Part shown: positions 1 to 64,000 of the stretch, piece by piece | Numbering within the stretch: position 1 is the stretch's first letter | Layout: the number at the start of each line of letters is the position of its first letter | DNA from: an uncultured Amylibacter sp. | GTDB lineage: Bacteria; Pseudomonadota; Alphaproteobacteria; Rhodobacterales; Rhodobacteraceae | DNA: 64,000 nt | NCBI GenBank assembly: GCA_943846615.1 | Contig: OX044354.1 | Location: forward strand, 2,311,001 to 2,375,000 | Direction: 5' to 3' | Notes under the pieces: generated by a model | The model's input: only the letters and a program-made list of their open reading frames with translations | What the model was told of the DNA's origin: nothing | Database searches by the model: none | Program-made: the position numbers and the translations under genes

Positions 1-370
1 GGTTTGCGACCAATTTGGCAGAAATAGGCGTGCGGGCCTTGGTGCGTCGATCTTGACGGGCGTAGCCGAAGTAGGGGATCACGGCGGTGATGCGTTCCGC
101 TGATGAACGACGTAGGGCGTCGGACATGATCAACAGTTCCATCAGGTTGTCATTCGCAGGGTTCGATGTGGATTGGATGATAAACATATCTTCGCCACGG
201 ACGTTTTCGTAGACTTCGACGAAGATTTCACCGTCGTTGAAACGCTCAACACGCGTGTCGATCAATTTCACCGGTTGTCCACGGTGCAGCGACATGCGTT
301 TTGCGATGCTTTCGGCCAGTGGTAAGTTGGAATTGCCTGTGATTAGCTTTGGTTCGATTTGTGTGCTCAT
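1..370 (-). CDS. prs: Ribose-phosphate pyrophosphokinase, N-terminal part (cut by window edge)
   Basis: The minus-strand reading frame starts at the ATG at 370 and runs off the left edge, giving about 123 residues. It reads [19 protein letters not shown], then [36 protein letters not shown] and [17 protein letters not shown], the standard N-terminal half of PRPP synthetase including the ATP-binding flexible-loop region. The enzyme makes PRPP from ribose 5-phosphate and ATP for nucleotide, histidine and tryptophan synthesis in the cytosol. The C-terminal half with the ribose 5-phosphate loop lies outside the window, so completeness cannot be judged. It is divergent from the downstream isomerase gene, with a 133-bp shared upstream region. 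Confidence 0.95.
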
Positions 371-503
371 GTCGGTCCCCATGCAGTCCGCCACGGCAGC
401 TGTGGCAGATTCTCTTGCGTGGTTGTCGATACCATTGCAAATGTGTTTTGCCTAGATGGTTCAGGGGTGATAACCAGCAAATAGCGAATAAATGGAGAGC
501 CAA

Positions 504-1100
504 ATGACGCAGATTGATTATTACATGTTTACCTTGTCACCTTTCACCTATCTGGCGGGGGATGGTTTGGAGGAAATAGCAGCCAAACACGGCGCAACAA
601 TTAATTATAAACCGTTTCATTTAATCCAAGTGTTTGAACGCACAGGTGGGACAGCGCCCAAGGACCGTCATATCTCTCGTCAGGAATATCGTGCACAGGA
701 ATTGCCACGGATTGCGAAGTTCCGCGGGATGCCAATTACCGAAAAGCCAGCGTTTTGGCCAACAAACCCTGCGCCGAGTTGTTATGCAATTATCGCGGCG
801 CAAAATGCAGGTGGTGGCGATGTTGGTGGTTTGTGCCAATCGATCCTGCGGGCCTGTTGGGTTGAAGACAAAGACATTGCGGATGAGGCGGTTGTAAAGG
901 AATGTTTGGTCGCAAATGGGTTCGATGCAGGCCTGACAGACAGCGGCATGTTGCAAGGCGCGGAAACATTCGCCAGCAATACAGAGGCGGCGGTGATGGA
1001 TAATGTGTTTGGCGCGCCAACATATGTCGTGAACGGGCAGGTATTTTTCGGACAGGATCGTTTGGAGTATTTGGATGCTTATTTGAGTGAGCTTGGCTAA
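504..1100 (+). CDS. 2-hydroxychromene-2-carboxylate isomerase family protein (DsbA-like fold)
   Basis: A 198-aa protein of the DsbA/GST-kappa fold. The N-terminus YYMFTLSPFTYLAGDGL places Ser12 where HCCA isomerases carry their catalytic serine, and the C-terminal VFGAPTYVVNGQVFFGQDRL is the family's cis-Pro and FGQDRL signature. HCCA isomerases act on a glutathione-dependent step of naphthalene breakdown, but most genomic homologs have unknown substrates, so no aromatic pathway is inferred. The ATG at 504 is preferred over the ATG at 492 because GGAGAG at 494-499 is a good ribosome binding site for it. It stands alone: prs diverges upstream and the next gene is convergent. Confidence 0.88.
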   Translation: MTQIDYYMFTLSPFTYLAGDGLEEIAAKHGATINYKPFHLIQVFERTGGTAPKDRHISRQEYRAQELPRIAKFRGMPITEKPAFWPTNPAPSCYAIIAAQNAGGGDVGGLCQSILRACWVEDKDIADEAVVKECLVANGFDAGLTDSGMLQGAETFASNTEAAVMDNVFGAPTYVVNGQVFFGQDRLEYLDAYLSELG

Positions 1101-1110
1101 CGATGCGCGG

Positions 1111-2157
1111 TTAGAAATTATCTAGGAACTGGTCAATCAATTTATCGGTTGTTGACCAGTTGCACACCAGTCGCGCCGAGAGCATTTCGTTCGCATCGCC
1201 TGTTGAAGCAGGGTCAGCTGGCCAGAAATAATACTTTGATCCCTGTGCTGCTAATTTGTCATGGATCGCGCGTGGCAATGAGGCGAAAATCATGTTGGCG
1301 TGTGATGGGTGCATAAATTCGGCATTGCGTGTGTTTGCCAAGCCCGTGGCCAGCTTTTGCCCCATTGTGTTTGCCTGTTTCGCGAGGTCGATCCACAGGT
1401 CATCGGCAAGGTAGCCCTGCATTTGCGCCGATAGCATGCGATGTTTGGATAACAGGTGCCCACCGCGTTTGCGCCGCAGTTCGAATTCCCATGCCAGATC
1501 AGGATCGAAGAATATCACCGCCTCGACGCCCAAACAGCCGTTTTTGGTGCCGCCGAAGGATACGCAATCAATGCCCGATTTCCATGTCAGTTCCGCCGGC
1601 GTGCAATCAAGTGCGACCATTGCGTTTGCAAATCGTGCGCCGTCCAGATGGGTTTTGACGCCACCTGTGTCGGCGATTTTGGTTAGAGCTCGGATTTGCT
1701 CCAGCGAATAGACCGTACCCACCTCAGTTACGTTGGTGATCGACAGGGAGCCGCGCTGCACGTTGTGCACACCCAACCGCCCTGTGTATTCGATTGCGGA
1801 TTGTAGGTTTTCAGGTGTCATCATGGCATCTGGTCCATCAACCAAGGTGAGTTTTGCGCCGTTGGCGTAAAATTCGGGTGCGCCGCATTCGTCCTCTTCG
1901 ATGTGGGCGTTGCGATGGCAAAAAATCGTTTCCCATGGTTTGGTGATGGTGGCCAGAGCCAGTGCGTTAGCGGCAGTGCCTGTAGACACAAGGAAAACTG
2001 CGGCGTTTGGGGCCTCGAACAAATCGCGGATGGATTGTTGAACGGATGTCATCGCATCCTCGGCCCCGTAGCCGGAGGTGTAGCCAGTGTTGGCGGATAA
2101 CATGGCGTCCATGATGGCGGGGTGTGCAGGGGCGGCGTTGTCGGATGTGAAGAACAT
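1111..2157 (-). CDS. Low-specificity L-threonine aldolase family protein (PLP enzyme)
   Basis: A 348-aa fold-type I PLP enzyme of the beta-eliminating lyase/threonine aldolase family. Visible features are STGTAANALAL (residues 58-68, cofactor phosphate region), His85 in CHRNAHIEEDE (ring stacking), HLDGAR with Asp172 and Arg175, and SFGGTKNG with the Schiff-base lysine at Lys205. Known members cleave L-threonine or L-allo-threonine to glycine and acetaldehyde, and some act on beta-hydroxy amino acids. The start codon overlaps the stop of the upstream YcgN-like gene by one base (TAATG), so the two are translated together. Length is normal for the family. Confidence 0.92.
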   Translation of the reverse strand: MFFTSDNAAPAHPAIMDAMLSANTGYTSGYGAEDAMTSVQQSIRDLFEAPNAAVFLVSTGTAANALALATITKPWETIFCHRNAHIEEDECGAPEFYANGAKLTLVDGPDAMMTPENLQSAIEYTGRLGVHNVQRGSLSITNVTEVGTVYSLEQIRALTKIADTGGVKTHLDGARFANAMVALDCTPAELTWKSGIDCVSFGGTKNGCLGVEAVIFFDPDLAWEFELRRKRGGHLLSKHRMLSAQMQGYLADDLWIDLAKQANTMGQKLATGLANTRNAEFMHPSHANMIFASLPRAIHDKLAAQGSKYYFWPADPASTGDANEMLSARLVCNWSTTDKLIDQFLDNF

Positions 2158-2618
2158 TATAAATCCTCTATTACGTAATCTTCCATATCGGTCTCGTCGA
2201 CCTCGTATTCGGGGGTGGTTTTATCCATCATGGAATTATTGGTGGTATGGGGCAAATTCGGGTCGCCCGAAATAAGCGGGTGCCAATCCAGTAGCGGTTC
2301 ACCATCGAAGGTACGGCGATAGCCACAGGATTTGGGCATCCAGTATGCAATACGTTCAATGTTTTCTGGGGTCAAAACCACGCAACCTGCAACCATCTGT
2401 TTGCGCAGGGCATAGTTTTGGCATGTGCATGTGCTATCATCAAACAGGCGGCACGACAGCGAGGTGAATTTGATTTCACCAGTGTCCTCATCTTCCAGCT
2501 TTAGCAGGCAACATTTCCCGCATCCATCGCATAACGCTTCCCATTCGGGTTTGGTCATGTCGGTCATATCTACCGTTTCCCAAAAGCGGGGGCGAAGCGT
2601 TGCGTTTTTATTTGTCAT
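2157..2618 (-). CDS. YcgN-family cysteine cluster protein (UPF0260)
   Basis: A 153-aa protein with the cysteine pattern of the YcgN/YkgJ group: LCDGCGKCCLLKLEDEDTG, then LSCRLFDDSTCTCQNY and a C-terminal SCGYR. The YkgJ superfamily is proposed to bind zinc or an Fe-S cluster; YcgN itself has no proven function. I placed the start at 2618 (MTNKNATLRPRFWETV) because homologs begin with a short stretch before RFWE; a longer frame to 2657 exists but would run through the neighbour. A shorter start at MTDMTKPEW is possible. Its ATG overlaps the ATG of the divergent DUF2161 gene (CATG at 2616-2619). It is coupled to the threonine aldolase downstream. Confidence 0.85.
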   Translation of the reverse strand: MTNKNATLRPRFWETVDMTDMTKPEWEALCDGCGKCCLLKLEDEDTGEIKFTSLSCRLFDDSTCTCQNYALRKQMVAGCVVLTPENIERIAYWMPKSCGYRRTFDGEPLLDWHPLISGDPNLPHTTNNSMMDKTTPEYEVDETDMEDYVIEDL

Positions 2619-3333
2619 GGTTTCTAGTGACCACGAAGTGCCACAAAAGAAAAGCAAAGATTTGAGAGAGACGGATTTATATGCGCCTGTGAAGGCGTTT
2701 TTGGAGGTGCAGGGCTACGAGGTGAAAGCCGAGGTGCAGGATTGCGACGTGGTTGCGGTACGTGGTGAAGAGCCTCCCGTGATTGTAGAGTTGAAGACGG
2801 GTTTGACGATAGCGTTGTTGCTGCAAGGTGTGGATCGGCAGGCGATTACGGATGCGGTTTATATTGCGGTTCCGCGTGGCAAGGGGCGCGCGTTTTTTGC
2901 GCGGGTGAAGGATGCGCGCAAATTGTGTTTACGGTTGGGATTGGGATTGATTTCGGTGAGGTTGCCCGATGGCGTGGTAGAGGTGCATTGTGACCCCGCC
3001 CCATATCAACCGCGCAAAATTACCAAGCGCAAAAATGCATTGTTGAAAGAGTTTCAAAAGCGTGTGGGTGATCCCAATACGGGTGGTCAGGTTGGGCGTC
3101 AGGTGATGACGGCGTACCGACAAGATGTTTTGCGGGTGTTGGATTTTATTGCGAAGAATGGCCCATCAAGGCCGCGTGATGTGGTCGCCGCGACATCGAT
3201 TGCCAAGGGGCCGTCGATGTTATCAACGGATCATTATGGGTGGTTTTACCGGGTTGAACGGGGTGTGTACGACCTGTCCGATGGCGGGCAGGCCGCGGTG
3301 GTTCAATATGAGGATGTCATACGCGGATTATAG
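2617..3333 (+). CDS. DUF2161 family protein, putative PD-(D/E)XK phosphodiesterase
   Basis: A 238-aa protein typical of Rhodobacterales. The core ETDLYAPVKAFLEVQGYEVK, then DCDVVAV and PVIVELKTG, matches a PD-(D/E)XK nuclease-like fold: Asp in DCDVVAV and E-x-K in VELKTG would be catalytic. The C-terminal half (from about residue 140) contains a winged-helix-like stretch, VLDFIAKNGPSRPRDVVAA. The function is not established. The start is uncertain. The ATG at 2617 overlaps the divergent start of the YcgN-like gene, and no strong ribosome site is seen; GTG 2638 or TTG 2662 in frame could serve. An upstream in-frame ATG at 2425 is rejected because it would cross the whole YcgN-like gene. Confidence 0.78.
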   Translation: MVSSDHEVPQKKSKDLRETDLYAPVKAFLEVQGYEVKAEVQDCDVVAVRGEEPPVIVELKTGLTIALLLQGVDRQAITDAVYIAVPRGKGRAFFARVKDARKLCLRLGLGLISVRLPDGVVEVHCDPAPYQPRKITKRKNALLKEFQKRVGDPNTGGQVGRQVMTAYRQDVLRVLDFIAKNGPSRPRDVVAATSIAKGPSMLSTDHYGWFYRVERGVYDLSDGGQAAVVQYEDVIRGL

Positions 3334-4281
3334 GCCTGTTGGGTATATTTTACCCAGCGTCTCGCGTGCCTGTGCACAGTCCAAATCCATTTGTTCGATC
3401 AATGGTTCCAATGTGTCGAATTTCAATTCTGGGCGTTGGTAGTCGACCAAGGCCACGGAAATGTTCGCGCCGTAGATGTCGGCGTGGAAATCGAACAGGA
3501 ACACTTCTAGGTTTGGTTTGTAGACGCCAAACGTGGGGCGTTCGCCAATGGATGCGGCGCCAAAGTAGCGGCCTTGTGATGGCCCATCAAGAATATCAAC
3601 CGTAACTGCGTAGACACCGTATTTTGGTGGGTGCAATCCGTCGATGGACATATTCGCCGTCGGGAAGCCCAATTCGCGACCGCGTTGGTCGCCTTGGATT
3701 ACAGGGCCCTCGATCCGATGAAGGTGGCCTAGCATGGTCGCGGCGTCTTCGGGACGTCCTTCTGATAGAGCATTGCGGATGGCTGTTGATGAGAAGATTT
3801 GTTCGCCGTCTTTGACCAATTCTGCAATGGTTACGCCAAAACCAAATTCTTTACCGTATGCGATGAGGGTTTCGGCGTTACCTTTGCGGCCCTTACCGAA
3901 ACAGAAATCCGCGCCAACGACGACGTGGGTCAGTCCCAATGCGCCGTGGATAACATCACGGGCAAATTCGCGTGCGTCCAGTGCGGATAGGGCGGCGTTG
4001 AAATTGAGTTGGTACAGATGTTGTACGCCTAGTTTTTCCAAACGGTTTGCTTTGGCCTCCGCGCTCATCAATTTAAATGCAGGCGCGTCGGGGGCGAAAT
4101 ATTCGCGGGGGTGTGGTTCGAACGTTAGGATGCCCAAAGGTGATCCTGACTTATCCGCGATACCACGCACGACATCGATGACGGCTTGGTGGCCCAGATG
4201 CACGCCGTCGAAATTTCCGATGGCGACGCAAGCGCCGCGATCTTCGTCGGCGATGAATTGATAATCTCTGATGATGCGCAT
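3328..4281 (-). CDS. ribF: Bifunctional riboflavin kinase / FAD synthetase
   Basis: A 317-aa protein with both RibF domains. The N-terminal nucleotidyltransferase has AIGNFDGVHLGHQAVID (residues 21-37, HxGH-type motif), DFCFGKGRKGN and FSSTAIRNALSEG. The C-terminal flavokinase (from about residue 185) has GRELGFPTANM and KYGVYAV. It phosphorylates riboflavin to FMN and adenylates FMN to FAD in the cytosol. The C-terminus overlaps the convergent DUF2161 gene by six bases. It follows the HAD-family gene on the same strand, 17 bp downstream, and the two are probably cotranscribed. Confidence 0.97.
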   Translation of the reverse strand: MRIIRDYQFIADEDRGACVAIGNFDGVHLGHQAVIDVVRGIADKSGSPLGILTFEPHPREYFAPDAPAFKLMSAEAKANRLEKLGVQHLYQLNFNAALSALDAREFARDVIHGALGLTHVVVGADFCFGKGRKGNAETLIAYGKEFGFGVTIAELVKDGEQIFSSTAIRNALSEGRPEDAATMLGHLHRIEGPVIQGDQRGRELGFPTANMSIDGLHPPKYGVYAVTVDILDGPSQGRYFGAASIGERPTFGVYKPNLEVFLFDFHADIYGANISVALVDYQRPELKFDTLEPLIEQMDLDCAQARETLGKIYPTGL

Positions 4282-4298
4282 TTGGATAGCCTGTTTGT

Positions 4299-5183
4299 TT
4301 ATCGTAGATGACCGATTGAACAGGTCGGTGTCAATTGCGACGTGCCCAAAAACTGCTGTAATTTCGCAGGGTTAGGTTGGCCTGTGGTGTTGGTTTCTGC
4401 TGCTGCTAAACCACCGGTTACGAAGAGGCTGTCGAGGTCTTCTAGGACTGCGCCGCGGATGTCGGTGTTGATGCCGTCACCAATGCAGAGGATGTGTTTG
4501 TCCGATACCACGCGGCCAGCGATCGCGTTCAACCTGTTGCGGGCCAGGTCATAGATGGGGGGGTGGGGTTTACCGAAGTTATGTGCCGTGCCACCCATGT
4601 CATTGTAGGCCTGTGCGATTGCGCCTGCACAATAAATGCGTTGATTGCCGCGATCGACCTGAATATCTGGGTTCGCGCACAGCATTTTTAGACCACGGTT
4701 TTTCATGTTCAACAGCAGTTCCGCGTAATCGCCTGGGGTTTCGGTGTTGTCGTGAAACAGACCCGTGCAAACCACGCCTTCGGCTTGATCCAGAGGGACA
4801 CGTTGGACATCGATGCCTTGGTAGAAGTCTTCTGTATCAACACCTTGGAAGAAGGCATCGTCGCGTTCTGGACCGATATGGAACACCTTGTGCCCATAGG
4901 CGCCTGATGCCAATGCCGCGCGGGATGCGTCGCCGCTGGCTGTAATGCCGTTGTATAAATCGCGTGGCACGCCGATTTGATCCAATTGCGGGTATACCGC
5001 CGACGCAGGGCGTGGCGAGTTTGTTAGCAAGTGAACTATACCGCCGGATTTTTTGAATGCGTACAGGGCATCAACGGCGGCCTGAAAAGGTTCAACGCCG
5101 TTGTGTAAACAGCCCCATAGATCGCAAAAAACGGCATCATAATTGGCGGAAATTTCGGATAGGTTTTCAATTATACGTGTCAT
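4299..5183 (-). CDS. TIGR01459-type HAD-superfamily hydrolase
   Basis: A 294-aa HAD hydrolase, subclass IIA. The first motif is AVFCDLWGCLHNGVEPF, with the nucleophile Asp in CDLWG; as in TIGR01459 proteins a Trp stands where classical HADs have the second Asp. Later motifs are HLLTNSPRPAS (motif II Thr/Ser), FGKPHPPIYDLA (motif III Lys) and ILCIGDGINTDIRGA (motif IV Asp pair). Relatives include sugar-phosphate phosphatases, and the substrate here is unknown. I chose the ATG at 5183 (MTRIIENLSE), where homologs start; an upstream in-frame ATG at 5264 adds a non-homologous 27 residues. ribF follows 17 bp downstream. Confidence 0.88.
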   Translation of the reverse strand: MTRIIENLSEISANYDAVFCDLWGCLHNGVEPFQAAVDALYAFKKSGGIVHLLTNSPRPASAVYPQLDQIGVPRDLYNGITASGDASRAALASGAYGHKVFHIGPERDDAFFQGVDTEDFYQGIDVQRVPLDQAEGVVCTGLFHDNTETPGDYAELLLNMKNRGLKMLCANPDIQVDRGNQRIYCAGAIAQAYNDMGGTAHNFGKPHPPIYDLARNRLNAIAGRVVSDKHILCIGDGINTDIRGAVLEDLDSLFVTGGLAAAETNTTGQPNPAKLQQFLGTSQLTPTCSIGHLR

Positions 5184-5373
5184 GGAAGTGGGGTAGCAGT
5201 TTCGGGGGGGAATGGGAATATGTAAGCCACTTTTTTCGATAATTGCGATGCACAAGGTGTACACAACCTATACACAAGCGGGGCACAGGTGAGATGGGTT
5301 TTGTCTTTGGGGAAATGTCTGCTTAGAGCCCAAAGTGACCGCGCTTCTTTTCTGCTAAAGTCAACACCACCCC

Positions 5374-5853
5374 TCAATTTACATCAAGATAGCAAGCTTT
5401 CTCATCTGTTATGTTGGCAAAACTCCTTATCGAAACCTCTACATTTAAGCCTTTTGCGACTGGTGTTATCAGCTTCCCGCCTTGCGGGTTTGGGTTACAT
5501 AAAATATTACCAAGTTCCCCCGGGCTAGAAATATTAGCGTCATAAACTGGATGAAAGCTGTAGTTCAAAACAGTATAGACAAAGAAAACGACGGTTCCAT
5601 CATCCTCTATTTGCTCTTCTTCATACACATTGTATCCAGTATCAAACGTTTCACATAAAAGCTTAGGTAGATGGCACCCATCCACATAGGCAGATATCAC
5701 TGCAAAATCGTAGTCTTTTGAAGAAATTTTTTCTAAAGCAACTCCACTAGAGTAGTTTGATATCCGTTCGTGGCGAAATTCCATTGCCGTGTATATTAAA
5801 GCTGAACCAATGAGGCTGAATGCAATTACTTTCAATGGATGTAGTTTATTCAT
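5374..5853 (-). CDS. Hypothetical protein with N-terminal membrane anchor
   Basis: A 159-aa protein I do not recognise. The N-terminus MNKLHPLKVIAFSLIGSALIY is a short basic stretch followed by a hydrophobic segment (about residues 8-24), so it is a signal anchor or uncleaved signal with the rest outside the cytoplasm. The soluble part has four cysteines (CHLPKLLC, ILC and a C-terminal AC), which could form disulfides. AAGGGA six bases before the ATG at 5853 supports this start over the longer frame to 5952. The gene and its flanks are more A/T-rich than the neighbours, so it may be a recent acquisition. It is separated by 190 bp from the HAD gene. Confidence 0.65.
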   Translation of the reverse strand: MNKLHPLKVIAFSLIGSALIYTAMEFRHERISNYSSGVALEKISSKDYDFAVISAYVDGCHLPKLLCETFDTGYNVYEEEQIEDDGTVVFFVYTVLNYSFHPVYDANISSPGELGNILCNPNPQGGKLITPVAKGLNVEVSIRSFANITDEKACYLDVN

Positions 5854-6007
5854 TTGAATCCCTTTTTGCGGCACTCTTACTGGAGATAAATGTAATAAAT
5901 AAGGAAAATTTGGAACGGCGTCTTCGTCCCCCATTGCTGACAATAAGGGCATGCTCTTTTCAAGCGTAGAAAACTACTTAGAAAACAAAATTTTCTATCG
6001 AACGTGA

Positions 6008-6427
6008 TCAATTCGTCTGCTTCTTGCCCCACGGCATCGGCACAACGGGTACGCCATCATCAATCAACGCCTTGGCATCCTCTATCTTTGCCTCGCCGAA
6101 AATTGAACGGTGTGGGGTTTCTCCGTCGTGCATTGCGCGGGCTTCGGTGGCGAAGTTGGTGCCGACGTCTGTTGATTCCGCTTCGACCTTGGCGCGCATG
6201 TCTGCGACCGCTTGTTCGGCGGGGGAAGCAGGGGCGCTGAGCGGGCCGACTGATTTTGTGCGTGAGGTTGAAACCCGAGGGGCCATGATGGCGCGTTCGA
6301 CGTTTGATGATCCACAAACGGAACAGGATAACATATTCGCACGCGCCAGTTTATCGAACGCCTGCGCGCCGTCAAACCAGCTGTCGAATGTGTGATCTTG
6401 GTCGCACTTTAGGGTGTAGAGTATCAT
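6008..6427 (-). CDS. DUF1178 family protein
   Basis: A 139-aa protein with the DUF1178 hallmark MILYTLKCDQDHTFDSWF at the N-terminus, followed by MLSCSVCGSSNVERAIMAPR. Cys8 together with Cys35 and Cys38 suggests a small zinc site. The middle is an acidic, low-complexity linker and the end VVPMPWGKK is typical of the family. The function is unknown; the family is widespread in alphaproteobacteria. It lies 51 bp downstream of gcrA on the same strand and may share its transcript. Confidence 0.9.
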   Translation of the reverse strand: MILYTLKCDQDHTFDSWFDGAQAFDKLARANMLSCSVCGSSNVERAIMAPRVSTSRTKSVGPLSAPASPAEQAVADMRAKVEAESTDVGTNFATEARAMHDGETPHRSIFGEAKIEDAKALIDDGVPVVPMPWGKKQTN

Positions 6428-6478
6428 CCTGAAATCGTAACCTCAGAAAATTAAGGATGTATTCACGAATATGAACGC

Positions 6479-7030
6479 CTAGCGGCGGCGATCACGACGT
6501 GCAGACATCGGTTGGAATGCGACGGCGTTGTGCGCCTCGCAATATGGCTTACCTGTTTCCACGCCCAAACCACAGAACCAGAAATCATCCGTCGCTGGAT
6601 CGCCAACAGGCCATTTGCATGTGCGTTCGGTTAGTTCCATCAACGTCAGCTTTTTAGCTTTCTTTTCGATCTTCGCAACTTTGGCTAATGCTTCGGCAGA
6701 AATTTCGTTTGCGGATGGTTGTGGTGGCAGGGGTTGGCCCGCCTTGATGATTGGCTTGCGTGGCGGGATATTTGTCGCCTTGGGCGTTTGAACCTTACTT
6801 TCGGTCGTGGAAACCACGGGTGCGCTGGTTGGGGTTGTTTTCACCTTCGCCGGTTCTTTTTTGGTGGTCGCCTTGGGTGTGGTTGTACGGTTTGATAGAC
6901 CCAAACGGTGTACCTTGCCGATCACGGCATTGCGGGTTACGCCGCCCAATTCCTTGGCGATCTGGCTGGCGGATTTACCTTCGCCCCACATCTTTTTCAG
7001 AACGTCTACGCGATCATCTGTCCATGCCAT
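6479..7030 (-). CDS. gcrA: Cell cycle regulator GcrA
   Basis: A 183-aa GcrA protein. The N-terminal helix-turn-helix reads MAWTDDRVDVLKKMWGEGKS followed by GGVTRNAVIGKVHRLGLS; the C-terminal RNA polymerase-binding domain has CKWPVGDPATDDFWFCG and PYCEAHN. The two are joined by a Lys/Pro/Thr-rich linker (about residues 50-110). In Caulobacter GcrA works with sigma70 and the CcrM methylase to activate promoters carrying GANTC sites, including cell-division genes. GGAGA about eight bases before the ATG at 7030 is a good ribosome site. The GANTC cluster at the ftsZ start in this same window is relevant to its target set. Confidence 0.96.
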   Translation of the reverse strand: MAWTDDRVDVLKKMWGEGKSASQIAKELGGVTRNAVIGKVHRLGLSNRTTTPKATTKKEPAKVKTTPTSAPVVSTTESKVQTPKATNIPPRKPIIKAGQPLPPQPSANEISAEALAKVAKIEKKAKKLTLMELTERTCKWPVGDPATDDFWFCGLGVETGKPYCEAHNAVAFQPMSARRDRRR

Positions 7031-7163
7031 ATTAAATCTCCAAAACCTGTTCGATCGGGGTAAACCGCATGTTTGCCTACCAATCGGGGAATATCAGTCC
7101 ACGTAATATACCGACATGGGTTAACAAGAACAATCCCTTGGTGGTGTTTTGTCGGATTTATAT

Positions 7164-8048
7164 TCAGGCGGCTTTGTTCAGGTTTTCCCGCCATGCCAAA
7201 ATGACCGCGCCAGTCAGGATCAGTGCGGCGCCAAGGATGCTGAAATGATCGGGGATTTGGGCGAAGATGGCGAAGTCGTAGAATGCGGCGAAGACCAATG
7301 TCATGTACGAGAAAGGCGCGATGTAGCTGGCGTCAGCCATAGCCATGGCGGTGATGTAACAGGTTTGGGCGCAAACCATCAGCAGGCCCAGTGCGATTAA
7401 TGCGATCCATTGTGTGTCAGTTGGCATTTGCCACACAAAACTGGCAGCGAAGACGGATATGCAGATGCCGATGGAGTTGTTGAGGAGCAGGATTTGAAAG
7501 CCTGCTTCGCGACGGGTGATGATTTTCATCACGATGAGTTCTGCACCCATTAGGGCGGCGGCGCCAAGCGCGAGCAGGCCCGCCAGTTGGATTGAACCAG
7601 AAGTGGGGCGTAGTAGAACCATTGCGCCGATCAAGGCCAGCACCGCCGCCAGCCAGCGGTAGCGCCCAACGCGTTCACCCAGAAATGGGATCGCCAGTAC
7701 CATCGCGAAAACGGGGTTTAGGAAGCTGATCGCCGTGGCGTCCGATAGCGGGATCAAGGCGGCGGCGGCGAACATCATGGTGACGCCACCCCAACCCAAC
7801 AGCGAACGCGAGATGTGCAGTTTGATATCGGGCGATTTTATCGCAGGTCGGCGGATGGCAAATACGGTGATTAATGCACACCATGCGAAGGTGAAACGAC
7901 CGGCGCTGATCTGAAGGGGATGTAGCCCAGCACCGAGGCTGTCGGTGCCCAATGACTTCGCCAAGATCATGGTTCCCGCCACAAATGATGTGGCCAGTAC
8001 GATTAACAGGGCCGCGCGGGTGTTTGAAGAGAGGGTTTTTAGCATCAT
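7164..8048 (-). CDS. DMT superfamily (EamA-type) transporter
   Basis: A 294-aa inner-membrane protein with about ten hydrophobic segments and an internal repeat of two EamA domains: roughly residues 14-145 (ending in LVLAIPFLGERVGRYRWLA) and 155-290 (ending in FAAFYDFAIFAQIPDHFSILG). The glutamate/aspartate at the end of each repeat is typical. EamA carriers export metabolites, amino acids or drugs, and the substrate cannot be read from sequence. It is divergent from argD, with an 85-bp shared promoter region. The end Ala-rich tail and length are normal. Confidence 0.9.
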   Translation of the reverse strand: MMLKTLSSNTRAALLIVLATSFVAGTMILAKSLGTDSLGAGLHPLQISAGRFTFAWCALITVFAIRRPAIKSPDIKLHISRSLLGWGGVTMMFAAAALIPLSDATAISFLNPVFAMVLAIPFLGERVGRYRWLAAVLALIGAMVLLRPTSGSIQLAGLLALGAAALMGAELIVMKIITRREAGFQILLLNNSIGICISVFAASFVWQMPTDTQWIALIALGLLMVCAQTCYITAMAMADASYIAPFSYMTLVFAAFYDFAIFAQIPDHFSILGAALILTGAVILAWRENLNKAA

Positions 8049-8133
8049 CTGACCTTGGGGTGTTTGGTAACAATTGACTTAAATAGGGCAATACTGCAAA
8101 CAAGTTTTTTGCGCTTATAAAAGGATAAAAGCC

Positions 8134-9312
8134 GTGACCCAATCTGTGATGCCGACCTATGCCCGTGCACCGCTGTCTTTCGTTAAAGGCGAAGGAAGCT
8201 GGTTGATGGATGATAAGGGCCGACGCTTTCTGGATATGGGCGCGGGGATTGCCGTGAATATTCTGGGCCATGCGCATCCGGATTTGGTGGCTGTGTTGCA
8301 TAATCAGGCGGAAAACCTGTGGCATACGTCGAACCTGTATGATGTGCCGAACCAGCAGGTTTTGGCGGATAAATTGGTGGATGCGACGTTTGCGGATACG
8401 GTGTTTTTCACCAATTCGGGCACCGAGGCGATGGAGTGTGCCGTGAAGATGGCGCGTAAGTTCCATTATGAAAACGGTGCGCCAGAGCGGGTGAATATCA
8501 TTGCGTTTAATGATTCATTTCATGGACGTTCACTGGGGATGATTTCCGCGGCGGGTGCCGAGAAGTTGACCAAGGGATTTGGGCCGATGTTGCCTGGGTT
8601 CATTCACGTGCCGTTTGGCGATCACGCGGCGGTTCGCGGTGCGATTGATGAAAACACGGCGGCGATTTTGGTGGAGCCTGTGCAGGGTGAAGGCGGAATT
8701 GTTCCAATGCCTGATCACCAGCTAAAAGAGCTGCGCGAGATTTGTGATGAAAACGGGATCCTGTTGATCTTGGATGAAATCCAATGTGGCGTGGGCCGCA
8801 CGGGGAAATTGTTTGCCCATGAATGGGCGGGCATTACCCCTGATATTATGGCGATTGCCAAAGGGATCGGAGGTGGATTTCCACTGGGTGCCTGTTTGGC
8901 GACGACGCGTGCCGCATCTGGGATGGTGGCGGGAACGCATGGTTCGACTTATGGTGGGAATCCATTAGCGACGGCTGTTGGTTCTGCCGTTTTGGACATC
9001 GTGAACACTGAAGGTTTTTTGCAAAATGTGAATGCGTTGGCGGGCACGTTGCGCCAAGCGTTGGAAGGGTTGGTTGCTAATCATCCGAAGGTTTTCAAGT
9101 CTGTACGCGGTACGGGTTTGATGATTGGTGTGGAATGTGTAGTGCCAAATATGGATGTGGTGAATGCTGGTTATGATTTCGAAATCTTGACCGTACCAGG
9201 CGGGGCGAATGTTATTCGCATGTTGCCAGCATTAAACATTACACCCGAAGAATTGACAGATGCAGTGGCGCGTTTGGATCGTGTTGCCAGCAAATTGGAA
9301 GAGACGTTATGA
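8134..9312 (+). CDS. argD: Acetylornithine aminotransferase
   Basis: A 392-aa class III aminotransferase. It has [16 protein letters not shown] (residues 93-108, PLP phosphate site), [32 protein letters not shown] with Asp214, and [13 protein letters not shown] with the PLP lysine at Lys243. It converts N-acetylglutamate semialdehyde to N-acetylornithine in arginine synthesis and may also serve as the succinyldiaminopimelate aminotransferase. Translation starts at GTG 8134, with AAGGA at 8121-8125. The stop overlaps the argF start (ATGA), so ArgD and ArgF are translationally coupled, which supports the arginine role. Confidence 0.95.
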
Positions 9313-10235
9313 GACATTTTTTAGATATCCATAAGACGGATTTTAGTGATCTGAGTGCTATTTTAGAACAAGCGGATAAAACCAAGACGGCGCGTTTGGG
9401 GAAACCCAAGGGTACAATCGATGAAGACGCTGTTTTAGCGGGAAAAATGGTTGCGTTGATATTTGAAAAGCCATCAACGCGGACACGGGTTTCGTTTGAT
9501 ATGGGGGCACGTCAGATGGGGGCGCAAACCATGGTTTTGTCTGGCAATGATATGCAGATCGGGCATGGCGAGAGTATCGCCGATACCGCGCGTGTTTTGT
9601 CGCGTTATGTGGATTTGATTATGATCCGTACGTTTTCCGAGGAAACGTTGTTGGAGTTGGCGGAATATGCCGATGTGCCTGTGATTAACGGTCTGACGGA
9701 TCGCACGCATCCCTGTCAGATCATGGCGGATATTATGACATTTCAGGAAAAGCATGGCTCGATTAAGGGTAAGAAGGTGACGTGGCTGGGGGATGGTAAC
9801 AACGTTTGTGCATCGTTCCTGCATGCGGCGGGGCAGTTTGGGTTTGATCTGACCTTTGCTGGGCCGGAAGAGTTGGAGCCAGAAGCAGAGTTTGTTGGTT
9901 ATGCACGCAAAAAAGGCAGCCAAGTTGTGATTGAACGCGATGCCGCGAAGGCGGTTGAAGGTGCGGATTTGGTTGTGACGGATACGTGGTTGTCGATGCA
10001 TGATGGCAAAGATGCGCGGGATCGTCGCCATAACCTGTTGCGTCCCTATCAGGTGAATGCGGAATTGATGAAGTTGGCCAATGAAGATGCGACGTTCATG
10101 CATTGCCTGCCTGCACATCGCGACGAAGAGGTGACATCAGAAGTGATGGATGGACCGCAATCAGTGGTGTTTGATGAGGCAGAAAACCGCATGCATGCGC
10201 AAAAGGCGATTATGCAGTGGTGTTTGGATGGCTGA
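9309..10235 (+). CDS. argF: Ornithine carbamoyltransferase
   Basis: A 308-aa enzyme with the carbamoyl phosphate loop [13 protein letters not shown] (Ser56-Thr59), [11 protein letters not shown] and the ornithine-side signature [13 protein letters not shown]. It makes citrulline from ornithine and carbamoyl phosphate as a cytosolic trimer. The anabolic role is supported by coupling to argD (four-base overlap). The next gene, a cysteine hydrolase, begins inside its last codons with an eight-base overlap, so three genes form one transcription unit. Confidence 0.97.
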
Positions 10236-10800
10236 TTATGCGCTGTTAGTGATTGATGTTCAGCAGGCGTTTTCTGAACGCGATGCGACGGGGGCAAATC
10301 GTTCTTGTCGTGATGCCGAGCAGAATATTTCGCGCCTTCTGACAACATTCCGTGCGACAGGTGCACCGATTATTCATGTTCATCATCACTCATTGGAAGA
10401 GGGATCGGCGTTTCGTGCGGATCGTTCGGGGGTTGCGGTGCAACCGTTTGCCGCGCCGCAGGGTGATGAGGTCGTGATCGTGAAGCATGTGAATTCCGCG
10501 TTTATTGGTACGGATTTAGAGGAACGGTTGAATGCGCTGGGTCGACCGCAGGTCGTGATTTGTGGGGCGACGGCGAACCATTGTGTGGAAACCACCACGC
10601 GGATGGCGGGGAATCTGGGGTTTGATGCGTTTTATATTGGGGACGCCGTTTGGGCCTATGATCATTCCAGCGTCACAGGCGCGTTGATATCCGCAGAACA
10701 AATTCATGCCGTGAGTATGGCGAATTTGCACGGTGAATTTGCCACAGTGCTAACGTGTGATCAGGTTTGTGCACGCATTGCAGACGCGGGTGCCGTGTAG
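10228..10800 (+). CDS. Isochorismatase-like cysteine hydrolase
   Basis: A 190-aa protein of the isochorismatase/nicotinamidase fold. The catalytic triad is visible: Asp10 in [10 protein letters not shown], Lys in [11 protein letters not shown], and Cys in [14 protein letters not shown], which also carries the cis-peptide GAT. The thiol makes it a hydrolase of amides (such as nicotinamidase, biuret or ureidoacrylate hydrolases) rather than isochorismatase proper. The substrate is unknown. The start at 10228 ([13 protein letters not shown]) is chosen because family members begin right before the first beta strand; longer frames extend into argF. It overlaps argF by eight bases. Confidence 0.87.
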
Positions 10801-10835
10801 CGGGGCCTACGGCGCGGGTGGTATGCGGATATGGC

Positions 10836-10863
10836 GTGCCTCCGGCACTGGTTTTGGCCAGTG
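10836..10863 (+). other. Paired small hairpins downstream of the arg operon
   Basis: GTGCC-TCC-GGCAC (10836-10848) and the overlapping CACTGG-TTTTGG-CCAGTG (10846-10863) are two alternative short stems in the 138-bp gap between the cysteine hydrolase and the convergent rhomboid gene. Neither is followed by a T run, so intrinsic termination is doubtful. The string resembles a GCCTCCGGC-type motif I remember as common downstream of Rhodobacteraceae genes, but that is only a recollection. Confidence 0.3.
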
Positions 10864-10938
10864 GACGTGCGATGCGGGTGTGTATTTCTGTTTGAATTGC
10901 TGAGATGACGGGGGTGGTTAATGAAATGTTAACGCGCC

Positions 10939-11685
10939 TTAGCCTCTGTTGCGTTTGACGATGGGGATTGTTGTCGTGCGTGTTTTGAATGTTGGTTCGT
11001 GGGGTGGGTGGTAATGTGCGCGTTGCCAGAATTTCATACCGCCCAGTTTCAACCATGTTGGCATTGTGAAGATGACCCCGACAATAAAGCCGCCTATATG
11101 CGCCCAATAGGCGATACCGCCGCCTGTCGCAGACGAGGCCAATTCGCCGAAGATTTGCAAGCCCATCCAGATGCCAAGAACGATGAACGCGGGCAGGGTG
11201 AAGATGCGAAAAAAGATGACAAGGATGAGGGCGACGTCGACCTTGGCGTTTGGGTAGAGCAGGAGATAACCGCCCATGACGCCCGCGATCGCGCCTGATG
11301 CGCCGACGGTTGGGACGAGGGAGTTGGGATCGGACATCACGTGGAAAGCATCCGCGCCGAGGCCAGAGAGTAGGTAGAAGATGGCGAAGGGGATGTGGCC
11401 CATTGCGTCCTCTATATTATCGCCGAAAATCCATAAAAACAGCATATTGCCAGCGATGTGCATCAGACCGCCGTGTAGAAACATTGAAGTTATGGCGGTG
11501 TGGTATTCTGTGCCTGCGGTGATTTCGGCGGGCACCATCGCCCATGTATCAAAGAAGCCAGCCAGTGCCACACGATCCGCCAAAAGCGGGCTGTACATCG
11601 CGAAGACCACGATGTTGATCGCCATGATTGCCCATGTCACATAAGGTGTGTGGCGTGATGGGTTGTGATCGCGAAATGGGAACAT
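10939..11685 (-). CDS. Rhomboid family intramembrane serine protease
   Basis: A 248-aa membrane protein. The catalytic dyad is visible: Ser130 in VPTVGASGAIAG (GxSG) and His196 in YWAHIGGF. The conserved oxyanion-site segment HGGLMHIAGNMLFLWIFGD carries His76 and Asn80. About six transmembrane segments are present. Rhomboids cleave membrane proteins within or next to their transmembrane helices. I chose the ATG at 11685 (MFPFRDHNPS, a common rhomboid start), with AAAGG seven bases upstream; it lies one base after the zinc-ribbon gene's stop. It is the last gene of the TelA/XpaC/SPFH operon, so single-pass proteins of that operon could be its substrates, though that is inference. Confidence 0.93.
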   Translation of the reverse strand: MFPFRDHNPSRHTPYVTWAIMAINIVVFAMYSPLLADRVALAGFFDTWAMVPAEITAGTEYHTAITSMFLHGGLMHIAGNMLFLWIFGDNIEDAMGHIPFAIFYLLSGLGADAFHVMSDPNSLVPTVGASGAIAGVMGGYLLLYPNAKVDVALILVIFFRIFTLPAFIVLGIWMGLQIFGELASSATGGGIAYWAHIGGFIVGVIFTMPTWLKLGGMKFWQRAHYHPPHEPTFKTRTTTIPIVKRNRG

Positions 11686-11686
11686 G

Positions 11687-12838
11687 TTAGTACCTTTGGA
11701 TAACGAAGCTGCCATTTGATTGGCCCATGGCGAAGAGATAGCCCAATGTGCCTGCGGTGATAAGACCCGCGAGGATGGCGAAGCCGATTTTCCAACGCGA
11801 ATACGGGCGTTCGCCCTGTACCGTGCCTGTGCGTCCGTTCACCACGAAGCGGTATGTTTTGCCGCGGTATTTATAGGCGGCGAGCCAGACAGGCAGCAGA
11901 ACGTGTTTGAAGGTGAGCGTACCGATTTCGGTGTTTACGGATGAGATGCGCTGGCGATCGCCGCCGATGTCGAATTTTACATCGCGTTCGATCATGCGGT
12001 TTACGTATGCGGTTGCCTCGGTGTAGCCATCTTCGAGGGAGACTGTGTAGCCTTCGGCGCGAAAGCCTGCGAGGTATTCGGGTTGATAGGGTTCCATCGC
12101 GGATAGATCCCATGGGGCTAGACCGTCGGTGTATTTTTTCGGGAGGCTGGAAGAAGCCAGCACCAGCACGTCATCGAAGAAGCGGGCGACGCGACCGCGT
12201 ACACCCGACCAGCGGATTTTTTGCACGCGTCTTGTGCGGCGGCGGCGCTGGCCGTTTATGGTGGCGTAGTATGTTTGACTCTCGTAATAAATCGTGCCGC
12301 GTTGGCCGCGATAGGACGACTTTGTGTCGGCATCATATGTCCAGTAGGGGACATATATGCCCTGCATTTTACGGCCTTTGCGTGCGTAGGCGCGCAGGCC
12401 ATTTGGGGCGAACCAGAGTTGGCCAAGCCAATCTGTCATACGGTCACGGGCCTGTTCCTCGGTTAAGCCGAAGGGGAGTAGTCCACGCGGTTTGATTTGG
12501 CGTTCCGTACCCGTTTGGGTGACAACGGGGGTGGCGCAAAAGGGGCATTCTGCGGAATGGGCGTGCTCAAGCATTTCCACATGTGCACCGCAGTTTTCAC
12601 ATGCGAAGGTTTGGAGTTCCGACATTTCGAAATCGGACAGGCCGTCCTTTATCGCCTTGCGAAAGTCGAGTTCGCGGATGGCCGTGCCGCGCCACATGCC
12701 GCCGCCTTCGATGCTTTGCGCATTGCCGCAGTGATCGCATTGCAGCGTGTCCGTGCCCGGAGCATAGCGCAGGTCCGATCCACATGCTTCGCATGGGAAC
12801 CGGTGATCGTGATTGTCCTGCGCGTTGTTGTTTTCCAA
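11687..12838 (-). CDS. Double zinc-ribbon (TFIIB-type) membrane protein, YdjG-like
   Basis: A 383-aa protein with two zinc ribbons at its N-terminus: Cys16/Cys19/Cys34/Cys37 (PCEACG, CDHCGNAQ) and Cys80/Cys83/Cys98/Cys101 (CENCG, CPFCATP). A central conserved beta-rich region includes PYWTYDADTKSSYRGQRGT and an Arg-rich loop, and a C-terminal transmembrane helix (WKIGFAILAGLITAGTLGYLF) ends the protein. The layout resembles Bacillus YdjG, which works with the SPFH protein YdjI in a PspA-linked membrane-stress module. Here the SPFH gene is directly upstream (15 bp) and a rhomboid directly downstream (1 bp). The biochemical role is unknown; membrane-stress partner of the SPFH protein is inference from context. 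Confidence 0.82.
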   Translation of the reverse strand: MENNNAQDNHDHRFPCEACGSDLRYAPGTDTLQCDHCGNAQSIEGGGMWRGTAIRELDFRKAIKDGLSDFEMSELQTFACENCGAHVEMLEHAHSAECPFCATPVVTQTGTERQIKPRGLLPFGLTEEQARDRMTDWLGQLWFAPNGLRAYARKGRKMQGIYVPYWTYDADTKSSYRGQRGTIYYESQTYYATINGQRRRRTRRVQKIRWSGVRGRVARFFDDVLVLASSSLPKKYTDGLAPWDLSAMEPYQPEYLAGFRAEGYTVSLEDGYTEATAYVNRMIERDVKFDIGGDRQRISSVNTEIGTLTFKHVLLPVWLAAYKYRGKTYRFVVNGRTGTVQGERPYSRWKIGFAILAGLITAGTLGYLFAMGQSNGSFVIQRY

Positions 12839-12853
12839 TGGGTTACCTATGGA

Positions 12854-13978
12854 TCAACCTTTGGGAGCGGGGGGTGGTGAAATGGTGAAAAGCGTTGCCA
12901 ATTCATCCAATTCGCCAGCGGTTTTCCAACCGTCCAAGCCAACTGTCCACACGAAGGTATCGCGGGCGATTTTGCCGTCGTCCACCTTGCGTGCCAATTC
13001 CGCGCGTGAATAGGGGCCTGTTGCCTTGCCTTTGACGGCGACATGCCAAACTTTTTCTACGGCGGCATTTGGTGCGGGTGGTGGCATTGCGCCCATTGAT
13101 TGTTCCGGTGCGCGACGACCCCATGGGCCTGTCATCATGCGTTCGGCCATTGCCATGCCCATGCCAGCGCCCATTCCAGCGGCCAAACCGCCGCCGTTTC
13201 CAGGTGTTGCTGCGCCCGTGGTTAAGGCCTCGGCTGTTGAATAATGCGTAAAGTTGCGCAGATCACCGACCATGCCCATGGATGTGCGTTTGTCCAATGC
13301 CGCCTCGACCGCATCAGGAAGGGAAATGTTTTCGATGAACAGGTTTGGAAGCGATATCCCGAATTCCGCCAATTCAGGCGCGATGCGTTGGGACAGGTGT
13401 TTGCCCAATTCTGGTGTGTTTGCCGCCATGTCCAGTACGGGAATGCCGCAGGTGGCGATGGCAGACGAGAAGCGCGAAACAATGACGTTGCGGATTTGGT
13501 AGCTGATTTCGTCTGTGGTGACTTCGCCGTCTGTACCCACGATTTCCGTCATGAATTTAGCAGGGTCAGAGACCTTTACCTCATATGTCCCAAATGCACG
13601 GATGCGCACGGGGCCGAATTCTGGATCGCGACAGATGACAGGGTTTTTCGTGCCCCATTTCAAATCTTGGAAACGAGTGGTGTTTACGAAATAGATTTCA
13701 GATTTAAACGGGCTTTCGAAACCGTGATCCCAGTAATTGAGGGATGTCAGGATCGGCATGTTGTTGGTTTCCAACATGTATAGGCCCGGTGAAAATACAT
13801 CGGCAATTTGGCCTTCGTGGACGAATACAGCCGCTTGGCCTTCGCGTACGGTCAGTTTCGCACCGTATTTGATTTCGTGACCTTCGCGTTCGAACCGCCA
13901 AACCAATGTGTCGTCGGTGTCATCCGTGTGGTGGATGACATCGATTAATTCGCCTTTGATGAAATCTAAAATACCCAT
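12854..13978 (-). CDS. SPFH/Band 7 domain protein with C-terminal GYF_2 domain (YdjI-like)
   Basis: A 374-aa protein. Residues 1-240 form a YdjI-type SPFH domain: MGILDFIKGELIDVIHHTDD, then VREGQAAVFVHEGQIADVF and SLPNLFIENISLPDAVEAAL. A Gly/Ala/Met-rich linker (about 250-300) leads to a GYF_2-like domain (KATGPYSRAELARKVDDGKI ... FVWTVGLDGWKTAGEL). There is no transmembrane helix, so it would be recruited to the membrane through partners. SPFH proteins oligomerise and organise membrane areas; GYF domains bind Pro-rich sequences. It sits 11 bp after telA and 15 bp before the zinc-ribbon gene, the same pairing as ydjI/ydjG in Bacillus. Confidence 0.86.
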   Translation of the reverse strand: MGILDFIKGELIDVIHHTDDTDDTLVWRFEREGHEIKYGAKLTVREGQAAVFVHEGQIADVFSPGLYMLETNNMPILTSLNYWDHGFESPFKSEIYFVNTTRFQDLKWGTKNPVICRDPEFGPVRIRAFGTYEVKVSDPAKFMTEIVGTDGEVTTDEISYQIRNVIVSRFSSAIATCGIPVLDMAANTPELGKHLSQRIAPELAEFGISLPNLFIENISLPDAVEAALDKRTSMGMVGDLRNFTHYSTAEALTTGAATPGNGGGLAAGMGAGMGMAMAERMMTGPWGRRAPEQSMGAMPPPAPNAAVEKVWHVAVKGKATGPYSRAELARKVDDGKIARDTFVWTVGLDGWKTAGELDELATLFTISPPPAPKG

Positions 13979-13989
13979 GTTTTAGCTCC

Positions 13990-15177
13990 TTAAATATCCT
14001 TTGGATCGACAGTGTCGTCCGCCGTTGTTGGCGATGCCTTGGCCGCGGCCAAGGTTTCTTTCAACTTGGCTTCTAGGCCTTCCAGCTCACCTTCTGCGGT
14101 GGCGCGACGGGCTTTGCCTTCGTCGGCGATTGCCAAGCTCTCTTGGATGGTGTCGATCAGGTATTGGTTTGCCTTCTTGATGCTTTCCATATCGAACACA
14201 CCGCGTTCCATTTGTTCGCGTACCATTTTGTTCGCGTCCTTCAGGTTTTCCGCATTGCTCTCCAACAATTCGTTGGTCAGGTCGGTTGCTTCTTTGACGA
14301 CCTTCGCGGCCTCGGTAGAGCGGTGGATTGTTACGGCCTGTGCCAATTGTGTTTCCCACAATGGAACCGTGTTCACCAAGGTAGAGTTGATTTTTGTGAC
14401 CAGTGATTTATCGTTTTCCTGAACCAAACGGATGGATGGTAGGGATTGCATTGTCACCTGACGGGTCAGCTTCAAATCATGTACACGGCGTTCCAGATCA
14501 TCACGGGCGGAACGCATATCACGCAGTTCCTGTGCCATGATAACACCCTTATCTTTGGATGCTTTTTCGACGGCTTTTTCCTTGGCTGGAATTGTTTTCG
14601 CATCCAATTCTGCGATCTTCTTCTCGCCTGCCGCAATGTACAGGGCCAATTCGTCGTAGAAGGCCAGTGTTTTGCCATAGAGTTTATCCAAAGATTTGAT
14701 GTCTTTGAGAAGGATATGTTCGTGATCTAGCAATTCGTCGGTGATTTTGTCGATCTGACCCTGAACAGTTTCATAGCGCGCCATGAATTTTGCGACTGGT
14801 GCTGTGCGACCGATTAGTTTTTCCCACCATGAAAGCGAACGATTTGGGTTCAATTCGTCAACGGAGAAGCCACGGATGGATGTAACCATGTTGCGAAGGC
14901 TTTCGCCTGCGGGGCCGACATCCTTGTTGCGCACGCCTGCCAACATTTCTTGGCTGATGGCCTGTAATTCCGCCTGTGCGCCGGAGCCAAATCCGATGAT
15001 GGATTGGGTGTTTGTGATGTCGATTTCCTTCATGCGGGCGTTGATTGCACGCGTCATGCCGGGTTTTACATCATCCAAAACGATCAATGCGCCTGTTGGT
15101 TCTGGCAAAACAGCCGCCGTTACTTCTTGGACTTCTTTCAATGCAGATTCTGCTTTCTTGCGGATTTCTTCGGCCAT
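13990..15177 (-). CDS. TelA family (toxic anion resistance) protein
   Basis: A 395-aa, largely helical protein matching the TelA/KlaA family: a long charged alpha-helical body with LSWWEKLIGRTAPVAKFMAR, LDKLYGKTLAFYDELALYIA and the conserved C-terminal VPLWETQLAQAVTIHRS followed by NAENLKDANKMVREQMERG. Coiled-coil segments are likely at about 135-270. Plasmid TelA was linked to tellurite resistance, but chromosomal homologs are better viewed as envelope-stress proteins of unknown mechanism. It lies 19 bp downstream of the XpaC-like gene and 11 bp upstream of the SPFH gene. No transmembrane segment is evident. Confidence 0.9.
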   Translation of the reverse strand: MAEEIRKKAESALKEVQEVTAAVLPEPTGALIVLDDVKPGMTRAINARMKEIDITNTQSIIGFGSGAQAELQAISQEMLAGVRNKDVGPAGESLRNMVTSIRGFSVDELNPNRSLSWWEKLIGRTAPVAKFMARYETVQGQIDKITDELLDHEHILLKDIKSLDKLYGKTLAFYDELALYIAAGEKKIAELDAKTIPAKEKAVEKASKDKGVIMAQELRDMRSARDDLERRVHDLKLTRQVTMQSLPSIRLVQENDKSLVTKINSTLVNTVPLWETQLAQAVTIHRSTEAAKVVKEATDLTNELLESNAENLKDANKMVREQMERGVFDMESIKKANQYLIDTIQESLAIADEGKARRATAEGELEGLEAKLKETLAAAKASPTTADDTVDPKDI

Positions 15178-15196
15178 GGGGCACTCCTTGTTTAAA

Positions 15197-16111
15197 TTAA
15201 TTGCGGGCTTTGACGCCCTCTTGTTTCAATCGGTCGCGCAGAACTTCGATTTCAACGTCGAGGTCTGTGCGATCATCCAGCAACATCACTTCGCTTTGGG
15301 TCGCGAATGTTGCTTCTAAATCGGTCAGTAGGTTTTCGTAATCTGTACGGGCGGCTGTATCGCGTTTTTTTGCGTAAAGGTCGGCGAATTTAACCGTCGC
15401 ATCGCGCGCACCCTTTAAATACACGCCCATGAATTTGCGTGCGCCTGTTAGGTCGCGCGGATCTTCTTCGACGGCGCGAAACATTTTGCGCGCGTTTGCG
15501 GCCATGCTCTCTACGCGGCCTTCGAGTTTGCGATCATTAAAGCGTTTTGAGGCGGTGATTGTGTCGTTTAATAATGCTTCGGCCTTATCCACTGCCTTGG
15601 CGACGCGTTGGGCATCGAATTCGGACAGACCTTCCATACCCTTTTTCTGCATCGGATCCATGCCGAAGCTGAAGATATGGGCGGCGGATGCGATGGCGCC
15701 GAACATGATAGACGGGAACAGGGTTTGCCCCCAGCCAAGATGCGCGGCGGTTGCGACGCCAAGACCCGTTAGGATCGTTGCGAAGAGTTTGCGCGGAATT
15801 GCAGGTGGGCGCGCCACCTTGCGGGCGTTGTACGCATCTTCGGCGCTAAGACCGTCACGTAAGAGCCATGCCGCCAAGATTAGGAGTATGAATGCGCCCA
15901 GTTCGCCCAGCATGCCGTTGGCGTCGCCAACGCGCAATTCGCCGATGGCAGCGAAGAGTAGGGGGATGGGAACAAGGAAGAGGAGTTTGGCGCGGATATT
16001 GGAATTATACGCCTTTTGTCCGCGAAAACGATTTACCTGTGTTTCAATACCATCACGGGCGTTGTCAGGTGACCCATCGGGGCTGAATTTTCCACCGTAT
16101 TTTTTAGCCAT
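15197..16111 (-). CDS. XpaC-like (5-bromo-4-chloroindolyl phosphate hydrolysis family) membrane protein
   Basis: A 304-aa protein with two pairs of hydrophobic segments in the N-terminal half (KLLFLVPIPLLFAAIGEL; GELGAFILLILAAWLL; KLFATILTGLGVATAAHLG; SIMFGAIASAAHIFSFG), then a cytosolic helical domain from about residue 145 to the end. This matches the XpaC family, usually encoded beside telA as seen here. The name comes from a colony phenotype; the molecular role is unknown. I chose the ATG at 16111 (MAKKYGGKFSPDG). It overlaps by one base (TAATG) the stop of a 29-codon open frame upstream, so the two are coupled. A longer in-frame start at 16210 is rejected for that reason. Confidence 0.84.
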   Translation of the reverse strand: MAKKYGGKFSPDGSPDNARDGIETQVNRFRGQKAYNSNIRAKLLFLVPIPLLFAAIGELRVGDANGMLGELGAFILLILAAWLLRDGLSAEDAYNARKVARPPAIPRKLFATILTGLGVATAAHLGWGQTLFPSIMFGAIASAAHIFSFGMDPMQKKGMEGLSEFDAQRVAKAVDKAEALLNDTITASKRFNDRKLEGRVESMAANARKMFRAVEEDPRDLTGARKFMGVYLKGARDATVKFADLYAKKRDTAARTDYENLLTDLEATFATQSEVMLLDDRTDLDVEIEVLRDRLKQEGVKARN

Positions 16112-16200
16112 TAGGACACACCCAATGCGCCAAAAGACACATACCATATGACAGCGACCAGAACGAAATAGGCCAACCAGTTGAGGTTCGAAGAATTCAT
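16111..16200 (-). CDS. Predicted 29-aa single-pass membrane peptide
   Basis: A short open frame of 29 codons, ATG at 16200 to TAA at 16111-16113. It reads MNSSNLNWLAYFVLVAVIWY then VSFGALGVS: a polar N-terminus, a hydrophobic helix of about 20 residues (8-27) and a very short tail, a typical small membrane protein. GGGG lies four bases before the ATG. Its stop overlaps the XpaC start in TAATG form, indicating translational coupling at the head of the telA/SPFH operon. No sequence family is recognised; a role as a regulator or assembly factor for the membrane proteins encoded downstream is inference. It is easily missed because of its size. Confidence 0.6.
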   Translation of the reverse strand: MNSSNLNWLAYFVLVAVIWYVSFGALGVS

Positions 16201-16248
16201 TTTTCCCCACAGAAAAATTTAGCAGACAGTATCAATATATAAAAGAAA

Positions 16249-16270
16249 CCTCCCGTTACTAGACGGGAGG
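16249..16270 (-). terminator. Rho-independent terminator downstream of the TerC gene
   Basis: CCTCCCGT-TACTAG-ACGGGAGG forms a perfect 8-bp stem with a 6-nt loop. On the minus strand it is followed by TTTCTTTTATATA, a T-rich tract, and it lies 40-60 bp after the TerC stop. It separates TerC from the XpaC/TelA operon on the same strand. Confidence 0.85.
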
Positions 16271-16309
16271 CTGTATTTATTTGCAAGTTTTTAAGTGTAT
16301 TGCCTGAAA

Positions 16310-17134
16310 TCAGTGCGGTTTTTGCTCGTGTGCACGTTCGGCGGCCAATTTGCGTTGGTAGCCTGATTGCACCAATTCCACGATGACCAGAACAACAACA
16401 GAGAAGTAGAATGTCGATTTCGACATTGGGATCAACTCATAACCGAAAATGTGGATTAGCAAGCTGTCATCGTGCATTGCGTGCGCGGCGGCTGGGCCTG
16501 CCTCGCCCAACAAGACAACACCGACGATGAGTAGGATGAACAGGCCGAGAACCTCGTACATGCGGTTTTTCTTTAGGAACTCTGTTACACCATCGGCCAG
16601 CAGAACCATTGCAACGCCAGAGGACAAAATCGCGATAGCCAAAACGATGAATACATCCGTGATCGCCAAGGCGGACAGGATTGAATCGAAGCTGAAAACA
16701 AGGTTCATCATTACGATCATCATCACCACTTGGGCCGCGGATTTACCGCCCTTTTTGTGTTCTGGATCGTTTTCAAGGTGTTCCATGGACAACATGTGGC
16801 TGATTTCCTTAAACGCTGTGTACATGATGAAAATACCACCGATGACGAACACGCAGGTCGAGAAATTGACCCCACCTGTTAAAATGCCGGGGAAATCGAA
16901 GATGTGGAACGGTTCCTTCATCAGGTCGATCAGTTGGATCATTACGAAGAGAAGCACGACGCGTAGCACCACAGCGATGATGATGCCCCAGAAACGCACG
17001 CGTTTTTGTACCGCTTCGGGTGCGCGTTGTGATTCGATAGAGATGTAGAGAAGGTTATCAAAGCCAAGAACGGCCTGAAGAAAGATAAGAACTGCAAGGT
17101 TACCCAAGTTCTCGAAAGTAAATAAATCAGCCAT
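16310..17134 (-). CDS. TerC family integral membrane protein
   Basis: A 274-aa protein with seven or so transmembrane segments and the two TerC signatures: LQAVLGFDNLLYISIES (residues about 20-36) and LVFSFDSILSALAIT, each with an acidic residue in the membrane. It ends in a charged tail with His residues (AERAHEQKPH). TerC/Alx family members are implicated in manganese export and in metal insertion at the membrane, and in Ter-type stress responses. A terminator follows it, so it is transcribed separately, but it lies directly upstream of the TelA/XpaC operon. TerC and TelA co-occur in many genomes. Confidence 0.93.
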   Translation of the reverse strand: MADLFTFENLGNLAVLIFLQAVLGFDNLLYISIESQRAPEAVQKRVRFWGIIIAVVLRVVLLFVMIQLIDLMKEPFHIFDFPGILTGGVNFSTCVFVIGGIFIMYTAFKEISHMLSMEHLENDPEHKKGGKSAAQVVMMIVMMNLVFSFDSILSALAITDVFIVLAIAILSSGVAMVLLADGVTEFLKKNRMYEVLGLFILLIVGVVLLGEAGPAAAHAMHDDSLLIHIFGYELIPMSKSTFYFSVVVLVIVELVQSGYQRKLAAERAHEQKPH

Positions 17135-17349
17135 TATTGCCTCTTTTAAGTCCTGTTGGAATGTTTGAAATCGATTTTTAATTCATCTTGCGAAAACTGC
17201 AAGCAAAGGGTGGTGCCTTATTTTTGCCTTATTTGAGAAAATCGTTAATATCTTCGCATATCCGTGCCGCAAAGTGAGTCGTTTAGGATGGTGAGTGAAC
17301 GGAATCGCGATGCGATGCGGCAATGGTAATAGCATTAAGGACGCATAAA

Positions 17350-17559
17350 ATGGCAATTGGCAAAGTGAAGTGGTTTAACGACGACAAAGGATTTGGTTTT
17401 ATTCAACCACCCGAAGGCGACGCGGATATTTTCGTGCATATATCCGCATTACAAGAGGCGGGTATTCAAACGCTGGCGGATGAGCAAGCGATTGAATATG
17501 AATTGGTTGATGGGCGCGATGGGCGCAAAATGGCAGGTGGGTTGAAGCTGGTTGAGTAG
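17350..17559 (+). CDS. Cold-shock domain protein (CspA family)
   Basis: A 69-aa CspA-type OB-fold protein. RNP1 is KGFGFIQP and RNP2 is DIFVHISAL, after the start MAIGKVKWFNDDKG. Such proteins bind single-stranded RNA/DNA and act as RNA chaperones. AAGGA nine bases upstream supports the ATG at 17350 over the upstream in-frame GTG-type start. The stop codon (TAG 17557-17559) directly abuts the stop of the convergent pseudouridine synthase gene. The long 215-bp upstream region shared with TerC is A/T-rich and could give a leader typical of csp genes. Confidence 0.95.
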   Translation: MAIGKVKWFNDDKGFGFIQPPEGDADIFVHISALQEAGIQTLADEQAIEYELVDGRDGRKMAGGLKLVE

Positions 17560-18279
17560 CTATATGCCCAGTTGATCGCGGATCGTTTTCGATTTCATCT
17601 CTTCTACGTCGCCGGGTTTTAGATCATCTAATTTGAACGGCCCGTATGATGTGCGGATCAAACGGTTCACGCGCAAACCAACGTATTCCATGGCGCGGCG
17701 AATTTCGCGGTTTTTACCTTCGCGAAGGCCGATTGTGAGCCATGCGTTGGAACCCTGTTGGCGATCCAGTTTGATTTCCATTCCCTTGAACCGTTCGCGG
17801 TCGATCACGATACCTTGGCGCAATGGTGCAACCATTTCCTCGGTTGGGGTGCCGTTTACGCGGACGCGGTAGCGGCGTAGCCAACCTGTGGAGGGCAATT
17901 CGAGTTTGCGCTTTAGGCCACCATCGTTGGTCAGCAGTAATAGACCTTCGGAATTGATATCCAAGCGACCGACCGACATAACGCGGGGCATGTTTTCGGG
18001 CATGTGATCATAGATCGTATCGCGCCCTTTTTCGTCGCGATCCGTGGTGACCAGCCCGATGGGTTTGTAATAACGCCAGAAACGAACCTGTTCAGCCTCG
18101 CCGATTTGTTTGCCGTTGACGAAGATTGAATCCGCCGACGTGACCTTGATCGCTGGTGTGTCGAGGATTTTTCCGTTCAGTTTAACCTGACCGATGGCAA
18201 TCATACGTTCAACTTCGCGACGCGATGCAACCCCTGCACGTGCAAGGTATTTCGCAATTCTTTGTGGTTCTTCTGACAT
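17560..18279 (-). CDS. rRNA large/small subunit pseudouridine synthase, RsuA/RluB family
   Basis: A 239-aa protein with an N-terminal S4 RNA-binding domain (RIAKYLARAGVASRREVERM) and the RsuA/RluB catalytic domain. The catalytic aspartate is in VGRLDINSEGLLLLTNDG, followed by GLREGKNREIRRA and LIRTSYGPFKLDDLKPG. RluB acts on 23S U2605 and RsuA on 16S U516; the extended N-terminus and GPFKLDDLKPG favour RluB, but this is not certain. The start at 18279 (MSEEPQRIAKYL) has AGGGAA nearby; the longer frame to 18501 is rejected because it crosses tadA. Confidence 0.93.
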   Translation of the reverse strand: MSEEPQRIAKYLARAGVASRREVERMIAIGQVKLNGKILDTPAIKVTSADSIFVNGKQIGEAEQVRFWRYYKPIGLVTTDRDEKGRDTIYDHMPENMPRVMSVGRLDINSEGLLLLTNDGGLKRKLELPSTGWLRRYRVRVNGTPTEEMVAPLRQGIVIDRERFKGMEIKLDRQQGSNAWLTIGLREGKNREIRRAMEYVGLRVNRLIRTSYGPFKLDDLKPGDVEEMKSKTIRDQLGI

Positions 18280-18342
18280 GCGTTCCCTATGGCGCAATGA
18301 TTGCAGGCTTGCAAGGGGCGCGTTTTTTGCGCATTCAGAATT

Positions 18343-18798
18343 ATGACTGATTTTACAACATATATGCCGATGGCGCTGGAACAGGCGCGGATGGCGGGTG
18401 AGCGCGGCGAGGTGCCCGTGGGCGCGGTGATTGTGCGCGGTGGCGAAGTTGTGGCGCAGGCGGGCAATCGAACGCGGGAATTGAATGATCCAACAGCGCA
18501 CGCAGAGGTGATGGCGATACGCACGGCCTGTGCGGATTTGGGTGTAGAGCGGTTAACGGATGCTGATCTGTATGTGACGTTGGAACCATGCCCGATGTGT
18601 GCGGCGGCGATATCGAATGCGCGGATTGCGCGGGTGTATTATGGTGCGGGCGATCCGAAATCGGGTGGCGTGGCGCAGGGGCCGCGGATATTTGATCATC
18701 CACAGTGTCATCATAAGCCAGAGGTTTATGATGGGATTGCAGAGCGGGAGTGTGCGGAATTGTTGGTTGGGTTTTTTAAGGGGAAAAGGGGTGACTAA
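18343..18798 (+). CDS. tadA: tRNA-specific adenosine deaminase
   Basis: A 151-aa cytidine/adenosine deaminase-fold enzyme. The zinc site is TAHAEVMAI (His and the proton-shuttling Glu) and LEPCPMCAAAIS (two Cys). VPVGAVIV and YYGAGDPKSGGV are typical of TadA. It converts A34 to inosine in tRNA-Arg(ACG). The ATG at 18343 (MTDFTTYMPMALEQA) is chosen by homology; a longer frame begins at 18301. It diverges from the pseudouridine synthase with a 63-bp gap. Confidence 0.95.
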   Translation: MTDFTTYMPMALEQARMAGERGEVPVGAVIVRGGEVVAQAGNRTRELNDPTAHAEVMAIRTACADLGVERLTDADLYVTLEPCPMCAAAISNARIARVYYGAGDPKSGGVAQGPRIFDHPQCHHKPEVYDGIAERECAELLVGFFKGKRGD

Positions 18799-18883
18799 AA
18801 TCATAAACAGTTTAAATCATTGCCACAAAAAGCAAAGCTCATTGTACAAACGCTCCACGAAAACTATTATGGATAGCTAAATT

Positions 18884-19282
18884 ATGACTGCGCAACATTT
18901 TAAAATACTTGCTACTATTTTCATGTTCGGTGGGGGTGCGGTTTTACTTCAGAATTTGGTTTTTGTTGCTGGAAGTCAATCTGCTGTCGCAACCGTTAAT
19001 CATGTGCAACACTTTCGTGTTGGCAATGGGACTGGGCGTTTTTCAGTTTCCGACGATTACGTTCTGCTGACCTTAACTGTAAAAATAGACGATATTGAAG
19101 GGGAGTATACGACGCGTACTGGCCGATCATCGGTGCGAGAGGGCGATATTGTTCAAAGTTTCGTTAAGCCAAACAAGCAAAAAATTATTACGAAGAAACA
19201 ATTGTTTAAAAAAAATATCGCGGGTTTTCTTTCTGCGCTGTTTGGGGCGTTGTTTTTGTGGCTTGCGAAAAGAATAGAATAA
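18884..19282 (+). CDS. Small two-pass membrane protein, DUF3592-like orphan
   Basis: A 132-aa protein with hydrophobic segments at both ends (ILATIFMFGGGAVLLQNLVFV and FLSALFGALFLWLA) and a beta-rich middle (SVSDDYVLLTLTVKIDDI; SSVREGDIVQSFVKPN). That layout resembles DUF3592-type proteins, but the similarity is structural only. The gene is clearly more A/T-rich than tadA upstream. A poor ribosome site precedes the ATG at 18884. It is followed by copy 1 of the palindromic repeat. No function is assigned. Confidence 0.6.
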   Translation: MTAQHFKILATIFMFGGGAVLLQNLVFVAGSQSAVATVNHVQHFRVGNGTGRFSVSDDYVLLTLTVKIDDIEGEYTTRTGRSSVREGDIVQSFVKPNKQKIITKKQLFKKNIAGFLSALFGALFLWLAKRIE

Positions 19283-19351
19283 TTCACCTTCGTTTCAATT
19301 TGGATGATTGTTTAAAGCGGAGTTGCGACTGGTACTGGCGGTCAATCCCCT

Positions 19352-19512
19352 GCGCGGAATCAAGGCCGCAGGCCGCCGCGCATCGTTGGCCCGTCCGATG
19401 GGCAAACGATTTGGTGGGGCAGGGTGTTACTGTTATGTTTTAGATACTTGGCTGGGATAAAGTGGCCAGCACATGTGTTTCTTCGTTTTCCCACGAGCCA
19501 ACCATGCGCGGC
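19352..19512. repeat. Palindromic dispersed element, copy 1 (about 160 bp)
   Basis: The copy begins with GCGCGGAATCAAGGCCG, which folds on itself (GCGCGG with CCGCGC, and GGCC-GCA-GGCC). A left arm at 19375-19409 (GCCGCGCATCGTTGGCCCGT then GGGCAAACGA) is matched by its near-perfect inverse at 19483-19512 (TCGTTTTCCCACGAGCC then AACCATGCGCGGC). A second copy lies at 43901-44060 in the same orientation with about 75-90 percent identity along its length. The element fills the convergent gap between the orphan ending at 19282 and the lipoprotein ending at 19596. No open frame or transposase is inside. Confidence 0.85.
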
Positions 19513-19595
19513 TTTGTTTTGTTGATATCTAAAGTAGGAATGTCGCGCATTAGGATCAACAAATTTTGCTGACCCTAATTTTGCTTGTGCAGATG

Positions 19596-20132
19596 TTAGA
19601 TTAGGCTTTTGAAACGAGGATCAGAAATCATGTTGTTGATCGATTTTGAAAGTGCACGGTTAAATGCATCGGCTGTATTTTTACATGCCGCAGCCGCTGA
19701 AAAGCTTGTGCCAAATTTATGAACCGTATTTACATCGTAAGATTGGCCTTTGTTGGATGAAACGCGCATTCCGATTGTCCAAGTTCCCGCGAAAGAATCT
19801 GGTTTCAGTTCTGTAACAACCACATTGATAGCGCGGCCGTTTCGATTGTACATTTTTCCGGCTAAAAACTCAGCTTGAAGGGCTTGCTCTACAACCTTCG
19901 ATATGTTTTGCCCGCCACCCAAATCAAGAGGGCCTGCTAGCCTGCAAGTTGGTTTTTCTACGATCCCTGCTGCAGCTGTTACAGTTCCAACAGACGTCCC
20001 TTTTCCAGATGCGGCGATACTCTGAAGCGCGATAACATTTGAGGGGTTTGTTTGGTATTGTGGCGTTGTGTAGGTATCGCAACCGGTTAAAATCAATCCA
20101 ACCAAAGAAAAAGCAGCAATCTTATTTATCAT
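19596..20132 (-). CDS. Predicted lipoprotein of unknown function
   Basis: A 178-aa protein with a type II signal: MINKIAAFSLVGLILTGCDT, lipobox LTGC with Cys18; Asp at +2 suggests inner-membrane retention by the classical rule. The mature part has a conserved-looking beta-rich domain (VVEQALQAEFLAGKMYNRNG, VVVTELKPDSFAGTWTIGMR, CKNTADAFNRALSKSINNMI), similar in style to small envelope lipoproteins that form a helix-sheet fold. I do not recognise the family. It is monocistronic: copy 1 of the palindromic element lies downstream and gatC diverges upstream. Confidence 0.75.
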   Translation of the reverse strand: MINKIAAFSLVGLILTGCDTYTTPQYQTNPSNVIALQSIAASGKGTSVGTVTAAAGIVEKPTCRLAGPLDLGGGQNISKVVEQALQAEFLAGKMYNRNGRAINVVVTELKPDSFAGTWTIGMRVSSNKGQSYDVNTVHKFGTSFSAAAACKNTADAFNRALSKSINNMISDPRFKSLI

Positions 20133-20320
20133 TATTATCCCAATCCGTATTATTATAAATTATTTACGCAAAATTACGTTGGCTGAGATTTTTCATAAAT
20201 CGGAATGCAATGCAAGGTTGTCTATGGTCTGTTTGCGAATTGAATTACCAACACCCGCGCTTGCGCCCATCGCTCGACGTTGGTAAACGAAAATCTGAAA
20301 CGCATTTTGGGAATAAGCTG

Positions 20321-20608
20321 ATGTCCATCGACAAAGAAACCGCACGCCGCGCCGCCCATTTGGCGCGTATTGCCGTGCCAGAAGACGAACTTGAAAATCT
20401 GGCGGCGGAACTGACCGGAATTTTAGGATTTATGGAACAGTTGAACGAGGTTGATGTTGAGGGTGTAGAGCCGCTGACCTCTGTATCGCCAATGGCATTG
20501 CCGCGTCGCGCAGATGTTGTAACGGATGGTAATCAGCCAGAGAAAATTTTGAAGAATGCACCTGATAGCCGTGAAGGCTTTTTCGCTGTGCCAAAAGTGG
20601 TGGAATAG
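20321..20608 (+). CDS. gatC: Asp-tRNA(Asn)/Glu-tRNA(Gln) amidotransferase subunit C
   Basis: A 95-aa GatC. Typical features are ETARRAAHLARIAVPEDELE, ILGFMEQLNEVDVEGVEPL and the C-terminal FFAVPKVVE. It stabilises GatA and helps assemble the GatCAB complex, which amidates mischarged Glu-tRNA(Gln) and Asp-tRNA(Asn). I chose the ATG at 20321 (MSIDKETARRA); a longer frame from 20210 adds an unrelated 37 residues. gatA follows three bases after the stop. Confidence 0.95.
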   Translation: MSIDKETARRAAHLARIAVPEDELENLAAELTGILGFMEQLNEVDVEGVEPLTSVSPMALPRRADVVTDGNQPEKILKNAPDSREGFFAVPKVVE

Positions 20609-20611
20609 ATT

Positions 20612-22096
20612 ATGGAATTATCAAAACTGACCATCGCCGATGCTCGTGATAAGTTGCGTGCTAAAGAGATTACCGCCACTGAATTGACCGAGGCCTGCAT
20701 CAGCGCCGTTGATGGTGGCGATGCGTTGAATGCCTATTGTGCGAAAACGCCCGAATTGGCGCGCGAACAGGCCGCGAATGCCGATGCGATGTTGGCCAAG
20801 GGTGATGCGCCTGACATGTGTGGTATCCCGTTGGGGATTAAGGATTTGTTTTGCACCAAGGGTGTGAATTCCCAAGCGGCGTCAAATATCCTGAAAGATT
20901 TTAAACCTGAGTATGAGAGCACCGTAACCACGCGTTTGTTCGATCAAGGCGCGGTTATGTTGGGCAAGTTGAACATGGACGAATTCGCCATGGGTTCATC
21001 CAATGAAACATCTGCATATGGCGCGGCGGTGAACCCGTGGCGTCGTAACGGTGCGGATACGCCGTTGACGGCGGGTGGTTCATCTGGTGGTTCTGCGGCG
21101 GCTGTTGCTGGTGATTTATGTTTGGCGGCGACGGGTACGGATACGGGTGGTTCAATTCGCCAACCTGCCGCGTTCACGGGGATCGTTGGCGTAAAGCCGA
21201 CATATGGCCGTGTGTCGCGTTGGGGCATCATTGCGTTTGCGTCATCATTGGATCAAGCGGGCCCGATGACCAAAACTGTGCGTGATAGCGCGATTTTCCT
21301 GAATGCGATTTCTGGGCATGATGCCAAGGACAGCACATCCGCGCCATTCGAAGTGCCGAATTTTGAGGCGGCGATTACGGGCGATATTCGTGGTAAGAAG
21401 ATCGGTATCCCCAAGGAATATCGTTTGGATGGCATGCCAGCGGAAATCGAGAAGTTATGGGCCGATGGCACCGAAATGATGCGCGATGCGGGCGCGGAGA
21501 TTGTTGATGTTTCCCTGCCGCATACGAAATACGCATTGCCAGCGTACTATGTTTTGGCACCTGCCGAAGCATCGTCAAATTTGGCGCGTTATGATGGTGT
21601 GCGTTATGGCCACCGCGCAACATTGAAATCTGGTGAAGGTATTGATGACATGTACATGCGCACCCGCGCCGAAGGGTTTGGCGACGAGGTAAAGCGCCGC
21701 ATTATGATCGGTGCATATGTATTATCGGCTGGTTTCTACGATGCGTATTACCGCCGCGCGCAACGTGTGCGTACATTGATCAAGAAAGATTTTGATGATG
21801 TTTATGCAACTGGTGTTGACGCGATCCTGACGCCTGCGACGCCATCCGCCGCGTTTGGTTTGGGCGAGATGAAGAACGAAGATCCGATCAAGATGTATTT
21901 GAATGATGTGTTTACGGTGACGGTGAATTTGGCTGGTTTGCCAGGTGTATCTGTGCCTGCGGGGTTGAGTTCCGAAGGATTGCCGTTAGGTTTGCAATTG
22001 ATCGGTCGCCCTTGGGAAGAGGGTGAAATGTTGAACATGGCATCTGTGTTGGAAAACAGCGCAGGGTTTAATGCCAAAGCGGATAAGTGGTGGTAA
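20612..22096 (+). CDS. gatA: Asp-tRNA(Asn)/Glu-tRNA(Gln) amidotransferase subunit A
   Basis: A 494-aa amidase-signature enzyme. Visible are [14 protein letters not shown] (catalytic Lys), [20 protein letters not shown] (first catalytic Ser) and [16 protein letters not shown] (nucleophile Ser), followed by [13 protein letters not shown]. It releases ammonia from glutamine for GatB. It is in an operon with gatC. A lipoprotein gene begins one base after the stop, so the transcript continues into the envelope genes downstream. gatB is not in the window. Confidence 0.97.
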
Positions 22097-22097
22097 C

Positions 22098-22700
22098 ATG
22101 AAAAAGATATTGATTTCTCTAATGGCTTTGGGGGCGCTGGCCGCCTGTAATGAACCGCAACCAGAGCAGGATCAATATTTCGATCATGTTACGCCTGTGC
22201 CGACGAATATTTCAGGCGAGCCAATTCCACCTGTTGAACCTATTCCCGCGGAGCCTATTCCTGCGTCGACAACTGGCGTGGATGCGGACGGCGTAACCTA
22301 TGAAACGGTAACGGTGAATACCGACGGCCTTGAAGCGCCTGTAGCGCCAGCGACTACTGCCGCGCCAGCGCCTGGATTGTATGAGCCCGCTTTGTCGTTA
22401 CCTACCGAGAGTGCTAAGGTGAAAAAGCGTGCCGCGCGTCCTGTTAAAACCGCGACATTGAAACCGCGTACCGAAACGTTAAACCTGCGCGAATACGCAG
22501 CGACGCAAACGCATTTGGTTGGCGAGAAGAAGTATTCTCGTAGTGCATCGAAATATGCGAATGGTGACAATTGTGACCAATACTCTGTGCCAGAAATCGC
22601 CCAAATAGCGTTCCTGAATGCGGGCGGCCCGCGCAAAGATTCGTTGTTGCTGGATGGTGATGGCGACGGATTTGCATGTGCGTGGGTTCCGCAACGATAA
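22098..22700 (+). CDS. Lipoprotein with C-terminal Excalibur-like domain
   Basis: A 200-aa protein with a lipoprotein signal (MKKILISLMALGALAACNEP, Cys17) and a long Pro/Ala/Thr-rich linker (residues about 20-110). A basic patch (KVKKRAARPVKTATLKPR) leads to a C-terminal domain with DNCDQYSVPEIAQIAFLNAG and LDGDGDGFACAW. The DxDxDGxxC end is the Excalibur-type calcium-binding signature, usually found on surface or wall-associated proteins. The start one base after the gatA stop is supported by the signal peptide. An amidase gene begins one base downstream. Together they suggest a cell-envelope role, which is inference. Confidence 0.78.
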   Translation: MKKILISLMALGALAACNEPQPEQDQYFDHVTPVPTNISGEPIPPVEPIPAEPIPASTTGVDADGVTYETVTVNTDGLEAPVAPATTAAPAPGLYEPALSLPTESAKVKKRAARPVKTATLKPRTETLNLREYAATQTHLVGEKKYSRSASKYANGDNCDQYSVPEIAQIAFLNAGGPRKDSLLLDGDGDGFACAWVPQR

Positions 22701-22701
22701 C

Positions 22702-23430
22702 ATGGCATTGCCTGTTATCCATCAACACCCATCCCCCAATTTCGGCCCGCGAAAACACGGGCGCGCGCCTGATATGATTGTGCTGCACTATACCGCGATG
22801 GATAGTGCCGATGCGGCGATTGAACGTCTGTGCGATCCAACGTGCGAAGTGTCCGCGCATTATGTGATCGACACGGATGGCACGATTGCTCAGTTAGTTT
22901 CCGAAGAGATGCGTGCGTGGCATGCGGGCGCGGGGGCGTGGGGTGATGTTGTGGATGTGAATTCGCATTCCATTGGGATCGAGCTAGACTATTGCCCGCC
23001 ATTTGAAGGTGATCTGGCATTTGATACGCGCCAAATTACGGCATTGAAGGCATTGACGACGGATATATTTGCACGCCGCCCAGATATCACACCCGCGCGG
23101 GTCATTGGGCATTCGGATATGGCGCCTGCGCGAAAATTTGACCCGGGTCCTCTGTTTCCGTGGCGGGAATTGGCGGGGGCTGGATTGTCGATTTGGCCTG
23201 ATGATGTGGATGAACAAACGCCCGATTGGGATGCATTTAAACGGGCGGCGATGGTGTTTGGGTATCGTGCACCCGATGAAGTGGACGGGTGGAATGCGGT
23301 TTTGTTTGCCTTTCGGTCGCGGTTTAATCCGCAACAGACCGGTGATTTATCCGCGCTCGATATGGGCATTTTAACCTCTCTGGCGCATCGTTATCCCGCA
23401 TTGGATCATAAGGAAAAATTTAATGTCTAA
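22702..23430 (+). CDS. N-acetylmuramoyl-L-alanine amidase (AmpD/AmiD-type, Amidase_2)
   Basis: A 242-aa amidase. The zinc ligands are visible: His in MIVLHYTAMDSAD, and His and Asp in VIGHSDMAPARKFDPGPLFPW; SAHYVIDTDGTIAQLV and SIGIELDY are family signatures. No signal peptide is seen, so it is probably cytosolic and acts on anhydro-muropeptides as AmpD does in recycling. The region past about residue 175 resembles a short peptidoglycan-binding-like helical domain (DWDAFKRAAMVFGYRAP). It starts one base after the upstream lipoprotein and overlaps the FkbM gene by eight bases. Confidence 0.9.
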   Translation: MALPVIHQHPSPNFGPRKHGRAPDMIVLHYTAMDSADAAIERLCDPTCEVSAHYVIDTDGTIAQLVSEEMRAWHAGAGAWGDVVDVNSHSIGIELDYCPPFEGDLAFDTRQITALKALTTDIFARRPDITPARVIGHSDMAPARKFDPGPLFPWRELAGAGLSIWPDDVDEQTPDWDAFKRAAMVFGYRAPDEVDGWNAVLFAFRSRFNPQQTGDLSALDMGILTSLAHRYPALDHKEKFNV

Positions 23431-24205
23431 AGATACCCCATTGACCCCGACCGAAATGATCCGCGATGCGCGGCATTTGGCGAATGATGCACGTAACGCC
23501 ATTGTAAAACAGCTGGGATCGGTAAAGGATTTCGAACGCGGCGAGTTGATCCGCCAAATCGATCAATGTACCAAGATGTTGAATATCGGCGAGCCGTATT
23601 TTTCACAAGCAGGCCAAGATCGCATTGTGGACAGCATCTTGAAGAAAAAAATGGGTGGCGTGTTTGTTGATGTTGGTGGATTTGATGGGCGCGAGGGGTC
23701 TAATTCCCTGTTCTTCGAAGTGTTTCGCGCGTGGACAGGTATTTTGATCGAGGCCGCGCCAACCAGTTTGGCCAAGGCCAAAGCGTTTCGCCGTTGCCCG
23801 TGTATTGGTGCTGGTGTTTCGGGGACACCGGGCCAGATGGAATTCATGGAAATCACCGGCAAGATGGCGCAGTTGAGTGGATTTTTGGACGGCTATAGTC
23901 CGAAATTGTTGAATTTCGCCCGCGAACAGCCCGATCACAACGAGATCATTCATACGCTGCAAAGTCGTACCTTGGCGGACATCCTGAGCGATCAGAAGAT
24001 CGCGCAGGCTGACTTCTTGTCATTAGATGTCGAAGGCGGCGAGGTTGGGATTTTAGAGAGTTTCCCGTTTGCGGATTTCGATATTGATATTTGGACGATT
24101 GAAAACAACACGCGTACGCCCGCTATTCGCAAAATTATGCACGCGAATGGGTACAAACGATTTGAGTTTGCAGGTGTTGATGAAATTTACCGCAAAGTGC
24201 GTTAG
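23423..24205 (+). CDS. FkbM family methyltransferase
   Basis: A 260-aa SAM-dependent methyltransferase of the FkbM type. The SAM-binding motif I is VFVDVGGFDGREGSNSLFFE (about residues 75-95), followed by GILIEAAPTSLAKAKAF, and the acidic motif is FLSLDVEGGEVGILESFPF. FkbM domains methylate oxygen atoms of sugars or polyketides; in genomes like this they usually modify surface glycans. The start at 23423 overlaps the amidase gene by eight bases, with AAGGA upstream. The stop overlaps the convergent GNAT stop. Linkage to a lipoprotein and an amidase is compatible with a cell-envelope role. Confidence 0.87.
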   Translation: MSKDTPLTPTEMIRDARHLANDARNAIVKQLGSVKDFERGELIRQIDQCTKMLNIGEPYFSQAGQDRIVDSILKKKMGGVFVDVGGFDGREGSNSLFFEVFRAWTGILIEAAPTSLAKAKAFRRCPCIGAGVSGTPGQMEFMEITGKMAQLSGFLDGYSPKLLNFAREQPDHNEIIHTLQSRTLADILSDQKIAQADFLSLDVEGGEVGILESFPFADFDIDIWTIENNTRTPAIRKIMHANGYKRFEFAGVDEIYRKVR

Positions 24206-24750
24206 CGGTATAGCCCGACACCGTGACGCCAATGCACATCTTTGTAGACCAGTGTGCCTGTCATATCAGGTGTGTAGCGTGATAGTTTCGCAACCTGAAA
24301 TGCCTTTGGTGGAATGCGTAGGGATGGGCGACGAAATCCAAGTTCCATCGCGTTTTCAAACCCGCGTTCTCCGTAGTAACGATGATGCCCTTCTAGGAAG
24401 AGTAGTGGTGCGCCAAGATCATCAGCGACCTTAATCGCGTAGGACAGGAGTGCGGTTCCGACCCCTTGGTTTTGGTGATCTGGTAATACAGCCAAAGGGG
24501 ACAGAACCATGACATCAATCAATTCTTTTTCACCATCCACCTGTGCATAGGACATCATGACATGGCCGATCAGGGTACCGTCGGGACCTACCGCCACCAA
24601 TGATTGGGTGGGCAGTAATGTGAATTGCACGCGCAGGTCTTGGACCATTTTGGGCATATCTGGATCATCGTCAAAGGCGGCGAAATTGATTGCGTCGATG
24701 GCGGCATAATCATCATGGGTTTCGGTGCGAATTGTGTATTGTTTGGTCAT
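24202..24750 (-). CDS. GNAT family N-acetyltransferase
   Basis: A 182-aa GNAT enzyme of the YhbS type. The acetyl-CoA motif A is LSPLAVLPDHQNQGVGTALL (R/Q-x-x-G-x-G/A pattern as QNQGVG), and motif B is PLLFLEGHHRYYGERGFENA. The substrate is unknown. I chose the ATG at 24750 (MTKQYTIRTETHDDYAAI), as homologs start there; the longer frame to 24819 is not supported. The stop codon overlaps the stop of fkbM on the other strand. Confidence 0.87.
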   Translation of the reverse strand: MTKQYTIRTETHDDYAAIDAINFAAFDDDPDMPKMVQDLRVQFTLLPTQSLVAVGPDGTLIGHVMMSYAQVDGEKELIDVMVLSPLAVLPDHQNQGVGTALLSYAIKVADDLGAPLLFLEGHHRYYGERGFENAMELGFRRPSLRIPPKAFQVAKLSRYTPDMTGTLVYKDVHWRHGVGLYR

Positions 24751-24839
24751 GGAGCCTTTGGGGTTAAACAGAAATAATAATGGTTTTATGTTCTGTGAGT
24801 TTATCGGATACGCCCCCAAAATTCAATAATCATAGGATT

Positions 24840-25205
24840 TCAGGTAGATAGCCATTTTTCTGCTTGGTTCTGATCGTGTAACTCAAAACTTTTGATGTCG
24901 ATACCGGGGAAGAGGGCGCCCTCAATCTCTGCTGCGGTGCGCAGCCAGCCCGTATCGCAAAGGACCGCGCATTTATCGTATTTGCCAAGCAACGCGAACA
25001 TTGACGGTATACGCCCCACTTCAACCCCAATTGCACCCAAGGTTGGGAACGAAAATTCAGTGATTTTATACAGCATCTGCCCGTTGCGGACATCCTCGGA
25101 AGCCTTAAGAAGTTCATCCAAACCAACACGCATATCAATGGCATCCAGTGTCCCGCTGAGTTCGATGTCCACTCGATTTTCAGATTGTTTGATGACGTTT
25201 AGCAT
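24840..25205 (-). CDS. SpoIIAA-like (STAS-fold) protein
   Basis: A 121-aa protein matching the SpoIIAA-like family: MLNVIKQSENRVDIELSGTL at the start, LYKITEFSFPTLGAIGVEV in the middle and FELHDQNQAEKWLS at the end. These proteins have a STAS-related fold but lack the conserved phosphorylatable serine motif of anti-sigma antagonists, and their role is unknown. AAGGAGGG seven bases before the ATG at 25205 is a near-perfect ribosome site and fixes the start. It is divergent from rnpB. Confidence 0.83.
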   Translation of the reverse strand: MLNVIKQSENRVDIELSGTLDAIDMRVGLDELLKASEDVRNGQMLYKITEFSFPTLGAIGVEVGRIPSMFALLGKYDKCAVLCDTGWLRTAAEIEGALFPGIDIKSFELHDQNQAEKWLST

Positions 25206-25320
25206 TGTTTGACCCTCCTTGGGTTTAAGGCAGTTTACCAAGAGAATTTGTGCTGTGCTTTGATTTGCATCAATAGGGCGATTTTTTGATTATATAATGA
25301 TTTCAGATAGATAACCCTAT

Positions 25321-25334
25321 GTCCCCATGGGGAC
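25321..25334. promoter_or_regulatory. Perfect 14-bp palindrome upstream of rnpB
   Basis: GTCCCCATGGGGAC is a perfect palindrome about 17-30 bases upstream of the rnpB -35 box, and 23 bases downstream of a TATAAT (25293-25298). It could be an operator or a short hairpin. Function unknown. Confidence 0.4.
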
Positions 25335-25351
25335 ACCTGGGAAACAGCCCA

Positions 25352-25380
25352 TTGACCGACGCGCCGCAATCGCCTATCTG
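25352..25380 (+). promoter_or_regulatory. Predicted sigma70-type promoter of rnpB
   Basis: TTGACC (25352-25357), a 17-bp spacer and TATCTG (25375-25380). The expected transcription start, about 6-8 bases after the -10, falls at 25386-25388. This is exactly where the 5' strand of RNase P helix P1 begins, so the two observations support each other. Confidence 0.7.
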
Positions 25381-25385
25381 GCAGG

Positions 25386-25733
25386 TGCGGATGGCTGGGC
25401 GACCGCGCGTATGCGAGGAAAGTCCGGACTCTTTACAGCAATGGCGGCGGGTAACGCCCGCCTGGGGTAACCCAAGGGAAAGCGCCACAGAAAACAGACC
25501 GCCCGTTTTATACGGGTAAGGGTGAAACGGTGGGGTAAGAGCCCACCGCGGTGGTGGTAACATCACTGGCATGGCAAGCCCCGTCAGGAGCAAAACCAAG
25601 TAGGAACCGCGTGCCCGTAAGGGCGGGGTCGCTGAAGCCCCAGCAGGTTCGGGTGGTTGCTAGAGCGCGTTGGCAACAGCGCGTCCAGATGAATGGTCGC
25701 ACACGACAAAATCCGGCTTATAGGCCATCCGCA
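25386..25733 (+). ncRNA. rnpB: RNase P RNA, bacterial class A
   Basis: The conserved core is readable: GAGGAAAGTCCGGACTC, then CACAGAAAACAGACCGCC, GGTAAGGGTGAAACGGTG, GGTAAGAGCCCACCGCG and, near the end, CACACGACAAAATCCGGCTT. The ends are set by helix P1: TGCGGATGGC at 25386-25395 pairs with GCCATCCGCA at 25724-25733. It is the catalytic RNA that removes 5' leaders from pre-tRNAs, with the protein RnpA. Length of about 348 nt is usual for alphaproteobacteria. The convergent gene downstream stops within two bases of its 3' end. Confidence 0.96.
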
Positions 25734-25735
25734 AA

Positions 25736-26104
25736 TTACTTACAGGCCTTGGCGTTGATGACGGCAGCAGAGGCATCGCGGCGCAACGCGCCATCTTTGA
25801 CGACATTCGAGCCGACCTGCGCCAAGAGACCAGCGCCTGATCGACCTCGTTGGTTAATAAGACCTGCAACTACCTGTCCACCTGTTCCCTTGGCTTTCTT
25901 GCCTGCGACCTTGGTTGCCTTTTTGTTTTCCTTCTCAACCCAGCTACATTTCTTTTTTGAATATTTTATAACCAAACGGTCATACTTTTTAATATCATCT
26001 CCACGATAGCCGTAGGATTTAGCTGATTTGACAGGTGCGGCATGAGCCATTGTTGAGAGGCAAATCGTTGCGGCCGTCAATGTGCAAGTAATTAGTCTAA
26101 ACAT
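25736..26104 (-). CDS. Small secreted basic protein, unknown function
   Basis: A 122-aa protein with a Sec signal peptide (MFRLITCTLTAATICLSTMA, predicted cleavage after AHA at about residue 22). The mature part is strongly basic and Gly/Lys-rich (KKYDRLVIKYSKKKCSWVEK, KKATKVAGKKAKGTGGQV), with a single pair of cysteines. I do not recognise the family. AAGGAG about ten bases before the ATG at 26104 supports the start. Its 3' end lies two bases from rnpB on the other strand, so the two transcripts probably overlap in their tails. Confidence 0.68.
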   Translation of the reverse strand: MFRLITCTLTAATICLSTMAHAAPVKSAKSYGYRGDDIKKYDRLVIKYSKKKCSWVEKENKKATKVAGKKAKGTGGQVVAGLINQRGRSGAGLLAQVGSNVVKDGALRRDASAAVINAKACK

Positions 26105-26241
26105 ATAAACATTCTCCTTTAAATTAATGTAGATATTAACCAGCAACAGATAATATCTGTCACGTATATTTTAACGGGTGCGTTTTTGTGGAAGGAAGAA
26201 GTGATATCAAAGGATAATAAAGTTTAGGTTTTCGTTAGCGC

Positions 26242-26712
26242 TTAAGCAATGATGTCTTGTGTCTCTTTTGACAAATCTGTCTCGCCGGTATCTGCGGTTT
26301 CGGGTTCTGGAGTACTGGGTTTTGAGGCCAATTCTCTGATTTTATCCTGTGCTTTTTCGATAATGTCGGAAGGTTTTCCACCAGTGTTAGCCGCGGATAA
26401 TTCGCGCAGTGCAGTTGCGGCGATTTCGGCCTGTTTTGCATAAACGGTTTTGGAATACATTAAGCCAGTGTTTCCCATTTCGCCTATCAGCCCATCGATT
26501 TTAAGCTGTGCAATGACGGCGCGCCCTGTTTCACCGTTTAGGCCCAAGGTCGACAGCAGATTGGTGGGTGCAAAGCATGCGTCGCTGGCGACGTATGCGA
26601 CCGCGCGGGCGTAATGGGCCGACGATACCTGTGCTGTGCCCAAGAGACCCGCAGGCATTAACGGTGCACCCGCTGTGGCGGCGATAGATTGGAGGAATTG
26701 TCGTCTTTTCAT
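26242..26712 (-). CDS. Tat-signal hypothetical protein
   Basis: A 156-aa protein with a twin-arginine signal, MKRRQFLQSIAATAGAPLMP (RRQFL motif), so it is likely exported folded to the periplasm. The mature region shows SAHYARAVAYVASDACFAPT and a stretch TGRAVIAQLKIDGLIGEMGN resembling short Tat-exported proteins beside oxidoreductases, but no cofactor motif is present. The acidic, Pro/Thr-rich C-terminus looks disordered. No ribosome site is obvious. It is not in an operon; a pseudogene lies upstream. I assign no function. Confidence 0.68.
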   Translation of the reverse strand: MKRRQFLQSIAATAGAPLMPAGLLGTAQVSSAHYARAVAYVASDACFAPTNLLSTLGLNGETGRAVIAQLKIDGLIGEMGNTGLMYSKTVYAKQAEIAATALRELSAANTGGKPSDIIEKAQDKIRELASKPSTPEPETADTGETDLSKETQDIIA

Positions 26713-26857
26713 ACTCTATAAATAGGAACGCAGGGAGGGCATTTCAATTGGGGGCTGTAATGGGGATGCGATGAGCGTGAAACATTCTTTTCGCTAGGCG
26801 GGTACGGATGATATTACAATGCTTTGATCTCGTCACTGGCGGGTCAGTTTTTAGGCG

Positions 26858-27327
26858 TTAAAAGGGAGATGATTGGGGGAGACAATTTTCTAATTGTGTG
26901 TCGCGCACGGCTTTCCATATAGGGGTGAAAATATCGAAGTGTTCGCCTGTTTTTGTTTTTTTTGGTTGTCCAAGGTCCGAACAACAGGTGTCCGTGTTTG
27001 CTTTGGGCCGTGATCCCTGCGGATTTGAGTTCGAATTTTGCCAGCGTATCTCGCCAATCGCGTCTGCGTCGCAGCGGCGTGACCTATGCACCAGCTCTGT
27101 GCCAGTTTCTGATATTAGTTGTTGTAAAACATCCAACGCATTGCCGCGTCGCAGGTTTAACCGTGTGCCGATTTTTTAAGCTGCGCCGCGAAATGGGTGA
27201 TTGCCAATCCAAAACGCCATTTGGCGGCGGCGCCGTGGGTTTCGACGATTTCATTGTGGGTGAGCAGAGATATTATGGGCGTTTGGTTGCAATTACGGCG
27301 AAACCAGAAGGTGAGTGGGGTGGTCAT
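26858..27327 (-). pseudogene. Deoxyribodipyrimidine photolyase remnant (N-terminal fragment, frameshifted)
   Basis: Reading the minus strand from the ATG at 27327 gives a photolyase N-terminus split over frames. Frame A gives PLTFWFRRN and EIVETHGAAAKWRFGLAITH, then a stop. A shift gives LRRGNALDVLQQLISETG; another gives LKSAGITAQSKHGHLLFGPW; and a third gives KTKTGEHFDIFTPIWKAVRD. About 140 of roughly 470 codons remain, with an internal deletion near residue 12 and at least three frameshifts. The C-terminal FAD domain is gone, so this is not functional. Its ATG overlaps the TGA of the histidine phosphatase (ATGA), a relic of an operon. It explains an otherwise empty 600-bp gap. Confidence 0.9.
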
Positions 27328-27887
27328 AATCGCAGAATGGTTTCCGCACCGTTTGAGAGGTGAAACACGCAGCCCTGTTCGGGGGCAAGTTTCAACAATT
27401 CTAACTGTGATAGGCCCAAGTATAGCCCGCGTATGATTTTAGCAGTGACACCGTGGGTGACGATGATTGCGGGTTCAGATTGTTCATCCATGAATGCGCG
27501 CACACGGCCGCAGATTCCATCGAATGTTTCGCCTCCTGGGCTGTTGAAGTTCCATGTTTTGGTTTCGTAGTCGGTGGTGACCTGGGCTTTGATTTCTTCG
27601 CGGGTTGCGCCTTCCCATTTGCCGAATGCGATTTCTTGGATGCGGTCGTCGATGATGACGTTTTCCGTCGAGCCAAAGGTGATTTCGGCGGTTTCGATTG
27701 TACGGCCAAGTGGCGAGCAAAAGCGTTTCGCGGGTGTGTTGGATAAGTTTTCCAAGATGTTGCGTTGTTGGCGGGCGTGGGATTTTCCGAGTTCCGTGAG
27801 GGGCGAGTTTTTGCGTCCCTGAAATTTGCCAGCCAAGTTCCATTCGGTTTGGCCGTGGCGTAGGACATAGAGGTCGGGGTAGGTCAT
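27324..27887 (-). CDS. Histidine phosphatase (phosphoglycerate mutase-like) family protein
   Basis: A 187-aa branch I histidine phosphatase. The catalytic RHG is at residues 10-12 in LYVLRHGQTEWN, followed by CSPLGRTIETAEI with a second arginine, the acid EIAFGKWEGA, and the second catalytic histidine in AIIVTHGVTAKII. The substrate is unknown; relatives act on phosphosugars, phospholipid precursors or alpha-ribazole phosphate. The start at 27887 (MTYPDLYVLRHGQTEW) has AAAGAAG upstream; a longer frame begins at 27983. Its stop overlaps the start of the photolyase remnant, so it once headed a two-gene unit. Confidence 0.9.
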   Translation of the reverse strand: MTYPDLYVLRHGQTEWNLAGKFQGRKNSPLTELGKSHARQQRNILENLSNTPAKRFCSPLGRTIETAEITFGSTENVIIDDRIQEIAFGKWEGATREEIKAQVTTDYETKTWNFNSPGGETFDGICGRVRAFMDEQSEPAIIVTHGVTAKIIRGLYLGLSQLELLKLAPEQGCVFHLSNGAETILRL

Positions 27888-28245
27888 AATCACTTCTTTA
27901 AATTGTTTTACGGAACTGTAGCGGAGCGCGGGCGCGGTGCAAGTGGGTTGTGTTTGAGATGCAAAAATTCGGTTTAGAATCAATATTTGGGGTGAAATCG
28001 CGTGGAAAATTTTGGAGTTATGTGGTTGTTGTAGGTTTGTTCCTGTTAGGTTCCTGTTATTCGATAAAATTTTAGGTAATCAATATTTAGCGATACTAAT
28101 CGTAAATTACTATATGTTGTAGTTTGAAGGCTCGTTGACACTATCTGTATGATTTCGGTGTGGGGTTTTGAATTTGATTCCATAAAAATCCATAAAAATC
28201 CAAATTTTTCCTTTTCCATCCAAATCAAACCATCTACTACTGATT
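27888..28245. other. A/T-rich intergenic region upstream of the dcw leader
   Basis: This 358-bp stretch has no credible gene. It is A/T-rich, with AAAAATCCATAAAAATCCAA repeated tracts at about 28185-28203. It separates the divergent histidine phosphatase from the dcw leader and must contain promoters for both. Confidence 0.6.
28124..28153 (+). promoter_or_regulatory. Candidate sigma70-type promoter of the dcw leader
   Basis: TTGAAG (28124-28129), an 18-bp spacer and TATGAT (28148-28153) would start transcription near 28160, about 325 nt upstream of mraZ. A TTGACA at 28135-28140 lies nearby but has no matching -10 at normal spacing. The call rests on motif resemblance only. Confidence 0.3.
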
Positions 28246-28451
28246 ACACGATGAGGTAAGGCGTAGCAATTGGACGATAAGATCCATCGACCGCAAGGTC
28301 ATACAGGCACCCCCCATCTAATAAGAAAGATCTGGGCGGATACGAGCAGACACCTCCCCAAGGTGGTATCCCAATAACCAGGCAAGTCCGAATATGGGAC
28401 GAGGGCGGCGGATCGAGCAGTGGCAGCAGCTCGGTCCGCCGTTTCCATTTT
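28246..28451 (+). ncRNA. UpsM-like structured leader / sRNA upstream of mraZ
   Basis: The region between the A/T-rich stretch and mraZ is G/C-richer and strongly structured. It holds GACC-GCAA-GGTC with a GNRA tetraloop (28289-28300), a two-part hairpin GGATAC...CACCT-CCCCA-AGGTG-GTATCC (28338-28371), and a final strong hairpin at 28406-28441. Rhodobacter sphaeroides has an abundant sRNA, UpsM, made from an unusually long dcw leader ending in a terminator upstream of mraZ, and it is reported as conserved in Rhodobacteraceae. Position and architecture match; I could not compare sequences. The 5' end given here is only approximate. No protein-coding frame with a start signal is present. Confidence 0.5.
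28406..28451 (+). terminator. Terminator-like hairpin at the end of the dcw leader
   Basis: CGGCGGATCGAG (28406-28417) pairs with CTCGGTCCGCCG (28430-28441), 11 of 12 positions, followed by TTTCCATTTT. It sits 34 bp before mraZ, so transcription of the dcw cluster must read through it or be attenuated here, as for UpsM. Confidence 0.55.
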
Positions 28452-28484
28452 AAGGCTTCGGCCAACAACAAAGAGGTCGCATTC

Positions 28485-28982
28485 GTGGCACGTAGATTTA
28501 GAAACGAGATCGTCCAGAAAGTGGACGGTAAGGGCAGGGTGTCTATCCCGGCCCCGTTTCGCCGTGTGTTGGAAGAAGGTGACCCTGATTGGACCGAAGG
28601 GTTGCGCCCTGAATTGGTATTGGTTTACGGCACATCAGCGCAGAATTTTATCGAAGGTTATACCGTGACCGCAATGGATGCCATCGAGGATGAAATCGAT
28701 GAGATGCCGTTTGGCGATGATCGCGATGATATGGAATTGAACTATTCTTCCAAATCCATGCAGATGAATATCGACGATACGGGGCGGATTATTTTGTCGC
28801 CTATGTTGGTTGAGAAGCTGGGTCTGGATGGTGAGGCGGTGTTTGTGGGGATCGGTAAGACGTTTCGTATTTGGCACCCCAATGAATACGCGGCCTATGT
28901 CGCTGCCCGTGAGGCGGGAATTGCCGCACGTGGTGATGGCAATGATTTACGCCGCAAGTTGAACAAGCCGAGCGAGGGCTGA
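28485..28982 (+). CDS. mraZ: Transcriptional regulator / division protein MraZ
   Basis: A 165-aa MraZ with two tandem SpoVT-AbrB-type domains: FRNEIVQKVDGKGRVSIPAP (first) and NIDDTGRIILSPMLVEKLGL (second, about residues 95-115), then IWHPNEYAAYVAA. MraZ forms rings and binds repeats near its own promoter to control the dcw cluster. It is first in the cluster. The start is GTG 28485 (MARRFRNEIVQKV), with AAGAGG nearby. No clean set of TGGGN repeats with 5-bp spacing was found upstream, so autoregulation cannot be shown from the sequence. Confidence 0.95.
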   Translation: MARRFRNEIVQKVDGKGRVSIPAPFRRVLEEGDPDWTEGLRPELVLVYGTSAQNFIEGYTVTAMDAIEDEIDEMPFGDDRDDMELNYSSKSMQMNIDDTGRIILSPMLVEKLGLDGEAVFVGIGKTFRIWHPNEYAAYVAAREAGIAARGDGNDLRRKLNKPSEG

Positions 28983-28985
28983 TCG

Positions 28986-29999
28986 ATGGTTTTGGCCCAG
29001 ACACATTCATCCTCTGCGCCCCATATCCCCGTCTTATTGACGCCGATTTTGGATGCGGTGAAACCCATTTCTGGCCGTTGGTTGGATGGTACATTTGGTG
29101 CCGGTGGTTACACGCGTGCGATGTTGGATGCGGGTGCGGATACGGTTTATGCAATTGACCGTGACCCCGAGGTTTTTGAACGTGCCAAGGCATGGTCGGG
29201 TGAATATGGTGATCGGTTACAGTTGATCAAAGGTACTTTTGGTGATCTGGATACGCTGGCCGAAGCCGCGGGTGGTACGCCGTTGGATGGTGTGGTTTTG
29301 GACATTGGTGTGTCTTCAATGCAGATCGATCAGGCGGATCGTGGGTTTTCGTTTATGCAAGATGGCCCGCTGGATATGCGCATGGGGCAGTCGGGTATGA
29401 CGGCGGCGGATATTGTGAACGGTGCGGATGAATCTGTTTTGGCGGATTTGATTTACCTGTATGGTGAAGATCGTAAATCCCGCCGTATTGCGGGGAATAT
29501 TGTACGCGCGCGTGCGACATCGAAATTCGAGAGCACGTTTCAATTGGTGAAGGTGATCGAGGCGAGTTTGCCACGACCGAAGCCCGGTCAAACTCATCCC
29601 GCCACGCGGACGTTTCAGGCGTTGCGGATTGCGGTGAATGATGAGCTGGGGCAGTTGGTTGACGGTTTGCGTGCGGCGGAAAATGCGCTGGGCGAGGGTG
29701 GTTTGTTGGCCGTTGTGACGTTCCATTCGTTAGAGGATCGCATTGTTAAGCGGTTTATTCAGGCACGGTCTGGAAATAATCCCAAGGGCAATCGATATGC
29801 GCCCGAGCAGGAAGAAGAGACAGCGACGTTTGAACGCGTTGGGCGCAAGGCGGTTGGGCCAACAGACGAAGAGATTGAATACAACCCACGTGCGCGGTCG
29901 GCGAAGTTACGTCTGGCACGGCGATTGGGGACAGAGGCGGGGGAATTTTCACCCCATGATATTGGTTTGCCTAAATTTGATTTGGAGCGGTTAATCTGA
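28986..29999 (+). CDS. rsmH: 16S rRNA (cytosine1402-N4)-methyltransferase RsmH
   Basis: A 337-aa RsmH (MraW). The N-terminus [18 protein letters not shown] and the SAM motif [20 protein letters not shown] are typical; [20 protein letters not shown] and [20 protein letters not shown] follow. It methylates C1402 of 16S rRNA at the decoding centre. It lies three bases after mraZ, and its stop overlaps the ftsL start (TGATG). The length and start agree with homologs. Confidence 0.97.
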
Positions 30000-30349
30000 T
30001 GCGTGCTTTGATTTACATATTATGTTCTGCGCTGGTCGTTGCGGTGGCCTATTGGGCGTATACGGAAAATTACACCACACAGGCGTCTAATCGCCGTGTT
30101 GAAGAGCTACATCGCCAGATTGCGTCCGAGAAAGAAGCGATTGCGATTATGCGGGCGGAATGGGCGTACTTGAACCGTCCTGAACGTTTGGCGGAATTGG
30201 CGGATTTAAATTTTGAGCGTTTGCAATTGGTGCCGTTGGCGGCGCAACATTTTGCGGAACTGGAAACCATCCCATTGCCGCCGCGCAATATCGTGATCCC
30301 GAACAATCCTGTTTCGGTGTCCAGCGATGGAGGCAAGCAGTACCCATGA
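29999..30349 (+). CDS. ftsL: Cell division protein FtsL
   Basis: A 116-aa bitopic membrane protein. The hydrophobic segment is ALIYILCSALVVAVAYWAY at the N-terminus, followed by a periplasmic leucine-zipper-like coiled coil (RRVEELHRQIASEKEAIAIM, WAYLNRPERLAELAD). The WxYLxxPERL motif is the best-conserved part of FtsL. It links FtsB/FtsQ to the FtsWI synthase. It is coupled by overlap to both rsmH and ftsI. The function is assigned by position and this motif, since the family is poorly conserved. Confidence 0.92.
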   Translation: MRALIYILCSALVVAVAYWAYTENYTTQASNRRVEELHRQIASEKEAIAIMRAEWAYLNRPERLAELADLNFERLQLVPLAAQHFAELETIPLPPRNIVIPNNPVSVSSDGGKQYP

Positions 30350-32139
30350 GACGCACGCCCCTTCGCCCATTGGCACATGTGATTTCCGCCCGTGAACAGG
30401 GCGAAAACCCCGATTTGATCGAGGCGCGCGAACGTGCCAAGCGTAACCAAGCGGCGCAGGTGAAAACACGTGTGCGTGCGGAAAACCGGCTGTTGATATT
30501 GGGATTGGCGTTTATCGTTGGGTTTGGCGCTGTTGGTGGCAAGATGGCGTATTTGGCATCCAGCACCCCTGCGGAACCCAAAGAATATGTTTCAGGCAGT
30601 CAGATTATCAATCAACGCGCTGATATTTTAGATCGCAATGGCAATGTTTTGGCGACGAATATGTCGACGCAGGCCTTGTATGCGCAACCGCCATTGATGG
30701 TTGATCCCAAAAAGGCGGCGGATGATTTGTATTTGATCTTCCCCGATTTGGATCACAAACGTTTGGTGCGCGATTTCACCAGCGGGAAACGCAAGTTTAT
30801 TTGGATTAAGAAACGTTTGTCGCCGGAACAGCGCCAGCGTGTGCATGACTTGGGCGAACCTGGATTGTTGTTTGGGAACCGCGAAATGCGGCTGTATCCC
30901 AACGGGAAATTAGCTGCGCATATTTTGGGCGGCACACGATTTGGCGAAGAAGGCGTTCGCGCCGCCGAAGTGATTGGTGTTGGTGGTGTTGAGAAGTATT
31001 TCGACACCATGTTGCGTGATCCCGCCCTGGAAGGGTCGCCGTTACAGTTATCCATTGATCTGACCGCGCAATCAGCTACCCGCCAAGTGTTGGAAGATGG
31101 CATGCGGTATATGAATGCCAAGGGCGCGTCTTCGATTTTGATGGATGTGCATACGGGTGAAATCCTGTCGATGGTATCGTTGCCCGATTTTGATCCAAAT
31201 GATCGACCCCGTAATGCGGTTTCGGGTGATCCATCCGACAGTCCGTTGTTCAACCGTGCCGCGCAGGGTTTATACGAGTTGGGATCGACATTTAAGATTT
31301 TTGCCGCCGGTGTTTCGTTGGAAAAGGGATTGGGTAATCCGCAAACCATGATCGATACAACCAGCCCAATGAAATGGGGTAAGTTTAAGATCAAAGATTT
31401 CAAAAACTATGGGCCAGAATTGTCCATGGAAGATGTGATTATGAAATCCAGCAACGTTGGCACCGCGCGTATGGCGATGGCGGCGGGCAGTTCCGCACAA
31501 AAGCGGATGTTGAAAGATTTAGGGTTCTTTGAGGCGGTTCCAGTTGAATTAGGCGAAGCATCGCGCACGAAGCCGTTGTTGCCGAAAAACTGGTCCGAGA
31601 TTTCGACGATTACGATTTCTTACGGTCACGGGATTTCCGCGACGCCACTGCATTTGGCGACAGCCTATGCGATGTTGGCCAATGGTGGGTATCAGGTGAA
31701 ACCAACCTTGCAACGTTTGGATACCACGGATGCCAGAGGTCAGCGGATTTTGTCAGCGCAAACATCGCAACAGTTGATGTCAATGATGCGCCGCGTTGTC
31801 GGCGAGGAAAAGGGCACTGCGACTATGGGTGACGTGGAAGGGTACGAGGTTGCTGGTAAAACAGGAACGGCGGATAAGCCAAAACCATCAGGTGGGTATT
31901 ATGAGGATAAGGTGATTGCGACCTTTGCGTCCGTTTTCCCCGCGAGCAATCCGAAATATGCATTGGTTGTGTCATTAGATGAGCCTGAAATCGAAGCGGT
32001 CGGTGAGAAGCGTCGCACCGCTGGGTGGACTGCGGTTCCCGTAGCCGCAGAGGTAATTTCACGGGTCGCGCCTATTTTGAACCTGCGCCCCATTGCGCCA
32101 AAACAACAGATCACGTACACGTCCAGCGACAATCAATAA
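30346..32139 (+). CDS. ftsI: Peptidoglycan D,D-transpeptidase FtsI (PBP3)
   Basis: A 597-aa class B penicillin-binding protein. A transmembrane helix (ENRLLILGLAFIVGFGAVGG) near residue 50 is followed by the pedestal domain (QRADILDRNGNVLATNMS). The transpeptidase domain has SxxK in YELGSTFKIFAAG, SxN in IMKSSNVGTARMAM and KTG in VAGKTGTADKPK. It cross-links septal peptidoglycan with FtsW. It overlaps ftsL by four bases. The long N-terminal cytosolic tail (about 45 residues) is usual for alphaproteobacteria. Confidence 0.97.
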   Translation: MRRTPLRPLAHVISAREQGENPDLIEARERAKRNQAAQVKTRVRAENRLLILGLAFIVGFGAVGGKMAYLASSTPAEPKEYVSGSQIINQRADILDRNGNVLATNMSTQALYAQPPLMVDPKKAADDLYLIFPDLDHKRLVRDFTSGKRKFIWIKKRLSPEQRQRVHDLGEPGLLFGNREMRLYPNGKLAAHILGGTRFGEEGVRAAEVIGVGGVEKYFDTMLRDPALEGSPLQLSIDLTAQSATRQVLEDGMRYMNAKGASSILMDVHTGEILSMVSLPDFDPNDRPRNAVSGDPSDSPLFNRAAQGLYELGSTFKIFAAGVSLEKGLGNPQTMIDTTSPMKWGKFKIKDFKNYGPELSMEDVIMKSSNVGTARMAMAAGSSAQKRMLKDLGFFEAVPVELGEASRTKPLLPKNWSEISTITISYGHGISATPLHLATAYAMLANGGYQVKPTLQRLDTTDARGQRILSAQTSQQLMSMMRRVVGEEKGTATMGDVEGYEVAGKTGTADKPKPSGGYYEDKVIATFASVFPASNPKYALVVSLDEPEIEAVGEKRRTAGWTAVPVAAEVISRVAPILNLRPIAPKQQITYTSSDNQ

Positions 32140-32149
32140 AGGGTCGGAC

Positions 32150-33646
32150 ATGGCACATGACAACGCATCTGGAAAAACGTTAAGCCAATTAGGTTTGGTT
32201 GCCAGTGCGGGGGTGAATGGCGATCCATTTGTATTCAATATCTGTGTCGATAGCCGCGATGTGAAGAAGGGCGATTTGTTCGCCGCGATGCCGGGCGCAT
32301 TGCAACACGGAGCCGAGTTTATTCAATTTGCATTGCGCATGGGCGCGGGTGCGGTTTTGACGGACGCGGATGGTTTGGCGATTGCGAAACGTGATGTCGC
32401 AAAGTTGGACGTTCCGATTGTGGTGGTGGATGATCCACGCATGGCGTTGGCCAAGGCGGCGGGGCGGTTTTACGCGATGCAGCCTGCCACAATGACAGCG
32501 GTAACAGGCACCAACGGCAAAACATCGGTCGCAAACTTTGTGCGCCAGATTTGGGAGGCATTGGGCAAAGATGCCGTGAATTTTGGCACGGCGGGTGTCG
32601 AAGGGGCGTTTACATCGCCGTTGTCGCACACCACGCCTGAGCCTGTGACATTACATAAATTGTTGGCACAGTTGAAAGAGGCGGGAATTACCCATGCGGC
32701 AATGGAGGCATCCAGCCATGGGCTGGATCAGCGCCGTTTGGATGGGGTTTATTTGACTGCCGCCGCGTTTACGAATTTCACGCAAGATCATTTGGACTAT
32801 CACGAGACGTTTGAGGAATACTTTGCCGCCAAGGCGGGGTTGTTTTCCCGTGTTTTACCGCCCGAAGGTTCGGCGATTATCAATATGGATGATCCCAAAG
32901 GTGCGGATGTTTTGAATATCGCATTGTCGCGCGGACAGGACATTATCACCATCGGTGCAAAGGATTGCGATTTGACGTTGCAGGGGTGCCAATTTGACGC
33001 CACGGGGCAACAGGTTTTGTTTAGCTGGAAAGGCGAAGTGAAATCTGTGCGGTTGGATTTGATCGGTGGGTTTCAGGCGATGAATGTGTTGCAGGCTGCG
33101 GCATTGGTGATTGCGTGCGGCGAACCAGCGGATGCGGTGTTTGATACATTAGCGGAACTTCAAACGGTTTCTGGGCGCATGCAATTGGCGGCGAAACGCG
33201 CAAACGGTGCATCTGTGTTTGTGGATTTTGCCCATACGCCAGATGCGGTGGAAACCGCGTTGCGCGCAATGCGCCCGCATGTGATGGGGCGTTTGATTGT
33301 GATAGTTGGTGCCGGCGGTGATCGCGATACGACCAAACGCCCGTTGATGGGCGCTGCGGCGGCAAAATTTGGTGATGTGGTGTTTGTAACGGATGATAAC
33401 CCACGTACCGAAGATCCTGCGCAGATCAGACGTGCCGTAATGCAGGGGTGTCCAGACGCCACTGAAATCGGTGATCGCGCGACGGCGATTTTAGCGGGGG
33501 TTGATGCCTTGCAACCAGGCGATGCGTTATTAATTGCAGGGAAAGGTCATGAAACGGGGCAAATCATCGGTGACGATGTATTGGCGTTTAATGACGTGGA
33601 ACAGGCCAGCATTAGCGTGGCCGCATTGGATGAATTGGGCGCATGA
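32150..33646 (+). CDS. murE: UDP-N-acetylmuramoyl-L-alanyl-D-glutamate-2,6-diaminopimelate ligase
   Basis: A 498-aa Mur ligase. The ATP loop is VTGTNGKTSVANFVRQIWEA; carbamylated-Lys and central-domain features are HAAMEASSHGLDQRRLDG and AFTNFTQDHLDYHETFEEY. The DNPR motif in VFVTDDNPRTEDPAQIR indicates meso-diaminopimelate as the added amino acid. The start at 32150 (MAHDNASGKTL) is supported by the 10-bp gap after ftsI; an in-frame upstream start would overlap it. The stop overlaps murF (ATGA). Confidence 0.97.
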   Translation: MAHDNASGKTLSQLGLVASAGVNGDPFVFNICVDSRDVKKGDLFAAMPGALQHGAEFIQFALRMGAGAVLTDADGLAIAKRDVAKLDVPIVVVDDPRMALAKAAGRFYAMQPATMTAVTGTNGKTSVANFVRQIWEALGKDAVNFGTAGVEGAFTSPLSHTTPEPVTLHKLLAQLKEAGITHAAMEASSHGLDQRRLDGVYLTAAAFTNFTQDHLDYHETFEEYFAAKAGLFSRVLPPEGSAIINMDDPKGADVLNIALSRGQDIITIGAKDCDLTLQGCQFDATGQQVLFSWKGEVKSVRLDLIGGFQAMNVLQAAALVIACGEPADAVFDTLAELQTVSGRMQLAAKRANGASVFVDFAHTPDAVETALRAMRPHVMGRLIVIVGAGGDRDTTKRPLMGAAAAKFGDVVFVTDDNPRTEDPAQIRRAVMQGCPDATEIGDRATAILAGVDALQPGDALLIAGKGHETGQIIGDDVLAFNDVEQASISVAALDELGA

Positions 33647-35023
33647 CATTGTGGACAGCAGCAGAGGCCGTAAAGGCCACGGGTGGAATAACATCAGGTG
33701 ACTGGGAGGTTTCAGGACTGTCGATTGATACGCGATCCATTGAAGCAGGCGAGATGTTTATCGCGCTGAAGGATCAACGTGATGGGCATGATTTCGTGGC
33801 GAACGCATTGGATGCGGGTGCATCTGCAGCGTTAGTTTCACGGGTGCCTGATGGGGTATCGCCAGATGCGCCATTGTTGATTGTTGATGATGTTTTAACG
33901 GCGCTACAGGATATGGCGCGTTATGCAAGGGCGCGTACCGATGCCAAGGTCATCGGGGGTGACGGGATCGGTTGGTAAGACATCAACCAAGGAAATGTTG
34001 CGCACGGCATTGTCCGACTGTGGGCGTGTACATGCGGCGGAACGTAGTTTTAACAATCATTGGGGTGTACCGTTGACGTTGGCACGGATGCCAGCAGACA
34101 GCGATTTCGCGGTGATTGAAATCGGTATGAACCATCCTGATGAAATCCGCCCGTTGGCAAAATTGGCGGATTTGGATGTTGCGATTGTGGTGAATGTTGC
34201 GGCAGTTCACATGGAAGCATTCGAAAGCATTGATCAAATAGCGCACGCAAAGGCCGAGATTTTTGAAAGCCTGTCGCCAGATGCGACGGCGATTGTAAAT
34301 GTTGATTTGCCGACGACCTATATCTTGATGGATATGGTGCGTCAGGTTGGTGCGAATCTGATTGGATTTGGTCAGAGTGTTGCCGCGGATTACCGTGTTT
34401 TGTCAATCAAGGGTGTGGGTGCGGTGACGCAGGCCGTGGCGGATATTGATGGGCAGGAACGCATGTATGAATTCCAAGCGGCGGGCGATCATTTCGCGAT
34501 GAATGCGCTGGCTGTTTTGGCGGCTGGGGTGGCTGCGGGCTGTGATCTGGATAAGGTCATTCGCGGCATGGCGAAATGGACGGCACCCGATGGGCGTGGT
34601 GCGCGCCATGTGGTGGCGGTTGACGGTGGAAAGATTACGTTGATCGACGAGAGCTATAATGCAAACCCATCATCCATGGCGTCTGCATTGGCGGTATTGG
34701 CGGCCTGTGAAATCACGGGGCGGCGGATTGCCGTTTTGGGCGAGATGGGTGAATTGGGCGAAACAGAGCTGCAACGCCATGCGGAATTGGCGAACTTGGA
34801 TACGGTTGCGGATGTGGATCAATTCCATTTGGTCGGGCCGATGATGGAACATATGTATAATGCCTTGCCGCCGGAAAAACGTGGCGTATGGGTGAAAACC
34901 GCCGATGAATTGGTTGATCAGATTAAAAACCTGCTAAGTGCGGGCGATACTGTTATGGTTAAGGGGTCGAATTACACGCGCGTTTCGCGGGTTGTTGATG
35001 CGATCAAAAATATAAGCGCCTAA
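33643..35023 (+). CDS. murF: UDP-N-acetylmuramoyl-tripeptide-D-alanyl-D-alanine ligase (frameshifted in this sequence)
   Basis: The first 105 or so codons (MTLWTAAEAVKATGGITSGD ... ARYARARTDAKVIG) and the rest (GVTGSVGKTSTKEMLRTALS onward) are in different frames. The break is at GGGGG 33955-33959: ATC-GGG-GTG-ACG with four Gs restores VIGVTGSVGKTSTK exactly, so one G is extra. Everything else is intact (SFNNHWGVPLTLARMP, EIGMNHPDEIRPLAK, LIDESYNANPSSM). MurF adds D-Ala-D-Ala and is essential, and no second copy is in the window. A sequencing error or a homopolymer slip is more likely than true loss. The merged product would be about 459 residues. Confidence 0.9.
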
Positions 35024-35047
35024 AAAGGCGCATTTGGGGGACGAGCA

Positions 35048-36133
35048 ATGTTATATTTTCTAAGCGAATTGTCAGATGGTGGCGATGCATTCAATTTGTT
35101 TCGGTACATTACATTCCGTTCTGGGGGCGCGTTTTTCACCGCGCTGATTCTGTCGTTTATGTTCGGTGCGCCGCTGATCCGTCGTTTGCGCAAAATGCAG
35201 GGCAAAGGTCAGCCGATCCGCGAAGATGGCCCCGCCAGTCATATTATCGAAAAGGCAGGCACGCCGACGATGGGTGGTGTTTTAATTTTGGGCACATTGT
35301 TATTATCAACGCTGTTATGGGCGCGTACCGATAATGGGTATGTTTGGATTGTTTTGTTGGTGACCTTTGGTTTTGGTGCCATCGGATTTTATGATGATTA
35401 TCTGAAGGTGACGCAAAACAACGTAAAAGGATTTTCATCCAAAGCACGTATGGGTTTGGGTTTGATTATAGCACTGTTTGCGGGCTATGCGGCGCAGTCG
35501 TTACATTCAGATGAATTAAGCCGCCAATTGGCGTTACCCGTGTTTAAAGATACGTTGTTGAACCTTGGGGTTTTGTATTTGCCATTTGCCATGATCGTGA
35601 TTGTAGGTGCGGCGAATGCCGTGAACTTGACCGATGGATTGGATGGATTGGCGATTATGCCTGTGATTATCGCTGGTGGTACGCTGGGTGTGATTTCATA
35701 TATTGTTGGTCGCACGGATTTCACCGAATATCTGGATGTGCATTACGTTGAGGGTACGGGCGAATTGTTGGTATTCACATCGGCGTTAATTGGCGCTGGT
35801 TTAGGTTTCCTTTGGTATAACGCGCCACCTGCGGCGGTGTTTATGGGCGATACGGGATCGCTGGCGCTGGGCGGTGCATTGGGTGCGATTGCGGTTTCGA
35901 CGAAACACGAATTGGTGCTGGCGATCGTTGGTGGTTTGTTCGTAGTCGAAGCTTTGTCTGTGATTATCCAAGTTCTGTATTACAAGCGCACGGGAAAACG
36001 TGTTTTCTTGATGGCCCCGATCCATCACCATTTTGAGAAGAAGGGTTGGGGCGAGGCGCAGATTGTTATTCGTTTCTGGATTATTGCATTGGTTCTGGCC
36101 TTGATCGGTCTGGCCACGCTGAAGTTGCGTTAA
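35048..36133 (+). CDS. mraY: Phospho-N-acetylmuramoyl-pentapeptide-transferase
   Basis: A 361-aa membrane enzyme with about ten transmembrane helices. Family motifs are [30 protein letters not shown] (Asp pair), [16 protein letters not shown] and [15 protein letters not shown]. It makes lipid I from UDP-MurNAc-pentapeptide and undecaprenyl phosphate at the inner membrane. GGGGGACGAGC precedes the ATG. A GCGCCTAAAAAGGCGC hairpin (35016-35031) covers the murF stop codon just upstream. murD starts directly after the stop. Confidence 0.97.
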
Positions 36134-37540
36134 ATGATACCTGTTCGTGGATATAAAGGCAGCAAGGTTGCCGTTTTGGGTTTGGGTCGGTCCGGCCTGT
36201 CGGCGGCATTGGCGTTGCGTGCGGGTGGTGCGGAGCCGATTGTTTGGGACGATAATGAACAATCGCGGATTGCGGCAGATGCAGAAGATTTGACGATTTT
36301 GGATCTGTCCAAGGATCAATCGTGGGACGGTGTTGTTTCCTTAATTGTGTCACCTGGTATTCCGCATCTGTACCCTGCACCGCATCCGATTGTGGCCAAG
36401 GCATGGTCCAAGGGCGTGGTTGTGGATAATGATATTGGGTTGTTTTTCCGATCCTATGCGACACAGGATTGGGATAATTTTGATGTGATGCCCAAGGTGG
36501 TTTGCATAACGGGTTCCAACGGCAAATCGACGACCACGGCGTTGGTGACGCATATTTTGCAGACTACGAAACGCGATGTGGTGATGGCCGGGAATATTGG
36601 GCGCGGTGTGTTGGATATTGAGCCTGCCAAGGATGGTTCCATCGTTGTTTTGGAATTATCATCGTACCAAACCGATTTGGCGCGGGCCTTGGCCCCTGAT
36701 GTGGCTGTGTTTATGAACCTGTCGCCCGATCATTTGGATCGCCATCATGGCATGGGCGGATATTTCGCGGCGAAACGACGGTTGTTTGTTGAGGGCAATC
36801 CAGATCGCGCCATCATTGGTGTGGATGAAATTGAGGGGCAGTTTTTGGCCAATCAATTGCGTCAAGAGGCGACATCGGGTGATCCTGTGATCTCGATTTC
36901 ATCTGGGCGTAAATTGCAGGGCGATGGTTGGAATATTTTCGCGCGCAAGGGATTTTTATCCGAATGGCGCAAGGGGCGTCAGGTGGCGTCGATTGATTTG
37001 CGCGGGATTGTTGGTTTGCCCGGTGCGCATAATCATCAAAATGCCTGTGCGGCCTATGCCGTTTGTCGATCTATTGGCATGGCGCCAAAAGCGATTGAAG
37101 AAGCATTGCGTAGTTTTAACAGCCTGCCACATCGCAGTCAGGTGTTGGGCACGTATAATGGCGTTACCTTTGTGAATGACAGTAAAGCGACGAATGTTGA
37201 TGCCGCCGAACAGGCATTGTTGGCGTTTAAGAACATTCGCTGGATCGTTGGAGGACAGGCCAAGGATGGTGGAATTACGCAATTGGCCCCGCATTTTGAT
37301 CGGGTGAAGAAGGCGTATTTGATCGGCGAGAGTACGACGGAATTTGCATCGCAGTTGGGGAATACACCCCATGCACAGTGTGAAACGATAGAGCGTGCGG
37401 TTGCGGCCGCCGTGGCGGATGCGGATGAGGGGGATGTTGTGTTGTTGGCACCTGCCTGCGCGAGCTTTGATCAGTATCGGAATTTTGAATTGCGCGGCGA
37501 TGCGTTTATTGCGGCGGTTGAAGCGGCGACAAAAGGTTAG
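36134..37540 (+). CDS. murD: UDP-N-acetylmuramoylalanine-D-glutamate ligase
   Basis: A 468-aa Mur ligase. The N-terminal nucleotide-binding [17 protein letters not shown], the ATP loop [20 protein letters not shown], and [31 protein letters not shown] and [19 protein letters not shown] are all typical. It adds D-Glu to UDP-MurNAc-L-Ala in the cytosol. The ATG abuts the mraY stop with no gap. A 92-bp gap with no feature follows before the M24 gene. Confidence 0.97.
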
Positions 37541-37632
37541 CCGTGGGTCGTTGATGCGACATGTTATGGCGCATATGCAATTGAAGATTTCCTGCCGCGA
37601 CATAAACTTGGCCTATTCAAAAGGAGAGTTTT

Positions 37633-38889
37633 ATGGCGAATTTTGATTGGCATGCGGAACGCAGTGATTTGTCGGGGATTGCCCTGTTGGATCGCGCCCC
37701 CGAGAGCGAAGGTATCGATCTGAAAGCCGTTCGAATGTATCGCCAATCGCGCCTGCGCGCCGAGATGGCGAAGCGTGATATTGGGGCGGTGATCCTGTCC
37801 GATCCGATCAATATTCGATACGCCACGGGAACGCGTAATATGCAGGTGTTTTCCATGCGAAATGCGCCATCACGGTATTTGCTGCTGACGGCGGATCGTT
37901 CAATCCTGTTTGAATTTACAGGATGTCTGCATCTGGCGGATGGGTATGAGACCGTGGACGAGGTGCGCCCAGCGAAAACCGCCAGCTTTGTCGCCGCGGG
38001 GCCAGAGATTGCATCGCGCGAGCACAGCTGGGCGGTGGAGATGAATGACTTGATCCAGAGTTTGATCGGGAAAGGTGCGACCGTTGGGTTGGAACGTATG
38101 AATGCAGGCACGGCGATTGCGTTGCGGGACTGTGGGTTGAACATTGTGGATGCACAGGAACCCGTTGAAATGGCGCGTGCGATTAAATCCGATGAAGAAA
38201 TGAAATGTGTGATTGCATCCCTTCGCGCAACCGAGGTGGGTGTTGGCAAGTTGCGGGATGCGGTGCGCCCTGGGATCACGGAAAATGAATTATGGTCAGT
38301 CCTGCATCAATCCATTATCGCCCAAAATGGTGATTATTGTGAAACACGGTTATTGAGTGCGGGCGCGCGGACGAACCCGTGGTTCCAAGAAACATCATCC
38401 AATGTGATTGGCGAAAATGAATTGGTGGCGCTGGATACGGATGTTGTTGGGTGCCATGGGTATTATTCCGATTTTTCACGCACGTTTTTCAGCGGCCCCG
38501 CAAAGCCCACGGATTTGCAACGTGAATTATATTCCGTGGCGCATGAACAGGTGCATTACAATATGGGGATTTTGAAGGCGGGCATGAGTTTTCAAGATTA
38601 TGCAGATCGTGCATGGAATATTCCTGAAAAATATTATGCCAATCGGTATTACCTGTCTTCGCATGGGTGTGGGATGACGGGGGAATATCCGTATTTATAC
38701 CACCATGGGGATTTCCCAGATGCGGGTTATGACGGTGAAATTCAGGCTGGTATGACGATTTGTGTTGAGAGTTATATTGGCGAGGATGGCGGTGCAGAGG
38801 GTGTGAAGCTGGAACAGCAGGTCTTGGTGACGGAAGATGGGATTGAATTGTTGTCCCAGTTCCCGTTTGAGGATGATTTGTTACGCTAA
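37633..38889 (+). CDS. M24 metallopeptidase-family protein, DddP-like (DMSP lyase homolog of doubtful activity)
   Basis: A 418-aa protein with the creatinase-like N-domain and an M24 'pita-bread' C-domain. It shares with DddP the strings NIRYATGTRNM, RTNPWFQE and HEQVH and the C-terminal EGVKLEQQVLVTEDG. The six metal ligands Asp268, Asp270, Asp280, His344, Glu379 and Glu394 are all present, and each sits exactly 27 positions below the residue I recall for Ruegeria DddP (295, 297, 307, 371, 406, 421). Tyr339 matches Tyr366, but the position of the proposed catalytic Asp377 is Gly350. So it is a close DddP relative that may not cleave DMSP, or a peptidase. AAAGGAG precedes the ATG. It interrupts the usual murD-ftsW order. 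Confidence 0.82.
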   Translation: MANFDWHAERSDLSGIALLDRAPESEGIDLKAVRMYRQSRLRAEMAKRDIGAVILSDPINIRYATGTRNMQVFSMRNAPSRYLLLTADRSILFEFTGCLHLADGYETVDEVRPAKTASFVAAGPEIASREHSWAVEMNDLIQSLIGKGATVGLERMNAGTAIALRDCGLNIVDAQEPVEMARAIKSDEEMKCVIASLRATEVGVGKLRDAVRPGITENELWSVLHQSIIAQNGDYCETRLLSAGARTNPWFQETSSNVIGENELVALDTDVVGCHGYYSDFSRTFFSGPAKPTDLQRELYSVAHEQVHYNMGILKAGMSFQDYADRAWNIPEKYYANRYYLSSHGCGMTGEYPYLYHHGDFPDAGYDGEIQAGMTICVESYIGEDGGAEGVKLEQQVLVTEDGIELLSQFPFEDDLLR

Positions 38890-39025
38890 GTGGTGCAAAC
38901 TGCCGAAAGTCGCATAAGATCGCATTCCCCTAGAAATCCATTCCAATACATGCCATATATAAACCAATAATAAGCTGAACCCGAAAACGAGGCAGCAAAA
39001 GAGCATAGTAGGACAGGCGGTTTCT

Positions 39026-40195
39026 ATGACTGATATGGTATTTGGCACGGTTGCACGGCAGCCGGGTGAACCCATTCTGCCACGGTGGTGGCGTACGGTG
39101 GATCGTTGGTCCCTGACATTTGTAATTATGTTGTTTACGGTTGGAATCCTGTTGGGATTGGCCGCATCCGTGCCGTTGGCACAGCGCAACGGGTTGGACC
39201 CGTTTTATTACGTTTATAAGCAGGCGTTTTTTGGTGTTATTGCGTTGGTCGCGATGATTTTGACGTCGATGTTATCGCCTAAAATGGTGCGCCGCTTGGG
39301 GATATTGGGGTTCTTGGCTGGCTTTCTAGCGATCTGTTTGTTGCCCGCGTTGGGAACTGATTTTGGCAAGGGTGCGGTGCGGTGGTATTCACTGGGGTTT
39401 GCATCTGTGCAACCATCGGAGTTTTTGAAGCCTTGTTTCGTTGTGTTTACAGCGTGGTTGATGGCATCCAGTTTTGATGTGGGTGGCCCGCCCGGTAAAC
39501 GTATGTCGTTTATCGTTTGTATTTCCGTTGTGGGATTGTTGGCGCTGCAACCTGATTTTGGTCAGGCGTCGTTGGTTTTGGCGTCTTGGGGCATGATGTA
39601 TTTTGTGGCTGGTGCACCGTTGGTTTTGATGATCGGTTTATTCGCAGGCGTCATGGCGGTGGGGTTGTTTTCATACAATAATTCCGAACACTTTGCCCGT
39701 CGTATTGATGGGTTTTTGAACCCTGATGTCGATCCACGTACCCAGCTGGGTTACGCAACGAACGCGATCCAAGAGGGTGGATTCTTCGGTGTTGGCGTGG
39801 GCGAGGGATCAGTAAAATGGTCATTGCCTGATGCGCATACAGATTTCATTATTGCGGTGGCGGCAGAGGAATACGGGTTGATTTTGGTGTTGATCATCAT
39901 TGGGTTGTTTATGGCGATCACGGTACGATCGTTGCTGCGATTGATGAGTGAGCGTGATATTTTCACGCGGCTTGCAGGAACAGGCATTGCCGTTTTGTTT
40001 GGTATGCAGGCGATGATTAACATGGGTGTTGCCGTGCGTTTGTTGCCAGCCAAGGGCATGACATTGCCATTCGTGAGTTATGGTGGTTCGTCGTTGGTTG
40101 CGGGTGGCATTGCGTTGGGAATGTTGTTGGCATTTACGCGTACGCGCCCACAAGGAGACATTTCGGATATCCTGACCAGACCGAAGATGAATTGA
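39026..40195 (+). CDS. ftsW: Peptidoglycan glycosyltransferase FtsW (SEDS family)
   Basis: A 389-aa SEDS protein with about ten transmembrane helices. Signatures are [36 protein letters not shown] and, near the C-terminus, [20 protein letters not shown] followed by YGGSSL. It polymerises septal glycan strands together with FtsI. AGGACAGGCGG lies upstream of the ATG. The 136-bp gap before it may hold a local promoter, as it follows the M24 gene rather than murD. The stop overlaps murG (TGATG). Confidence 0.97.
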
Positions 40196-41286
40196 TGACT
40201 GCGCCGTTAATCACAATTGCCGCTGGTGGTACCGGTGGGCATATGTTTCCCGCCCAAGCATTGGCAGAAGAAATGTTGCGCCGCGGCTGGCGCGTGAAGC
40301 TATCCACTGATCCGCGTGGTGCGCGGTATACTGGTGGCTTTCCTGATGCTGTTGATGTCGAAGTGGTGAATGCATCGACGTTTGCGCGTGGTGGTATGAA
40401 GGCGAAATTATTGACGCCGTTTCAGATCTTGCGCGGTGTTATGGCGGCATGTAAATCGATGCGCCGTGATCGCCCGTCGTTGGTGGCTGGGTTTGGTGGA
40501 TATCCTGCGGTGCCTGCGATGCTGTCGGCGGGGTTATGTAAAATTCCACGGATTATTCATGAACAAAACGGCGTCTTGGGCCGTGTGAATGGGTTGTTTG
40601 TTAAGCGTGTGCATGCGGTGGCCTGTGGCACGTGGCCAACGGAATTACCCGATGGGGTGCAGGCGTTTCATACGGGTAATCCCGTGCGTGGCGCGGTGTT
40701 GGAACGCGCTGGCGCGCAATATATCCCCCCCGGAGATTGGCCCATGAGCCTGTTGGTGATTGGAGGATCGCAAGGGTCATCGATTGTGGCGCAAACCGCG
40801 GCGGATGCGATGGCGCATTTGCCCGAGGGTATGCGCGATAATTTACGCGTGGCCTGTCAGGCTCGCGAGGCGGATGGGCTGGACGTAGCCGAGACATTTG
40901 CGCGTGCTGGTGTCGATGCGGAAATTGAGCCGTTTTTCAAAGATATTCCAGATCGCATGTCAGAGGCGCAGTTGATTATTTCGCGTTCGGGGGCATCGTC
41001 TGTTGCGGATATTTCGGTGATTGGGCGTCCGTCGATTTTGATCCCGTTTGCAGCAGCAACCGCGGATCATCAAAATGCGAATGCACGTGGATTGGCGGCG
41101 GCTGATGCGGCGATTGTGATCCAAGAGGCGGCGTTGACGCCCGAAGTTTTAGCCGATTGCATCTCGAAAATATTAACGTCGGATAAGGGGGCTGTGCAAA
41201 TGGCGCACAGCGCATTATCTGAAGGGAAACCAGAGGCGGTGAAAGAGTTGGCCGATCTTGTCGAACACACTGCACAAAAGGGATAG
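40195..41286 (+). CDS. murG: UDP-GlcNAc:lipid I N-acetylglucosaminyltransferase
   Basis: A 363-aa GT28 enzyme. Visible are [20 protein letters not shown] (first Gly-rich loop), [50 protein letters not shown] and [20 protein letters not shown]. It converts lipid I to lipid II on the cytosolic membrane face. The ATG at 40195 overlaps the ftsW stop; a TTG three bases earlier is in frame but unlikely. murC starts four bases after the stop. Confidence 0.97.
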
Positions 41287-41290
41287 AACC

Positions 41291-42688
41291 TTGAACACTG
41301 CTACGAAATTACCCAGCCAACTTGGCACCATTCACTTCGTCGGGATTGGAGGGATTGGCATGTCTGGGATTGCAGAGGTGTTGATTAATCACGGTTATAC
41401 GGTGTCGGGTTCCGATCTGCGCGAGAGCGCGATTACCAAGCGGTTGGTGGATATGGGTGCAACGGTGAATTACCCGCAAAAGGCTGAAAATGTCGAAGGC
41501 GTTTCGGTGGTGGTGATTTCATCGGCGATCAAGAAAGGTAATCCAGAACTGGATCGGGCGCGTGAAATGGGGTTGCCTGTTGTGCGTCGTGCGGAAATGT
41601 TGGCGGAGTTGATGCGTTTGAAATCAAACGTTGCGATTGCGGGGACGCATGGCAAGACCACGACCACGACCATGGTGGCGACGTTGTTGGATTTCGGCGG
41701 TATTGATCCGACGGTTGTGAACGGTGGCATTATTCATGCCTATGGTTCCAACGCCCGTATGGGTGACGGCGAGTGGATGGTGGTTGAGGCTGACGAGAGT
41801 GATGGCACGTTTAACAAACTGCCCGCCACGATTGCGGTGGTGACGAACATCGATCCAGAGCATATGGAGCATTACGGCACTTTTGATAATCTGCGCGATG
41901 CGTTTTATCAGTTTGTGTCGAACATCCCGTTTTATGGCGTGGCGATTTGCAATACGGATCACCCAGAGGTTCAGTCACTGGTGGGACGTGTGGATGATCG
42001 CCGTGTGGTGACCTATGGGTTTAATAAACAGGCGGACGTGCGGGCGGAAAATCTGACATATAAAAAGGGCCGTGCGCATTTTGATGTGGTGTTGCAGGCC
42101 GAGGATTTGCGGATTGATAATGTGGTGTTGCCGATGCCCGGTGATTACAATGTTTCGAATGCATTGGCCGCTGTCGCGATTGCGCGGCATTTAGGGATGA
42201 CGCGGGATCAAATCCGCGATGGTTTGGGCGTCTTTAAAGGCGTTAATCGTCGTTTTACCAATTTGGGTGAATTGAACGGTGTGACGATAATTGATGATTA
42301 TGCGCACCATCCAGTAGAGATTGCGTCCGTTTTGGGCGCGGCAAAGGCGGCGACGGATGGGCGCGTAATTGCGGTGCATCAACCGCATCGGTATTCGCGT
42401 TTGGATGATCTGTTTGAGGAATTCTGTAACTGTTTCAATGACGCGGATGTTGTTGGGATCACAGATATTTATGCCGCTGGCGAGGAACCGATTGCGGGGC
42501 GCGAACGTACGGATGTTGTACAAGGTTTGACGACGCACGGGCACCGCCATGCGGTATCGGTTGCGGATGAGGCGGCGTTGCATGAATTTTTTAAATCCGA
42601 ATGTAAACCCGGTGATATGTTGGTCTGTTTGGGCGCGGGTACGATTAGTGCATGGGCCAATGGGTTAGCCGCGACAGGTGACGCGTAA
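41291..42688 (+). CDS. murC: UDP-N-acetylmuramate-L-alanine ligase
   Basis: A 465-aa Mur ligase. [18 protein letters not shown] is the N-terminal Rossmann motif, [17 protein letters not shown] the ATP loop, and [31 protein letters not shown] and [20 protein letters not shown] follow. It starts peptide-stem synthesis by adding L-Ala. I chose TTG 41291 ([18 protein letters not shown] by homology), with AAGGGA eight bases upstream. An in-frame ATG at 41258 would overlap murG by 29 bases. The stop overlaps the DUF2484 start (TAATG). Confidence 0.96.
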
Positions 42689-42972
42689 TGTGGTCGGCGT
42701 TGTTGGCGGGATTGTGGGTTTTGGGCGGGGCGATTGTGGCCATGTCGAACACCCGATACCACGGCGTTTTCGCGGTGTTTTTGTTTATCCCCAGCGCGTT
42801 AGTTATCGTGCCTTGGTTGGCGTTTGATTACGGATTTTGGGCGGCGCTTGTGGCGTTGGTTGGGGTGTGTTCGATGTTACGCTGGCCGTTGTATTATGTG
42901 GGTAAATATTTGCGATCACGGGTGACGGGCGAGGATTTTTCTTGGCCGAATTGGCGACCACGGGATCAGTGA
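42688..42972 (+). CDS. DUF2484 family membrane protein
   Basis: A 94-aa protein with three hydrophobic segments (LLAGLWVLGGAIVAM, GVFAVFLFIPSALVIVPWL, FWAALVALVGVCSML) and a cytosolic tail FSWPNWRPRD. This matches the DUF2484 family, which lies between murC and murB in Rhodobacterales. It is coupled to murC by a TAATG overlap. The role is unknown; conserved position in the cell-wall cluster suggests a link to wall synthesis or division. murB, its usual next neighbour, is displaced here by an inserted orphan gene and a repeat. Confidence 0.88.
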   Translation: MWSALLAGLWVLGGAIVAMSNTRYHGVFAVFLFIPSALVIVPWLAFDYGFWAALVALVGVCSMLRWPLYYVGKYLRSRVTGEDFSWPNWRPRDQ

Positions 42973-43052
42973 ACGACCCAAAAATAGGTATGCACAACCC
43001 GTACACCGATATTTGCAGTTTTTGAATTTAAATTTAAGGGTATTGTTTGAGC

Positions 43053-43889
43053 ATGGTTGAGATTTCAGAGATTAAAAATCGTGAAAACCTCTGGCTGTGG
43101 TTAAGAGAGCAACCGCAGGAAACCACTGAGCAAAAAGAAACGCTGCGGGTCTTTATCGTTTGGTTGGGCTATCGTGCCGCAATGCGTGTTTTTCCAATCT
43201 TCTTTAATAACCGTGTCCTTTGTAATTTTGATCCAGATGAAGAGAGGGTCGTAACGTATGAGTTTCCAGTTAATTTGGTTTTATGGTGCTTGATCAGCGC
43301 AACAGTTGTTAGCAAACCTCGTAAACAGTTGAATCCTATGCCAGACGAAACTGTTTCTACAATTACGTCCGAGATTGCAAATGCAGCGAGAGCGGTCGTG
43401 ATTGGGGAGACGGATGATCTTGCCCTCTCGGCTGCTTATTCAGCAGCAGATGCCGTTGATATTGCCCAATGCTCGTTGAAAGACGCGATAAAAAGTTTAC
43501 CTTACCTGATTGATGGATTGCCTGAAATCATGCCAGATTGGTCTGCTGTTCGTGCTGACTGTGGGACCTTCGCGGAAGAGATGGAAGGAGAGGATGATGG
43601 CCTTTGGATTGTACCCAATCCAATACTTGATGAATGGCAGAAGGCTGTGAAGCCTTTGGGCGAGATGTGCCGTAGTGGTGTGCAAACAGACCTGAGTGCG
43701 CATACGCCTTTATGGGTCATGTGGTATCAGGGTGCTTTGGATGGGCATCCGATGGATCCAAAATTAGTACAGGAGATTATTGCAATAGATAGCGAAATCT
43801 GGCGTGGATCGTTTTCGGACTTAATGGATGCGATAAATTCTATCTGTAACGCGTTCATTGTGGAGCAAGCGGCGCTGTTGGATGGCTAA
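43053..43889 (+). CDS. Orphan protein inserted in the dcw cluster, unknown function
   Basis: A protein of about 278 aa that I do not recognise. It is acidic, with no signal peptide, and with Trp-rich patches (NRENLWLWLREQPQET, PLWVMWYQGALDGHPMD) and an Ala-rich helical segment (ALSAAYSAADAVDIAQ). Glu/Asp-rich loops are present, but no known catalytic motif. Two starts are possible: ATG 43053 (MVEISEIKNREN) or TTG 43047, the latter better placed for AAGGG at 43036-43040. It lies between DUF2484 and murB, which normally adjoin, and is followed directly by copy 2 of the palindromic element (11 bp after its stop). That context suggests a recently acquired passenger gene. Confidence 0.68.
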   Translation: MVEISEIKNRENLWLWLREQPQETTEQKETLRVFIVWLGYRAAMRVFPIFFNNRVLCNFDPDEERVVTYEFPVNLVLWCLISATVVSKPRKQLNPMPDETVSTITSEIANAARAVVIGETDDLALSAAYSAADAVDIAQCSLKDAIKSLPYLIDGLPEIMPDWSAVRADCGTFAEEMEGEDDGLWIVPNPILDEWQKAVKPLGEMCRSGVQTDLSAHTPLWVMWYQGALDGHPMDPKLVQEIIAIDSEIWRGSFSDLMDAINSICNAFIVEQAALLDG

Positions 43890-43900
43890 AATTTACGCCC

Positions 43901-44060
43901 GCGCGGAATCAAGGCCGTAGGCCGCCGCGCATCGTTGGCCCGTCCCATGGGTAAACGATTTGGTTGGGCTGGGTGATACTGATTTGTTACGGATATTTGG
44001 TGGGATAAAGTGAGTGACACTGTTGTTTGTTCGTTTACCCACGAGCCAACGATACGCGGC
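43901..44060. repeat. Palindromic dispersed element, copy 2 (160 bp)
   Basis: The second copy of the element at 19352-19512, in the same orientation. It opens with GCGCGGAATCAAGGCCG; the left arm is 43924-43958 (GCCGCGCATCGTTGGCCCGT then GGGTAAACGA) and the right arm 44031-44060 (TCGTTTACCCACGAGCCAAC then GATACGCGGC). Apart from two mismatches and a 5-bp insertion the arms are exact inverses over about 30 bp. A single RNA transcript would form a long stem-loop. It ends 79 bp before murB. Confidence 0.88.
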
Positions 44061-44139
44061 TTGGACGCAAACAATATTGTAAAAAACGACGGATGGTCTA
44101 AGTAGTGGTCATAACGATCTATTTGTTTTAGGCACCCCT

Positions 44140-45066
44140 ATGACCCTTTCGAATTTACGTGGCACGATGACCCCGAACCGACCGATGGCGGATATGTCTT
44201 GGTTGCGGGTTGGGGGAATGGCTGATTTTTTGTATCAGCCTGCTGATATTGATGATCTGTGTGATTTTATGCGGGCGGTTCCTGATGAGACGCCGATCAT
44301 GCCTGTGGGTGTCTGTTCGAACCTGATTATTCGCGACGGTGGGATCAAAGGCTATGTCGTTCGCATGGGGCGTGGGTTTAATGGGATTGAAATTCTGGAC
44401 GATACCCGTGTGCGTGTGGGTGCGGCGGCGTTGGATGCGCATGTGGCGCGCAAATCGGCGCAGGCGGGGATTGATTTGGCGTTTTTGCGCACTATCCCCG
44501 GTGCAATCGGTGGCGCGGCCAAGATGAATGCGGGCTGTTACGGCGTATATATGGCCGATGTGTTTGAGAGTGCAGAGGCCGTGACGCGTTCGGGAGAAGT
44601 AGTGACGCTGTACCCCGATGATATGCATTTTGAATATCGATCCACGCAGATACCGGATGGAATGATTATTACGTCCGTTGTGATGCGCGGTGTGGCAGGG
44701 GAGCCTGCGGACATCGAGGCGAAGATGGCGGATGCGTTGGATAAGCGTGAGAAGACGCAGCCAACCAAGGAGCGTTCTTGTGGTTCCACGTTTCGCAACC
44801 CTGCGGGTTTTTCATCAACGGGGCAGGCCAATGATGTGCATGATTTGAAGGCGTGGAAGGTGATTGATGATGCGGGGATGCGTGGTGCATCCATTGGTGG
44901 GGCGCAGATGAGCGAGATGCATTCCAATTTTATGATCAACACGGGTGGCGCAACTGCCGCAGATTTAGAGAATTTGGGCGAAGAGGTCAGAAAAAAGGTT
45001 TACGCAGAGTCTGGCATTACGCTAGAGTGGGAAATAATGCGGGTCGGAGAACACGCAAAAGAATAA
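44140..45066 (+). CDS. murB: UDP-N-acetylenolpyruvoylglucosamine reductase
   Basis: A 308-aa type I MurB. Visible are [20 protein letters not shown] (FAD domain), [38 protein letters not shown] with the catalytic Ser, and [18 protein letters not shown] with the second active-site Glu. It reduces UDP-GlcNAc-enolpyruvate to UDP-MurNAc. It is separated from the upstream cluster by the inserted orphan and the repeat, so its promoter context has changed from the usual murC-DUF2484-murB readthrough. Confidence 0.97.
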
Positions 45067-45107
45067 TAACCCATAAGTCCGAAGATACGGACAGGGAAGA
45101 GGCGGGT

Positions 45108-46022
45108 ATGTCGAGCAAGGCTATCACCCGTGTAACAGTGCTTAATGGCGGTCCGTCAGCAGAACGAGAAGTTTCGCTGAGCTCGGGTCGTGAATGTGCA
45201 TCTGCGTTGCGCGGTGAAGGATATGAAGTAACGGTCCTTGATGCGAGCGAAAGCTTGTCGGCGGATATCGTGGCGTCGCGTCCTGATGTGGTTTTCAATG
45301 CATTGCATGGCCGCTGGGGCGAAGATGGTTGTGTGCAGGGTTTGTTGGAATATCTGCAAATTCCGTACACGCATTCGGGTGTGTATTCATCCGCATTGGC
45401 GATGGACAAGGAAAAAACCAAAGATGCGTATCGCGCTGCGGGTTTGCCGATTGCGAAATCGATGTTGGTATCGAAGGCCGATGTTTTGGCAGGGCATCCG
45501 ATGGCGCGGCCATATGTGGTGAAGCCGTTTAACGAGGGTTCGTCCGTTGGTGTGTACATTGTACATGAGGGTGACAATGCGCTGGCATCCATGGCGGATG
45601 ATATGCCAGATTTATTGATGGTCGAGGAATTCATTCCAGGGCGCGAGTTGACCACCACCGTCGTGGATGGGCGTGCGTTAACCGTTACGGATATTTTGAC
45701 CGACGGTTGGTATGATTTTGAGGCCAAGTATGAAGAGGGTGGTTCCGCGCATGTTTTGCCAGCGGATATTCCGTCAGAGATTTTTGATGCCTGTTTGGAT
45801 TATGCGCTGCGTGCGCATGATTGTTTGGATTGCAAGGGTATGTCGCGTACCGATTACCGTTGGGACGAGGCACGTGGTTTGGATGGGTTGATATTGTTGG
45901 AAACCAACACACAGCCCGGTATGACGCCGACGTCATTGGCGCCTGAACAGGCCGCGCATATGGGTATGGATTTTGGTGCGCTGGTACGCTGGATGGTGGA
46001 GGATGCGTCATGCAACCGATAG
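45108..46022 (+). CDS. ddl: D-alanine-D-alanine ligase
   Basis: A 304-aa ATP-grasp ligase. VTVLNGGPSAEREVSLSSGR is the N-terminal family string; NALHGRWGEDGCVQGLLEYL, VVKPFNEGSSVGVYIV, VEEFIPGRELTTTVVDG and ILLETNTQPGMTPTSLAPEQ follow. It makes D-Ala-D-Ala for MurF. The ATG at 45108 (MSSKAITRVTVLN) follows GGAAGAGG. A longer in-frame start at 45027 would overlap murB. The last 13 bases overlap ftsQ. Confidence 0.96.
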   Translation: MSSKAITRVTVLNGGPSAEREVSLSSGRECASALRGEGYEVTVLDASESLSADIVASRPDVVFNALHGRWGEDGCVQGLLEYLQIPYTHSGVYSSALAMDKEKTKDAYRAAGLPIAKSMLVSKADVLAGHPMARPYVVKPFNEGSSVGVYIVHEGDNALASMADDMPDLLMVEEFIPGRELTTTVVDGRALTVTDILTDGWYDFEAKYEEGGSAHVLPADIPSEIFDACLDYALRAHDCLDCKGMSRTDYRWDEARGLDGLILLETNTQPGMTPTSLAPEQAAHMGMDFGALVRWMVEDASCNR

Positions 46023-47011
46023 ATCGTCCAGAACCCACATTGGGGCGCGTGACGCCTATGGAAAATATCAACCAACGCAAACAGGATGCGCCGAATATTG
46101 CGCCCTTGGGCGAGGTTTCAGCCGAAAAAATGGAGCGGTTGTTTGGGCAAAAGACGCCTGATGCGCCGCCGAAATTGGATCCTGCGCCAAGTCGTGCGAA
46201 GTATAAAATGCAGCGTTTGTGGCTTCGCCCGATGGTGCGTGGTGCGGTGCGCACGGGTGTGCCCGTGATGACGGTGTTTGCGATTGGGTTGTATATGTTG
46301 ACGAATGACGGCATTCGCGAACAGTTCACGCAGACATTGGAAGAGGCGCGTTCGAGCATTCAGGCACGGCCCGAATTTCAGATTGAATTGATGAAAATCA
46401 ATGGTGCGACCGAAGCTTTGGATCAACAGGTGCGCGCGGCGTTGGGGTTGCAATTTCCGCTGAACTCGTTCGAGTTGGAATTGCCCAAGGTCAAAGATAA
46501 AATTGAGCAAATTGAGGCGGTGAAAACCGCGTCGTTGTTCCTGCGGTCTGGTGGATTGTTAGAGGTAGATATCGATCAACGTATGCCCGTGGTTTTGTGG
46601 CGCACGGGGCGAGAATTGGACATGTTGGATGCAAACGGTGAACGTACGGGTGTTTTGACATCGCGGTTGGATCGTTTGGATTTGCCGTTGATTGCTGGCG
46701 AAGCCGCCGAGGAACATATTGGCGAGGCGCTGGAATTATATGCGTTGGCGAAACCCATTCAGGATCGTTTGCGTGGTTTGCGCCGTATGGGGATGCGCCG
46801 TTGGGATATGATTTTGGATCGTGGTCAAACCATTCAATTACCCGAAAAGAATGCGCATGACGCATTGAACCGTGTGTTGGCATTACATGCCGCACAGAAA
46901 ATTTTGGCACGTGATGTTGTGACCATCGACATGCGTGATGCCACCCGCCCGATCTTGCGATTGACTGATGTCGCAACTGAAATCATCCGCGCGTCTGCGG
47001 AAACTGAATAG
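46010..47011 (+). CDS. ftsQ: Cell division protein FtsQ
   Basis: A 333-aa bitopic protein. A long cytosolic tail (about 80 residues) leads to one transmembrane helix (VPVMTVFAIGLYMLTND, about residues 83-100) and a periplasmic POTRA-type domain (VRAALGLQFPLNSFELELPK, VKTASLFLRSGGLLEVDIDQ). It recruits the late divisome. It overlaps ddl by 13 bases, and ftsA begins nine bases after the stop, the usual ddl-ftsQ-ftsA order. Confidence 0.95.
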   Translation: MQPIDRPEPTLGRVTPMENINQRKQDAPNIAPLGEVSAEKMERLFGQKTPDAPPKLDPAPSRAKYKMQRLWLRPMVRGAVRTGVPVMTVFAIGLYMLTNDGIREQFTQTLEEARSSIQARPEFQIELMKINGATEALDQQVRAALGLQFPLNSFELELPKVKDKIEQIEAVKTASLFLRSGGLLEVDIDQRMPVVLWRTGRELDMLDANGERTGVLTSRLDRLDLPLIAGEAAEEHIGEALELYALAKPIQDRLRGLRRMGMRRWDMILDRGQTIQLPEKNAHDALNRVLALHAAQKILARDVVTIDMRDATRPILRLTDVATEIIRASAETE

Positions 47012-47020
47012 AGTGATCTG

Positions 47021-48355
47021 ATGCAAAGCTTGTTTGAGACCCAAAAATCCATGCGCCAAAAGCGCCGCGCCGCATTGCAACGTGGTGTTGTTGCCATTTT
47101 GGATGTGGGGACGTCAAAAATCGTCTGTATGATTTTACAGTTCGATCCATCGGTTCAAATGGATGCCTCCAGCGGTATGGGCGCGGTTGCCAGCCATGGA
47201 TCATTTCGCGTTATTGGTGTTGCGAAAACCCGTTCGCGTGGGGTGAAGCTGGGTGAAATTTCCACGATGGAAGAGACCGAACGCGCGGTGCGTACCGCCG
47301 TTCAAGGTGCGCAGAAAATGGCGAATGTGCGTGTGGATCATGTGATCGCCTGTTTTTCAGGTGCGCGCCCACGTTCATATGGTGTGGCAGGCGAGGTAGA
47401 GGTTGAAACAGGTTCGGTGACGGATTTGGATATTGGCCGCGTTTTGGCATCTTGTGATACGCCGTATTTTGGTGATGGCCGCGAGGCGATCCATGCAATG
47501 CCTGTGAATTTTGCGCTGGACCAAAACCCGTCATTGTCTGATCCGCGTGGTCAGATTGGGCATTTATTGTCCGTTGATATGCATTTGTTGACGATTGATA
47601 CACGGGTTTTGCAAAACCTGATGGCCTGTGTGAAACGGTGCGATATGGAATTGGCGGGGGTTGTTTCATCGGCCTATGCATCGGCGATTTCCGCATTGGT
47701 AGAGGACGAACAGGAACTGGGCGCGGCCTGTATTGATATTGGTGGGGGATCTACATCGGTGTCGGTGTTCCTGCGTAAACATATGATTTTTGCGGATTCT
47801 GTGCGCATTGGTGGCGATCACGTCACATCGGATTTATCGCTGGGTTTACAGGTGCCACGCACCACGGCGGAGCGAATTAAATGCATTCATGGTGGCGTCG
47901 TGGCCACATCGATGGATGATCGCGATATGATTGATGTAGATGGGCAGACGGGTGATTGGGATCATGATCGTCGTCAATTTACCCGTTCTGAAATCATTGG
48001 AATTATTCGCCCACGGGTCGAAGAGATTTTGGAAGAAGTCGCGCATAAATTACAAGCGGCGCGGTTTGATACGTTGCCAGGGCAACGGATCGTTTTGACC
48101 GGTGGTGCCAGCCAAATTCCAGGAATGGAAGGATTGGCCAGCCGTATTTTGGGCCAACAGGTACGTTTGGGCCGCCCATTGCGCGTGCATGGTTTACCAC
48201 AGGCCGCGACAGGGCCAGATTATGCGGCGCCGGTTGGGTTGGCATTATATGCGGCGCACCCACAAGATGAATGTTGGGATTTCAATGTTCCAGCGCAACG
48301 CATTGGTGCGAAGCCGATGAAACGTGCGATGCAGTGGGTTAAGGAAAACTGGTAG
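47021..48355 (+). CDS. ftsA: Cell division protein FtsA
   Basis: A 444-aa actin-like ATPase. VAILDVGTSKIVCMIL is the first phosphate loop, SHGSFRVIGVAKTRSRGVKL follows, and AACIDIGGGSTSVSVFLR is the second phosphate motif. GQRIVLTGGASQIPGMEGLA is the adenosine-site string, and a C-terminal amphipathic helix (MKRAMQWVKENW) would bind the membrane. FtsA anchors FtsZ filaments. Downstream, the expected ftsZ is separated by an inverted rhodanese gene. Confidence 0.97.
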   Translation: MQSLFETQKSMRQKRRAALQRGVVAILDVGTSKIVCMILQFDPSVQMDASSGMGAVASHGSFRVIGVAKTRSRGVKLGEISTMEETERAVRTAVQGAQKMANVRVDHVIACFSGARPRSYGVAGEVEVETGSVTDLDIGRVLASCDTPYFGDGREAIHAMPVNFALDQNPSLSDPRGQIGHLLSVDMHLLTIDTRVLQNLMACVKRCDMELAGVVSSAYASAISALVEDEQELGAACIDIGGGSTSVSVFLRKHMIFADSVRIGGDHVTSDLSLGLQVPRTTAERIKCIHGGVVATSMDDRDMIDVDGQTGDWDHDRRQFTRSEIIGIIRPRVEEILEEVAHKLQAARFDTLPGQRIVLTGGASQIPGMEGLASRILGQQVRLGRPLRVHGLPQAATGPDYAAPVGLALYAAHPQDECWDFNVPAQRIGAKPMKRAMQWVKENW

Positions 48356-48373
48356 GGTTTTTTGATTGCGTGG

Positions 48374-48832
48374 CTACTCTACCTTAAACTTTGCATCGTA
48401 GTCCGCTTGGGATTTCTCTAGGGTGATCACAGGCATTTTACGCGCCAACCAGCCCGGGCCGTTTTCGTTGCCCATCATGCCTTCGGATAAATCTGTAATG
48501 CCCTGAATTCCCAAACCGTCTAGTGTTTTGGCCATGTATTTTGTACGCCCTCCTGTTGCGCAGATGATGGCGATTTGTTCGGGTTTATAGAGCAGCATGA
48601 TTTGTTGCAGTTTTAGTCCGAAATCGGGTTCGTGCATCGATACAGGCCATGCGCCAGAGGCGATACCCGTTTCCTGCCATTCGCCGCGAGAGCGGATATC
48701 GAGGAGAACCATATCGCCTGCGTTCACCTGTGCAGCCACGTCGGGGGCGGATTGGATGATGGGGGCGGCGGTAGCCGTATTTGACCATAAGAGGGCCGCG
48801 ATCAGCAGGATGAGGGAGCGAAGATTGGGCAT
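48374..48832 (-). CDS. Periplasmic rhodanese-like domain protein
   Basis: A 152-aa protein with a signal peptide (MPNLRSLILLIAALLWSNTA, cleavage near TAA-AP) and a single rhodanese domain: NAGDMVLLDIRSRGEWQETG and the active-site loop IAIICATGGRTKYMAKTL with the catalytic Cys. So it is a periplasmic sulfurtransferase-like or redox protein; the substrate is unknown. I chose the ATG at 48832; a longer frame to 48949 lacks a signal. It lies on the opposite strand between ftsA and ftsZ, which are usually adjacent, so ftsZ must rely on its own promoter. Confidence 0.87.
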   Translation of the reverse strand: MPNLRSLILLIAALLWSNTATAAPIIQSAPDVAAQVNAGDMVLLDIRSRGEWQETGIASGAWPVSMHEPDFGLKLQQIMLLYKPEQIAIICATGGRTKYMAKTLDGLGIQGITDLSEGMMGNENGPGWLARKMPVITLEKSQADYDAKFKVE

Positions 48833-49000
48833 AAATGCATTCCGTTGTTTGAATGTATTGGTATCTTTAATGCGCGCATGTTGGAATACACGGTTGTGTG
48901 AGGCGCAGGAATTGGGGCCATATGTATCAGCCGAATTTCGCCAAAACACATTTTTTTGGGGCTAAACCCCACATTTAGTACGATTTTCCGTGACGACACC

Positions 49001-49100
49001 GAATCAGTTTGATAGACTGGAGGGATAATAAGTCGCAAAAAGCGGCAGAGCAGCAGATTAAAACAGGCGGAACAGACCATGACTCTGAATCTCCAGATTC
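49001..49100. promoter_or_regulatory. Cluster of four GANTC (CcrM-type) sites at the ftsZ 5' end
   Basis: GAATC at 49001, GACTC at 49081, GAATC at 49087 and GATTC at 49096 lie within 100 bp, three of them in the first 20 coding bases of ftsZ. By chance one such site per 256 bp is expected. In alphaproteobacteria GANTC methylation by CcrM together with GcrA activates cell-cycle genes including ftsZ, and gcrA is in this window. Confidence 0.45.
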
Positions 49101-50701
49101 CCGAAGTAGCAGACCTACGTCCAAAAATCACCGTATTTGGTGTGGGCGGTGCCGGTTGCAACGCAGTTAACAACATGATCGACAAGAACCTTGATGGTGT
49201 GGATTTCATCGTGGCCAACACAGATGCGCAGGCATTGCAGTTGTCCAAGGCGAACACGCGTATTCAGTTGGGCGAGAAATCGACCGAAGGTTTGGGCGCA
49301 GGCGCACAGCCAGTGATTGGTGCAAAAGCAGCTGAAGAGAGCATTGAAACAATCGTAGATCATTTGGCAGGCAGCCACATGTGTTTCATCACGGCCGGTA
49401 TGGGCGGTGGTACAGGCACGGGAGCAGCACCAATCATTGCGCAGGCCGCGCGTGAATTGGGCATCCTGACCGTTGGTGTTGTAACAAAGCCGTTCCAATT
49501 CGAAGGTTTCAAACGTGCACGCCAAGCTGATGATGGTGTTGAAACACTTCAAGCGGTTGTGGATACGTTGATCATTATCCCGAACCAAAACCTATTCCGT
49601 ATCGCCAACGAGAAAACCACATTCACCGAGGCGTTCAGCCTGGCGGATGACGTGTTATATCAAGGTGTGAAGGGCGTGACCGATTTGATGGTTCGCCCAG
49701 GTATTATCAATCTAGATTTTGCAGACATTCGCGTTGTCATGGACGAGATGGGCAAAGCAATGATGGGTACCGGCGAAGCATCTGGTGAAGATCGTGCGAT
49801 CCAAGCTGCGGAACAAGCGATTAATAACCCATTGTTGGATGAAATCTCATTGGATGGTGCGCGTGGCGTGTTGATCAACATCACTGGTGGTGCTGATTTG
49901 ACACTGTTCGAAGTGGACGAAGCCGCAAACCGCATCCGCGACAAGGTTGATCCAAATGCGAATATCCTAGTTGGGTCTGCGCTGGATGAAAATCTGGACG
50001 GGCAAATGCGAGTGTCTGTGGTTGCCACAGGTATCGATGCGGCGGAAAACGTGGGTGAAACGCCTGTGCCACGTCGCACATTGAAATCGCCATTGCCATT
50101 AAAGGTCGAAGAGTTGGCAACGCCAGCTCCTGTTGAAACACCTGTACCAGAAGTGGCCGAAGTTGCCGCCGCTGATCCAGTGTTCGAAGAGCCAGCACCC
50201 GCGCCAATGCCTGCGCCTGAATTGGTTCCTGAACCATCGTTTTTCGATGAGCCAGCGCCAGTAGAACCAGTGCAACAGCCAGCGGCCGCATATGATGATT
50301 TGCCAGAACCAGCGTACCAAGCGCCAGTGGAGCCGGCATATCAAGCACCAGCAGAGCCAGAGCCGACATTTTACCGCCCAGCGGTGGATAATGCGGCCCA
50401 GCCAAGTGAAGAAACAATGGCGCGTCTAAGTGCGGCAGTTCAAAAACAACCAAAACAACAGCCGTTGCGCATTACAGAAGAGCAACAGCGTGCGGAAATC
50501 TTGGCGACACATGAACCAGAGCGTCGCGGCGTTTTGGGTGGTTTGATTTCGCGTATGACAGGGTCTGCTGCCGCAGAACCAGCGATGCGCGAACAGCCAA
50601 CAATGAGCCAAGAGCCACAGTTTCACGGCGAATATGAGGAAATGGACGCAAACGACGATCAAGTCGAAGTACCAGCATTCCTGCGTCGTCAGGCAAATTA
50701 A
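49079..50701 (+). CDS. ftsZ: Cell division protein FtsZ
   Basis: A 540-aa tubulin-like GTPase. [19 protein letters not shown] opens the GTPase domain, the tubulin signature is [19 protein letters not shown], and [20 protein letters not shown] is typical. The domain ends near residue 330. A long Pro/Glu/Ala-rich linker follows (about residues 340-445) with near-repeats such as [18 protein letters not shown], and the extreme C-terminus [15 protein letters not shown] is the conserved FtsA/partner-binding tail. It forms the Z ring. The longer-than-usual length is due to the linker. A strong terminator follows the gene, so lpxC is probably a separate unit. Confidence 0.98.
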
Positions 50702-50726
50702 GTCTTAATATTAAGTAAATTTTCTT

Positions 50727-50752
50727 AAAAGGCGCGGTTTTCCGCGCCTTTT
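50727..50752 (+). terminator. Rho-independent terminator after ftsZ
   Basis: AAAAGGCGCGG-TTTT-CCGCGCCTTTT has an 11-bp stem with a 4-nt loop, 26 bases after the ftsZ stop. The A-rich left and T-rich right ends make it potentially bidirectional. Confidence 0.92.
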
Positions 50753-50873
50753 CTGGTGGTAATGTGGGAATATTACAGTTTCTGTTAGATTCCGTCACAA
50801 AGCGTGAGTTGAGTGCAAAGGGCCAAAATCGTACTAAGATAACCAATACTGCTTGAATACGATTAGGTGCGAC

Positions 50874-51788
50874 ATGCAAACGACTGTTAAAAAAACCATC
50901 CATATGACGGGCGCTGGCCTGCATTCTGGCGCGCCAGCGCGTTTGCAGATTTCCCCAGCATCTGCGGAATATGGTATTTGGTTTCGTCGTTCTGATGTAA
51001 CGGATCGCGATAACATGATCCCCGCACGTTACGATGCAGTGAATGACACACAGCTATGTACGCGTATCGCAAATGAGGCAGGTGTCGAAGTTTCCACCAT
51101 CGAACATTTGATGGCCGCATTGGCGGGCACTGGTATTCACAACGCATTGATCGACATTGATGGTCCAGAAGTACCAATCATGGACGGGTCTGCCGCGCCA
51201 TTCGTGGCCGAAATTCTACGCGTTGGTGTTCAGGCGTTGAATGCACCGATCCGCGCGATCCGTGTGTTAAAGCCCGTGCATGTGACATTTGACGATGTCG
51301 AGGTCAGCCTGTCACCGGCAGATAATTTGGAAATTGATTTCGAAATTGACTTCGATGCCGCCGCAATTGGCCGCCAAGAGAAAACCTTGAACATGGCAAA
51401 CGGTTCGTTTGTACGTGAATTATCGAATTGCCGTACGTTTGTGCGCCGCAAAGATGTGGATTATTTGCAATCTTTGGGCCTGGCACGCGGTGGTAGTTTG
51501 GAAAATGCGATCGTGGTGGACGAAAACTTGGTTTTGAACCCAGAGGGTTTCCGCCGCGAAGACGAATGTGTACGTCACAAAATGTTGGACGCGCTGGGTG
51601 ATTTATATTTGGCGGGTGCGCCGATTTTGGGTGCCTATAAGGGTAAACGCGCGGGCCATAAGGCAACGAATTTGATATTGCGTGCGTTGTTTGCGCAACC
51701 AGACGCGTGGGAAATGATCGAGTGTAGCCAAGACATCAGCCATGATTTGCCAGGTGCCGATATATCCGCCGCAGATTTTGTGCAGTAA
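50874..51788 (+). CDS. lpxC: UDP-3-O-acyl-N-acetylglucosamine deacetylase
   Basis: A 304-aa zinc deacetylase. Zinc ligands are in VSTIEHLMAALAGTGIHNAL (first His) and ECVRHKMLDALGDLYLAG (His and Asp), and the catalytic His is in GKRAGHKATNLILRAL. MDGSAAPFVAEIL is family-typical. It commits UDP-GlcNAc to lipid A synthesis, so the organism makes lipopolysaccharide. I chose the ATG at 50874 (MQTTVKKTIHMTGAGLHSG), as homologs start with this string. It follows the ftsZ terminator and has its own 120-bp upstream region. Confidence 0.97.
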   Translation: MQTTVKKTIHMTGAGLHSGAPARLQISPASAEYGIWFRRSDVTDRDNMIPARYDAVNDTQLCTRIANEAGVEVSTIEHLMAALAGTGIHNALIDIDGPEVPIMDGSAAPFVAEILRVGVQALNAPIRAIRVLKPVHVTFDDVEVSLSPADNLEIDFEIDFDAAAIGRQEKTLNMANGSFVRELSNCRTFVRRKDVDYLQSLGLARGGSLENAIVVDENLVLNPEGFRREDECVRHKMLDALGDLYLAGAPILGAYKGKRAGHKATNLILRALFAQPDAWEMIECSQDISHDLPGADISAADFVQ

Positions 51789-51919
51789 AGCGCGCAACGT
51801 AGCGGCTTTTTCTAAATTTGATCAATAAACGCTTGAATCCGTTTTTCCTTTCCTCAAAATATGTTAAGACGTCTTTGAGTAACGCGGATTTTTTGCGTTG
51901 AATAAACAGGAATGACTTT

Positions 51920-52762
51920 ATGCGTATGAATTCGAGCAAGATTATATGGCCTTTGCTCGCCGCTTCTTTCGTTTTGTCATCCTGTGGACGGGCGGAAAAA
52001 GAAGCGCCGTTAGCGGAACAACCACCACAGCAGATTTTTGAATTGGCGGAATCTGAGTTGGAACGCGGCAAGGCGGAAAAGGCAGCGGGATTGTTCGCCG
52101 ATGTTGAACGTTTGTACCCCTATTCTGAATGGGCGAAACGTGCGTTGATTATGTCTGCATTCGCCAACCATCAGGATGGTAATTACGAACAAAGTCGTGC
52201 GGATTCACAACGGTATTTGGATTTTTACCCAGCGGATCAAGATGCAGCGTACGCTCAATATTTGATCGCTCTAAGTTTTTATGACCAGATAGACAACGTC
52301 AGCAGAGACCAAGGTGTGACGTTTCAGGCGTTGCAAGCCCTGCGCACAGTAATCGAGCGTTACCCTGATAGTGAGTATGCGACGACGTCACTATTAAAAT
52401 TCGATTTGGCGCTAGACCACTTGGCGGGCAAGGAAATGGAAATTGGGCGCTATTACCTGAAACGCGGGCATTTTGGTGCGGCGATTAATCGTTTCCGTGT
52501 AGTTGTCGAGGAATTCCAAACCACGTCACACACGCCCGAAGCATTACATCGTTTGGTAGAATCATACCTATCGCTGGGTCTGACCGCCGATGCGCAAACT
52601 GCGGGTGCGATTTTGGGCCATAACTTTGAGGCAAGCGATTGGTTCAAGGACAGCCATGTATTGTTAACGGGTCAAGGCCTGTCGACAGAGGCGGGTGATA
52701 AACGCGCCACGAAGTGGTTGCGCACGATTTGGCGTCGTGTCGCCAAAGGGCAATGGCTCTAG
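51920..52762 (+). CDS. bamD: Outer membrane assembly lipoprotein BamD
   Basis: A 280-aa lipoprotein. The signal is IIWPLLAASFVLSSCGRAEK (lipobox LSSC, Cys at about residue 22), followed by TPR-type repeats: FELAESELERGKAEKAAGLF, RALIMSAFANHQDGNYEQSR, and RYYLKRGHFGAAINRFRVVV. BamD is the essential partner of BamA in outer-membrane protein insertion. recN follows six bases downstream. The C-terminal extension after the last TPR is usual for alphaproteobacteria. Confidence 0.93.
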   Translation: MRMNSSKIIWPLLAASFVLSSCGRAEKEAPLAEQPPQQIFELAESELERGKAEKAAGLFADVERLYPYSEWAKRALIMSAFANHQDGNYEQSRADSQRYLDFYPADQDAAYAQYLIALSFYDQIDNVSRDQGVTFQALQALRTVIERYPDSEYATTSLLKFDLALDHLAGKEMEIGRYYLKRGHFGAAINRFRVVVEEFQTTSHTPEALHRLVESYLSLGLTADAQTAGAILGHNFEASDWFKDSHVLLTGQGLSTEAGDKRATKWLRTIWRRVAKGQWL

Positions 52763-52768
52763 TCCGCG

Positions 52769-54406
52769 ATGCTGCGCGGTCTTCACATCAATGATATGCT
52801 GCTGATTGATCGGCTGGAATTAGATTTTCAGGCGGGATTGAACGTGCTGACTGGTGAGACCGGTGCTGGTAAGTCGATTTTATTGGACAGCTTGGGTTTC
52901 GTTTTAGGCTGGCGCGGGCGTGCGGATTTGGTGCGTAGCGGTGCGGATATGGGCGAGGTGACGGCGTGGTTTGATCTGTCGCCAACACACCCAGCGCATG
53001 AGATTTTGGCCGAGGCGGGGTTGCCGCAATCAGATGAGTTGATTTTACGCCGCACAAATACGCGCGATGGGCGCAAAACCGCATATGTGAATGATCGTCG
53101 TTGTTCGGGCGAAATTTTGCGTCAGTTATCCGAGTGTTTGGTGGAATTACATGGGCAGCATGATGATCGCGGTCTGTTGAACCCAAAAGGGCATCGGGAA
53201 TTGCTGGATGCCTTTGCTGGGTTGGATTTAACGGATGTGCAGGCCGCGTATAAAGCGCGTTTTCAGATTTCCAAGGCGTTGGATGTGGCGCGTGAAACAT
53301 TGGCGAAGACACAGCAAGATCAGGAATATCTGCGTCATTCATTTGATGAGATCGATGTATTGTCGCCGGTCGCAGGTGAGGATCAGACGTTGGATGCCAA
53401 GCGGCGTTTGATGCAAGGATCCGAGAAGATTCGCGAAGATATTGCCAAGGCGGCGAACGCGTTAGGAATGGATGGTGCCGAAGGATTGTTGAACGATGCA
53501 AATCGCTGGCTGGAAGGCGCGTTGGAACAGACCGAGGGGCGTTTAGAAGGTGCAACTGGGGCATTGGCCCGCGCGTTGTCGGAATTGTCGGATGCGCAGC
53601 AGGGTGTCGAGAGTTGCCTACAAGCGTTGGATTTTGATCCACACGAGTTGGAGCAAGTCGAAGAACGTCTGTTCGCAATCCGCGCGTTGGCGCGAAAGCA
53701 TAATGTACAGCCTGATGATCTGTCGGCGTTCGGTGATGATATCGCGCAGAAATTAAAGGCAATCGATCTGGGCGCGGGCGAAATCGAAGCGCTGGAACAA
53801 CAATTGGTCACAGCACAGGCGGATTATGATCGCGCGGCGGATACATTGTCGCTGGCCCGACATAAGGCTGCGCATGAGTTGGAAACGGCTATGGCGGGCG
53901 AATTGGCACCGTTGAAATTGGAACGCGCGGAATTTGTGACGGATGTTGAAACAACGGCACCATCCGCCGATGGTATCGATGCGGTGACGTTCATGGTGGC
54001 AACGAACCCAGGCGCGCCAGCTGGGCCGATCAATAAGATTGCATCGGGAGGCGAATTATCACGTTTTTTATTAGCGTTGAAGGTGTGTCTAACGCGCCGC
54101 GCCGAAGGTTTGACGATGATCTTTGATGAAATTGATCGCGGTGTTGGCGGGGCAACCGCCGCCGCGGTTGGGCAACGCTTGTCTGAAATCGCAGACAAAG
54201 CTCAAGTTTTGGTGGTAACCCACAGCCCTCAAGTCGCTGCCAAAGGCGCACATCATTGGCAGGTGAGTAAATCGGTGCAAAATGAAGAAACATTTTCGAC
54301 GGTTGTAAAGCTAGATACCCAAGAACGCATCGATGAAATCGCGCGTATGTTGGCGGGCGACACAATCACGCCAGAGGCCCGCGCCGCAGCGCAAGCGCTG
54401 TTATAA
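52769..54406 (+). CDS. recN: DNA repair protein RecN
   Basis: A 545-aa SMC-like ATPase. The N-terminus LHINDMLLIDRLELDF and the Walker A loop LTGETGAGKSILLDSLGFVL are typical. A long central coiled-coil region (about residues 150-370) leads to the ABC signature IASGGELSRFLLALKVCLT and Walker B LTMIFDEIDRGVGGATAAAV. It acts in double-strand break repair. It is the last gene of the dcw-linked plus-strand run, with bamD directly upstream. The convergent FAD oxidase lies 48 bp downstream. Confidence 0.97.
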   Translation: MLRGLHINDMLLIDRLELDFQAGLNVLTGETGAGKSILLDSLGFVLGWRGRADLVRSGADMGEVTAWFDLSPTHPAHEILAEAGLPQSDELILRRTNTRDGRKTAYVNDRRCSGEILRQLSECLVELHGQHDDRGLLNPKGHRELLDAFAGLDLTDVQAAYKARFQISKALDVARETLAKTQQDQEYLRHSFDEIDVLSPVAGEDQTLDAKRRLMQGSEKIREDIAKAANALGMDGAEGLLNDANRWLEGALEQTEGRLEGATGALARALSELSDAQQGVESCLQALDFDPHELEQVEERLFAIRALARKHNVQPDDLSAFGDDIAQKLKAIDLGAGEIEALEQQLVTAQADYDRAADTLSLARHKAAHELETAMAGELAPLKLERAEFVTDVETTAPSADGIDAVTFMVATNPGAPAGPINKIASGGELSRFLLALKVCLTRRAEGLTMIFDEIDRGVGGATAAAVGQRLSEIADKAQVLVVTHSPQVAAKGAHHWQVSKSVQNEETFSTVVKLDTQERIDEIARMLAGDTITPEARAAAQALL

Positions 54407-54454
54407 CCCCACTCTTTATTTTGCCCAAATATCTTCGGGCCGAAGGCCATAAAG

Positions 54455-55831
54455 TTAATTCATCGGCACGGTTTTACCTGGATTCATAATGTTTTGCGGA
54501 TCAAAGGCGCGTTTAATATCCACCATGGCAGATAACGCAGTTCCATGTTCAGCCGCCATATATTTCATTTTTCCCATGCCAATGCCATGTTCGCCCGTAC
54601 AGGTTCCGCCCAATGCCAAACCGCGTTCCACCATACGATGGGCCAGCTCCTTGTTGCGCGCCAGCTCTTCGGGTTTGTTGGGATCACTGAACATCAGCGC
54701 ATGATAGTTTCCATCGCCAACATGGCCAATGATCGCGGCGGTCACGCCGTTTTCATCTAAATCCTTCTGCGTTTCTTGGATGGCCGTTGCCAGTTTTGAA
54801 ATCGGTACACAGATGTCTGTGGTCAGACCCAATTGCCCGGGAAACAACGCCTTGGCAGCGTAATAGGCATTGTGGCGTGCGGCCCATAATTTGTTGCGAT
54901 CCTCGGCCCGCGTAGACCATTGAAAATCTCCACCGCCATGCTCTTTGGCAATGGCCTTCATGGATTCCGATTGATCTGCGACGCCCACGTCTGACCCGTG
55001 AAATTCCATAAACAAATGCGGAATTTCGCGATATGTCATGTTGGAATATGCATTGATCGCGCGGATATTCACGGGATCAATCAATTCGATCCGTGCCAAA
55101 GGCACGCCCATCTGTACCGCCATGATCACTGCGTTGACTGCGTCGTTGATCGTGGGGAAATCACAAACAGCGGCGGCGGTCGCCTCGGGTTGCCCCTGTA
55201 ATCGCAGTGTAATTTCTGTGATGATGCCCAATGTACCTTCGCTGCCCACGAAAAGGTGGGTCAGGTCGTATCCCGCAGATGATTTTTTCGATCTGGAACC
55301 CGTGCGAATGATCCGCCCGTCCGCCATAACCAACTGCAATGCCAATATATTTTCGCGCATTGTGCCATATCGGACAGCTGTGGTCCCAGATGCTCGTGTT
55401 GCTACCATACCGCCGATCGTGGCGTTCGCGCCCGGATCTACGGGAAAAAATAATCCAGTAGCCCTCAGTTCGGTATTCAACTCTTCGCGTGTGATGCCAG
55501 GTTGGACGACGGCCAACAGGTCCTGGTCTTGAATTTCAACGATCTGTTTCATGTCGGACATATCAAGTGTGATGCCTCCACGTACGGGTAAGGCGTGTGC
55601 CTCTAATGACGTACCGACGCCCCATGGAATGATTGGGCATTCATATTTCGCGCAAATTTTGACGATGTCCGACACCTCTTGGGTGTTATGTGGGAATGCG
55701 ACGCCATCAGGGGGCATGTGGTCGAAATGTGTTTCGTTCTGGCCGTGCAGATCACACATGGATTGCGATGTATTCATACGGTCGCCAAGTAGGGCTTTAA
55801 TTTCTGTGATGGCTGCTGCAATATCGGTCAT
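54455..55831 (-). CDS. FAD-linked oxidase, D-lactate/glycolate dehydrogenase type
   Basis: A 458-aa flavoprotein of the FAD_binding_4/FAD-oxidase_C family. The PP-loop is CPIIPWGVGTSLEAHALPVR, the FAD contact region DPGANATIGGMVATRASGTT, and the C-terminal signature LALGGTCTGEHGIGMGKMKY. Such enzymes oxidise D-lactate, glycolate or 2-hydroxy acids and pass electrons to cytochrome c or quinone. The exact substrate cannot be told. GGAGGACATC before the ATG at 55831 fixes the start. It diverges from the ClC gene with a 54-bp gap. Confidence 0.9.
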   Translation of the reverse strand: MTDIAAAITEIKALLGDRMNTSQSMCDLHGQNETHFDHMPPDGVAFPHNTQEVSDIVKICAKYECPIIPWGVGTSLEAHALPVRGGITLDMSDMKQIVEIQDQDLLAVVQPGITREELNTELRATGLFFPVDPGANATIGGMVATRASGTTAVRYGTMRENILALQLVMADGRIIRTGSRSKKSSAGYDLTHLFVGSEGTLGIITEITLRLQGQPEATAAAVCDFPTINDAVNAVIMAVQMGVPLARIELIDPVNIRAINAYSNMTYREIPHLFMEFHGSDVGVADQSESMKAIAKEHGGGDFQWSTRAEDRNKLWAARHNAYYAAKALFPGQLGLTTDICVPISKLATAIQETQKDLDENGVTAAIIGHVGDGNYHALMFSDPNKPEELARNKELAHRMVERGLALGGTCTGEHGIGMGKMKYMAAEHGTALSAMVDIKRAFDPQNIMNPGKTVPMN

Positions 55832-55885
55832 GATGTCCTCCGCTGGTGGTGACGGTATTCTAGGGGCGGGGGTAAATAAAGGGGC

Positions 55886-57556
55886 ATGTTGTTGGATCGT
55901 GTGAAAAAGGTTGTGACTGGTTTGTTGGATAGCATACGCGTCCCTTTGATAGCGTTGCGCCATTCAGGGCCTGGGCAGTTACAGTTTTGGATCATTGCGT
56001 TGTTTATCGGGATAGCGGCGGGATTTGCGACGTTGGGATTTCGGTTGGCAATTACGTGGTTGCAGACGCAATTATATGGCGAGAGTGATGTGCAATTGGC
56101 ATCAGCCGCATCTGAATTACCATGGTATTTGGTGATGGGATTGCCAATTTTTGGCGGCTTGCTGGTGGGGCTGATATTGCATCGATTTACGCCTGATGGA
56201 CGTGCGCGAACCGTCGCGCATGTGATTGAGGGGGCTGCAATCCATGATGGAAAGGTCGAAGGTCGCGCTGGGTTAGCATCGACTTTTGCATCACTGATTA
56301 CGCTGTCGACGGGGGGATCGACTGGACGCGAGGGGCCTGTCGTGCATTTGGGTGCGATGATCAGTTCGAAAATTTCACGCTGGATCAAGGCCGATGCAGT
56401 TACCGCGCGTGATTTAATGGGATGTGCGGTTGCGGCGGCCGTGGCGGCATCATTTAATGCGCCATTGGCGGGGGCATTGTTCGCGATGGAAGTGGTTCTG
56501 CGCCATTACGCAGTTCATGCATTGGCGCCGATTTTGATTGCATCCGTGGCAGGCAGTGTCGTCAGCCGTTTGTATTTTGGCAATATAACGGAATTTGTTT
56601 TGCCTGTGCATACACAAGAATTTTACATTGAATTACCCGCGTTTGTATTGCTGGGTGCTGTCTGTGCGGTCGTGGCTGTCTCGTTAATCCGTGCAATTTT
56701 CTGGGCCGAGGATTTTGGCGACCGTGTGCAAGCAAAACTTGGTTTTCCGAACTGGTTACGCCCCGCATTTGCGGGCGCGTTATTGGGCGTCATTGCGTTG
56801 CAATTTCCTCATATTATTGGCGTCGGTTATGAGACAACTTCGAATGCGTTAAGTGGTGAATTGTTGTTGGGTACCGCTGTTGTGTTCGCCTGTATAAAAG
56901 CGATTGCCGTCGTGGTAACGTTGGCTGGTCGTATGGGTGGTGGGGTGTTTTCACCATCGTTGATGATGGGAGCATTGACGGGGCTGGCGTTTGGCGCGGT
57001 GGCTGTTTCGATTTTTCCATCTGTCGAAGGTGACGAAACATTATATGCGCTGGCGGGAATGGGTGCGGTTGCAGCCGCAGTGTTAGGTGCGCCGATTTCG
57101 ACAACCTTGATTGTGATTGAATTGACAGGTGATTGGCAGGCAGGCTTGGCAGTAATGGTGGCTGTTTCGATCGCAACCGCGCTGACTAGCAAAATGGTGC
57201 ATCGTTCGTTCTTCTTGACGCAATTGGAACGACGGGATGTTCATTTAGCTGATGGGCCACACAGTTATTTATTGTCAAAATATGCGGTAGAGGTTGTGAT
57301 GCGTGGACGCGATCGGCTGAAGGAGAGCACGCAAAGGAAGCTGTGGAAAATGATCGAGCAAGGGCATTATTTGGATCTTTCAGCAACCTTGGAAACTGCG
57401 ATGCCGATGTTTGAGCAAGGCGCGATTAAGAGGTTGCCGATCGTGAGACTAGGATTGGAAGGTGCTGCGCCGGAATTATGTGGTGCGGTGTATTATGTCG
57501 ACGCGTTACGCACCTACAGTCAGGCGTTATCCGATACGTCCAAAGAGGAACATTAG
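55886..57556 (+). CDS. ClC family chloride channel/antiporter
   Basis: A 556-aa membrane protein with the ClC core. The gating glutamate is in LSTGGSTGREGPVVHLGAMI; AAAVAASFNAPLAGALFAME and GRMGGGVFSPSLMMGALTGL are the other conserved strings, and a C-terminal regulatory domain follows the membrane part (about 430-556). The usual first GSGIP motif is replaced by an ARTVAHVIEGA-type string, which I recall from other alphaproteobacterial ClC proteins. The Glu at the gate favours a Cl-/H+ antiporter. The C-terminal part resembles a divergent CBS region. The last four bases overlap the convergent aminopeptidase gene. Confidence 0.92.
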   Translation: MLLDRVKKVVTGLLDSIRVPLIALRHSGPGQLQFWIIALFIGIAAGFATLGFRLAITWLQTQLYGESDVQLASAASELPWYLVMGLPIFGGLLVGLILHRFTPDGRARTVAHVIEGAAIHDGKVEGRAGLASTFASLITLSTGGSTGREGPVVHLGAMISSKISRWIKADAVTARDLMGCAVAAAVAASFNAPLAGALFAMEVVLRHYAVHALAPILIASVAGSVVSRLYFGNITEFVLPVHTQEFYIELPAFVLLGAVCAVVAVSLIRAIFWAEDFGDRVQAKLGFPNWLRPAFAGALLGVIALQFPHIIGVGYETTSNALSGELLLGTAVVFACIKAIAVVVTLAGRMGGGVFSPSLMMGALTGLAFGAVAVSIFPSVEGDETLYALAGMGAVAAAVLGAPISTTLIVIELTGDWQAGLAVMVAVSIATALTSKMVHRSFFLTQLERRDVHLADGPHSYLLSKYAVEVVMRGRDRLKESTQRKLWKMIEQGHYLDLSATLETAMPMFEQGAIKRLPIVRLGLEGAAPELCGAVYYVDALRTYSQALSDTSKEEH

Positions 57557-59355
57557 AGCGGGGCGCAGGCCGTTTTTAGCCAAGTTAATGCGTCAGGTGA
57601 AATGCGATCAGATAGGGTTTTCAGAACCTTAGCGTGATAGGTATTTAACCAATCGCGGTCGCCGTTTTCCAACAAAGATAGATCAATCATAGCGTGATCA
57701 ATGGGGGCCATTGTCAGGGTCTCGAATTCCAACATTTCACGATCATCCGCACCGCTCAATTGGGTGGCTGGTTTGACGTAAATCAGGTTCTCAATTCGAA
57801 TACCGAATTGATTGGTGGCGTAATATCCCGGTTCGTTGGATACGATCATGCCGGGTGAAAATGGTGTGTTTGCGCGGCGTGAAATGCCTTGGGGACCTTC
57901 ATGAACAGATAAGAATGAGCCTACGCCGTGCCCTGTGCCATGATCGAAATCGAGGCCTGCTGACCATAAGGCATGACGTGCGATAGCATCAATGTCGCGC
58001 CCCGCTAAACCAGAAGGAAAACGGAGTTTTGAAATGGCGATCATCCCCTTTAAAACCAGCGTATTTGCACGGATTGCCTCCAGCGAAACAGGGCCGATTG
58101 CGATGGTGCGCGTGATGTCCGTGGTGCCGTCCAGATATTGACCACCGCTGTCGACCAACAGTACGTCGCCGTGTTGAATTTCACGGTTTGTATCGTTGTT
58201 GACGCGGTAATGTACGATGGCACCGTTGGGGCCAGAACCACAGATTGTATCAAAGGAAATGTTCTGTAATGCGCCTGTATCTCGGCGGCATTTTTCGAGC
58301 TGTTTAACCAGGTCGATTTCGGTCGTTTGTGGGACATCACCAAGGCGGGCGACATGGGACAGAAATTCAACCATCGCCACGCCATCGCGGATATGGGCGG
58401 CTGTTGTGCCAGCAATTTCCGTTGGGTTTTTACAGGCCTTTGGCATGACGGTTGGATCGTCGCCGGTGGCGAAGGTGATGTTGTTTTCCATCAGGATATT
58501 TTGGATCGCGATGGGGGCAGTTTTAGGATCAACACGGACTGTCCCAGTGAGGGTTTTTAAACATTCGCCCAGCGTTGCAACATCTTGGGTTGATACGTTT
58601 TTTCCAAGGTGGGTACGCAGGTTTTCATCGACCTTTTCTGGCACGATGAACAGCATGGCGGTTGCGTCGGATTTTATGATCGCGAAACATAAGGCGACGG
58701 GGGTTTGGCCCAGATCGGTGCCGCGTGTATTTAATAGCCATGCGATGCTGTCGGGTTGGGTTAATACGCAATAATCGTGATTTGTTGCGGTGAGTTCCGC
58801 GCCGATTTCGGCCAGTTTATCGCAGTGGGTACGGCCCGCGTATTTGATATCGTGGGGCACCATTTTATCCAGTGGTGCATCGGGTTGATCAAGCCAGATT
58901 TCATCGATCAGATTTGGGATTTCGATCAATGTTATATCGTCGCGTTTTGCGGTGTGAATCCCGTTGATTTGGCTGACGGTGTGAAGCCATGGATCGTATG
59001 CGAATTTTGCACCTTCGGGCAGGGTGTTGTTCAGCCAATCGATCAGTTTGTCGTTTGGGATGTTGCGGATTTCATAGGCGTTTGTGTCGACTTGGGCCGC
59101 GGCCTGAATGGTGTAGCGGCCATCGGCGAAGACAGCGGCGTGATCGGCGGTGACTGCACAAAATCCCGCACTGCCGGTAAAGCTGGTGAGCCATGCGAGG
59201 CGTTGATCGCGCTGTGTCACATATTCGCCCATATGAGCATCTGAACGTGGGATTAGAAATCCATCGACGCCGTGTTTCGACATGGCCGCGCGTAAGGCGG
59301 CCAATCGCGGCGCGCCTGTTTTAGGTGTTGTTGTCGCCGCGAATGTTTGAAACAT
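57553..59355 (-). CDS. Aminopeptidase P family protein (M24)
   Basis: A 600-aa three-domain Xaa-Pro aminopeptidase. Two creatinase-like N-terminal domains (ALRAAMSKHGVDGFLIPRSD; MVPHDIKYAGRTHCDKLAE) precede the M24 domain. Metal ligands are in LLVDSGGQYLDGTTDITRTI (two Asp), DFDHGTGHGVGSFLSVHEGP (His), SNEPGYYATNQFGIRIENLI (Glu) and the C-terminal LEFETLTMAPID (Glu). It removes N-terminal residues ahead of proline in the cytosol. Its start overlaps the cobT stop (TAATG), so the two genes are coupled, though no functional link is known. Confidence 0.94.
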   Translation of the reverse strand: MFQTFAATTTPKTGAPRLAALRAAMSKHGVDGFLIPRSDAHMGEYVTQRDQRLAWLTSFTGSAGFCAVTADHAAVFADGRYTIQAAAQVDTNAYEIRNIPNDKLIDWLNNTLPEGAKFAYDPWLHTVSQINGIHTAKRDDITLIEIPNLIDEIWLDQPDAPLDKMVPHDIKYAGRTHCDKLAEIGAELTATNHDYCVLTQPDSIAWLLNTRGTDLGQTPVALCFAIIKSDATAMLFIVPEKVDENLRTHLGKNVSTQDVATLGECLKTLTGTVRVDPKTAPIAIQNILMENNITFATGDDPTVMPKACKNPTEIAGTTAAHIRDGVAMVEFLSHVARLGDVPQTTEIDLVKQLEKCRRDTGALQNISFDTICGSGPNGAIVHYRVNNDTNREIQHGDVLLVDSGGQYLDGTTDITRTIAIGPVSLEAIRANTLVLKGMIAISKLRFPSGLAGRDIDAIARHALWSAGLDFDHGTGHGVGSFLSVHEGPQGISRRANTPFSPGMIVSNEPGYYATNQFGIRIENLIYVKPATQLSGADDREMLEFETLTMAPIDHAMIDLSLLENGDRDWLNTYHAKVLKTLSDRISPDALTWLKTACAPL

Positions 59356-61220
59356 TATTTGCTCCGTCGTTTTGCCGCGCGGGGATCGTTATCGAATAGG
59401 CCCGCAAGTTGTTCGGTAATTGCACCCGCAAGTTGTTCGGCATCCGTAATCGTGACCGCGCGTTCATAGTATCGCGTTACATCGTGACCGATGCCAATCG
59501 CCGTTAATTCAACTGTGCGGCGTTTTTCGATCATGGCGATCACATCGCGCAAATGTTTTTCCAAATAGGACGCGGAATTCACGGAAAGCGTGCTGTCATC
59601 CACAGGGGCACCGTCGGAGATGACCATTAAGATGCGGCGTGCTTCGGGGCGGGCCATCATGCGTTTGTGGGCCCATTCCAATGCTTCGCCGTCGATGTTT
59701 TCCTTTAGCAAGCCTTCCTTCATCATCAGGCCCAGATTTGGGCGCGAGCGGCGCCATGGGGCGTCTGCGGATTTATAGATGATGTGGCGTAGATCGTTTA
59801 GGCGACCCGGTGCTTCTGGGCGACCATTTTGAAGCCAGTCTTCGCGGCTTTGCCCACCTTTCCATGCCCGGGTGGTGAAGCCGAGGATTTCACATTTTAC
59901 CTGACAACGTTCCAAGGTGCGCGCCAAAACATCCGCGCAGATGGCGGCGATGGAAATCGGACGACCGCGCATTGAACCAGAGTTATCCAGCAGGATTGTT
60001 ACGACTGTATCGCGGAATTCAGTGTCCTGTTCGACCTTGAATGACAGGGGTGTTGTGGGGTTTGAAATGACGCGTGCAAGGCGGCCAGCGTCAAGCAAAC
60101 CTTCCTCCATGTCAAATGACCATGAGCGGTTTTGTTGAGCCTGAAGACGGCGTTGTAATTTATTCGCCAGGCGTGACACCGCACCCTTTAGGGGTTCGAG
60201 TTGTTGATCCAAATATGCGCGCAAGCGTTCGAGTTCGGCGGGTTCGGCGAGGTCTTCGGCCAGCACCTCTTCGTCAAATTCGGTGGTGAACACTTCGTAG
60301 TTTGGATCGGCGTCGGAAATCGGGGCGACGGGTGGTTCAAAGGGCGGTTCGCCTTCGGGGGCCTCGGCCTGTTGGGCGTCTTCGCTCTCTTCGTTGTCGT
60401 CCATGGAAACCTGCGCTTGTTGCTGGTCCATGGATTGTTCGCCGTCGTCGGGTTGTTGATCTTCGCCTTGTTCGTTTTCGTCGGCTGTGTCGCCCGTTTC
60501 GGTTTCTGGCTCTTCTTGGTCTGGTTGATCTTCTTCGGCTTGGGTATCGGCCTGATCGGGTTCCATGTCATCGGGGTCTTCGCCCAGCTGATCGCCGTAG
60601 CCTAGATCATCGATCAATTGGCGTGCGAATTTGGCGAAGTTTACTTGATCCGCCATTTTTTCACCGATGTTTTCGAATGTATCGCCAGAGCGTTCTTCGA
60701 TCATGGTTTTCCATTGGCTCATCGCGTGATCAACAGCGGGGGGCATTTCGCGACCCGTTGCGATGTGGCGTAGGTAGTATGACAGGGCCGTAGTCATTGG
60801 CACTTCTTTGAACGATTGCACTTGGTCGTAGCCTAGTGCCAATGCTTCGGCCTCTAATTTCGCCTCGATGTTGCCTGCGGTTCCGGGCATGGCGCGTGCG
60901 CCAACTGCTTCGCAGCGTGCAGTGGCCATGACCTCGTAGATGTCGCGGGCCTCTTGGCCGTTGGGCATATAGCGGTTGTGGATGCTTTCGTTATGGAAAC
61001 GGGTGCGCAGGGCGTATGCATCGGCGGTGCCGCGTGCCAACAAAACCTCGTCGCGGGTCATGCGGCGGCTGACCTGTGGTAGGCGTGCGGTGTCGTTCGA
61101 CAGGCCCGGTGGATCGATGGAATAGGCCACGGCGAGTTCGCCATCGGCCGCCATGGCACGCGTGGCTTCGGCCAGCGCCTTCTTAAACGGATCAGCAGGG
61201 TTGTCGTTTGGTTTGTTCAT
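59355..61220 (-). CDS. cobT: Cobaltochelatase subunit CobT
   Basis: A 621-aa CobT. The N-terminal part is helical. An extremely acidic Glu/Gln/Asp linker follows (about residues 210-300), and a C-terminal von Willebrand A domain starts at [20 protein letters not shown], with the MIDAS DxSxS motif, and continues to [18 protein letters not shown]. CobN-CobS-CobT inserts cobalt into hydrogenobyrinate diamide in aerobic cobalamin synthesis. cobN is not in the window. The 119-aa orphan upstream overlaps its start (ATGA). Confidence 0.96.
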
Positions 61221-61576
61221 GGAGCAATATTTTTTTCTTGTATACGAACCACGTTATTTTCTACGGCCGCATGCCAAACGCTCTCTGATCTCAGCACAGA
61301 TTCCAGAACACCTTTGACGCTATCTGATTGGGCTTTTCTCGACATCAATAGACCGATTACAAGAACTAGCAGTGCAACTTGCCATTTAACAAAGAAAAAT
61401 AGAACCAAGCCTAAAATGACTAACCCGAAAAACAAAATTCTCAAGTTTGCTTGGCGGAATCTTATGTTTTGCGGAAGAAGATAAGACTCTTCATACATAA
61501 AACCGGCTCTATTCTTATCAACGTGAACAGTTATTTTTCCACTATTATATGCATCAACAAATTCGGAATGTTTCAC
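61217..61576 (-). CDS. Small membrane protein between cobS and cobT, unknown function
   Basis: A 119-aa protein with two hydrophobic helices ([20 protein letters not shown] and [14 protein letters not shown], residues about 44-80). A cytosolic N-terminus begins [20 protein letters not shown] and a soluble C-terminal tail ends [14 protein letters not shown] do not recognise it. It starts at GTG 61576 and ends four bases inside the cobT start (ATGA), so it is translated with cobT. It lies 29 bp after cobS. Its base composition is clearly more A/T-rich than both cob genes, which suggests later insertion. Confidence 0.68.
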
Positions 61577-61605
61577 GGTTATTCTACTTTCTGCTACTGA
61601 GTTTA

Positions 61606-62577
61606 CTAGCCCAAGCTTACTGATGCCGCGCTCTCTGGCAGTTCCTCGTCAAACAAACGCTGATAGAACTCTGCCACTGTTTCGCGTTCAAGCTCGTCAC
61701 ATTTGTTTAGGAATGTCAGGCGGAAGGCGAAGCCGACGTCGTTGAAGATGTTGGTGTTTTGCGCCCATGCGATCACGGTACGTGGTGACATCACCGTGGA
61801 AATGTCGCCGTTCATGAATGCGTTGCGGGTTAATTCCGCCACGGTCACCATACGTCCGATCAATTCTGGATCGGTGCCCGGGTTTTTGGCGTGTACGATT
61901 GCCGTTTCCTGTGCGTGGGGCAGGTAGTTAAGGGCGGATACGATTGACCACCGGTCCATTTGGCCCTGATTGATCTGTTGTGTGCCGTGGTACAGGCCAG
62001 TTGTGTCGCCCAAGCCGACGGTGTTTGCCGTGGCAAACAAGCGGAATGATGGGTGGGGCGAGATGACCTTGTTTTGGTCAAGCAGGGTCAGTTTTCCGTC
62101 CACTTCCAACACGCGTTGGATCACGAACATCACATCCGCGCGGCCGGCGTCGTATTCATCGAATACGATGGCAACAGGGTTGCGCAGCGCCCAAGGCAAG
62201 ATGCCCTCTTGGAATTCGGTGACTTGTTTACCGTCGACCAATTTGATCGCATCCTTACCGATCAGATCGATACGTGAAATGTGGCTGTCTAAATTCACAC
62301 GCACTGTTGGCCAGTTTAGGCGTGCGCCGATTTGTTCGATGTGGGTAGATTTACCGGTGCCGTGGAACCCTTGGATCATCACGCGACGGTTATAGGCGTA
62401 GCCCGCAAGAATCGCCAATGTGGTGTCGTGGTCGAATTTATAGGTGCTGTCGATTTCAGGGACGCGGTCAGATGCATCGGCAAAGCCCATGATTTCCATG
62501 TCACTGTCGATGCCGAACAGGTCGCGAACCGAATATTTAACTGTTGGTTGACCGATGTCCAAAGTGCCGTCTGCCAT
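61606..62577 (-). CDS. cobS: Cobaltochelatase subunit CobS (AAA+)
   Basis: A 323-aa AAA+ ATPase. Walker A is [20 protein letters not shown] and Walker B is [40 protein letters not shown] carries the sensor 1 Asn, and [20 protein letters not shown] is typical of CobS. It powers cobalt insertion with CobT and CobN. AAAGGA precedes the ATG at 62577. A J-domain protein gene lies 111 bp upstream on the same strand, a common order in Rhodobacterales. Confidence 0.97.
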
Positions 62578-62688
62578 GTGCTTAATCCTTTATATCATCT
62601 GATCCCACATCAGATGGTTCGTAAATGCAAAATAACGGGCCAAGATGCAAGGGAAAGTCGATTTGCGACTGTGGCGACGCAAATCGGT

Positions 62689-63333
62689 TTAATCTTTGAA
62701 ATTCGAGCTGTTTTTAACCTGATCCCAAGCCCAGACAACCTTCTGGAGGAATTCCTCTTGGCTGCGATCACCGCCGTTAAGGTCGGGGTGCAATTCCTTG
62801 ATCAGGGATTTGTATTTCTTGCGTAGCTCTTGTTTGGTCCAATTATCCTTGGCTTCCAAAATATCAATCGCCTTGCGCTCGTCCGCAGGCAGGCGTTTTG
62901 ATCCGCCCAATGCGTCGCCTTTGCCAGGGTTTTTGGTGGCGTTTTGGCCCAGAACCTGATGCGGATCCTCGATGCCCAAACGCGCCCATGCGCGTTGTTC
63001 GGCGGTTTGTTTGCCCATTGGTTCCGTTGGGCGTTCCCAAACGCGATCAGCTGCGAATTGTTCTTGTAACTCTTCTTCGGAATGGGTTTCGAAAAAGTTC
63101 CATTTTTGATTGAACTGACGGATATGCGTCAGACAGAACCAGCGGAACTCTTCTAGATTGTCGGGGTTCAGGGGCGCGCGGTATTTGCCTGGCTCTTGGC
63201 AATCGGGGTGTTGGCACGTCATCTTCGATGTTTCCGATGCACCTGACATGCCGCGGCGCGTGCGGGCACGCTTTTTCTTGTCCGCAGATACAGAGATATC
63301 GAAATCGAAATTCATTTTTGTACGTTCAGCCAT
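62689..63333 (-). CDS. J domain-containing protein
   Basis: A 214-aa protein with a C-terminal J domain: AIDILEAKDNWTKQELRKKY, then LIKELHPDLNGGDRSQEEFL, which has HPD. The N-terminal half has a basic stretch (SVSADKKKRARTRRGMSG), a short Cys/His pattern (MTCQHPDCQEPGKYRAP, and FCLTHIRQFN) and a conserved WNFF. The J domain stimulates Hsp70 (DnaK) ATPase. Members of this family occur beside cobS and bolA in Rhodobacterales. AAAGGA seven bases before the ATG at 63333 fixes the start. Confidence 0.93.
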   Translation of the reverse strand: MAERTKMNFDFDISVSADKKKRARTRRGMSGASETSKMTCQHPDCQEPGKYRAPLNPDNLEEFRWFCLTHIRQFNQKWNFFETHSEEELQEQFAADRVWERPTEPMGKQTAEQRAWARLGIEDPHQVLGQNATKNPGKGDALGGSKRLPADERKAIDILEAKDNWTKQELRKKYKSLIKELHPDLNGGDRSQEEFLQKVVWAWDQVKNSSNFKD

Positions 63334-63422
63334 TTTGTATCCTTTATTCGCTTGCCCGAGTCAGGGATGAAATACTACTATAATCCTGACCAATGCCAAG
63401 GGGCAAAAGAGAGGAATTTGCG

Positions 63423-63674
63423 ATGGAAGCCAGAATAATTGCCGCATTGCAGGCAGCATTCGATCCGACGGAATTAATTGTGGATGATGACAGCGAGGCA
63501 CATCGTGGCCATGGCGGTTATCGCGAAGGTGGCGGCACGCATTTTAACGTGAAAATACGTGCGGCGAAATTTGCGGGGCTGTCACGTGTTGCGGCACAAC
63601 GCGCAGTGATGGCGGAACTGAAAGCGGAATTTGACGATGGATTACATGCGCTGTCGCTGGACGTTGCTGCCTAG
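63423..63674 (+). CDS. BolA family protein
   Basis: An 83-aa BolA. The family signature HRGHGGYREGGGTHFNVKI has the class II-type loop, followed by SRVAAQRAVMAELKAEFDDG and the C-terminal LHALSLDV. BolA proteins work with monothiol glutaredoxins in Fe-S handling and can bind DNA. I chose the ATG at 63423 (MEARIIAALQAAFDP), with GAGGA nearby. The stop overlaps the stop of the convergent gene (CTAG). It diverges from the J-domain gene. Confidence 0.94.
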   Translation: MEARIIAALQAAFDPTELIVDDDSEAHRGHGGYREGGGTHFNVKIRAAKFAGLSRVAAQRAVMAELKAEFDDGLHALSLDVAA

Positions 63675-64000
63675 TCCTCTTTTTTAGGCGTCGTTTCAAC
63701 GCCGCCGGTATCATCGGTTTTTCCCGTTTCATCGGATTTTTCGCTGACTTCGGACAGGATCGCCTTTTCGCTGGTGACCTGAACTTCGGGTGCGGCAACA
63801 ACGGGTGGTGTTTTTGCGCTGAAGCGTTTGAACGGATTAAAGCCATCCTTTTTGTCCGCATTTTCATCCAATGGATCGGTATCGGATAGCCGGCGGAAAA
63901 CCAAAACATTTTGATATGCTTCGTGACGTTTGCGCATCAAGCCCTTGCGTTCCACCGAGGGTAAGCTTTCTGCGCGAACATATTCCCATCCCGCAGAGGC
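63671..64000 (-). CDS. DUF4177-like protein, C-terminal part (cut by window edge)
   Basis: The frame is open to the right edge, giving 109 codons without the true start. The visible N-terminal part ASAGWEYVRAESLPSVERKG then LVFRR matches the end of short alphaproteobacterial proteins of the DUF4177 type (AAEGWEYxRAETLP ... FRNVLVFRR). A low-complexity, charged tail follows (KRFSAKTPPVVAAPEVQVTS to KKED). An in-frame ATG at 63955 exists but lies after the conserved WEY motif, so it is not the start. The function is unknown. Confidence 0.75.
   Translation of the reverse strand, partial: ASAGWEYVRAESLPSVERKGLMRKRHEAYQNVLVFRRLSDTDPLDENADKKDGFNPFKRFSAKTPPVVAAPEVQVTSEKAILSEVSEKSDETGKTDDTGGVETTPKKED

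Follow-up and report, generated by a model that had tools for sequence, protein, structure and literature searches.

The closest described relatives of the locus analysed here are gene sets of two kinds. In the Bacillus subtilis operon pspA-ydjG-ydjH-ydjI, as presented in the accessible parts of the sources, a spanless SPFH protein and a double zinc-ribbon membrane protein are encoded together (PMC8581546, PMC11237479). There, YdjI and PspA depend on YdjG and YdjH to form foci at the membrane, and in Bacillus two-hybrid work the contacts with YdjI and PspA were made by the TPM-type YdjH and not by YdjG, the zinc-ribbon protein (PMC8581546, available portion). The treatment of PSP neighbourhoods by Ravi et al. 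2024 describes Band-7 and zinc-ribbon partners of PspA within sub-membrane assembly systems and reports a YpeB/NTF2-like domain in YdjG; TelA and XpaC do not figure in its main text, as far as that text is accessible (PMC11237479). The second kind is the XpaC-TelA pair: B. subtilis xpaC-yaaN, Listeria lmo1966-1967 and Lactococcus lactis llmg_1115-1116, which we liken to our locus by description, comprise the same protein kinds, adjacent and in the same order, and in the available parts of the papers they are named without an SPFH or zinc-ribbon gene (PMC3498285, PMC12791056, PMC3139573). The B. subtilis sigma-W regulon, in the accessible portion of its description, lists xpaC-yaaN together with pspA-ydjGHI and yceC-H (PMC3498285). 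For L. lactis, the available part of a paper on membrane-protein overproduction has a table of the transcriptomic response with values of 10.3 for the XpaC-type gene and 3.4 for telA1 (PMC3139573).

In the window, that is, the whole stretch of 64,000 nucleotides of Amylibacter sp. DNA that was analysed, these two known kinds of pair, XpaC-TelA and YdjI/YdjG-type, are joined in one operon behind a microprotein (Table 1). All six minus-strand genes that had been presented as one close-set unit in the preliminary description were found as open reading frames, in the order microprotein-XpaC-TelA-SPFH(GYF)-zinc ribbon (ZnR)-rhomboid and with gaps of -1, 19, 11, 15 and 1 bp. The idea of a conserved unit stands, while its limits had to be redrawn, with the rhomboid and TerC genes now outside the core.

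Table 1. Features of the operon and its upstream border, in window coordinates
Feature	Position	Strand	Basis
Single-span membrane microprotein (predicted), 29 aa	16111..16200	(-)	Conserved ORF search, pN/pS, hydropathy
XpaC family member of 304 aa, membrane spans: two (predicted)	15197..16111	(-)	Pfam PF10112
TelA family member of 395 aa, membrane spans: none predicted	13990..15177	(-)	Pfam PF05816
SPFH (Band_7_1) protein of 374 aa, C-terminal GYF domain, proline-rich tail, membrane spans: none predicted	12854..13978	(-)	Pfam PF13421, PF14237
Double zinc-ribbon protein (ZnR), 383 aa, 8 Cys, long beta-strand domain, C-terminal span (predicted)	11687..12838	(-)	Invariant cysteines
Rhomboid protease, apparent clade-specific operon addition	10939..11685	(-)	Pfam PF01694, motifs GASG, AHIGG
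Terminator-like hairpin, parts TerC from operon	16247..16272	(-)	10-pair stem, T-rich tail
Candidate promoter CTAG-N18-ATATATTG	16233..16262	(-)	Read by eye; overlaps terminator
TerC family gene, neighbour, not counted in unit	16310..17134	(-)	Pfam PF03741

XpaC matches the Pfam family Halogen_Hydrol (E 3e-29), which we take to be the XpaC family; its start most likely lies at 16111 and not at the GTG at 16210, which would give 337 aa, and a simple hydropathy scan places its spans at residues 43-61 and 66-84. TelA (E 1.8e-108) is encoded in tandem after it and was matched, once only weakly, in 147 of the 149 genomes from the order. Its model is all-helical and of low confidence (pLDDT 66), and a fold search with this model as the query returned long-helix proteins with nothing below E 1e-3, so a structural likeness of TelA to PspA or ESCRT-III is at most conjectural. 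We know of no mechanistic account of the TelA and XpaC families, whose names may mislead. The SPFH protein combines Band_7_1 (E 8.3e-100) with GYF_2 (E 1.1e-17), and prolines 300, 301, 368, 369, 370 and 372 are invariant in 25/25 aligned sequences; its sole match among solved relatives is a GYF-type domain at the C-terminus of a protein of gliding motility. For XpaC, TelA and ZnR the search for solved relatives gave nothing convincing. ZnR falls below every Pfam cut-off (best DZR, 20 bits versus 27.3 needed), and all eight of its cysteines (16, 19, 34, 37, 80, 83, 98 and 101) are invariant in 25/25 aligned sequences. A C-terminal span is predicted at residues 351-369, and the model shows very long strands (pLDDT 82) that had no Foldseek match below E 1e-3 and a best VIA-align Z of 4.0, which does not imply a new fold; a YpeB/NTF2-like fold following the zinc ribbons, as described for YdjG, would be conjectural. 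When the five larger proteins of the operon were compared with PADLOC models no match was obtained, and a reading as anti-phage defence was set aside.

The parallel drawn earlier between the SPFH/ZnR pair and Bacillus YdjI/YdjG is borne out by Enterococcus gallinarum, where a ZnR homologue (26% identity to the window protein over 92% coverage, E 8e-27) is encoded between SPFH and TPM genes; the likeness to YdjG rests on this homologue. The window operon differs from pspA-ydjGHI in several respects. A profile search of the whole window genome for PspA (PF04012) found none, as had been claimed, with 9/14 control genomes positive, and XpaC-TelA stand in the operon instead. No TPM domain was found among the proteins of the operon and one occurs elsewhere in the genome (C1:395185), so that the reported absence of a YdjH-type protein is right for the operon and wrong for the genome. 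In addition, the window SPFH protein has a GYF domain where YdjI has a C-terminal zinc finger, and the gene order is SPFH-ZnR, unlike that of the Bacillus operon. In the open-access literature we found no description of the operon, nor of TelA, XpaC and SPFH together; an earlier account elsewhere is possible.

The core XpaC-TelA-SPFH(GYF)-ZnR is widely conserved. In the neighbourhood survey that had been set beforehand as the refuting test, four of the named genes co-occur in the same order at 66 of the 74 Rhodobacteraceae loci of sufficient length, and the same arrangement recurs at 7/11 ZnR loci found elsewhere in the class. Among genomes outside Rhodobacteraceae, 9 have both TelA and ZnR (on different contigs in G295 and G472), 8 TelA alone, 1 ZnR alone and 362 neither (Fisher p 6e-13 with phylogeny ignored and with five weak ZnR matches, in G178, G313, G337, G398 and G449, counted as absent). 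Comparison of the loci shows a cluster of two units, XpaC-TelA and SPFH-ZnR, with the microprotein at its head in Rhodobacteraceae. The units come apart in some genomes: TelA and ZnR are on different contigs in G007, and the SPFH-ZnR pair stays together in G124, but on a contig other than that of TelA, and in G110, ∼13 kb from TelA. In G009 and G021 SPFH is beside TelA with ZnR far off, G081 keeps XpaC-TelA-DUF2927 with SPFH-ZnR absent, and at three loci of one genus (L040, L105, L107) TelA-SPFH-ZnR are present but a profile search, too, finds no XpaC.

SPFH and ZnR are usually adjacent, and none of the 10 genomes in which both were sought has one without the other by sequence search: they are together absent in G011, G106, G085 and G081 and together present in the other 6/10 genomes, and in 2 of the 10 they are separated though both present. 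ZnR homologues adjoin SPFH genes in three phyla (Pseudomonadota, Actinomycetota and Bacillota) in a scan that omits 11 genomes from outside the class with weaker matches (five near E 1e-10, six near 1e-4). Of 14 loci retrieved from beyond the class, 13 have SPFH immediately before ZnR and one is cut by a contig end; on plasmids the order is the same in 5/5 examined among 12 plasmid matches. SPFH-ZnR is apparently the oldest part of the cluster.

The 29-aa peptide had been listed initially without evidence that it is a gene. A strict search detects it at 65/76 XpaC loci, compared with 0/437 starts of eight other locus genes and 6/4000 random positions, and a loose search at 75/76, a few of them doubtful. 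Over 13 close pairs its pN/pS is 0.34 in frame versus 1.27 and 2.51 in the other frames; its stop codon overlaps the XpaC start, one span is predicted at residues 10-28, and scans against Pfam and NCBIfam gave no match in either. By its conservation and coding pattern of substitution we regard this ORF as a conserved microprotein, predicted to span the membrane once, that lies just upstream of XpaC and is new here. None was counted outside Rhodobacteraceae, at 7 outgroup loci with XpaC. Small ORFs before XpaC are seen at some outgroup loci: that of L219 is faintly similar, those of L209 and L217 are hydrophobic but unlike it, and the other loci have none.

A terminator ahead of the operon, also claimed initially, was found as a strong hairpin between TerC and the microprotein; it is the strongest of 14 sites in the region, where 10.5 were expected, so that sites of this sort are not rare. 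A promoter-like element, TTCCCCCTAG-N18-CHTA, occurs once per genome in 42/149 genomes and in 36 of those 42 lies just upstream of the operon; it was not found in 107/149, the Amylibacter genome of the window included. A minority of genomes thus have a promoter-like element of the cluster's own. The window site CTAG-N18-ATATATTG is at most a weak counterpart of the upstream element of other genera. Its arrangement recurs in L032 and L034, and it is not among the sites of a sigma-70 scan, which was uninformative (7 sites versus 6.4 expected).

We lean towards reading the operon as a conserved envelope-stress module of alphaproteobacteria that is independent of PspA and in which XpaC-TelA is joined to a YdjI/YdjG-type pair; its function is inferred. 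ZnR, anchored in the membrane through the span at its C-terminus, would help to recruit the soluble SPFH protein, by analogy with YdjG and YdjH for YdjI. Since the operon has no TPM gene and it is YdjH that contacts YdjI and PspA in Bacillus, a direct ZnR-SPFH contact is only a guess. SPFH may assemble on the membrane, with its GYF domain possibly binding a proline-rich tail, either that of the subunit next to it or a partner's, and this platform would load TelA (soluble, helical) and membrane-bound XpaC in the place that PspA holds in Bacillus. The microprotein would most likely serve XpaC as a small subunit or as a regulator. In this way the inner membrane would be protected against perturbing agents, for which neither rhomboid nor TerC would be needed. 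A bolder version, tentative at best, is a PspA-free membrane-repair machine, where the ZnR-anchored SPFH scaffold would load TelA-XpaC and not an ESCRT-III-type protein, gated by the microprotein of 25-30 aa, switched on in part of the family by the promoter element (exact form once per genome, nearly always at the operon) and extended in Amylibacter by the relocated rhomboid as a further cleavage step. TelA and XpaC stand in fixed order with SPFH-ZnR in an operon that is nearly universal in an abundant marine family and is headed by a conserved microprotein. This offers a concrete genetic system in which their roles can be tested, and it suggests that PspA is not the only partner that SPFH scaffolds can serve.

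The locus might instead confer metal or toxic-anion (tellurite-type) resistance, with TelA, XpaC and TerC as working parts and SPFH-ZnR as accessories. The TelA and TerC families carry that name, and TerC (E 4.9e-38) does lie directly upstream in the window, as first described. As a same-strand neighbour, however, it is present at 18/80 and 33/80 loci in two samples and so missing at most loci of both, it was found at none of the 11 ZnR loci outside Rhodobacteraceae, and in the window the hairpin intervenes. Its occurrence within the family together with this hairpin led us to reject TerC as a core component. The B. subtilis yceC-yceH set is similar in that its yceF and yceH, which we take to be TerC- and TelA-type genes, are near each other, and different in that TerC at the window operon is optional and appears to be terminated separately. 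According to the accessible part of one report (PMC12791056), a telA-type mutant of Listeria has a 2-fold higher susceptibility to tellurite but a 4-fold higher one to nisin. We consider the tellurite-type reading rather unlikely. Adjacency could also be kept by descent within the family, the two halves having no shared function. The separation of the halves in several genomes agrees with such a loose neighbourhood, as do the unrelated-looking genes that frequently flank the locus (RluB type at 66/80 loci, Dtd at 53/80, PfkB at 38/80). Against it, the four genes recur in the same order in other families, and in G106 TelA, SPFH and ZnR are not found genome-wide and XpaC is not at the locus, yet RluB, DUF2927, PfkB and Dtd remain; we judge this explanation unlikely.

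A system that includes the rhomboid, with intramembrane cleavage as the output signalling membrane damage, seems very improbable to us. Rhomboid proteases are recognised by a catalytic Ser in GxSG and a His in a late membrane segment, and the window protein (E 5.6e-32) carries both motifs expected of such intramembrane serine proteases, at 138 and 205 in the numbering of the 258-aa ORF; its start is most likely at 11685, where relatives have MFP(I/F)RDHNPS, and not 11715. ZnR and rhomboid are 1 bp apart in the window, and in Amylibacter kogurei and A. ulvae, as in several genomes near them, the two are direct neighbours. Outside Amylibacter, such direct adjacency was seen only in a few MAGs whose ZnR identity places them close to this genus, while the gene itself is family-wide, with a match in 140/149 genomes (134 of these below E 1e-60). 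In a hand-picked set of 44 genomes that carry TelA and the rhomboid on one contig, the two are >20 kb apart in 41 and within 10 kb of each other in 3. This spread and distance led us to reject the rhomboid as a core component, and its inclusion in the system by the preliminary description is not supported; from its placement it would be a local, clade-specific addition to the operon.

A DUF2927 gene is located between TelA and SPFH in 75/80 loci and is absent from the operon in the window genome; a search of the open-access literature on DUF2927 found nothing. Its replacement by the rhomboid (a 'protease swap') fails as a strict rule, as L130, L131, L134 and L135 have both genes and L132 neither. 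In the DUF2927 sequence a HEExAQ-type motif is seen, and a peptidase role is putative.

All six minus-strand ORFs of the preliminary description were found where it had placed them, separated by -1, 19, 11, 15 and 1 bp, and the terminator that it had set before the unit is present as a strong terminator-like hairpin between TerC and the 29-aa ORF. Matches to Rhomboid, Band_7_1 with GYF_2 (the SPFH protein), TelA and Halogen_Hydrol, which we take to be the XpaC family, lie well above the Pfam cut-off in the operon proteins; for the double zinc-ribbon protein (ZnR) no Pfam model reaches it. The eight ZnR cysteines are unchanged in 25 of 25 aligned sequences, and the nearest named relatives are those of Amylibacter kogurei and A. 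ulvae. PspA was not found in the window genome, as had been stated; the accompanying absence of a YdjH-type protein holds for the operon, which has no TPM domain, but one is encoded elsewhere in the genome. The original observation is confirmed and its interpretation partly supported. The window genome also carries a second, divergent zinc-ribbon paralogue (L208, G000:C1:725618-726619) near a glutamate-dehydrogenase-type gene and a Cys/Met-metabolism gene; a paralogue similar to it, in L236, has a spermidine-synthase gene nearby.

The core XpaC-TelA-SPFH-ZnR is kept well beyond the window genome. Of 149 genomes sampled from the order, every one labelled as belonging to a single family, 147 have a TelA match, that in G085 being weak. 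In a TelA-centred sample (80 loci from 80 genomes and 71 genera, neighbours mapped by tblastn) XpaC and SPFH each share the TelA strand at 76 loci and ZnR at 70, as do DUF2927 (75), an RluB-type pseudouridine synthase (66), Dtd (53) and PfkB kinase (38), and more rarely nitroreductase (18) and cytochrome b561 (17). The preliminary description had named rare co-occurrence as grounds for refutation; where the sequence extends 3 kb or more before TelA and 6 kb or more after it, the four core genes are all present at 66 of 74 loci. The other eight were confirmed with profiles: XpaC is missing at L040, L105 and L107; ZnR is not within reach at L041 and L049, being found elsewhere in both genomes; and SPFH-ZnR is not within reach at L076, L086 and L089, two of these genomes having the pair elsewhere while in the third it was not found. 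A second sample of 80 named loci, centred on ZnR (present in all by construction; several loci short; L128 and L129 apparently G008 and G142 again, given contigs of equal length), agrees, with SPFH at 75 loci and XpaC and TelA at 72 each.

Rhomboid, which had been counted in the proposed system, and TerC, which had been noted just upstream, are not part of this core. Same-strand TerC accompanies the two sets of loci at 18/80 and 33/80, and rhomboid at 2 and 8; although rhomboid has a match in 140 of the 149 genomes, it lies less than 10 kb from TelA in 3 of the 44 genomes that were picked by hand and carry the two genes on a shared contig. ZnR and rhomboid are direct neighbours in the window, in A. 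kogurei, A. ulvae and Amylibacter sp. SFDW26, and in three MAGs, one of Amylibacter and the other two L133 and L134. By all appearances the same adjacency exists in G064, where SPFH ends one contig and ZnR-rhomboid starts the next. At L135 ZnR is followed by rhomboid after about 2.1 kb, and in Thalassobius vesicularis (L188) rhomboid comes after Dtd, 2.4 kb past ZnR.

SPFH and ZnR profiles were also searched in 10 chosen genomes, mostly odd-looking ones, so that the counts are not frequencies: both genes were missing in G011, G106, G085 and G081, whereas the remaining six had both. They lie together on a contig other than that of TelA in G124, and some 13 kb from TelA in G110. In G009 and G021 SPFH stays by TelA with ZnR far off, which argues against treating the two as an invariable unit. 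In G106 TelA was not found in the genome nor XpaC at the locus, where RluB, DUF2927, PfkB and Dtd are still in place.

Across the class, the ZnR profile matched 20 of 385 genomes, five in the family, 10 strongly outside it and five weakly. The 10 strongly matching genomes outside the family contribute 11 loci, seven with XpaC-TelA-SPFH-ZnR, three with SPFH-ZnR and one with ZnR alone; DUF2927, TerC and rhomboid had no matches there. Outside the family, nine genomes have both TelA and ZnR (in two of them on different contigs), eight TelA only, one ZnR only and 362 neither, a co-occurrence beyond chance (Fisher P = 6e-13, phylogeny left uncorrected). The phylum scan gave matches in 52 of 398 genomes, and 14 strong out-of-class loci were examined, 11 weaker genomes being left out. 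SPFH precedes ZnR at 13 of the 14 (at L222 by profile on stop-to-stop frames), with about 500 bp between them at L220; at L223 the contig ends 34 bases before ZnR. Among the matches listed for these 14, none was to XpaC or TelA. Two such pairs have lipid-related neighbours: at L224 ZnR is followed by a lysylphosphatidylglycerol-synthase-type membrane protein, and at L220 SPFH is preceded by a CDP-alcohol phosphatidyltransferase. Twelve plasmid records hold a ZnR homologue, and SPFH directly precedes it in all five that were opened (Vibrio, Comamonas, Tsukamurella, Enterococcus, Paracoccus). On the Enterococcus plasmid a TPM protein gene follows the pair; the Paracoccus order is TelA-DUF2927-SPFH-ZnR, XpaC not being listed. 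On the Vibrio coralliilyticus plasmid (L270) a TIR-domain gene is encoded on the opposite strand, ~3 kb away from the pair.

On balance we lean towards a PspA-independent envelope-stress module that joins XpaC-TelA to a YdjI/YdjG-type SPFH-ZnR pair. ZnR, via its C-terminal span, would help to recruit the span-less SPFH, and the resulting platform would serve TelA and XpaC. SPFH has invariant prolines besides its GYF domain; prolines are the binding preference of this domain, and those of SPFH could be bound by one. A likeness of TelA to PspA is not claimed, since the TelA model is of low confidence. In the literature, xpaC-yaaN and pspA-ydjGHI are, with yceC-H, members of the sigma-W regulon (PMC3498285), so the operon described here unites two units that Bacillus places under one sigma factor. 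XpaC-TelA-type genes are also listed as responding in L. lactis (PMC3139573), and a Listeria telA-type mutant is reported to show increased susceptibility to nisin (4-fold) and tellurite (2-fold) (PMC12791056). For B. subtilis, one study states that membrane foci of YdjI and PspA require YdjG and YdjH, that YdjI deletion lowers membrane fluidity and that YdjI contacts YdjH, not YdjG, in two-hybrid tests (PMC8581546). The last result speaks against a simple ZnR-SPFH anchor and, together with the two genomes in which SPFH and ZnR lie apart, lowers our confidence in the joined module.

Two features add to what the preliminary description could see. One is the microprotein ahead of XpaC, conserved at 25–30 aa throughout the family, although some genera have longer two-span forms; no Pfam or NCBIfam model matches it. 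A strict search (ATG, 20–45 aa, hydrophobic, ending between -10 and +5 relative to the XpaC start) found an ORF at 65 of the 76 loci that have XpaC, compared with 0/437 starts of eight other locus genes and 6/4000 random positions; loose limits gave 75/76, including the two-span forms and doubtful cases such as L038, L086 and L096. Given this enrichment and a pN/pS of 0.34 in frame versus 1.27 and 2.51 in the other frames (13 close, non-independent pairs), it is very likely a translated gene.

The other is an upstream element, TTCCCCCTAG-N18-CCTA, derived from words enriched in 51 upstream regions. TCCCCCTAG occurs 19 times in the 1.49 Mb of sequence around the loci, in 17 cases within 400 bp upstream of XpaC, presence at these loci being partly by construction since the pattern comes from them. 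Genome-wide, TTCCCCCTAG-N18-CHTA is found as a single copy in each of 42 genomes out of 149, representing 21 of 72 genera, against seven hits in total for the reversed pattern; 36 elements lie 1018–1104 bp before TelA on the same strand, just upstream of the operon, and six elsewhere (G030, G025, G026, G061, G095, G126). The window genome lacks the element. Its profile resembles that of a promoter and includes a conserved TTCCCCC box, and looser sites at other genes, missed by the exact pattern, may form a wider regulon.

Features upstream of and at the start of the operon (window positions)
Feature	Position	Strand	Remark
Single-span microprotein	16111-16200	-	conserved ahead of XpaC, loci L032-L111
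CTAG-N18-ATATATTG	16262-16233		by eye; overlaps TerC terminator

DUF2927, found at 68 of the 80 ZnR-centred loci, is not at the window locus; elsewhere in the window genome it has two matches, of which one is strong and the other falls short of the cut-off. Its loss was considered as paired with the gain of rhomboid, and the two do not track in the ZnR-centred sample. At L033, L109 and other loci DUF2927 lies between TelA and SPFH, and its product is apparently a lipoprotein, in which an HEExAQ-type motif can be seen by eye.
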